This document shows, one piece after another, positions 1-26,434 of a DNA stretch of 26,434 bases. Positions within the stretch are counted from its first letter, which is position 1. Each line of letters begins with the position of its first letter. Below the pieces are notes generated by a model. The model searched no databases. It was given only the letters and a program-made list of their open reading frames with translations, and had not been told where the DNA came from. The translations under genes and the position numbers were made by a program. Origin of the DNA: a virus. Location of the stretch: positions 1 to 26,434 of the IMG/VR virus record IMGVR_UViG_3300009164_000310; one strand, 5' to 3'.

Positions 1-157
1 CGTCATAGTATTCGATGCCGCAGCAATCATCAGGTTTGCAGTCGCAAGCGTAGAACCGCAGCGCCGCCTCCAGCTTTTCGATGTGGTCGGCTGCTTCTTC
101 GATCACAGCATCGCCACACATCACGTTTTTACGCAGCCGCTTCACAAGATCAATCAT
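1..157 (-). CDS. partial small phage protein, C-terminus beyond the window edge
   Basis: The frame opens with ATG at 157 and runs off the left edge without a stop. The visible 52 residues start MIDLVKRLRK, continue with an acidic helix (IEEAADHIEKLEAAL) and then a Cys-rich patch (YACDCKPDDCCG). The start overlaps the end of the upstream gene (stop at 152-150), as elsewhere in this leftward operon. A short helical pair followed by clustered cysteines is common in small early phage proteins of unknown role. Metal binding by the CxC...CC patch is possible but unproven. I recognise no family, and the full length is unknown. Confidence 0.7.
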   Translation of the reverse strand, partial: MIDLVKRLRKNVMCGDAVIEEAADHIEKLEAALRFYACDCKPDDCCGIEYYD

Positions 158-377
158 CCTTCTTCTCCCTCTTGGGTGGCACGTGGCGCACGTACAGGCC
201 CAACTGCACCAGCACTTCCAAGATGATAGGCTGGTAGAAGAGGGCGCGGGCGCGCTGCTTCTTGCCGCCGTCAGCATCCTTCTCCATCATGCGCGCAGCG
301 GATCCCGGTCCACTGTCCGTGTCCACACGGGCGTTGTAGACCTTGAGCAACAGGCCATCGACTTCGTCCTTGGTCAT
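150..377 (-). CDS. hypothetical phage protein, 75 aa
   Basis: This 75-residue, highly charged protein starts MTKDEVDGLL and ends in a Lys/Asp-rich tail. It has no signal peptide, membrane segment or recognisable catalytic motif. The middle (KKQRARALFYQPIILEVLVQLGLYV) reads as an amphipathic helix that could mediate oligomerisation. The start codon shares its first base with the stop of the upstream zinc-ribbon gene (TGATG), so translation is probably coupled. It is kept because of this overlap and its place in an unbroken leftward operon. Function unknown. Confidence 0.65.
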   Translation of the reverse strand: MTKDEVDGLLLKVYNARVDTDSGPGSAARMMEKDADGGKKQRARALFYQPIILEVLVQLGLYVRHVPPKREKKDD

Positions 378-625
378 CAGACAATATCCTCATCTATGTA
401 ATCGAGTGGGTTTATCAGAAAGGTGCCAACCCTATTTCTTCTTCCCCGTGCCCTTGCGACGTCCAGATTAAGGCAACCGCAAGATTTAGTATTGCCGCTT
501 AATAGGAATCGGACGTCAACAGCCTTCTCATTCCCGCAGACACACTTGCAAAGAACACGTTTGTGGCCCCCCTTGGAGCCCGCCTCTCTTATGACGGTTA
601 AGCGGCCATAGGTGAGGCCCATCAT
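377..625 (-). CDS. small Cys-rich zinc-ribbon protein
   Basis: The 82-residue protein starts with a G-R-L-T-V-I strand (residues 7-12). It then has C26-x-C28-x-C30-G and, after about 18 residues, S-C49-G-C51. This CxCxCG...SCGC arrangement is the zinc ribbon often fused to AP2 or HNH endonuclease domains in phage proteins. Here the protein ends soon after it, in an acidic tail (DYIDEDIV), with no AP2 or HNH domain following. It may therefore be a stand-alone DNA-binding ribbon or a remnant of a homing endonuclease. The start at 625 overlaps the upstream stop (ATGA); a second ATG follows directly at 622. Confidence 0.75.
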   Translation of the reverse strand: MMGLTYGRLTVIREAGSKGGHKRVLCKCVCGNEKAVDVRFLLSGNTKSCGCLNLDVARARGRRNRVGTFLINPLDYIDEDIV

Positions 626-897
626 TGCAGATGCTCCTTCTGAGTGGCCATGAGTTTCTTGTGCTTCAACAGGAGGGCGACGGCTGTGCGCAACTGCCCT
701 TCGAAGTGGTCCATCTGTTCTTCGATGCTCATCTGACGGATGGGCATCTGCACGATCAGCGTGGCGGCGGTGTAGGTCAAGGCCGTCATGACCACGTAGT
801 CCACATGGCCGTGCAAGAGCTTCAGGATCTGTTGCTCGAGGTCCACGGCCTGCTTGTGGGCTTCCTTGTCGGCGAGCTTCTTGGCTGTCACGATCAT
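622..897 (-). CDS. hypothetical phage protein, 91 aa
   Basis: The start at 897 (MIVTAKKLADKEAHK) is preferred over an upstream in-frame ATG at 987, which would overlap the neighbouring gene by about 90 bases. A GGAG lies about 9 bases upstream of 897. The 91-residue product is mostly helical: a charged N-terminus, a central more hydrophobic stretch (YVVMTALTYTAATLIVQM) and a C-terminal helix rich in Lys, His and Gln. The hydrophobic stretch could be a weak membrane segment but has no flanking charge pattern that settles it. No family recognised. It sits 2 bases after the upstream gene. Confidence 0.65.
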   Translation of the reverse strand: MIVTAKKLADKEAHKQAVDLEQQILKLLHGHVDYVVMTALTYTAATLIVQMPIRQMSIEEQMDHFEGQLRTAVALLLKHKKLMATQKEHLQ

Positions 898-899
898 GG

Positions 900-1187
900 T
901 CAATGCTCCACGGGGTTGGTTATGGCCTTCTCGGCGGGGGCGATGATGGTCTCCGCGATGTGGAAGGCGATGTACTTGCCGGTCCACTCCTTCACGTCGT
1001 CCATGAAGACTTCGATCACCTTCAATGGGGCGATGTTGTTCGGGGCGGCGACGTTGAAGACTGACTGCCCGGCGAGGGAGGCCATCGCTGCAAGGACCAC
1101 GGCGGCGTTTTCCCCATCGCAGACCTTCGAGAGCCTGAGAGCGAGGTCATAGGTGGCCTTGTGCATCTCTTCGGTGTCCATGCTCAT
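900..1187 (-). CDS. hypothetical phage protein, 95 aa
   Basis: The ATG at 1187 (MSMDTEEMHKATYDLAL) is chosen because AGGAG lies 6 bases upstream. An in-frame ATG at 1202 sits before that site. The product is a soluble, mostly helical protein with conserved-looking stretches (LRLSKVCDGENAAVVLAAM and FMDDVKEWTGKYIAFHIAE) but no motif that I can assign. It overlaps the end of the nuclease gene by 4 bases. Operon position suggests an early accessory role; nothing more specific is supported. Confidence 0.65.
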   Translation of the reverse strand: MSMDTEEMHKATYDLALRLSKVCDGENAAVVLAAMASLAGQSVFNVAAPNNIAPLKVIEVFMDDVKEWTGKYIAFHIAETIIAPAEKAITNPVEH

Positions 1188-1579
1188 GGTTTGCTCCTGC
1201 AATAGGGCTTCTGTTTCAGGGTGCGGCGGATGGCCATGGGTTCGAATGGTCGGTACATGGAGTCGGAGTAGCGAGCGCAGTCCAAGACGTACCCTCCACG
1301 GACCATGGCCTCGCCGAGATCCTCGCCCGCAGCCGTGTAGCAGATGGCCACCACCCGGTCGTAGGACTTCTGCCCCGTCGGCTCACAGCGAACGTAGTGG
1401 GTGCCCTTTACAAGGGCGCGCAGGGCGTCTCTGGCTCGCGGGCCATTGGGCTCGTCGAGTTCTTCAGCGTCGATTCCAAACAGGCGCACGGCCTGACCTT
1501 GGATCGTGAGGGTGTCCCCGTCATGAACTGACGGGGTGCCGATGAGGGCGGTGCAGAGACCGAGGACTGCGCAGATCAT
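1184..1579 (-). CDS. staphylococcal-nuclease-like (thermonuclease) protein
   Basis: This 131-residue protein matches the SNase fold, which cleaves DNA and RNA phosphodiester bonds with Ca2+. Visible motifs in order are V18-H-D20-G-D22-T, R32-L-F-G-I-D37 with acidic residues E39, E40 and E43, and Y-D74-R75-V-V-A. They correspond to the Asp, Arg, Glu and Arg active-site positions of the family. The C-terminal LGEAMVRGGYVLDCARYS is also typical. The first 15 or so residues (MICAVLGLCTALIGT) are hydrophobic and could be a short, poorly charged signal or anchor. The start overlaps the upstream stop (ATGA). Likely roles are host nucleic-acid degradation or nucleotide scavenging, which is inference. 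Confidence 0.85.
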   Translation of the reverse strand: MICAVLGLCTALIGTPSVHDGDTLTIQGQAVRLFGIDAEELDEPNGPRARDALRALVKGTHYVRCEPTGQKSYDRVVAICYTAAGEDLGEAMVRGGYVLDCARYSDSMYRPFEPMAIRRTLKQKPYCRSKP

Positions 1580-2322
1580 TGGGCACCCTTTCCGAGGGCT
1601 CTATCGCTCATGGGGGCCATGCCCATCTTCGCGCGCAGGGCAACGAGGCTGGCCATGTACTTCGCCCGGGCCTTGGGGGCGCGGCACCGTTGGAGCTTGT
1701 CGGACAGGTCGGCGTAGCGCACCTCCGGAGGGCGTGGTTTGGAACCGGGCTTGCGGCCAGCGCCGGGCTGCGCTCCTCCACGGGTCTCCTTCTTTGGCGG
1801 GGCGACGGTCACGCCCTTGGGGTGCTTGATCAGGTTCTTTGCGAGGAGCTTGGTGAGGGCGTCGATCCGGATGGCGATGGCGTTGAGCTTGGTGTTCTGG
1901 ATGCGGGCCTGCGCTTCGCGGTCCATGGCCAACTCGGTCTTCAGGGTGTGGATGTCGGCGTTCAGTCCGTTGACCTTGTCCACCACGAGGTCGATGGCCC
2001 GTAGCACGGGGATCAGGGCGATCTCGAAGGTGGTCTGGTGGCGGCTCTCCGCAGCGGAGACCTCACGCTTCAGTTCGCGCACGGACTTGAGGAGATCGGC
2101 ATCGCGTTGCAGGGATCCCTTGTTCCGCTCTTCGTGGACCACGGCCATGTCGAGGTTGGCGGCGGCGTTGGATTGAGCGATCTCCGTGAGCATCTTGACG
2201 GCGATCAACACGGACTTGTGGTCGGCGTTGACCCGCGCCAAGGCGATCTCAAGATCGGTCGGGGTGGCGTTGACGGTCGGGCGCTTCCACCCGGTGAGGC
2301 TCTTCAGGGTTTCGATGTTCAT
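1576..2322 (-). CDS. coiled-coil protein with GGAQPGAGRK motif, 248 aa
   Basis: The start at 2322 (MNIETLKSLTGWKRPTV) has AGAAAGG 9 bases upstream and overlaps the previous gene's stop. Residues 20-165 are almost entirely helical with heptad-like spacing, so a long coiled coil or helical bundle is likely. Residues 181-193 carry RGGAQPGAGRKPG, a Gly/Pro/Arg motif seen near the N-termini of many phage DNA-binding proteins, including small terminases. A short basic helical region follows. The combination suggests an oligomeric nucleic-acid-binding protein, but it lacks an evident helix-turn-helix. Exact function unknown. Confidence 0.7.
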   Translation of the reverse strand: MNIETLKSLTGWKRPTVNATPTDLEIALARVNADHKSVLIAVKMLTEIAQSNAAANLDMAVVHEERNKGSLQRDADLLKSVRELKREVSAAESRHQTTFEIALIPVLRAIDLVVDKVNGLNADIHTLKTELAMDREAQARIQNTKLNAIAIRIDALTKLLAKNLIKHPKGVTVAPPKKETRGGAQPGAGRKPGSKPRPPEVRYADLSDKLQRCRAPKARAKYMASLVALRAKMGMAPMSDRALGKGAQ

Positions 2323-2789
2323 GACTTGTTGCCTTTCTTGCTGAGGTAGACTTTCTTGTCGTGGATCCCGGTCCACACGACCATGCTGGCCGTCTGCCGG
2401 AAGTCCTCCTGCTCTTCGTCCAAAAGCTGCTCTCCATACAGGACCTCGCGGACCAGATGGTCGCAGATCTCGGTGGCGAGGTCACAGGGGTGCTTGCCGT
2501 AGTAGGCCCGGGCGAGGTCCACATAGGCGTGGATGTCCGCATCCGTGGGCTCCCTGTCCTTGATGGAGCGGGAGCCGTGGAAGCTGTCCCGTGCGTCGGG
2601 GCAGGGCTGCTTATCAAGTAGGGCCTTGGCTTCACCATACGTGGCGAAGTCCCCGAGGAACTGGCGGTCGATCAGGCCCACCGTGTCGGAGACCGAGTCG
2701 AGGTACAGGATGTAGCGGTCCACCACATAGGATGGATTAGTCGCGGGGTTCGTCTTGTGGTCGATGACGAAGTGGTAGCTGATGGTCAT
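2319..2789 (-). CDS. hypothetical phage protein, 156 aa
   Basis: The start at 2789 (MTISYHFVIDHKTN) is set by a strong GGAGG 8 bases upstream. Longer readings would run back through the upstream gene. The 156-residue product mixes beta-like N-terminal strands with an acidic helical second half and a basic end. I see no catalytic motif, signal or membrane segment and recognise no family. Its ribosome-binding site and start codon lie inside a 51-bp repeat that is also found at the start of the next gene upstream. Confidence 0.65.
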   Translation of the reverse strand: MTISYHFVIDHKTNPATNPSYVVDRYILYLDSVSDTVGLIDRQFLGDFATYGEAKALLDKQPCPDARDSFHGSRSIKDREPTDADIHAYVDLARAYYGKHPCDLATEICDHLVREVLYGEQLLDEEQEDFRQTASMVVWTGIHDKKVYLSKKGNKS

Positions 2790-2834
2790 AGGATCTCCCT
2801 CCGGTTCAAAGCGCCAGCGTAGGCGAGCAGGGCG
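2784..2834. repeat. 51-bp gene-junction direct repeat, copy 1
   Basis: Direct repeat with 50 of 51 bases identical to 3020-3070, at an offset of 236 bp. It spans the end of the 79-aa gene, the GGAGG ribosome-binding site and the ATGACC start of the gene ending at 2319. Confidence 0.9.
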
Positions 2835-3025
2835 TCCTCCCAGATGTTGGCGATATACTCTTTGGCCTCTTCGCGGGTGCGAAGTGCGGCCAGACATTCC
2901 TCGGCGTCATCTTCCCAAACGCTCCAGACAAGAAAAGATGTGGCCGCTGCGTCAGGGCAGAGTTCCCACCCATTCCCCTCCCCGTGGGGCTCATTGCAAG
3001 CTTCGATCAGGTAGCGGTGGGTCAT
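2786..3025 (-). CDS. small hypothetical protein bounded by a duplicated gene junction
   Basis: This 79-residue acidic protein starts MTHRYLIEACNE and ends in LLAYAGALNRREIL. The last 14 residues are nearly identical to the end of the upstream gene (LFAYAGALNRREIL). The reason is a 51-bp duplicated segment covering the coding end, the GGAGG site and the next ATG. The middle has two Trp residues (SFLVWSVWEDDAEE) and a helix (TREEAKEYIANIWEDAL). No family recognised. Recombination between the two repeats would remove exactly this gene and leave the operon intact. Confidence 0.65.
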   Translation of the reverse strand: MTHRYLIEACNEPHGEGNGWELCPDAAATSFLVWSVWEDDAEECLAALRTREEAKEYIANIWEDALLAYAGALNRREIL

Positions 3026-3070
3026 AGGATCTCCCTCCGGTTCAAAGCGCCAGCGTAGGCGAACAGGGCG
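3020..3070. repeat. 51-bp gene-junction direct repeat, copy 2
   Basis: Second copy of the 51-bp direct repeat, differing at one base. It spans the last codons of the 90-aa gene, GGAGG and the ATGACC start of the 79-aa gene. Confidence 0.9.
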
Positions 3071-3294
3071 GCGGTGCGGACGGTCTTTCCGTTTTTGATG
3101 GGCTCGGGGAAGATGGCCGCGAACTGGCGACCACGCTCATAGGCCCACTGCTCGTTGGCGCAGTGCCGGTGGGCGTCATAGTCGATGGGCTTGCCTTGCA
3201 GGAAGGACCGGTGACCTTGGACAAAGGACGCCCGGCGCATGACCGTGCGCAGGGTGACCTTGTGGGTGGCGACTTGGCGGGGGGCGTGGGCCAT
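3022..3294 (-). CDS. hypothetical phage protein with YERGRQFA motif, 90 aa
   Basis: The start at 3294 (MAHAPRQVATHKV) overlaps the upstream stop in an ATGA arrangement, which favours it over the ATG at 3336. The 90-residue, basic, His-rich protein contains CANEQWAYERGRQFAAI (about residues 51-67). That segment is recurrent in small early phage proteins of unknown function and is probably a helix with a conserved Trp-Tyr-Arg face. The C-terminal 14 residues come from the duplicated junction segment and may not be ancestral to the protein. No enzymatic motif seen. Confidence 0.65.
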   Translation of the reverse strand: MAHAPRQVATHKVTLRTVMRRASFVQGHRSFLQGKPIDYDAHRHCANEQWAYERGRQFAAIFPEPIKNGKTVRTAALFAYAGALNRREIL

Positions 3295-3554
3295 CAGACG
3301 GACTCCACATGCGAGGAGACGGTCTTGCCATCCCATGAGAAGCGGGTGCGGGTGGCCGGGGCGAAGGTCTCCTGCGCCGTGGGCAACAGGATGGACAGGC
3401 CCTGAATGGCGGTCTCGAACCGGGCACGGATCGTGTCGGGGTATTGGGTTTCCCAGTACAAGAGGCTGGCGCAGTCGGACACCTCGGCAGCGAGGCGGCG
3501 GATTTCACGCAACACGAGCATGTCGCGGTCGGAGATGATGGGCGTCGGTTTCAT
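3294..3554 (-). CDS. hypothetical phage protein, 86 aa; first gene of the left operon
   Basis: The start at 3554 (MKPTPIISDRDML) is fixed by AGAAAGG with a 7-base spacer. The product is a soluble 86-residue protein with an N-terminal helix (DMLVLREIRRLAAEVSD), an aromatic patch (LLYWETQYPDTIRARFETAI) and a beta-like end. No family recognised. Being promoter-proximal in the leftward operon, it is likely made first. A small stem-loop (3578-3593) lies 23 bases upstream of the ATG, a layout shared with three other leftward genes. Confidence 0.65.
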   Translation of the reverse strand: MKPTPIISDRDMLVLREIRRLAAEVSDCASLLYWETQYPDTIRARFETAIQGLSILLPTAQETFAPATRTRFSWDGKTVSSHVESV

Positions 3555-3577
3555 GGGCTCACCTTTCTGTGTGAGGG

Positions 3578-3593
3578 GTCGCTGATTCGCGAC
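3578..3593 (-). other. stem-loop upstream of the AGAAAGG site
   Basis: GTCGC and GCGAC form a 5-bp stem around a 6-base loop. Seven to nine bases then separate it from AGAAAGG in the leader of the 86-aa gene. The stem is short, so it is counted mainly because its distance to the ATG matches those of the hairpins at 6970, 7596 and 8145. Confidence 0.4.
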
Positions 3594-3678
3594 TGGGGTG
3601 AGCATAGGATAGGGGTGGGAGGATGTCAACAGGGGGGAAACGGAAAAATGTGGGGGGATCGGGGTCCGTGGCCCTTTT

Positions 3679-3770
3679 GCTATAAAGAGGACAGGAAATC
3701 ACAGGGTTGATCACAAGGTGTGTCCTTAGAGAACCGGGGGATCACAGGGATCACAGGGTTGTTTTGAAAT
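3679..3770. repeat. left arm of a large inverted repeat with four iterons
   Basis: This arm pairs with 3901-3989 as an imperfect inverted repeat of about 90 bp. A 33-bp core, 3727-3759, is perfectly matched by 3911-3943. It carries ATCACAGGG at 3698, 3741 and 3750 and a variant ATCACAAGG at 3710. The copies at 3741 and 3750 are directly abutting. It lies in the presumed leader of the leftward operon. Confidence 0.92.
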
Positions 3771-3803
3771 TAGAACTTTACCGGCCGCGCGCACACATAG
3801 GTA

Positions 3804-3831
3804 AGTATAGTGAGTGCATACAGTATAACAA
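3804..3831 (-). promoter_or_regulatory. predicted leftward sigma70-type promoter between the repeat arms
   Basis: On the minus strand TTGTTA (3831-3826), a 16-base spacer and TATACT (3809-3804) fit a sigma70 promoter. It would start transcription near 3797 and give a leader of about 240 bases that includes the left arm. A nearby TTGACA (3837-3832) is too close to the first TATACT to pair with it. The extended TATACTTAC is shared with the promoter at 6381-6408. Confidence 0.5.
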
Positions 3832-3900
3832 TTGTCAATCAAGTCCTGCGCACACGTAACGGACCCCTAATCTGGTGACAATGCAGCCGAAAAATGGAAA

Positions 3901-3989
3901 TATTCGAAATACCCTGTGATCCCTGTGATCCCCCGGTTCTCTAGGGGTACACCCTGTGATCACCCTGTGATTTTCTCCCCTCTTTATGC
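3901..3989. repeat. right arm of a large inverted repeat with four iterons
   Basis: This arm carries CCCTGTGAT, the complement of the left-arm iteron, at 3912, 3921, 3952 and 3963. Spacing mirrors the left arm. It ends about 34 bases before the small terminase start. Next to its outer end is CTCTTTATGCTAAAA, mirrored by CTCTTTATAGCAAAA at the left arm's outer edge. Each contains a possible -10 (TATGCT or TATAGC) without a good -35, so any outward promoter here would probably need a bound protein. Confidence 0.92.
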
Positions 3990-4023
3990 TAAAACCCTGT
4001 TTCGGACACCGATGGAGGACCGC

Positions 4024-4620
4024 ATGGCGACCGCCAAAGCAACGCACAAGCCCAAGATGGACATCCTTGTGAACCCCAAGACCAAGGGGCTGACCGAGAA
4101 GCAGGAGAAGTTCTGCCGGATCTATGCCACCGAGGACGTCACCCGCACCGAGGCGGCGAGACAGGCCGGGTTTGCGGACAACACCGCAGCGTGGGCTGCG
4201 TCCCGGTTCCTGAATGGCCGGGACTATCCCCATGTTCTTGTCCGTATTGCCGAGATCAAGGAAGAACTCTCCCGCAAATACGAGGTGACCTTTGACAGTC
4301 ATATTCGCCAGCTTGCTAAGATCCGCGACATGGCTCTGGAGAAGGGGAACTACACCGCAGCGGTCGCGGCTGAGAAGTCTCGAGGACAGGCCGGTGGTTT
4401 GTATATCTCCCGCAGCGAGATCCTTGTGGGAAAGATCGACCAGATGTCCCGCGAGGACGTCATCGCCGAGATTGCCAAGCTCCAGCAGCAATTCCCCGTC
4501 CTGATGCAGTCCACCTCCCCCACCATCGACATGGTCGCCAATGCCCGCGACGTCGATGGGATCCCCGACTTCGTCCCCGATGATGAGCGCCAGCGCATGG
4601 CCGAGGAGATCGACCAGTGA
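4024..4620 (+). CDS. terS: terminase small subunit
   Basis: The start at 4024 is set by GGAGG at 4014-4018; upstream in-frame ATGs at 4012 and 3916 lack such a site. The 198-residue protein has the N-terminal helix-turn-helix of the Terminase_2 type (LTEKQEKFCRIYA followed by TRTEAARQAGF, about residues 20-48). Next come a helical oligomerisation core (VRIAEIKEELSRKYEVTF and IRQLAKIRDMALEKGNY) and AAVAAEKSRGQAGGLYI. The acidic C-terminus probably contacts the large subunit. Its role is recognition of phage DNA and loading of the large terminase. It is encoded about 4 kb from the large subunit, which is unusual, and directly beside the iteron-bearing inverted repeat. Confidence 0.88.
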   Translation: MATAKATHKPKMDILVNPKTKGLTEKQEKFCRIYATEDVTRTEAARQAGFADNTAAWAASRFLNGRDYPHVLVRIAEIKEELSRKYEVTFDSHIRQLAKIRDMALEKGNYTAAVAAEKSRGQAGGLYISRSEILVGKIDQMSREDVIAEIAKLQQQFPVLMQSTSPTIDMVANARDVDGIPDFVPDDERQRMAEEIDQ

Positions 4621-5144
4621 AAACCGAGGCTGAGATCTGGAAACGTCTGAAGCGAGAGACGGACAGGCTGGCCCACTGGACGCGCATCGAGGCGCGGGTA
4701 GGGGCGGGTATCCCCGACATCAATGGGGCCTATCAGTGGCCTCCTACGGGCCAGCAATCGCCTATTGAGATCTGGGTGGAGCTAAAGGTGTGTACGACAA
4801 AGACCTACAAAACAGCCGGGCTGTGGAGACCAGCGCAGATTGCGTGGCAAACCGCGAGATCTCGAGTGTCGCCATGCGTCTGGAACATGGTCAGCCATCC
4901 AGAGTCCCAGAGTCTCAGGATCTACAACGGTTCACGGATCACGGACCTTTGGGACGACGCAACAGGAAAAGCTGAACCAGATCAAACACTTAGCTATAGT
5001 GATCCATTGGCCATGTTCCTCGACATGGCGGCGGCGCGGGCCTCTGATCTAATTAGAGCCATGCACCAGACGCATAGCTCCCCTGCGCGGGCCTCTGATT
5101 CGCGGGCCTTTGATCCAATTGCAGACGCCCACACCAGAATGTGA
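4617..5144 (+). CDS. PD-(D/E)XK-type nuclease-like protein with repeat-derived C-terminus
   Basis: A GTG start overlaps the terminase stop (GTGA), with GAGGAG 8 bases upstream, so expression is probably coupled. Residues 4-60 contain an N-terminal helix, R27-V-G-A-G-I-P-D34 and then W-V-E55-L-K57. This matches the D...ExK core of VRR-NUC and Holliday-resolvase-like nucleases. WRPAQIAWQ follows, which is typical of the next helix. A packaging-associated or recombination nuclease is likely. The last 35 or so residues (from AAARASDLIRA onward) are encoded by GCGCGGGCCTCTGAT-type repeats, suggesting that repeat insertion extended the reading frame. The true domain probably ends near residue 125. 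Confidence 0.7.
   Translation: MKTEAEIWKRLKRETDRLAHWTRIEARVGAGIPDINGAYQWPPTGQQSPIEIWVELKVCTTKTYKTAGLWRPAQIAWQTARSRVSPCVWNMVSHPESQSLRIYNGSRITDLWDDATGKAEPDQTLSYSDPLAMFLDMAAARASDLIRAMHQTHSSPARASDSRAFDPIADAHTRM
5034..5056 (+). repeat. GCGCGGGCC repeat with extended -10-like end, copy A
   Basis: GCGCGGGCCTC followed by TGATCTAATTAG. The TGA-TCTAAT part resembles an extended -10 promoter element. The copy lies inside the 3' end of the nuclease gene. Confidence 0.7.
5085..5122 (+). repeat. GCGCGGGCC repeats, copies B and C in tandem
   Basis: Copy B is cut short after GCGCGGGCCTCTGATT. Copy C follows at once, CGCGGGCCTTTGATCCAATTGC, giving TGA-TCCAAT. Both are still within the nuclease reading frame. 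Confidence 0.7.
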
Positions 5145-5148
5145 ACAG

Positions 5149-5179
5149 CAAAAGGCCCCGAGGGTTTCCCCCCGGGGCT
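5149..5179 (-). terminator. terminator-like hairpin between convergent genes
   Basis: GCCCCGAGGG (5155-5164) pairs with CCCCCGGGGC across a short T-rich loop, with one mismatch. On the minus strand four T residues follow (complement of 5153-5150). It lies between the stop of the nuclease gene and the end of the leftward block, and could stop leftward transcripts. Confidence 0.6.
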
Positions 5180-5191
5180 CGGGCCTCGTGG

Positions 5192-5212
5192 TCGCGGGCC
5201 TCTGGTCTAATG
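5192..5212 (+). repeat. GCGGGCC repeat, copy D
   Basis: TCGCGGGCCTC followed by TGGTCTAATG, giving TGG-TCTAAT. A partial CTCGGGCCTCGTGG precedes it at 5179. It lies in the short gap before the end of the 61-aa leftward gene. Confidence 0.65.
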
Positions 5213-5214
5213 TT

Positions 5215-5400
5215 TCACGTGTGACAGTAACCGTCGCGCTCGATACAGAGCCACATCCCCTGCCAAGGAACGACAATCGCCCCGTCACAACCGAACGTCG
5301 GCTGCACGGCCGCGCGAAAGGCGCGATAGGTGATCCCGAGATTGACGCGGGAGAAGACGCGCCCAAGGGCGCGTCGCTGGTCTTTGGTGGTGGTGATCAT
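5215..5400 (-). CDS. small hypothetical phage protein, 61 aa
   Basis: The protein starts MITTTKDQRRALGRVF and ends GMWLCIERDGYCHT. The pattern has a basic N-terminal helix (KDQRRALGRVF), a central YRAFRAAVQPTFGCDGAIVVPWQGMW and a short C-terminal strand. I associate it with a small conserved protein of unknown function in alphaproteobacterial phages; this is from memory and not checked. The start lies 4 bases after the stop of the 53-aa gene. No signal, membrane segment or catalytic motif. It is the last gene of the inserted leftward block and is followed by a terminator-like hairpin. Confidence 0.7.
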   Translation of the reverse strand: MITTTKDQRRALGRVFSRVNLGITYRAFRAAVQPTFGCDGAIVVPWQGMWLCIERDGYCHT

Positions 5401-5404
5401 GGTT

Positions 5405-5566
5405 CTAGGCGTCCTCTGCTAGGGGTTCTATCTCAACTGCCAGTTCGTGTTCATCGCGCCATTGCTCCAGTGGAACGCTAAACGCGGCGTCATAGGCTTC
5501 TTCCTCGTTCTTCGCCTCTACAATAATTTCGAAGTGTTTGGTGGCCATCACGACAAAGCGTTTCAT
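5405..5566 (-). CDS. small acidic protein, 53 aa
   Basis: Two in-frame ATGs exist at 5572 and 5566. AGGAGG ends only 1 base before the first but 7 bases before the second, so MKRFVVMATKHFEIIVEAK at 5566 is the better start. The product has a beta strand with repeated aliphatic residues (RFVVMATKHFEIIVEA), a helix (NEEEAYDAAF) and an acidic end (VEIEPLAEDA). It is a compact alpha/beta miniprotein of the kind common among early phage genes. It overlaps no neighbour except the last bases of the upstream gene. Function unknown. Confidence 0.6.
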   Translation of the reverse strand: MKRFVVMATKHFEIIVEAKNEEEAYDAAFSVPLEQWRDEHELAVEIEPLAEDA

Positions 5567-5568
5567 TT

Positions 5569-6345
5569 TCATGCCTCCTGAAAGCGTTTAGCGGTTACAC
5601 CGTGGGCCTCAATTACGATTGACGCGCGGGCCTTGGCGCTCTGCCCCCCGCATGCCCTACAGTCAGCGCAAACGGTCCTCTGGCCCGCTTCCTTTGAAGC
5701 GGGGCATGTTACCTCGCCTTGTAGGCTCGGCGCGCCGATAGCCTTGACACGGAACGTGCGCCACCCTGCGGCGTGGGCCTCGGCGTGGTCGGCCGTGCTA
5801 TCGGCACTGGCCATGCATAGCAGCTTGAACGCGGCGAAACGCTTGTCGCGCCATTGATGCGAGTAACCATTGATCGCCGCTACGTTTAAGGTGCAAGCGC
5901 GCCAAATCTGGAAAGGCGCTGCGGTCGGATCACCATAAGTCCCCATTCGGAATGCAAGCCCGGCGAATAGCTCCGGCAGGATGGCGCGGTCATAGTCGGA
6001 TCCGGGCTCTGCATAACGGCCGCGCGTCAAAGCCCCATACACACTGGCCACGCTGCGGCCGACGTTGACATAGCAAGTCCCATTGTTCGCGGGCCGATGC
6101 ATGCAAGCTCCGCAGACGCTGCTATCCAGTCCCTCGCGCAATGCGGTCATGGGGTCGGCGTCGGCGCGAATGATGAAGGTTTGCACCATTGCGCCCGTCT
6201 TGCTGTTAGTACTAGCGTCGGTTATGCGATTAGCGATGACGACAATGGGTGCGCCGTCTAGCATGCTCGGCCCGCGATAGAGAATGACGCCTGTAAACGT
6301 GCCTTTGCGTAATGCTTTGATCATGTCTTGCGCTGTCTTGATCAT
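5569..6345 (-). CDS. Cys-rich GP88/DUF7227-like phage protein
   Basis: The start at 6345 has AGAAAGG 9 bases upstream and follows a well-formed promoter. The 258-residue protein contains RGPSMLDGAPIVVIA, N-S-K-T-G (residues 47-51), C78-G-A-C81-M-H-R, C91-Y-V-N-V-G, a central GYSHQW and AAGWRTFRV. It ends with C214-P-A-S...C226-A-D-C229-R-A-C232-G-G. This order of KTG, Cys clusters, CY and a terminal CxxCxxC resembles the GP88-type family of actinophages and DUF7227. The role of those proteins is unknown to me; the cysteines could bind zinc or an iron-sulphur cluster. The family link is recalled, not computed. Confidence 0.7.
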   Translation of the reverse strand: MIKTAQDMIKALRKGTFTGVILYRGPSMLDGAPIVVIANRITDASTNSKTGAMVQTFIIRADADPMTALREGLDSSVCGACMHRPANNGTCYVNVGRSVASVYGALTRGRYAEPGSDYDRAILPELFAGLAFRMGTYGDPTAAPFQIWRACTLNVAAINGYSHQWRDKRFAAFKLLCMASADSTADHAEAHAAGWRTFRVKAIGAPSLQGEVTCPASKEAGQRTVCADCRACGGQSAKARASIVIEAHGVTAKRFQEA

Positions 6346-6380
6346 GGCCTAGGTCCTTTCTACGACCGGTTAACGATGTA

Positions 6381-6408
6381 AGTATAGAGAACAATAGGGA
6401 GAACGCAA
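6381..6408 (-). promoter_or_regulatory. predicted leftward sigma70-type promoter
   Basis: On the minus strand TTGCGT (6408-6403), a 16-base spacer and TATACT (6386-6381) would start transcription near 6375. That gives a leader of about 30 bases ending in AGAAAGG and the ATG at 6345. Same -10 extension (TATACTTAC) and spacer length as the promoter at 3804-3831. Confidence 0.6.
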
Positions 6409-6453
6409 GCTGTTTTCGAACTTATTTTTCCATGCGTCTGGCGCATAGCTAGT

Positions 6454-6494
6454 CGCGCGGGCCTCGTCTGGCGCGGGCCTAAGATGCAATTGAG
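6454..6494 (+). repeat. GCGCGGGCC repeats, copy pair E
   Basis: A 27-bp unit, 6454-6480, is repeated exactly at 6513-6539. It contains two GCGCGGGCC motifs joined by TCGTCTG. The second motif continues into AAGATGCAATTGAG, the weakest -10-like end of the family. GCGCATAGCT just upstream also occurs in similar form (ACGCATAGCT) near copy B. Confidence 0.8.
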
Positions 6495-6512
6495 ATGCGC
6501 CCCGGCCCCACG

Positions 6513-6553
6513 CGCGCGGGCCTCGTCTGGCGCGGGCCTTTGATATAATTGTA
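6513..6553 (+). repeat. GCGCGGGCC repeats, copy pair F with a consensus extended -10
   Basis: Exact 27-bp copy of the unit at 6454, continuing into TTGATATAATTGTAC. It contains a perfect extended -10 (TGA-TATAAT at 6541-6549), facing right, towards the terminator and against the neighbouring leftward genes. Confidence 0.8.
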
Positions 6554-6561
6554 CAAGAGAA

Positions 6562-6597
6562 CAATAAAAAATATCCCCCGGCCTTTCGACCGGGGGA
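6562..6597 (-). terminator. Rho-independent terminator, leftward
   Basis: TCCCCCGG (6574-6581) pairs with CCGGGGGA (6590-6597). On the minus strand the hairpin is followed by ATATTTTTTATT. It sits just downstream of the 78-aa gene, so it ends the 8120-6619 transcript and separates it from the GP88-like gene's own promoter. Confidence 0.9.
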
Positions 6598-6618
6598 TGG
6601 TGGCAGGTCGGATCCGGA

Positions 6619-6855
6619 TTAGCGGCGCGCGGTCATCGCCTTGAGTTCAGCCTTGACGCGCCGCGCCGTCTCGCCGCGCCATGTCGTGGCATTGGACATG
6701 AAATAGAGGATGACGGTCCTTGCATCGTCATAGCCGTAGGTGTCGTCTACGGTATGCAGGAACCGCATTGCGCCAAGATAGGGCACAGCGCCAAAGTAGG
6801 GCTTGGCCCAATCCTTGATGATTTCGTCAGCGATGGCGTGAATGGGTCGTGTCAT
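6619..6855 (-). CDS. hypothetical phage protein, 78 aa
   Basis: The start at 6855 (MTRPIHAIADEIIKDW) is fixed by AGAAAGG with an 8-base spacer; a longer reading to 7041 would run through two upstream genes. The protein has a helix (IHAIADEIIKDWAK), an aromatic loop (PYFGAVPYLGAMRFL), an acidic VDDTYGYDDART segment and a basic C-terminal helix (RRVKAELKAMTARR). That layout is familiar from small conserved proteins of alphaproteobacterial phages, but I know no function. It is the last gene before a strong terminator and lies 14 bases after the microprotein. Confidence 0.7.
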   Translation of the reverse strand: MTRPIHAIADEIIKDWAKPYFGAVPYLGAMRFLHTVDDTYGYDDARTVILYFMSNATTWRGETARRVKAELKAMTARR

Positions 6856-6869
6856 GGTGCGTTCCTTTC

Positions 6870-6947
6870 TTAGAACAATGAGAGCGCAGCAACAGCGCCG
6901 ATGAAGAGCCAAGTAGCAGTGAAGAGAATGGTTTCGATGGTTTGCAT
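6870..6947 (-). CDS. 25-residue membrane microprotein
   Basis: The frame reads MQTIETILFTATWLFIGAVAA then LSLF and stop. It is almost wholly hydrophobic after residue 6 and would make one transmembrane helix with a short acidic N-terminus. Support for a real gene comes from AGAAAGG plus GG, placed 8 bases before the ATG. A stem-loop also lies 22 bases upstream, the same layout as other leftward genes. It sits neatly between two genes without overlap. Small phage membrane peptides can modulate lysis or host envelope functions; here that is only inference. Confidence 0.6.
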   Translation of the reverse strand: MQTIETILFTATWLFIGAVAALSLF

Positions 6948-6969
6948 GGTGTTCCCCTTTCTGTGGAAT

Positions 6970-6989
6970 GGGGGAGCTTGCGCTCCCCC
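6970..6989 (-). other. stem-loop 22 bases before the microprotein gene
   Basis: GGGGGAGC and GCTCCCCC form a perfect 8-bp stem with a 4-base loop (TTGC). No T-run follows on the minus strand, so it is a poor terminator. It is better read as an mRNA processing or stabilising hairpin in the leader. Confidence 0.75.
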
Positions 6990-6995
6990 GGTCGG

Positions 6996-7277
6996 TTATC
7001 GCTGGATGACGGGCAAGGCCGCTTCCATGGCCCAAATCCATTCGTTAACGTCAGCGATGGCTTGGTCATACTGGCCACGCTTGTACGTCTTGCCGGTGAT
7101 CTTGCTGGCCATTGCGAACGAGCGGGTCGGAGTCGCCGTCCGCGTCAGGCGGAAACCAATCTTGCAAGCGCGCAGCGCATGTTTGACAGTCCGCGCATGA
7201 CATAGCCGGGTCGCGTCGGGTCCATGGAAACCAGTGACGCCGTTCTTTTCGTCAACAGTGATATAGCTATCTGACAT
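6996..7277 (-). CDS. hypothetical phage protein, 93 aa
   Basis: The start at 7277 (MSDSYITVDEKNGVTGF) has TAAGGGGAG upstream, not the AGAAAGG of its neighbours. The 93-residue basic protein begins with beta-like segments, then has a Cys/His patch (LCHARTVKHALRACKIGF), a Thr/Arg-rich stretch (LTRTATPTRSF), and a C-terminal acidic, Trp-rich helix (IADVNEWIWAMEAAL). No recognised domain. It starts 11 bases after the end of the upstream gene. Confidence 0.65.
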   Translation of the reverse strand: MSDSYITVDEKNGVTGFHGPDATRLCHARTVKHALRACKIGFRLTRTATPTRSFAMASKITGKTYKRGQYDQAIADVNEWIWAMEAALPVIQR

Positions 7278-7288
7278 GGTCGCTCCCC

Positions 7289-7573
7289 TTACCATTGGCC
7301 GTCGCGCACAGGGCGCGCGTCGATCCCAGCCCCTAGTTCAGCGGCCCGTTGAAACGTCGTCAACTGACGGGCGCGCAGAACGTCGGTTGTGCTAGGTCCG
7401 GCGGGCGCATTGTTCATTTGGTTCACGGCTATTGCCTCAAGGGCCGCGATCCGCTCCGCAAGAGCGGCCGAGAAACCTTGAGTGTGCTGGATCTCGCGCG
7501 TTAGGGTCGCGAGCGCCGATGACAGTGCGACTAGAGCGGCCGCGACGCTTTCTGTTACAGGATGATCAGTCAT
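7289..7573 (-). CDS. helical, probably coiled-coil protein, 94 aa
   Basis: The start at 7573 (MTDHPVTESVAAALVAL) has AGAAAGG 8 bases upstream. Residues 5-50 form an Ala/Leu-rich amphipathic helix (LSSALATLTREIQ, LAERIAALEAIAV) with heptad spacing. A Pro-rich break (NNAPAGPSTTD) and a second helix follow. The protein is probably a small oligomer. It begins MTD like the 161-aa coiled-coil protein upstream, and both have the hairpin-AGAAAGG leader. They could act together, but this is inference from layout only. Confidence 0.65.
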   Translation of the reverse strand: MTDHPVTESVAAALVALSSALATLTREIQHTQGFSAALAERIAALEAIAVNQMNNAPAGPSTTDVLRARQLTTFQRAAELGAGIDARPVRDGQW

Positions 7574-7595
7574 GCGATGTTCCTTTCTGGGGGAT

Positions 7596-7627
7596 GGTCA
7601 AACTGGTGATCGATCACCAGTTTGACC
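7596..7627. repeat. perfect 32-bp palindrome
   Basis: GGTCAAACTGGTGATC is followed directly by its exact reverse complement, centred on GATCGATC. In RNA it would form a 13-14 bp hairpin with a minimal loop. No T-run follows on either side. It lies 22 bases upstream of the 94-aa gene's ATG. As DNA it could bind a dimeric or tetrameric regulator. Confidence 0.9.
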
Positions 7628-7634
7628 GGGAGTG

Positions 7635-8120
7635 TTAGAGGGTGACGGTGATCTCGCGGCCCGACAGAGCGGAGTCGAGAGTGTCCTCAAGGACGCGGTC
7701 TAGAACCCGCTCGACAACGGCGACGATCTGCGAGTCGAGATCGTCGCCGGTCTCAAGCCACCGCCCCGAGTCGTTTTCCAAAGTGACGACACGTTCGAGC
7801 AACCGCTCGAACTCGGGGTCGTCAAGCGTACGCTCCTCAAGGGTCTGGAGCCGGATCTCGAAATGATGGTTCACGTTGATTTGGTCGTGGGTCTCGACTC
7901 CGAGCTTGTAAACCTTGCGCTCCAGAGCGCAGATCTCGTCAATGCACACATCGACGTTTCCGCCCTTGGTCTCGGCCTTTGTCAACCGGGCCTCGAACAG
8001 GTCGAGCCGGTCGTTGAACCGGGAGATCATCTCCGAGTGACGGTCGAGCCGGTTCATGGTCTCTTCGATTGAAGAGAGCCGGTCGAGAGCAACAGAGAGG
8101 GCCTTGATTAAATCAGTCAT
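7635..8120 (-). CDS. long coiled-coil protein, 161 aa
   Basis: The start at 8120 (MTDLIKALSVALDRLS) has AGAAAGG 8 bases upstream. Nearly the whole chain is charged helix with heptad repeats of Leu, Ile and Val: IEETMNRLDRHSEMISRFN, LDLFEARLTKAETK, ERLLERVVTLEND. This strongly suggests a parallel coiled coil. The C-terminus (LDRVLEDTLDSALSGREITVTL) is also helical and ends in a short strand. It is acidic overall, without membrane segments. It is promoter-proximal in the leftward block. Function unknown; it could be a scaffold or partner for host proteins. Confidence 0.7.
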   Translation of the reverse strand: MTDLIKALSVALDRLSSIEETMNRLDRHSEMISRFNDRLDLFEARLTKAETKGGNVDVCIDEICALERKVYKLGVETHDQINVNHHFEIRLQTLEERTLDDPEFERLLERVVTLENDSGRWLETGDDLDSQIVAVVERVLDRVLEDTLDSALSGREITVTL

Positions 8121-8144
8121 TTTTTGTGCCTTTCTTTCTATGGC

Positions 8145-8165
8145 GCGGGGCATGCGTCGCCCCGC
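8145..8165 (-). other. leader stem-loop before the 161-aa gene
   Basis: GCGGGGC and GCCCCGC form a 7-bp stem with a 7-base loop. It lies 24 bases upstream of the ATG and 9 bases before AGAAAGG, and downstream of the predicted promoter at 8172-8200. Confidence 0.7.
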
Positions 8166-8171
8166 CCAATA

Positions 8172-8200
8172 AGTAAGCCCGATCACGGAACGAATGTCAA
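8172..8200 (-). promoter_or_regulatory. possible leftward promoter, proximal
   Basis: On the minus strand a consensus TTGACA (8200-8195) is followed after 17 bases by CTTACT (8177-8172). The -35 is perfect, the -10 poor. Transcription would start close to the leader hairpin at 8145-8165. Confidence 0.45.
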
Positions 8201-8284
8201 CATAGGAAATGCCAGGGAGCAATTAGCAGTGAATAAGGGAGCATGGCCTAGGACCGCCTAGGAAGCCCGCTGGCAGGGGTCTTT

Positions 8285-8314
8285 ATTTTAAGTAGTTTTT
8301 CCCCGCCAAATCAA
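8285..8314 (-). promoter_or_regulatory. possible leftward promoter, distal
   Basis: On the minus strand TTGATT (8314-8309), an 18-base spacer and TAAAAT (8290-8285) form a fair sigma70-type promoter reading into the 8120-6619 gene cluster. Confidence 0.4.
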
Positions 8315-8653
8315 TGTTCTCCATTCGTTCACGTTCACCCCATTCCTATCCCATAGGAACATTGTCCGCCATCGCGCGCCGCGCCCACAAGCAAGAGTCA
8401 TGCCACCACGGGACTCTTTGGCCCAAACTGGACCTAAGCAACAGACTGTCAGAGAACCGTCACCCCCCTAAAGAGGCGCGGGCTTCGCGGGCGCGCGTAA
8501 AACCCGATTTTCCTCACCAAGTTACCAATTGTAAAAATTCCCACGGACCCCGAATTGTCAACATCGCTCCAAGGTACCGGCTCCCCCCAATTGTCAATAA
8601 AAACCAACAGGATCCCCTACCCCCCACCCATATTTTGTAGTACCGTAACATCC

Positions 8654-8755
8654 ATGAAAGCCCCATCCTCCTGCAAATACGACTACGGTCCACGGACCAA
8701 GCACCCCTCCTTCTGGTCCAAGCTCCTCGTTCTCTGGCGCAAGTTCTTTCCATGA
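8654..8755 (+). CDS. possible 33-residue leader peptide coupled to the large terminase
   Basis: The frame starts MKAPSSCKYDYGPRTKHPSF and ends WSKLLVLWRKFFP. Its stop overlaps the terminase start (ATGA). It has no obvious ribosome-binding site. However, the terminase ATG also has none, so coupled translation from this short frame would explain how the terminase is started. The C-terminal half is aromatic and basic. Treat as tentative. Confidence 0.35.
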   Translation: MKAPSSCKYDYGPRTKHPSFWSKLLVLWRKFFP

Positions 8756-10221
8756 CCCCTGTTTCCCCCAAGATTGACGAGGACAACCTCAAGAAGCTGG
8801 CCAAGCTCTACGACCGGCTTGCTCAGTTGGAGTCCTCGAAGAAGGCCCACGACAACTTCTTGGAGTACGTGAAGTTCGTTTGGCCGGGGTTCATTGCCGG
8901 GCGGCACCACAAGATTGTGGCGCAGAAGCTGGAGGCCGTGGCCAACGGAACATTGAAGCGCCTGATCATCAATATGCCACCGAGGCACACGAAGTCGGAG
9001 TTCGCCAGCTACTTGTTCCCCTCGTGGTTCATTGGCCGGGTGCCGACGAAGAAGATCATGCAGGCCACCCACACGGCGGACCTCTCGATCCGCTTCGGGC
9101 GCAAGGTCAGAAACCTGATGGACGGGGAGGAATATCACAAGGTCTTCCCAGACGTGAAGCTTCGGGCCGACAGCAAGGCGGCGTACCGCTGGGAGACGGA
9201 TGACGGCGGTGAGTACTACGCGGCGGGTGTGGGCGGCAGCATTGCTGGTCGCGGCGCGGACCTCTTCATTGTGGATGACCCGCACTCCGAACAGGACGCC
9301 TTGAGCCCCACTGCTTTGGACAACGCTTGGGAGTGGTACATGTCTGGCCCGCGCCAGCGTCTGCAACCCGGCGGGGCAATTGTCATCGTCATGACGCGCT
9401 GGGGTGACGCTGATCTGACGGCTCGGCTTTTGAAGCAGCAGGCCACGGACCCCAAGGCCGACCAGTGGGACGTCGTGGAGTTCCCAGCCATCTTTGATAG
9501 CGGGGAGCCCCTATGGCCAGAATACTGGAAGCTGGAGGAACTGGAGAAGATCAAGGCTTCGATCTCGTTATCGAAGTGGATGGCGCAGTATATGCAGCGT
9601 CCTACCTCCGACGCCTCGTCTCTGATCAAGAGGGACTGGTGGAAGGTCTGGGAAAAGAAGGACATCCCGAGGCTCCAGTATGTGATCCAGAGCTACGACA
9701 CGGCGTTCCTCAAAACACGGACCGCTGACTATAGCGCCATCCAAACGTGGGGGGTGTTCTACCCCACCGAGGACTCGGCCCCCAACGCCATCCTCTTGGA
9801 CGCCAAGAAGGGCCGGTGGGAGTTCCCCGATCTGAAACGGGTGACGCTTGAGGAGTACAAGTACTGGGAACCGGAGACGGTCTTGATCGAGGCCAAGGCT
9901 TCGGGGACGCCGCTGACGCAGGAACTGCGGGCCATGGGCATTCCTGTTGTAAACTTTACGCCTTCCCGTGGTAATGATAAACATTCGAGGGTGAACTCGA
10001 TCTCCCCTCTGTTCGAGTCCGGACTGATCTGGAGGCCGGATGCCTCATGGGCGGAGGAAGTCGTGGAGGAACTGGCGTCTTTCCCCTTCGGTGAGCATGA
10101 CGATCACGTCGATTGCGCCAGCCAAGCCTTGATGCGGTTCCGACAGGGTGGGTTCATCGGCCACCCCGATGATTACCAGATGGAAATGACCAAGCGTCCA
10201 TCCAACAGGGTCTATTACTAA
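8752..10221 (+). CDS. terL: terminase large subunit
   Basis: This 489-residue packaging motor drives DNA into the procapsid with ATP and cuts the concatemer. The ATPase part has a Walker A-like P76-P-R-H-T-K-S-E (about 76-83), Walker B L171-F-I-V-D-D176-P and a coupling motif T-R-W (215-217). The RNase H-like nuclease part has Y-D316-T-A-F, a second acidic site at V-L-I-E380-A-K, and H-D451-D-H-V-D454-C. Length and motif spacing are normal and complete. The start overlaps the stop of a 33-codon frame and has no own Shine-Dalgarno. The stop overlaps the portal start (TAATG). Confidence 0.96.
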   Translation: MTPVSPKIDEDNLKKLAKLYDRLAQLESSKKAHDNFLEYVKFVWPGFIAGRHHKIVAQKLEAVANGTLKRLIINMPPRHTKSEFASYLFPSWFIGRVPTKKIMQATHTADLSIRFGRKVRNLMDGEEYHKVFPDVKLRADSKAAYRWETDDGGEYYAAGVGGSIAGRGADLFIVDDPHSEQDALSPTALDNAWEWYMSGPRQRLQPGGAIVIVMTRWGDADLTARLLKQQATDPKADQWDVVEFPAIFDSGEPLWPEYWKLEELEKIKASISLSKWMAQYMQRPTSDASSLIKRDWWKVWEKKDIPRLQYVIQSYDTAFLKTRTADYSAIQTWGVFYPTEDSAPNAILLDAKKGRWEFPDLKRVTLEEYKYWEPETVLIEAKASGTPLTQELRAMGIPVVNFTPSRGNDKHSRVNSISPLFESGLIWRPDASWAEEVVEELASFPFGEHDDHVDCASQALMRFRQGGFIGHPDDYQMEMTKRPSNRVYY

Positions 10222-12641
10222 TGGCAAAGTCCCGCTTCAACAACGTAGACAAGGGCCTGATGCAGGCTCCCATGGATCTTGAAGACGAGGACATGCCCGA
10301 AATGGAAGCCGAGGGCGAAGGTCCGGAGGCCGAGGACGACTTCACCATCGAAGAGGATGACGAGGGCGGCGCGCTCATCACCTATGGCTCATCGACCGAG
10401 AACAAGGACATCTCAACCCTTGGTTTCGGTGACAATTTGGCCGAGGAGATGGAGGAGAAGGTCCTCCGCGCCATGTCCAAGGAACTTTCCAACGCTGTTG
10501 AAGAGGACGACGAGAGCCGCGAAGAGTGGCGTAGGATGTACGAGGAGGGGCTCACGCTCCTTGGCCTGACCTACGACGACCGGACGGAGCCCTTTGAAGG
10601 GTCAACCGGCGTCACGCACCCCATCTTGAACGAGGCCGTCACCCAGTTTCAGGCGCAGGCCTACAAGGAAATGCTGCCTGCTGGTGGCCCGGCCCGCTCG
10701 CAGATCCTTGGAGAGGTGACCCCTGAGAAGGAGTTGCAGGCCGCGAGGGTCAAGGACTTCCTCAATTACTACATCACTGTTGAGATGGAGGAGTACGACC
10801 CTGACTATGACCAGATGCTGTACTATCTGGGCTATGGTGGGTCCACCTTCAAGAAGATCTACAGGGATGGGGAATTAGGGCGGGCTGTTTCCCCCTACGT
10901 TTTGCCCAAGGACCTCATCGTACCCTACGGTGCGCGCGATCTGGCGACCGCCGACCGCGTCACGCACGTCATCCGCATCAGCCGCAACGACCTCCGCAAG
11001 CAGCAAGTGTCCGGTTTCTACCGTGATATCGACTTGCAAGAGCCTGCGGAGATGGAGCGGGACGACATTGTCGAGAAGACCGACAAGATCACGGGCATCG
11101 AGCCTGCTTCTGACACGGACGACTACACCCTCTACGAGATCCACACATACTTAGACCTCGAAGGGTTGGAGGATGCGGCTGAAGACGGCGAGTTGACCGG
11201 CATCAAGCTGCCCTACATCGTCACGATCAACGTCGATACCGGCGATATCCTGTCGATCCGCCGGAATTACGACGAAAAGGACCCCAAGAAGCGCAAGCGC
11301 CAGTACTTCGTCCACTACAAGTTCATGCCCGGCCTTGGTTTCTACGGCTTTGGGCTAGTGCATCTGCTTGGAAACCTGTCGAGAAGCTCGACTTCGATCC
11401 TTCGGCAGCTCATCGACGCCGGGACGCTGTCGAATTTGCCTGCTGGGTTCAAGGCCAAGGGCCTGCGCATCCAAGATGAGGGCGCTTTGCTCCAGCCGGG
11501 TGAGTGGCGCGACGTTGATGCCCCCGGCGGGAGCCTGAGAGACAGCTTGCTGCCCCTTCCCTACAAGGAACCCAGCGCAGTCCTCATGCAACTGCTTGGT
11601 TTCTGCGTTTCGGCGGCGGAAAAGTTCATCGGAACGGCTGATTTGGGCATGACTGACTCCAATCAGGAGATGCCGGTCGGGACAACCATCGCTTTGCTGG
11701 AGCGTGGGAGCCGTGTGTTGAGCGCGGTCCACAAACGGCTGCACTATGCCCAGAAACAGGAGCTTAAACTCCTCACGAGGGCCATTCGGGAGAGCGTGAA
11801 CGCCTACCCCTATGAGGTGAAGGGCGGTCCGCAGATCTTCGTGCAGGATTTCGACGACCGGATTGACATTATCCCGACTTCGGACCCCAATATCTTCTCG
11901 ATGACCCAGCGTATCGCGCTGGCGCAGCAGCAGTTGCAGCTTGCTCAGTCTGCACCTCAGATGCACAACCAGTACGAGGCGTTCCACAGCATGTACTCGG
12001 CTCTCGGGGTGCGTGACATCGACTTGTTGCTGCCGCCCCCGCCCAAACCGCAGCCTGAAGGCCCGGCAATGGAGAACTCTCGCTCCATGATCGTGCCGAA
12101 TGGCGCTCCGCAACTGCGGGCGTTCCCCGATCAGGACCATATGTCCCATATCGCGGCCCATATCGCCTTCATCAAGACTCCTTTGATCCAGACTTCCCCG
12201 CAAGTTTACGGCATCCTGCTGGCCCACATCTTCGAACACATCACCTACATGGCTATGCAGCAGGCCCAGCAACATGCACAGGAAGCCTACCAAAGCATGC
12301 AGCAGATGCCGGGCGCACCGCCGCCTCCCCCGCCCCCAGCAGCTCTTCTCCAGAAGGCTGCGGCTGCGCTGGAGAACCAGATGATCGCACAGGTTCTGGG
12401 GCAGTTGAACCCGCAGAAAACTGACGATCCGTTGATCCAACTCCAGCAGCGGGACCTCGACATCCGTGAGCAGGCGGTTAAACTGAAGTCTGAGGAAGCC
12501 GCTCTGCGCATTGACCTTGATGAGCGGAAGCTTCAGCAGCGTCAGGCCGAGGATGACAAGAAGCGAGCCTCCTTGGAAGACATCCAACAGCTCCGCGCCA
12601 ACGTCTCCCTTGCCCGCGCCCGTGAATCCAAGAGGGTCTAA
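10221..12641 (+). CDS. portal protein
   Basis: This 806-residue protein follows the large terminase directly (TAATG overlap), the standard position of the portal, the dodecameric ring through which DNA enters. It has a very acidic N-terminus (about residues 1-60). A core with EEWRRMYEEGLTLLG, FEGSTGVTHPILNEAV and YLGYGGSTFKKIYRDG is typical of long portals of podovirus-like and related marine phages. Residues near 698-708 are a proline run, and the C-terminus is a Gln-rich charged coiled coil (LQLQQRDLDIREQAVKLK). It is larger than average, perhaps because of the tail helices (barrel). Assigned from position and core pattern. Confidence 0.88.
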   Translation: MAKSRFNNVDKGLMQAPMDLEDEDMPEMEAEGEGPEAEDDFTIEEDDEGGALITYGSSTENKDISTLGFGDNLAEEMEEKVLRAMSKELSNAVEEDDESREEWRRMYEEGLTLLGLTYDDRTEPFEGSTGVTHPILNEAVTQFQAQAYKEMLPAGGPARSQILGEVTPEKELQAARVKDFLNYYITVEMEEYDPDYDQMLYYLGYGGSTFKKIYRDGELGRAVSPYVLPKDLIVPYGARDLATADRVTHVIRISRNDLRKQQVSGFYRDIDLQEPAEMERDDIVEKTDKITGIEPASDTDDYTLYEIHTYLDLEGLEDAAEDGELTGIKLPYIVTINVDTGDILSIRRNYDEKDPKKRKRQYFVHYKFMPGLGFYGFGLVHLLGNLSRSSTSILRQLIDAGTLSNLPAGFKAKGLRIQDEGALLQPGEWRDVDAPGGSLRDSLLPLPYKEPSAVLMQLLGFCVSAAEKFIGTADLGMTDSNQEMPVGTTIALLERGSRVLSAVHKRLHYAQKQELKLLTRAIRESVNAYPYEVKGGPQIFVQDFDDRIDIIPTSDPNIFSMTQRIALAQQQLQLAQSAPQMHNQYEAFHSMYSALGVRDIDLLLPPPPKPQPEGPAMENSRSMIVPNGAPQLRAFPDQDHMSHIAAHIAFIKTPLIQTSPQVYGILLAHIFEHITYMAMQQAQQHAQEAYQSMQQMPGAPPPPPPPAALLQKAAAALENQMIAQVLGQLNPQKTDDPLIQLQQRDLDIREQAVKLKSEEAALRIDLDERKLQQRQAEDDKKRASLEDIQQLRANVSLARARESKRV

Positions 12642-14197
12642 TGGCCTCGACCAAAGAACTTTTCGCCAACATCGAGTCCAAGTACCGCCTCCCCAGCGGC
12701 TACTTGGCGCGCACCTACCAGCTTGAGAGCGGTAGCGGAAAGGACGTCTACAACAAAAGTAGCGGGGCTGAAGGTCCTTTTCAGTTCATGCCTAAGACGT
12801 CCAAAGGCATGGGGCTCACCGATCCGTATGATCTCGAAGCTTCCGCTGAGGCCACGGCGCGCTTGGCTGTTCAGAACAGGGCCATCCTCCAACGAAAAGG
12901 GATCGAAAACCCTGACGGAAAGGTGCTGTATCTGGCCCACCAACAGGGTGCTGAGGGGGCGGCAGCAATCCTGAAGGGTGGGGATGCGCCTGCGGTATCT
13001 GCTCTGGGCTCGCTAGCGGCCTACAAAGACAAGCCAAGGGTTGCGCAGCAGGCCGTCGTTGGCAATGGCGGTTCCGTGGATATGCCGTCCAGCGCCTTTG
13101 CTAACAAGGTCATGGCGAAGTACGAGGGTGATGACGCCAGCGACAAGCTACGCCCCTACAGCGCCCTTGGTGAGACGCCGCCCATCGACAAGGTGGCGCA
13201 AGACTCCCCCCTCGCCGCGCCAAACACTGCTGATGTACTGGAGGAGACGGCTGATTCCGAGGACACCGGGTCCTCAAAGAGACAGAGCTATGCACTGAAC
13301 GCATTGCTCAGTGCTTCAGACTCTCTTCAGCAGCAACAGCAAACCCCCATGCTCCAGATCCCTCGTCTGTCGTACGCCGCTGGCGGGATTGTTGATCTGT
13401 TGCAGAAGGCCAAGAACCCCGCCCCGATCAATGTTCCCGAGACTACAGCGCGTGTCCTGAACGAGATAACCCTCATCTCCAAGAAAGGTAACCTTGACGC
13501 GGGCAAGATTGCTTTCCTTCTCCGCATGGCCTCCACAAACACGATCCCTCCCGAGAAGGCGGCTGAGTTTGCCGCTGAAATCTTGGCAAGAGACACGGCT
13601 TCGATCCTGCGCCGCGTTGAGCGGTACTCCCGCGCACTCCGCATGTTGGCCCGTTTGGATCTGGCCCTTGGCGGTTTGGAGGGGCAGGGCTATGGCCTTG
13701 TCGCAAACCAGCACAAGCGTTTTCTCCCGCAGCCCACAAAGCGCATGGGGCATGACACGAAGATAGCCAAGCCCTTTGCAAAAGGTGGCGTGGTCGAGAG
13801 CCGCCCCAAAAACACCGTCGCGTTCCAAGAACTGGCCCAGCACTCCGTTAACCGCTACGGATTACAGATTGGGAACAACCTTATCCGCCGGTCCGAGAGC
13901 GACCCCGACAAACTTTTCTTTGCCCTCAACCAGTACGCGAAGAACGTGGTCGGACGCAGATCCTCCCTCTACGCGAGGGAACTTAAGTACCTCAGCGACA
14001 TCTCCAAGAAGTTCAAACTATCCCCAAAAAAAGAGTTCAACAGGACGGAAGACGCACTGGATACCGAGGCCGAGCTTGATGGCTACATCAAGAATGTGCC
14101 AAAACAGGATGCAGCCTTCCGTGATGCGCTTTTGAGAATGAAAGCTATGGTCGGCTGGAAACCAAAGGTGGGGTCAAAGAATGGACGACAACCTTAA
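12641..14197 (+). CDS. lytic transglycosylase-like virion protein
   Basis: This 518-residue protein starts at the portal stop (TAATG). Residues 15-115 match the lysozyme-like SLT domain: the catalytic glutamate is E29 in YQLES, followed by AEGPFQFMPKT (about 43-53) and VLYLAHQQG (95-103). It would cleave peptidoglycan glycan strands, probably during DNA entry. Residues 190-250 are linker-like with a Gln run. Two AGG/KGG boxes (YAAGGIV, encoded at 13373; FAKGGVV, at 13775) bracket a helical segment. The C-terminal 150 residues are basic, with no known domain. The large C-terminal part is unusual for a simple endolysin and fits a virion-borne protein. Confidence 0.85.
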   Translation: MASTKELFANIESKYRLPSGYLARTYQLESGSGKDVYNKSSGAEGPFQFMPKTSKGMGLTDPYDLEASAEATARLAVQNRAILQRKGIENPDGKVLYLAHQQGAEGAAAILKGGDAPAVSALGSLAAYKDKPRVAQQAVVGNGGSVDMPSSAFANKVMAKYEGDDASDKLRPYSALGETPPIDKVAQDSPLAAPNTADVLEETADSEDTGSSKRQSYALNALLSASDSLQQQQQTPMLQIPRLSYAAGGIVDLLQKAKNPAPINVPETTARVLNEITLISKKGNLDAGKIAFLLRMASTNTIPPEKAAEFAAEILARDTASILRRVERYSRALRMLARLDLALGGLEGQGYGLVANQHKRFLPQPTKRMGHDTKIAKPFAKGGVVESRPKNTVAFQELAQHSVNRYGLQIGNNLIRRSESDPDKLFFALNQYAKNVVGRRSSLYARELKYLSDISKKFKLSPKKEFNRTEDALDTEAELDGYIKNVPKQDAAFRDALLRMKAMVGWKPKVGSKNGRQP

Positions 14198-14822
14198 GTA
14201 TGACGACGCCGTCGCCGCCCTTGTCGCGGCGATGAAGAAGGACGCCTCCTTGATCGAGGCTGGCAAAGCTATTGCAGAGGAAGAGACCATCCGCTGCTAT
14301 GACGACAAGATCCCCGAAGACATCCTCGCGGAATGCATCTGCGAGGTCGAGCGTCGGGGCTGGCAGTATGGCTGGCGTTCGAACAAGATGCTGGGTTTCG
14401 GCCATTGGAACATCGTGCTGTCTGATAGCAAGGTCGAGCGTGACGAGGTTTACCATGAGGTAGAACCCTGCATTCGAAACCTCTGGGACTATATCCAGCC
14501 CCGGTTCATGCCGACAACCCCCGTCCTTGTTCGTGCCTACGCTAACGCCCACACCTATGGCGTTGAGGGGTACATCCATAAGGACAGCAAGTTCAAGGAA
14601 GACCAGACGGTCATCATCTACTACGAGAAGGACTGGAAGCCTGAGTATGCCGGTGAAACCGTCTTCTTGAACGAGGAAGAGGACAACATCATCCGTGCAA
14701 TCCTTCCAAAGTATGGAAGGATGACCATCTTCCCGGGCAACATCAAGCATGCCGGGCGCGGAGTCAGCCGCATTTGCCCGGTCGCCCGTAGGGTTCTAGT
14801 CCTCAAGGGTCGCCCCCTGTGA
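14181..14822 (+). CDS. 2OG-Fe(II) oxygenase (prolyl-4-hydroxylase-like)
   Basis: This 213-residue protein carries the double-stranded beta-helix pattern of 2-oxoglutarate and Fe(II)-dependent oxygenases. Visible are RAYANAHTYGVEGYIHKDS with H133-x-D135, YAGETVFLN, and GRMTIFPGNIKH with the distal H190, then arginines at R196 and R203-R204, one of which could bind 2-oxoglutarate. All metal ligands are present. Such enzymes in phages are thought to hydroxylate proteins or modify nucleic acids; the substrate here is unknown. The start overlaps the transglycosylase end by 17 bases, and the stop overlaps the next GTG start, so it is embedded in the virion operon. Confidence 0.88.
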   Translation: MDDNLKYDDAVAALVAAMKKDASLIEAGKAIAEEETIRCYDDKIPEDILAECICEVERRGWQYGWRSNKMLGFGHWNIVLSDSKVERDEVYHEVEPCIRNLWDYIQPRFMPTTPVLVRAYANAHTYGVEGYIHKDSKFKEDQTVIIYYEKDWKPEYAGETVFLNEEEDNIIRAILPKYGRMTIFPGNIKHAGRGVSRICPVARRVLVLKGRPL

Positions 14823-15292
14823 GCCGCCGTCATATCCTCATGGTTGCCCTGAAGCGTCTTGGCACCTTCAAGAAGCCGCACAATCGTCGGATGGGTCTCA
14901 CACTTGGGGAACATCTGACGAACACGTACGACGACTTGATCAGGATGGGTGCTGATGAGGAGGTCGCCCTTGCGGGGGGCCTCCACTCCATCTACGGGAC
15001 CAACAGCTTCAAATTTGCTACGGTGAAACCTGACCAGCGCCCGGTCATACGGCAACTCTTTGGAGAGCGGGCAGAACGGCTCGCGTGGCTCTTCTGCATC
15101 ATCAACCGACCGCAGGGCCTTGAGACAGGGCACATCTACGATTGGAAGACGAAACAGCCCGTTGACCTGTCTTCAGAAGACCTCCGAGATTTAAGGTTGA
15201 TAGAGATAGCCAATCTGAGCGATAATGGGGCGAAGCTCACCAACTACCCGAACCTTGAGCGGTTCTACGAAGAGCATCGGACTCCGACATGA
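14819..15292 (+). CDS. DUF6817-like protein
   Basis: The GTG start overlaps the oxygenase stop (GTGA). The 157-residue protein has LGTFKKPHNRRMGLTLGEHL, LIRMGADEEVALAGGLHSIYG (about residues 40-60) and AERLAWLFCII. I recall this as the DUF6817 pattern, an HD-domain-like helical fold with conserved histidines (H21, H32, H56). A metal-dependent hydrolase activity is possible but not shown. An alternative ATG at 14840 would remove 7 residues. Its tight coupling to the 2OG oxygenase suggests a joint pathway. Confidence 0.7.
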   Translation: MSRRHILMVALKRLGTFKKPHNRRMGLTLGEHLTNTYDDLIRMGADEEVALAGGLHSIYGTNSFKFATVKPDQRPVIRQLFGERAERLAWLFCIINRPQGLETGHIYDWKTKQPVDLSSEDLRDLRLIEIANLSDNGAKLTNYPNLERFYEEHRTPT

Positions 15293-17385
15293 CCGACGAC
15301 GAACTCCGCGCCCTAGCCGTCAAGATGCTGAAGCATGCCGCTGCGGACGACGCAGTGGCCAGCGTCCTTGCGACCGCACCTATTGTACGCGGGGAACCCA
15401 AGGTTGAACCAATTGTCACCGCCGAAGAGCGCGCCCTCCTGAACATGCTTGGCGGTGTCACCGCCGGGGCCATGGAGAGCCGTGTCGTCTCCCTTGCTTC
15501 TCAGGGTTGTAGTTGCGGCTGCGGCTGCGGCTGCGGCTGCGGAGATGGTGACGGCGACGGCGACGGCGGGGACGATGACGGCGACGACGATGACGGCGAG
15601 GGGGATGAGGGGGAAGCGAACGCCAGCGGTGGCGAAGATTCCGATTCCGCAGCCGCCGCTGATGCCGCCGCCGCCGCCGCTGATGCCGCCGCCGCCGATG
15701 CCGAGTCCGCCGCCGCTGAAGCCGCTGGCGCTTCCATGTCCGCCTCTATGGCGGCAGACAACGCCGCCGCCGCCGATGCCGAGTCCGCCGCCGCTGAAGC
15801 CGCTGGCGCTTCCATGTCCGCCGCCACCGCCTCCGCTGCCGAGACTGCTGGTGACCCATCCACCACCGAGAATGCCGCCGATGCCCCATCTGAAAATGCT
15901 GTGAACGCCACAGCTACTTTCAGTAGCTGGTCGGCCATGGCTGAGGCCCTTGGCTTTACAGAGGCCGCACCAACAGAGTCGAAGGGCTTCAGCAGTCTGG
16001 GCATTGCTGACGAGTCCAACCTCTCTCAAAGCACAAAAGATGCGATGGAGGCAGCGGACAAAGCTGAAAGCGATCCCGGCATCAGCGCCGCCTCTTATGG
16101 GGCTTTGGCAAACCAGAACGCAGAAGCAGACGCCACGCTGAACGCCGTGAGCGCCGGGCTCGATGCTACCGCCGCTGATCAGGGCAACGGTGGTAGCGGC
16201 TTGAGCAGTGTTGGGTCGGTGTTGGGCGAGCTTTTCGGAGTCGGATCGGCAAAGGCTGGAGAGCTTGGGTGGATGGGCTGGGAAGGTCCTGCAAAAACCT
16301 ACTCGCCAGTTGTACAAGCCCCCCAATTTGTTGCTCCCCCGCCCTTTACAACAGAAGCACCCGGTGTGCCTGCGGACATGATTGGCCCCACACAGGCGGC
16401 TAAAGATATGGTGGCGGATCAGGCGAAGGCGGATCAGGCGAAGGCGGATCAGGCGAAGGCGGATCAGGACAAAGCAGATCAGGCGAAGGCGGATCAGGAC
16501 AAAGCAGATCAGGCGAAGGCGGATCAGGCGAAGGCGGATCAGGACAAAGCAGACGAGGCGAAGGCCAAGGAGGACGAAGCAAAGGCCCAATTGACCTTCG
16601 ACCTCCCCACCATCACCACGCCCGAGGAGGTAGTGACTGAAGAGGACCCGGGTCCGGTATCAGACCTTGGCCGCCTAGACAATGAGAAGGCCTCGCCTCT
16701 CACGGACGCGGAACGCGATGCTTTGGCTCAACAGCAATTGGCTGAGGCTAAAGCGGCTGAAGACCCTCTAGACAATGAGAAGGCCTCGCCTCTTACGGAT
16801 CAACAGCGGGCAGATCTAGCTCAACAGCAACTGACAGACGCTAGTAAGCAGGAGTCTCAGAACGTACAGGATGGGTTGAGCAAAGATTCGCTGGACGCTC
16901 TCGCCGCTCAAAACGAACAGGCGTCCCAAACTCTTGCCGCTATTTCTGCGGGCCTCGACGCCAACGCCACTCAGACAACCACATCAACCGGGGCTTCTAC
17001 CACCACCGACACGGGGGCTTCCACAGGTGATACCGGGAGTGGGAATACCGACACCCTGCCCATCGGGGACGGTACCAACACTCTGCCCGGTGGTGGAGAT
17101 TCCACAACCACCACAACTCCTTCGGGGTTCTATTACGGGTTCTACAATACGTCACCGGTCCTCAAGGCTCGCGTTGCCCCGTCCGACTACGCCTTGTCCC
17201 CCGTAACCGGGGCTGCGGCTAGTGCCCCCGACACAGGTTTCTACCCGTTCGCGTTCCCGACGACGGCGAGAACCCCACCAGCGCAAATGGCCTACACAGC
17301 TCCGACACCTCCGACAGTGGCGGCTGCAACCCCCGCTGAATCTACAATCCAAGACGTTTACCCCCTCTTCGACACCAAACTCTAG
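15289..17385 (+). CDS. 698-residue low-complexity repeat protein
   Basis: The start overlaps the previous stop (ATGA). After a helical N-terminus (1-65) come a Cys-Gly run (CSCGCGCGCGCG, residues 74-85), an Asp/Gly-rich acidic run (86-110), and Ala/Asp-rich repeats with a 60-bp DNA duplication. Next are ten ADQAK/ADQDK pentapeptides (encoded 16414-16563), two LDNEKASPLTD units 93 bp apart, two related QN..ISAGLDA segments, a Thr/Gly-rich stretch and a Pro/Tyr-rich C-terminus. There is no enzyme motif. The acidic and Cys-Gly parts could bind metal ions, and the pentapeptides should form helix. Position among virion genes suggests a structural or internal virion protein, or a fibre-like spacer. 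Confidence 0.8.
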   Translation: MTDDELRALAVKMLKHAAADDAVASVLATAPIVRGEPKVEPIVTAEERALLNMLGGVTAGAMESRVVSLASQGCSCGCGCGCGCGDGDGDGDGGDDDGDDDDGEGDEGEANASGGEDSDSAAAADAAAAAADAAAADAESAAAEAAGASMSASMAADNAAAADAESAAAEAAGASMSAATASAAETAGDPSTTENAADAPSENAVNATATFSSWSAMAEALGFTEAAPTESKGFSSLGIADESNLSQSTKDAMEAADKAESDPGISAASYGALANQNAEADATLNAVSAGLDATAADQGNGGSGLSSVGSVLGELFGVGSAKAGELGWMGWEGPAKTYSPVVQAPQFVAPPPFTTEAPGVPADMIGPTQAAKDMVADQAKADQAKADQAKADQDKADQAKADQDKADQAKADQAKADQDKADEAKAKEDEAKAQLTFDLPTITTPEEVVTEEDPGPVSDLGRLDNEKASPLTDAERDALAQQQLAEAKAAEDPLDNEKASPLTDQQRADLAQQQLTDASKQESQNVQDGLSKDSLDALAAQNEQASQTLAAISAGLDANATQTTTSTGASTTTDTGASTGDTGSGNTDTLPIGDGTNTLPGGGDSTTTTTPSGFYYGFYNTSPVLKARVAPSDYALSPVTGAAASAPDTGFYPFAFPTTARTPPAQMAYTAPTPPTVAAATPAESTIQDVYPLFDTKL
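15685..15822 (+). repeat. 60-bp exact duplication inside the repeat protein gene
   Basis: Bases 15685-15744 recur at 15763-15822, offset 78 bp. Each copy encodes AAADAESAAAEAAGASMSA. The flanking GCC-rich Ala codons extend the similarity. Confidence 0.85.
16414..16563 (+). repeat. ten tandem 15-bp units encoding ADQAK
   Basis: Units of GCGGATCAGGCGAAG alternate with variants GCGGATCAGGACAAA and GCAGATCAGGCGAAG. All stay in frame and encode ADQ(A/D)K, the last ADEAK. The alternating variants suggest growth by unequal exchange of multi-unit blocks. Confidence 0.95.
16675..16860 (+). repeat. two 93-bp (31-residue) tandem units
   Basis: LDNEKASPLTD starts at 16675 and again at 16768. The first half of each unit is nearly identical in DNA; the second half (DALAQQQLAEA and ADLAQQQLTDA) has diverged. 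Confidence 0.85.
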
Positions 17386-17394
17386 GAGCAGATC

Positions 17395-17601
17395 ATGCAC
17401 AACAAGGCCTCCCACGGTGGACCCACCGTCACCACCCGCACCACTTCTACCTCTGTCATGACGGAGCAGGACTACGCCGGTCAGGGAACACTTCCCTTTG
17501 CCAAGACCGAGAACGTCTCTATCCCCTCTGCCCCCAAGGGTGAGATGACTGCTCGCGGCTTTGGCTTGCAGATGCGCGCCACGAAGTTTGTCCTCCGCTA
17601 A
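17395..17601 (+). CDS. small hypothetical virion-region protein, 68 aa
   Basis: AGGAG lies 7 bases before the ATG (MHNKASHGGPTVTTRTT). The N-terminal half is Thr/Ser-rich and probably disordered. The C-terminal half (GEMTARGFGLQMRATKFVLR) is basic with a short strand. No signal or membrane segment. Small proteins of this type occur between portal and capsid genes in related phages without a known role. Confidence 0.7.
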   Translation: MHNKASHGGPTVTTRTTSTSVMTEQDYAGQGTLPFAKTENVSIPSAPKGEMTARGFGLQMRATKFVLR

Positions 17602-17612
17602 GGGATAACCCC

Positions 17613-17825
17613 GTGTCAGATCTTTACTTTGTTGACAGAGTGCTTAAGGTAATACGCGAGCGGCGAACAGTGGTCTCTGAAGCGATTACAGAAGGCTCGG
17701 TTCAGGACTTCGCCGCTTTCCGCCATCTTCGGGGCAAACTTGAGGTTTGGACCGAAGTCGAGCGCGAAATCCGCCTTCTGCTGAAGCAGGATACCTTTGC
17801 AGATGACGAGTCTGATACTGCCTGA
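17613..17825 (+). CDS. small helical protein, 70 aa
   Basis: A GTG start is preceded by AAGGGA with a suitable gap. The protein is mostly one or two charged amphipathic helices (FVDRVLKVIRERRTVVSEAI and EVWTEVEREIRLLLKQ) with an acidic tail. It overlaps the co-chaperonin start by about 23 bases, so translation is probably coupled. No family recognised; a small assembly or adaptor protein is one option. Confidence 0.65.
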   Translation: MSDLYFVDRVLKVIRERRTVVSEAITEGSVQDFAAFRHLRGKLEVWTEVEREIRLLLKQDTFADDESDTA

Positions 17826-18267
17826 ACACGTCGACAAGGCGAAAGCCCCCGCCAAAGAAACCCTTCCCATCATCAATGACGCCTACGTCAGGGCTGAAGA
17901 GCGGGTTCTCGACCCCACCAAAATCCCCGACACTGTCGTTGCCCGTCTGCCCCAGCCTACCGGGTGGCGTCTCTTGATCCTGCCCTACCGGGGCAAGAGC
18001 AAAATTGGGAGCGTCTACGTTCCCGAGGAGTACATCGCTGCCCAAAGTTTGGCGACGGTTGTTGCGTACGTCCTTGCCGTAGGTCCGGACGCCTACGCCG
18101 ACAAGAACAAATATCCCGGTGGCCCGTGGTGCAAGAAGGGCGATTGGATCACCATTGGCCGCTATGCCGGTGCGCGCTTCCGCATCGAGGGTGGCGAAGT
18201 CCGCATCATCAACGATGACGAAGTCATCGCAACCATCGCTGATCCAGACGATATCAAGCACGTCTGA
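17803..18267 (+). CDS. GroES-like co-chaperonin
   Basis: The C-terminal two thirds match Cpn10. TGWRLLILPYRGKSKIGSVY is the first strand and the start of the mobile-loop region. It is followed by VYVPEE, ATVVAYVLAVGPDAYAD (the conserved VxxVGPG-like turn), WCKKGDWITIGRYAGARF and a final INDDEVIATI strand. The N-terminal 45 residues are extra. Such phage proteins cap host GroEL to help fold capsid protein, as T4 gp31 does. An in-frame TTG at 17797 is a possible alternative start with better spacing from AGGA. The gene lies directly before the scaffold and capsid genes. Confidence 0.85.
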   Translation: MTSLILPEHVDKAKAPAKETLPIINDAYVRAEERVLDPTKIPDTVVARLPQPTGWRLLILPYRGKSKIGSVYVPEEYIAAQSLATVVAYVLAVGPDAYADKNKYPGGPWCKKGDWITIGRYAGARFRIEGGEVRIINDDEVIATIADPDDIKHV

Positions 18268-18290
18268 GACGGCGCACATAGGAGATCACT

Positions 18291-19154
18291 ATGTCTGAAG
18301 AGACCGAACTCGACGGTTCTGTCGAGGTAACGATTGAAGATACCGACACCAAGGAACAAGCCAAGGTTGTCGTTGCAGAAAAACCGGTGGATGAAAAATC
18401 CGCAAAGGATGATCTTGAGGACCAATCCGAGAGCGTTCGCAAACGGATCGACAAGCTCACCTACAAACTGCGTGAAGCAGAGCGCCGCGAACATGCCGCT
18501 CTGGACTACGCTCGCGGCCTCAAGGGGGAGATGGATACCCATCGAAACCGGGCCGATATATTGGACAAGACGTTGGTCAACGAGTTTGACACGCGCCTGA
18601 AGATCCAAGAGACCCTTGCTAAAGACAAGTACAAGCAGTCCGTTGACATGAACGACGTCGATGGGCAGATCGAAGCCCAGCGCATGATGGCCAATCTCGC
18701 TGTCGAGAATGAGCGCCTTCGCACCCAGAAGGCCCGGCGTCAGCATGAGGAGGCCAACCCCCGCCAGCCAGACGCCCAGTACGTCCCCCCGCAGCCCGAA
18801 GTCCAGCCTGACCCCCGGGCCGAGGCTTGGGCTGAGAGGAACAAGTGGTTTGGTCATGACGAAGTCATGACCCAAGCAGCGTTCCATTTCCACAAAAAAC
18901 TTGTGGAAGTCGAGGGCTACGACCCCACCAGCAATGAGTACTATGCGGAGATTGACCGTCGCGTCAGAACTGAATTTCCACATAAGTTTCAAGGCAGTAG
19001 GAACACAACTTCTCCTGTTGCTTCAGCCCGTGGCGCACCTCGTACAGATGGTAAGCGACAAGTGAAGCTCACCCCAACTCAGGTCTCTATTGCAAAGAGG
19101 CTGGGAGTTAGTTTAGAAGAGTATGCAAGGCATGCTCAAAAGCTTAACGGTTAA
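18291..19154 (+). CDS. probable scaffolding protein
   Basis: AGGAG precedes the ATG by 7-8 bases. The 287-residue protein has an acidic disordered N-terminus (1-60), a long charged coiled coil (about 65-155, including RKRIDKLTYKLREAERRE and NERLRTQKARRQHEE), and a Pro-rich linker (YVPPQPEVQPDP). A folded region with Trp (AEAWAERNKWFGHDEVMTQ) and a basic C-terminal helix (LTPTQVSIAKRLGVSLEEYA) follow. An acidic coiled-coil protein with a basic C-terminal helix just before the capsid gene is typical of scaffolds, whose C-terminus binds the capsid protein. No protease domain seen. Confidence 0.72.
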   Translation: MSEETELDGSVEVTIEDTDTKEQAKVVVAEKPVDEKSAKDDLEDQSESVRKRIDKLTYKLREAERREHAALDYARGLKGEMDTHRNRADILDKTLVNEFDTRLKIQETLAKDKYKQSVDMNDVDGQIEAQRMMANLAVENERLRTQKARRQHEEANPRQPDAQYVPPQPEVQPDPRAEAWAERNKWFGHDEVMTQAAFHFHKKLVEVEGYDPTSNEYYAEIDRRVRTEFPHKFQGSRNTTSPVASARGAPRTDGKRQVKLTPTQVSIAKRLGVSLEEYARHAQKLNG

Positions 19155-19165
19155 GGAACATTCTT

Positions 19166-19621
19166 ATGGACCGCACCCCCCGCGCTGAGACTGCCCGCGA
19201 CAAGACTTCTCGTGTAAAGCCTTGGAAGCCCCCGTCCTCCTTGGACGCACCGCCCCCTCCTGAGGGGTACACGCACCGTTGGATTCGTGCAGAGATCAAC
19301 GGGTTTGATGACCGGAAGAACTTTTCCGCCCGCCTACGCGAAGGCTTCGAACCAGTTCGCGCCGAGGACTACCCAGATTTCGTAGCCCCCACTATTCAGG
19401 ATGGCGTCCATGCGGGCGTGATTGGAGTAGGTGGTCTGATTCTGGCGAGGTTTCCTTTAGAGACGGCAGCACAAAGGAATGCATATTATCGTCGCCAATC
19501 TGCGGACCAGCTTGCGGCGGTAGACAACGATCTCCTGCGTGAACAGCACCCGTCTATGCCTATCATCAAACCTGAACGTCAAACCCGGGTTACTTTCGGC
19601 GGCAACCGTTCCTCCGAGTAA
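19166..19621 (+). CDS. conserved structural-region protein, 151 aa
   Basis: AAGGAAC precedes the ATG. The protein has a basic, Pro-rich N-terminus, then EGYTHRWIRAEINGFDDRKNF and LREGFEPVRAEDYPDF (about residues 33-70). A Gly-rich GVHAGVIGVGGLILARFP, a polar helix and a basic end follow. The GYTHRWIR...D..N...R..EG..PV pattern is common to a protein found beside capsid genes in marine tailed phages. Its function is not known to me; a capsid-associated or minor scaffold role fits the position. Confidence 0.7.
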   Translation: MDRTPRAETARDKTSRVKPWKPPSSLDAPPPPEGYTHRWIRAEINGFDDRKNFSARLREGFEPVRAEDYPDFVAPTIQDGVHAGVIGVGGLILARFPLETAAQRNAYYRRQSADQLAAVDNDLLREQHPSMPIIKPERQTRVTFGGNRSSE

Positions 19622-19645
19622 CTCCCTTCAACAAGGATCTGAGCA

Positions 19646-20263
19646 ATGGCAAATATCAATGCCTCGTTCGGGCTTCGCCCGTATCGTATGCTTGGAAGCG
19701 GCGCGAACACCAATGGCGACATTGTGTTCAACATTCAGACTGCGGCAACTGCCGGTTCTTCCAGCGTGATCTATCAGGGTTCCCCTGTTATCCCGCTGGG
19801 TAACGGCCTGATCGACATCGTTGGCTCTGCTGCTGGCGGTACGGTCCCCATTCTGGGCGCGTTTCTCGGCTGTAACTATATCGACCTGACGGGCAAGCCC
19901 CGTTGGTCTCCCTACTACCCCGGCACCGCTGCCTGCTATGCGAGTTCCATCGCTACGGGCATCGTTTCGGCTAACCCTGATCAGGTCTTCCTGATCAACT
20001 GCGATGCTGCGGCTGCGGACGCCCTTGTCCACGCCAATGCTAACTTTGCTACCGCGACAACCGGCAGCACAACCTCGGGCCTGTCTGCGGGCAAGCTCGC
20101 CGTCTCGACGGCTACGACAACCAACACGCTGAACCTCCGTATTCTTGGCTTCGAGGACACTCCTGCCAATTCGGATGCGGCTGCGGCGGGTCGTCTGGCT
20201 GTCGTCCTCCTCAACAACCACTTCTACCGTTATAATGCTAACGGTACTGGTGCGGGTATCTAA
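19646..20263 (+). CDS. probable head protein, 205 aa
   Basis: The protein starts MANINASFGLRPYRMLGSGA. It is rich in Ala, Thr, Ser and Gly with short beta strands (GDIVFNIQTAA, SSVIYQGSPVIPLG, VFLINCDAA) and ends in YRYNANGTGAGI. The NASFGLRPYR start is characteristic of a protein encoded just upstream of the capsid gene in many podovirus-like genomes. A head-decoration or head-completion role is likely but unproven. Codon use is strongly biased like the capsid gene's, which suggests high expression. AAGGA lies upstream of the start. Confidence 0.7.
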   Translation: MANINASFGLRPYRMLGSGANTNGDIVFNIQTAATAGSSSVIYQGSPVIPLGNGLIDIVGSAAGGTVPILGAFLGCNYIDLTGKPRWSPYYPGTAACYASSIATGIVSANPDQVFLINCDAAAADALVHANANFATATTGSTTSGLSAGKLAVSTATTTNTLNLRILGFEDTPANSDAAAAGRLAVVLLNNHFYRYNANGTGAGI

Positions 20264-20277
20264 AGGGAGTTTGAACA

Positions 20278-21186
20278 ATGGCAATCACTCGTTCACAACT
20301 CCTTAAGGAACTGGAGCCGGGCCTCAACGCCCTCTTTGGTATGGAGTACGACCGGTACGACAACGAGCATGCTGAGATCTTCGACACCGAGTCTTCGGAC
20401 CGCGCGTTCGAGGAAGAGGTCATGCTGTCTGGCTTTGGTCAGGCCCCTGTGAAGGGCGAAGGCGCGGCAATCACGTACGATACGGCTGGTGAAGCTTTCA
20501 CTGCCCGCTATACGCACGAGACCATCGCTCTCGCGTTTGCGATCACTGAGGAAGCCGTTGAGGACAACCTCTACGACAAACTCAGCTCTCGCTATACCCG
20601 CGCTCTGGCGCGTTCGATGTCCAACACCAAACAGGTGAAGGGTGCTTCGGTACTCAACAACGCCTTCTCGTCCAGCTATCTGGGCGGCGACGGTGTCTGC
20701 CTTCTGAGTACTGCGCACACCACCACTGGTGGCGGCAACTGGTCGAACACGCTGGCGACTGCGGCTGATCTCAACGAAACCTCGTTGGAGCAGTCCCTGA
20801 TCGACATCGCGGCGTTCATCGACGAGCGTGGTCTGAAGATTGCCCTTCGCGGCATGAAGCTGATCATCCCTCCGGCTCTCCAGTTTACTGCGGAGCGTAT
20901 CCTGAAGTCTGAGCAGCGTGTCTCCACTTCCGACAACGACATCAATGCGTTGAAGTCGGGTGGTTATCTGCCGCAGGGCTTCACGGTCAACCACTTCCTG
21001 ACCGATCCGGATGCGTTCTTCATCAAGACGGACGCCCCCAACGGCATGAAGCACTTCGTTCGTGCGCCCCTCAAGACCGCCATGGAAGGCGATTTCGAGA
21101 CCGGCAACGCCCGCTATAAGGCTCGTGAGCGTTACAGCTTCGGCTGGTCGGATCCCCGTGCGATGTACGGTTCCCCCGGCGCGTAA
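20278..21186 (+). CDS. major capsid protein
   Basis: GGGAG lies 9 bases before the ATG. The 302-residue protein begins with a helix (SQLLKELEPGLNALFGMEYD). It contains the pattern of capsid proteins related to the Mu gpT group of the HK97 fold: EMLSGFG-like EEVMLSGFGQAP, YTHETIALAFAITEEAVEDNLYD, STAHTTTGGGNWSN, LIIPPALQFTAERILKSEQR and KARERYSFGWSDPRAMYGSPGA at the end. There is no long N-terminal delta domain, consistent with a separate scaffold. The strongly biased codon use and the terminator right after it fit a highly expressed gene. Confidence 0.92.
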   Translation: MAITRSQLLKELEPGLNALFGMEYDRYDNEHAEIFDTESSDRAFEEEVMLSGFGQAPVKGEGAAITYDTAGEAFTARYTHETIALAFAITEEAVEDNLYDKLSSRYTRALARSMSNTKQVKGASVLNNAFSSSYLGGDGVCLLSTAHTTTGGGNWSNTLATAADLNETSLEQSLIDIAAFIDERGLKIALRGMKLIIPPALQFTAERILKSEQRVSTSDNDINALKSGGYLPQGFTVNHFLTDPDAFFIKTDAPNGMKHFVRAPLKTAMEGDFETGNARYKARERYSFGWSDPRAMYGSPGA

Positions 21187-21208
21187 GGCGTACAGAGTCT
21201 TGCTTACT

Positions 21209-21244
21209 AAGGGGGGATGGCCTTGTGCCTCCCCCCTTTTTATT
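21209..21244 (+). terminator. Rho-independent terminator after the capsid gene
   Basis: AAGGGGGGATGGC pairs with GCCTCCCCCCTT across a short loop with one bulged base, and is followed by TTTTTATT. Downstream genes continue rightward with no evident new promoter, so partial read-through would set the capsid-to-downstream ratio. Confidence 0.88.
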
Positions 21245-21302
21245 GTAGCGTTAGATAGTCCCTGACTGCCCCACGGCAGACAACCCACGACAGGAGATCA
21301 TC

Positions 21303-21782
21303 ATGGGAACTTCAACATTCTCCGGCCCTATCAAGGCTGGCCCCATCAAGTTCACGACCGGCACCACGCTTGGTCAGGACGTCGCCAACACCGGCAATGT
21401 CGTCCTCATGCAGTCTGAGGCTGTCACGCAGGCTGGTCCCGGCGCTGATGGCGTCTACACGACCAACATCGTCCTCCCTGCGGGTAGCACGATCACCGAC
21501 ATCAAACTCTACATCACCGCCGTCTGGAGCGGCGTGGCTTCAACCCTTGGCCTTGGCACGACGGTTTCTGCTACTGCCCTGACTACCGCTACAGCGGTTG
21601 CTGGTGGCACTCTTGGGATCATTACGGCCACTGCTGGCGCAGATGCGACCCGTATCGGTAACTGGTACAGCGTCGGCGCAGGCACCGCTGACGTCCGCAT
21701 CAAGTTGACATCCGGTAACACTGGTACGGGCACAGGCTATCTGGTCGTCAGCTACGTTCAGCCGGGCGCTATCAGCCCCTAA
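21303..21782 (+). CDS. decoration-type head protein, 159 aa
   Basis: AGGAG lies before the ATG. The protein starts MGTSTFSGPIKAGPIKFTTG and is rich in Thr, Gly, Ala and Val, with repeated beta strands (GNVVLMQSEAV, DIKLYITAVWSG, GYLVVSYVQPG). It has no cysteine or catalytic motif. Proteins with this STFSGPI-KAG start occur just after the capsid gene in marine phages. A surface decoration or virion structural role is likely. Confidence 0.72.
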   Translation: MGTSTFSGPIKAGPIKFTTGTTLGQDVANTGNVVLMQSEAVTQAGPGADGVYTTNIVLPAGSTITDIKLYITAVWSGVASTLGLGTTVSATALTTATAVAGGTLGIITATAGADATRIGNWYSVGAGTADVRIKLTSGNTGTGTGYLVVSYVQPGAISP

Positions 21783-21794
21783 TAGGAGGCCCTG

Positions 21795-22193
21795 ATGGCT
21801 GACACAGTTGCCACACAGATCCTCTTCCAAGGGGATAAAGTTCTGGTCATGAAGTTCACCAATGCCTCAGACGGCACTGGTGAATCTGCTGTGAAAAAAG
21901 TCGATGTCACCACGCTTGCCACTTACCAAGGCAAGGCTTGCACTGCGGTGCAGATCGACAAGATCTACGGCCTGACGCATGGCATGGAAGTTCGTTTGCT
22001 GTGGGAAGCTACAGCAAACGGGACCATCTTGACGGTCCCCCAGAACGTCATGCAGACCATGAACTTCGATGAGTTTGGTGGGTTGGACAACAACACAACC
22101 ACTGGGAAGACAGGGAATATTCTGTTCACCACGCTTGATGCCTCTTCGGGTGATGCCTACACGATCATCCTCGTCATGCGGAAGCTGTACTGA
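21795..22193 (+). CDS. probable virion protein, 132 aa
   Basis: AGGAGG lies 6 bases upstream of the ATG. The protein is beta-rich (TQILFQGDKVLVMKFTN, MEVRLLWEAT, YTIILVMRKLY) and all-soluble. The segment DKVLVMKFTNASDG.GES.VKKVDV is one I associate with conserved virion-region proteins of marine phages; function unknown. It probably associates with the head, given its position between the decoration protein and the connector genes. Its stop shares a base with the next start. Confidence 0.68.
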   Translation: MADTVATQILFQGDKVLVMKFTNASDGTGESAVKKVDVTTLATYQGKACTAVQIDKIYGLTHGMEVRLLWEATANGTILTVPQNVMQTMNFDEFGGLDNNTTTGKTGNILFTTLDASSGDAYTIILVMRKLY

Positions 22194-22459
22194 TGACCGT
22201 CGGGGCTGACATCATATGGAATGTCATCCTGACCCTAGTGGTAGGCCCCATCGTCTGGGGCCTATCCTACGTTAACAAGCGCGTTGATACGGCAGAGGCC
22301 GTACATAACAACCTTTGGAAGGCGATAGCTGAGACCCGCGAAAACATCGCAAGATCCTACGTCACCAGAGATGATCTTCACCATGACCTCGACCGGATCA
22401 TGCAGCGGTTCGACCGTCTTGAGGAAAAGCTGGACCGCCTTTCAGGAGTTAAGTCATGA
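22193..22459 (+). CDS. membrane-anchored coiled-coil protein, 88 aa
   Basis: Residues 7-25 (IIWNVILTLVVGPIVWGLSY) form one transmembrane helix. The rest is charged coiled coil (VDTAEAVHNNLWKAI, DLDRIMQRFDRLEEKLDRL). This layout of N-terminal anchor plus soluble coil is seen in XhlA-type and other lysis-accessory proteins, and in i-spanin-like subunits. No holin pair or endolysin is adjacent, so the lysis role is inference. Start and stop overlap both neighbours. Confidence 0.7.
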   Translation: MTVGADIIWNVILTLVVGPIVWGLSYVNKRVDTAEAVHNNLWKAIAETRENIARSYVTRDDLHHDLDRIMQRFDRLEEKLDRLSGVKS

Positions 22460-22800
22460 TGAAAGCCAAGGACAAAAAGAAAGAAACACTGGCCTACCGC
22501 GCCCGCGCGAAGGCCGTGGACGAGATGATGCAGGCTGGCGCAGGCCGCGCCGCTCCCCCTGAGATGGCCACCCCGGCACCCCGTGGCCGTGCAATGCCAG
22601 CTCCCGAGATGGCCCCGCCTCCCGGCATGGCTCCTCCCGGCATGAAGAAGGGTGGCAAGGTAGATTTCTCAAAGATTGTCAGGAACACAAAGACCGGCAA
22701 ACTCTCTGAGAAACCCGGTATGAAGAAGGGCGGCAAGGTCCCCCCCAAAAAAGGTGGCCTCATGATCATGATCGCCATGGGCAAGAAAAAGGGTAAGTGA
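22456..22800 (+). CDS. basic Pro/Met-rich protein with two KKGGKV boxes
   Basis: This 114-residue protein starts MMKAKDKKKETLAYRARAK. It has a Pro/Ala/Met-rich middle (APRGRAMPAPEMAPPPGMAP) and two copies of MKKGGKV (encoded 22642 and 22720). It ends with a hydrophobic patch (LMIMIAMGKKKGK). It is very basic and largely disordered. Similar small basic proteins with GG boxes occur in related phages; DNA binding or virion packing is possible. The start overlaps the upstream stop (ATGATG). Confidence 0.65.
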   Translation: MMKAKDKKKETLAYRARAKAVDEMMQAGAGRAAPPEMATPAPRGRAMPAPEMAPPPGMAPPGMKKGGKVDFSKIVRNTKTGKLSEKPGMKKGGKVPPKKGGLMIMIAMGKKKGK

Positions 22801-22801
22801 C

Positions 22802-22969
22802 ATGGCCAAGAAACCTTCAAAGGCCCAAGCCAAGGTAGGCAAGGTCATGCATGAGTTCAAAACTGGAACTCTGCACACCGGGTCCAAGAAGGGGCCGGTA
22901 GTCAAGAACCGCAAGCAGGCAATCGCCATCGCCCTTTCTGAGGCGGGCAAAGCTAAGAAGGGGAAGTAA
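22802..22969 (+). CDS. DUF6496-like small basic protein, 55 aa
   Basis: The frame starts MAKKPSKAQAKVGKVMHEFK and ends SEAGKAKKGK. The central VGKVMHEFKTGTLHTGSKKG, followed by KNRKQAIAIALSEAG, is the pattern I know as DUF6496, a small basic protein found in bacteria and phages. It begins 1 base after the previous stop and ends 1 base before the next start, so it is certainly part of the operon. Function unknown; its charge suggests nucleic-acid association. Confidence 0.75.
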   Translation: MAKKPSKAQAKVGKVMHEFKTGTLHTGSKKGPVVKNRKQAIAIALSEAGKAKKGK

Positions 22970-22970
22970 G

Positions 22971-23627
22971 ATGGCCAAGAGCGCGACACGTATGCGTTTC
23001 GACAGAGCCTACAAAGAGGCTCGTGATAACGGCGAGAAGACCTTCGAATTTGAAGGGAAATCCTACAACACACGCATGGCTGGCGAAGGGTCCTCAGCCT
23101 ACGGCAAGAGCATGGCCTCTGGCAGCAGAAACAAGGCTAGGTCTAGGGAGGATTCTTCTGGCGGCGAAGAGATCCGTTCTGCTGGACGAGCCAACACGGT
23201 CGAGTCTGAGGACATGGCCACGGGTTCCGATATGGCTGCTTCTGCGGCTAGGAATGGAACTCGGGGGATCAACCCACCGGATGTTGTCACCAGCCCCAAG
23301 ACCGGAATTGTACCCCGTAGATTCGGCACCTACCGTACTGGGGAGAACGACACCACTGAGAGCAAGCCGTTCTTTACCCTGAATAGCGACATGCCGCAGC
23401 GGCGTTATGGCACTGTCGGTAAGGTTCAGGAAAGCACCTCTCCCGAGGCCAGTTCACCAGACCTCGTTCCGGATATCTACAAGGGTGAGCGTCAGGTCCC
23501 TGACCAGCAGTATCGCAAGGGCGGCATGGTCAAGAAGAAGTCTGGCGGGATGATGAAGAAATCCGGTGGGGCTGTCCGTGGAGCGGGTGCCGCCCAGCGC
23601 GGTCAGGGCAAGATGAGGATGTGCTAA
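22971..23627 (+). CDS. basic virion-region protein with KGGMV box, 218 aa
   Basis: The protein starts MAKSATRMRFDRAYKEARDN. The segment FDRAYKEARDNGEKTFEFEGKSYNTR is a short fold recurrent in phage proteins. A long Ser/Gly/Arg-rich disordered part follows. Near the end is YRKGGMV, then basic KKKSGGMMKKSGG and RGAGAAQRGQGKMRMC. The first 40 residues look conserved and the rest variable. Possibly a virion or DNA-associated protein; no enzymatic motif. Confidence 0.65.
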   Translation: MAKSATRMRFDRAYKEARDNGEKTFEFEGKSYNTRMAGEGSSAYGKSMASGSRNKARSREDSSGGEEIRSAGRANTVESEDMATGSDMAASAARNGTRGINPPDVVTSPKTGIVPRRFGTYRTGENDTTESKPFFTLNSDMPQRRYGTVGKVQESTSPEASSPDLVPDIYKGERQVPDQQYRKGGMVKKKSGGMMKKSGGAVRGAGAAQRGQGKMRMC

Positions 23628-23628
23628 C

Positions 23629-23886
23629 ATGGCCAGCAAATCACCTACAGGCCTAATGAACATCGGCATGTGGGAGGGGTCCAAGAAGGACGTCTCACAG
23701 GACAAGAAGCTTGCCAAAAAGCGCGGCATGTCTATGAAGGATTGGGAGGCCTCCGAGGCTGACACGAAGCACGATACCCAGAAGTCCGCGAAGGGCCTCA
23801 AAGGTGGTGGTATCGCAGCCAAGGGCAAAGGCATGGCCTCTCGTGGCAAGGGCGCGGCCTACAAAAAGGGCGGCAAGGTTTGCTGA
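23629..23886 (+). CDS. basic protein ending in a KKGGKV box, 85 aa
   Basis: The ATG follows the previous stop by one base. The protein starts MASKSPTGLMNIGMWEGSKK. The middle, KDVSQDKKLAKKRGMSMKDWEASEAD, is a short charged helix with Trp. The end is Lys/Gly-rich (GKGMASRGKGAAYKKGGKVC). It is disordered and basic like its neighbours. Function unknown. Confidence 0.65.
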   Translation: MASKSPTGLMNIGMWEGSKKDVSQDKKLAKKRGMSMKDWEASEADTKHDTQKSAKGLKGGGIAAKGKGMASRGKGAAYKKGGKVC

Positions 23887-23897
23887 GGTAGGACAAC

Positions 23898-24584
23898 ATG
23901 ACGACTTCAGGCACCAAGACGTTCGAACTTGATGTAGCCGACTACATCGAAGAAGCCTTCGAGCGTTGTGGCATCGAGGTGCGAACTGGCTATGACCAGC
24001 GCACGGCGCGCCGCAGCCTGAACCTGTTGCTCGCCGAGTGGGCCAACCGTGGTTTGAACCAGTGGACCATTCAGGAAGAGGTCATCAATGTCGGAAGCAG
24101 CAGTGAGTCTTATACGCTTGCCGCTTCCGACATTGACATCATCTCCGCTGTCGTGCGGTTCACTACCGGTGTCGGCACCCAAAGTCAGCAAGACCTGACG
24201 CTCGACCGCGTTAGCCGCGAGTACTACCTCAACATCCCCAATAAGCTGACCCCGGGTCGTCCGGTCCAGTTCTTTGTGGACCGTCAGGTTATCCCCGTGC
24301 TGTATCTCTGGCCCATGCCAAACACGGCCTATTATGTCGTCGTTAACAAGCTCGTCCGCATGGACGACGCTGCGGCGGGAGCTAATACCCTCCAGCTTCC
24401 TTTCAGGTTCTACCCCTGCCTTGCCGCAGGACTGGCATATTATCTGTCCATGAAGAAGGCTCCCGAGCGTACGCAGATGCTGAAAGCCGCGTACGAGGAG
24501 GAGTTTGACCGTGCGGCGGGCGAAGACCGCGACCGTGCCGGGCTGCGCCTGACCCCGGTTCAAAACTTCTACCGAGTGGTGTAA
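23898..24584 (+). CDS. probable head-tail connector (adaptor) protein, 228 aa
   Basis: The helical N-terminus (DVADYIEEAFERCGIEVRTG, QRTARRSLNLLLAEWANRGLN) is typical of portal-binding adaptors. Beta strands with YLWPMPNTAYYVVVNKLVRMDD and LPFRFYPCLAAGLAYYLSMKKAP follow, then an arginine/acid-rich helix. It resembles the P22 gp4 type of head-completion protein in layout. It probably seals the portal ring. AGG is upstream of the ATG. Confidence 0.72.
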   Translation: MTTSGTKTFELDVADYIEEAFERCGIEVRTGYDQRTARRSLNLLLAEWANRGLNQWTIQEEVINVGSSSESYTLAASDIDIISAVVRFTTGVGTQSQQDLTLDRVSREYYLNIPNKLTPGRPVQFFVDRQVIPVLYLWPMPNTAYYVVVNKLVRMDDAAAGANTLQLPFRFYPCLAAGLAYYLSMKKAPERTQMLKAAYEEEFDRAAGEDRDRAGLRLTPVQNFYRVV

Positions 24585-24585
24585 G

Positions 24586-24891
24586 ATGGCTAGGACCGCC
24601 TCCGGTTTCATGTCGTGGGCTATTTGCGACCGGTGCGGTTTCCGGTACAAGTACACACAACTGAGGAAAGAGTGGCAGGGTCTTAGGTCGTGCGACGAGT
24701 GCTGGTCCATGAAGCACCCGCAGCTTGACCCCATCTACCCACCGACGGAGCCGCAGGCCTTGCTTAACCCTCGCCCAGATCGCTTTGAGCCCATGGATGT
24801 TCCTGTCGGCCAGAACATCTTCCCGTTCATTCAGAACACCTCAACCCAAGTCATTGCGATTGTGGGCATGGTCACTGTGGAGGTATCCTGA
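24586..24891 (+). CDS. zinc-ribbon virion-region protein, 101 aa
   Basis: Cysteines C14-D-R-C17-G and C36-D-E-C39 form a four-Cys zinc ribbon separated by FRYKYTQLRKEWQGLR. HPQLDPIYPP and a beta-rich C-terminus follow. Small ribbons with the pattern CDRCGFRYKY...LR.EW.GL..C..C lie among connector genes of related phages. The role is unknown to me. The start follows the previous stop by one base, and the stop overlaps the next ATG. Confidence 0.75.
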   Translation: MARTASGFMSWAICDRCGFRYKYTQLRKEWQGLRSCDECWSMKHPQLDPIYPPTEPQALLNPRPDRFEPMDVPVGQNIFPFIQNTSTQVIAIVGMVTVEVS

Positions 24892-25526
24892 TGGCTTGGA
24901 CCTACGCAACGCTGGTGCAGGCCGTCAAGGACTTCACCGAGTACGACGAGACAACATTCAACTCGAACATCGACACGTTCATCAAGAACTGTGAAGAGCG
25001 CCTCCTCTATGCCGTCAGTCTCGAAGTGTTCCGTAAGAGCATTGCTGGAAACTGCACGGCAAGCAACAAGTACCTTTCCGTCCCCTCGGACTACCTCGCC
25101 CCTTTTAGCCTATCGGTAACGGCCGCTGGATCGACGGTGTTCCTCCTCAACAAGGACGTTGAGTACGTTCAGGAGTACAATCCTACGGGTGCTACCGGGG
25201 TGCCTAAGTACTACGGGTTCTTCGATATCAACACGTTCATCCTTGCCCCTGTCCCCGACAGCAGCTATTCCACCGAGCTTCACTACTATTACCAGCCCGC
25301 ATCCATCGTGACCGCTGGGACCACTTGGCTAGGGGACAACGCCGAGCAGGCCCTCTTGTACGGGACACTGGTCGAGGCTTACACCTACATGAAGGGTGAG
25401 GCGGATCTCATCACCCTGTACAACAACCGTTTCCTTGAGTCCCTCAACCGTCTGAAGAACTTCGGCGAAGGCCGTGAGAACCTCGACGCTTACCGTGAGG
25501 GCCTCATCACCGTGAAGGCTAACTGA
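24891..25526 (+). CDS. probable phage adaptor / connector protein, 211 aa
   Basis: The protein starts MAWTYATLVQAVKDFTEYDE and has FIKNCEERLLYAVSLEVFRKS. A beta-rich middle follows (YLSVPSDYLAPFSLSV, VEYVQEYNP, YYGFFDINTFILAPVPDSSY), then a helical end (NAEQALLYGTLVEAYTYMKGEAD). This resembles the phage adaptor type of connector, with the ERLL and YL-P-D-L elements. It probably joins the portal complex to the tail. Stop and start overlap neighbours. Confidence 0.75.
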   Translation: MAWTYATLVQAVKDFTEYDETTFNSNIDTFIKNCEERLLYAVSLEVFRKSIAGNCTASNKYLSVPSDYLAPFSLSVTAAGSTVFLLNKDVEYVQEYNPTGATGVPKYYGFFDINTFILAPVPDSSYSTELHYYYQPASIVTAGTTWLGDNAEQALLYGTLVEAYTYMKGEADLITLYNNRFLESLNRLKNFGEGRENLDAYREGLITVKAN

Positions 25527-25816
25527 TGTTTGTAGACGCAGCACAGGTTGGAACTTTTAAGGTCGATGTCGAAACCTCCGACAACGGGGGCCACTCCCCT
25601 GAGTTCTGGGCAAAGCGGGCCGCTGACCGGATTGTTCAGGTCGCTGACACCGCTCACCCCGCCATTCGGGAGCAGGCGCAGGCTTACAAGGCCGCAATCG
25701 AAGTCGTTGTGCTTGAGCATATAAACCGTGCTATAAAGTGCGACAGATCAACGGTCAGTTATCTGGTGTCAGAGGCTGGTCATCCCCAACTGGCTGAACA
25801 TCTTAGGAGGCTGTAA
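25526..25816 (+). CDS. conserved small helical protein, 96 aa
   Basis: The protein starts MFVDAAQVGTFKVDVETSDN. GHSPEFWAKRAADRIVQVAD and HPAIREQAQAYKAAIEVVVLEHINRAIKCDR are helices. The GH.PEFWA.RA.D.I sequence is a pattern I associate with a small protein between connector and tail genes in marine phages. Function unknown; the context suggests tail or connector assembly. Start and stop overlap neighbours (TGATG and TAATG). Confidence 0.72.
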   Translation: MFVDAAQVGTFKVDVETSDNGGHSPEFWAKRAADRIVQVADTAHPAIREQAQAYKAAIEVVVLEHINRAIKCDRSTVSYLVSEAGHPQLAEHLRRL

Positions 25817-26265
25817 TGGCTTTTACCGGAAACTTCATGTGTACGTCGTTCAAGCTTCAGCTTCTGACGGGGACACACGCTTTCACAACAACTGTGACCC
25901 GTGGCAGCACGGCAGCGGACACGTTCAAGATTGCGTTGTATACCTCATCCGCCACGCTGGACGCCTCTACGACCGCCTATTCCGCGACCAACGAGACGTC
26001 GGGAACGGGCTACACGGCAGCCGGTAATACGCTGGCCAGTGCCGCCACCTCGTCCAGTGGCACAACGGCCTTCGTGGACTTTGCTGACTCCTCGTGGACC
26101 ACGGCGTCCTTCACCGCCCGTGGAGCGTTGATCTACAATTCCACGCAGAGCAACAAGTCCGTCGTGGTTCTTGACTTTGGCTCTGACAAGACGGTTTCGG
26201 CCGGTACATTCACCATTGTCTTCCCGGCAGCGGACGCTACCAACGCAATCATTCGTCTGGCCTAG
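25816..26265 (+). CDS. probable tail or virion surface protein, 149 aa
   Basis: AGGAGG lies 6 bases upstream of the ATG. The protein starts MAFTGNFMCTSFKLQLLTGT and is Thr/Ser/Ala-rich. It has the segments FKIALYTSSATLDASTTAYS, SGTGYTAAGNTL, SFTARGALIYN and VVVLDFGSDKTVSAGTFTIVF. It is beta-rich and probably a repeating virion component. This sequence pattern is common in marine phage tail regions, but I know no proven role. Confidence 0.72.
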   Translation: MAFTGNFMCTSFKLQLLTGTHAFTTTVTRGSTAADTFKIALYTSSATLDASTTAYSATNETSGTGYTAAGNTLASAATSSSGTTAFVDFADSSWTTASFTARGALIYNSTQSNKSVVVLDFGSDKTVSAGTFTIVFPAADATNAIIRLA

Positions 26266-26288
26266 TCTCGTGACGAGGGAGAGGGCTG

Positions 26289-26434
26289 ATGGCGATTGTG
26301 TATTTGGACGACGGTTCTCTGTCCGACAGGTTTGAGATCGGCACGGAACCTTTCGTGCTGAAGGATGCGCTTGTGATGCATCCAGACGCCTACGCAGCGT
26401 TGACGGAGGACGAGATCGCGGCCATGAAGCAGGC
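26289..26434 (+). CDS. partial protein, C-terminus beyond the window edge
   Basis: GGGAGAGG lies upstream of the ATG. Forty-eight residues are visible, starting MAIVYLDDGSLSDRFEIGTE and continuing PFVLKDALVMHPDAYAALTE and a helix (DEIAAMKQ). The frame is still open at the end of the window. It follows the virion gene after a 23-base gap. No family assigned. Confidence 0.6.
   Translation, partial: MAIVYLDDGSLSDRFEIGTEPFVLKDALVMHPDAYAALTEDEIAAMKQ

Follow-up and report, generated by a model that had tools for sequence, protein, structure and literature searches.

The packaging (pac) site of phage P1 lies at the gene of the small packaging subunit and comprises two clusters of short repeats on either side of a central cleavage region; these repeats are hexanucleotides containing GATC, without extended mirror arms, in which the site differs from the locus described here. 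The cos region of phage lambda (cosQ-cosN-cosB) bears a likeness to this locus in that its terminase sites are found upstream of terS and combine repeated binding motifs with a GC-rich centre. In phage SPP1, the small terminase subunit (TerS) binds pacL and pacR and recruits the large subunit (TerL) to cut pacC between them, and the pac region overlaps the terS promoters and the start of the gene (PMC6316719). The title of a reference in the same paper indicates autorepression of terS by its product in SPP1 (PMC6316719). The DNA-binding domain of SF6 TerS is a weak binder of pac DNA with little sequence specificity, and in the model proposed for this phage, a ring of DNA-binding domains selects bendable segments of about 100 bp (PMC4737164). 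Here, we analyze a mirror-image element of around 320 bp that adjoins terS, the gene for the start of phage genome packaging, in a 26,434-bp fragment of a podovirus-like genome (the window, which is the entire public record). Like the pac sites of SPP1 and SF6 (pacL-pacC-pacR), it adjoins a terS gene whose product belongs to the same Pfam family, its short repeats flank a central zone, the sequence of these repeats is poorly conserved among relatives, and helically phased bendable DNA is the recognition signal proposed. Unlike the SPP1 repeats, which are described as direct, those of the window are organized in two mirror arms of about 90 bp, and TerS binding and cleavage, putative here, were demonstrated for SPP1. 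We give only slightly less than an even chance to the reading that the element serves a lytic phage with a genome of roughly 57-60 kb as an SPP1/SF6-type pac site.

Local alignment of the left half against the reverse-complemented right half places the arms at 3675-3759 and 3911-3993, 151 bp apart, with a weaker match that continues inward to about 3770 and 3901 (left arm 3675-3770 on the plus strand, right arm 3901-3994 on the minus strand). The alignment score is 114, compared to a mean of 18 and a maximum of 24 in shuffled sequences (n = 20), and the runner-up inverted repeat of the record scores only 33. The large inverted repeat that a preliminary description had situated at 3679-3989 is therefore real and its coordinates were close; the 33-bp perfectly matched core (TAGAGAACCGGGGGATCACAGGGATCACAGGGT) is present in the arms as well. 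Eight copies of a 9-bp iteron had been claimed, of which seven are exact ATCACAGGG copies and one, at 3710, is ATCACAAGG with one mismatch. The left arm carries A1 (3698-3706), the near-exact A2 (3710-3718), B1 (3741-3749) and B2 (3750-3758) on the plus strand, and the right arm carries B2' (3912-3920), B1' (3921-3929), A2' (3952-3960) and A1' (3963-3971) on the minus strand. The spacing is mirrored, with 12-31-9 in the left and 11-31-9 in the right arm. A search for scattered copies, on which the preliminary description had made its claim depend, found no exact ATCACAGGG outside the arms in the whole record (0.21 expected by chance). The boxes and central elements were delimited by eye from the sequences. 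An outer end box, TTTTGCTATAAAG (3675-3687, plus strand), which occurs at both element ends in relatives, has its mirror copy at 3982-3994 on the minus strand (CTTTATGCTAAAA on the plus strand). Just outside the left arm lies GGTCCGTGGCCC (3663-3674), where relatives have a near-palindromic GGTCCRTGGACC. Between the arms, the CG-rich element C1 (TTTACCGGCCGCGCGCACACA; 3777-3797, plus strand), which is unchanged in close relatives with replaced arms, is followed by an AT-rich centre (3795-3844), in which duplex stability over 50 bp reaches the minimum of the record, and by C2 (GCGCACACGTAACGGACCCC; 3848-3867), a partial mirror of C1 as aligned by eye.

An AT-rich centre suits a replication origin better than a pac site. 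A phage initiator would bind both iteron arrays, melt the centre and start replication in both directions, a role that we consider unlikely overall. Multiple iterons in helical phase and a mirror layout fitting two-way loading are consistent with it, as is the occurrence of a single such element per genome. As in the window, no other 50-bp duplex of the record is as unstable as the centre in G002, G005-G008 and DSL-LC04, but in G001, G018 and 023Pt_psg01 the centre does not stand out as weak. In SPP1 origins, too, an AT-rich region occurs together with direct repeats (PMC6316719). With SPP1 oriL/oriR or the lambda ori, the window element shares phased repeats next to a stretch of AT-rich DNA for unwinding; it differs in having two mirrored arrays around that stretch, in not being located in or beside a replication gene and in that no initiator gene was found. 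The GC skew, which the preliminary description had proposed to inspect, was computed for three circular genomes and shows no turn where the element lies, a result that stands against an origin but is not decisive.

As stated in the preliminary description, the element divides a leftward operon, of which the first gene (3294-3554, minus strand) has no assigned function, from the rightward terS (4024-4620, plus strand; Terminase_2 family, PF03592, E 7e-10), the start of which is 30 bp away. The genes for TerL (8752-10221) and the portal (10221-12641) are found further downstream. PDB matches of the window TerS are weak and are to small terminases, including SF6 TerS chains (E 0.012-0.033). A staphylococcal-nuclease-like gene (1184-1579, minus strand; PF00565, E 3e-6) belongs to the operon that runs leftward. 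Outside the inverted repeat, a sigma-70-like promoter (TTGACA-17-TATGCT; 3601-3629, minus strand) faces the leftward operon, and no promoter-like match was observed between the right arm and terS. The promoter just outside the left arm and the divergent genes that flank the element in the window and its close relatives would suit a symmetric operator or activator site that serves the early operon on the left and the terS operon on the right. A possible reader is a conserved early protein of 102 amino acids (L149:8001-8306 and orthologues; RMxxYRLR...YGxGY), which is present in the element-bearing genomes of this clade and looks like a stand-alone winged-helix domain. Against this candidate, it has no Pfam match and no clear match in a PDB search, its AlphaFold model is weak with an unreadable fold (mean pLDDT 51), and it shows 98% identity, and no co-variation with the arms, between genomes that differ in arm type. 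In G001 and DSL-LC04, genes intervene between the element and terS, and in 023Pt_psg01, where terS is inverted, the genes flanking the element are not divergent. This last genome weakens the case for a plain two-way operator, which we regard as quite improbable. The early operon of G007 also encodes a protein of 77 amino acids that weakly matches the alphaproteobacterial cell-cycle regulator GcrA (E 5e-5, below the Pfam cut-off); the match hints at an alphaproteobacterial host.

The window TerS matches 67 IMG/VR loci, around 47 of them closely, and the nearest named phages by TerL are HTVC027P, 023Pt_psg01, DSL-LC04 and HTVC023P (57-62%). All intact terS-upstream regions tested in the close group contain an inverted repeat (scores of 37-146; shuffles at most 25), and so does DSL-LC04 (52; shuffles at most 29), while the repeat of HTVC023P is marginal (24 versus 22 in shuffles). 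In DSL-LC04 and about 30 terS-bearing relatives, the strongest inverted repeat of the genome occupies the same intergenic place. In a whole-record scan, the element ranked first among the inverted repeats of every close-group record examined and occurred once per record, and nearly every relative sharing the gene layout has the arms, in line with the preliminary description. No such inverted repeat was found in HTVC027P or in the scanned 50 kb of CRP-901, and the element is not mentioned in the open-access papers that were searched, including those on the HTVC023P-like group. In all element-bearing relatives examined, the distance to terS stays within about 0.8 kb. About 0.6 kb separates the repeat of G001 (L005 contig; 12448-12722; score 113) from the downstream terS, and the gene that lies in this interval looks, by its residues alone, like a 2OG-Fe(II) oxygenase. 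The repeat of 023Pt_psg01 (13639-13861; score 42) is located about 0.5 kb past the end of the inverted terS, hence downstream of this gene, and holds pairs of TGGCACA together with the only CGCGCGCG found in that genome.

Among the four named phages only, a clear element tracks the more similar primase and not the more similar TerS. The primases of DSL-LC04 and 023Pt_psg01, which have a clear element, are 40-44% identical, compared to 28-29% for HTVC023P and HTVC027P, which do not. This distribution favours an origin, yet MW202510 lacks such a repeat with a primase that is 36% identical, and the consistent proximity to terS is not what an origin would lead one to expect. A difficulty for a pac site is that HTVC027P, with a TerS that is 39% identical, has no comparable repeat, while such a repeat is present in 023Pt_psg01, the TerS of which is only 28% identical. 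Some further sequences were noted in the survey. In place of a strong inverted repeat, the region upstream of HTVC023P terS contains CTAGGAAAA in several direct copies spaced by about 11 bp (L082:11687-11763). A region of the pelagiphage HTVC027P (L081:17897-18017) matches the Rfam family Flavobacterium-1 RNA (90 bits, cut-off 58.9). Exact copies of ATCACAGGGATCACAGGG in L072-L074 and L076-L079 were considered as further elements and rejected, as no inverted repeat is present there; they appear to reflect chance or repetitive coding DNA. Finally, a 57.5-kb near-complete relative of the window phage (L147, G018 contig 97, CAINWP010000097.1; TerS 93%) is filed under an uncultured Verrucomicrobia MAG and is probably a mis-binned phage genome.

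The arms differ in sequence from phage to phage, with ATCACAGGG, GTTAYGGGG, GTTCAAGGG, TCGCAGGG/TCCGGGGG (G018) and TATCAAA types, yet within each phage both arms match one another. The constant parts are the mirror symmetry, the outer box TTTTGCYWTAAAG at both ends, the CG-rich element (CCGGCCGCGCGCG) left of the centre and a second element near CGGACC. Hence, the literal ATCACAGGG of the preliminary description is not kept, whereas the mirror symmetry, the helical phasing, the CG-rich tract and the end boxes are. The spacing within the arms is 11-41-10 in L019 and L022, 11 or 21 followed by 40 in L025, and 40 in L009. Each of these shifts (from 31 to 40-41 bp and from 11 to 21 bp) amounts to about one turn of the helix, which is what bound proteins confined to one helical face would require. 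Across 14 phages, predicted bendability has a peak at a period of 10.5 bp in the left arms (z 3.7) as well as in the right arms (z 4.4), and this peak is absent from coding and upstream controls. The prediction relies on a simple trinucleotide scale, and the relatedness of the loci inflates the z-scores. Related sequences can also give rise to peaks at different periods, as seen in the controls (z 4.8 at period 8 in one coding control), and the signal is therefore used as supporting evidence only. As the mirror image is kept in about 30 aquatic relatives while the letters change, the comparison suggests that the phage reads the spacing and shape of the element. The arms are complementary in every relative, which could also reflect their pairing in a transcript as a long hairpin that acts as a control element or non-coding RNA. 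The mismatches between the arms, however, have no G-U-compatible bias on either strand (52 versus 55), indicating that RNA pairing does not keep the arms alike. With frequent transversions (153), no Rfam match in the window and a helical-turn spacing that is a feature of DNA, such a hairpin is very unlikely.

A natural arm swap is found between near-identical genomes. L016, L019 and L022 carry ATCACAGGG-type arms and L025, L026 and L049 carry GTTAYGGGG-type arms, while the DNA on both sides is near-identical between the two groups (except for a stretch in which L019 diverges) and the CG-rich central element is unchanged. Full-length TerS copies are 97-99% identical between these groups, for which reason a base-by-base reading of the iterons by TerS was rejected. 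Across the TCACAGGG, GTTAYGGGG and GTTCAAGGG arm types, TerS is 77-100% identical overall. In a comparison of G005-G008 that covered the adjacent 16 kb and part of the late region, the windows of these 16 kb in which G005 clearly groups with G006, and apart from G007 and G008, are confined to the element and to short stretches at the 3' end of terS and in the following gene. The TerS protein does not follow these terS stretches between L022 and L026. No block of at least 300 bp in the adjacent 16 kb follows the arm type, the polymerase, primase and helicase genes included. Consequently, no allele of TerS or of a core replication protein tracks the arm type, no co-varying reader gene was found in the early operon, and no co-varying initiator is visible, which counts against an origin. 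We only tentatively put forward, as a possibility that we rate well below even, that the site is kept as a mirror image with a helical rhythm and not as a sequence, the arms being swapped or rewritten together while the reading protein does not change.

Our best reading favours packaging over replication initiation, which is a serious rival; of the three roles listed in the preliminary description, these two remain, and the two-operon operator is the weakest given 023Pt_psg01. Combined roles are possible, in view of the autorepression indicated for SPP1 TerS. As a pac site, each arm of about 90 bp would wrap a ring of the TerS encoded next door, with the iterons as bendable steps one helical turn apart, so that the phasing and flexibility of the DNA would matter more to the ring than the letters themselves. 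The wrapped arms would flank a putative cut zone (C1, the AT-rich stretch and C2) that the large terminase would cleave, and bound TerS could repress its own gene too. In favour of a pac site, the element stays near terS even with a gene in between (G001, DSL-LC04) or with terS inverted (023Pt_psg01), and the arm types vary while TerS, a Terminase_2 protein with SF6 TerS chains among its weak PDB matches, is near-constant. The bendable-segment model of SF6 predicts arms that keep phase and not sequence, with which the whole-turn spacing shifts and the 10.5-bp predicted bendability of both arms agree. Complete relatives give circular assemblies in which the element is internal and the point of circularisation lies away from it, and the window spans the ends of G018, as for permuted or terminally redundant genomes; direct terminal repeats away from the element are compatible with these circular assemblies as well. 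Fixed cohesive ends as in lambda are unlikely here, and fixed cos ends at the element itself were rejected, as about 30 public contigs extend across it and it is also present in circular assemblies. On the other hand, headful packaging is one-directional and the arms are near-perfect mirror images, so any direction would have to come from the asymmetric centre, and the SPP1 pac has direct repeats instead of mirror arms.

Were the element an origin, it would be the first candidate replication start site for an abundant group of aquatic phages. How the TerS of pac phages recognizes its own genome is still disputed, as isolated DNA-binding domains display little sequence preference, and whole-site swaps against a near-constant TerS offer a direct way to ask whether spacing and bendability suffice. 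If the site is indeed kept as a mirrored helical rhythm, the swaps would constitute comparative-genomic evidence for shape-coded genome recognition, and satellites or defences that mimic the site may possibly drive the turnover of its arms.
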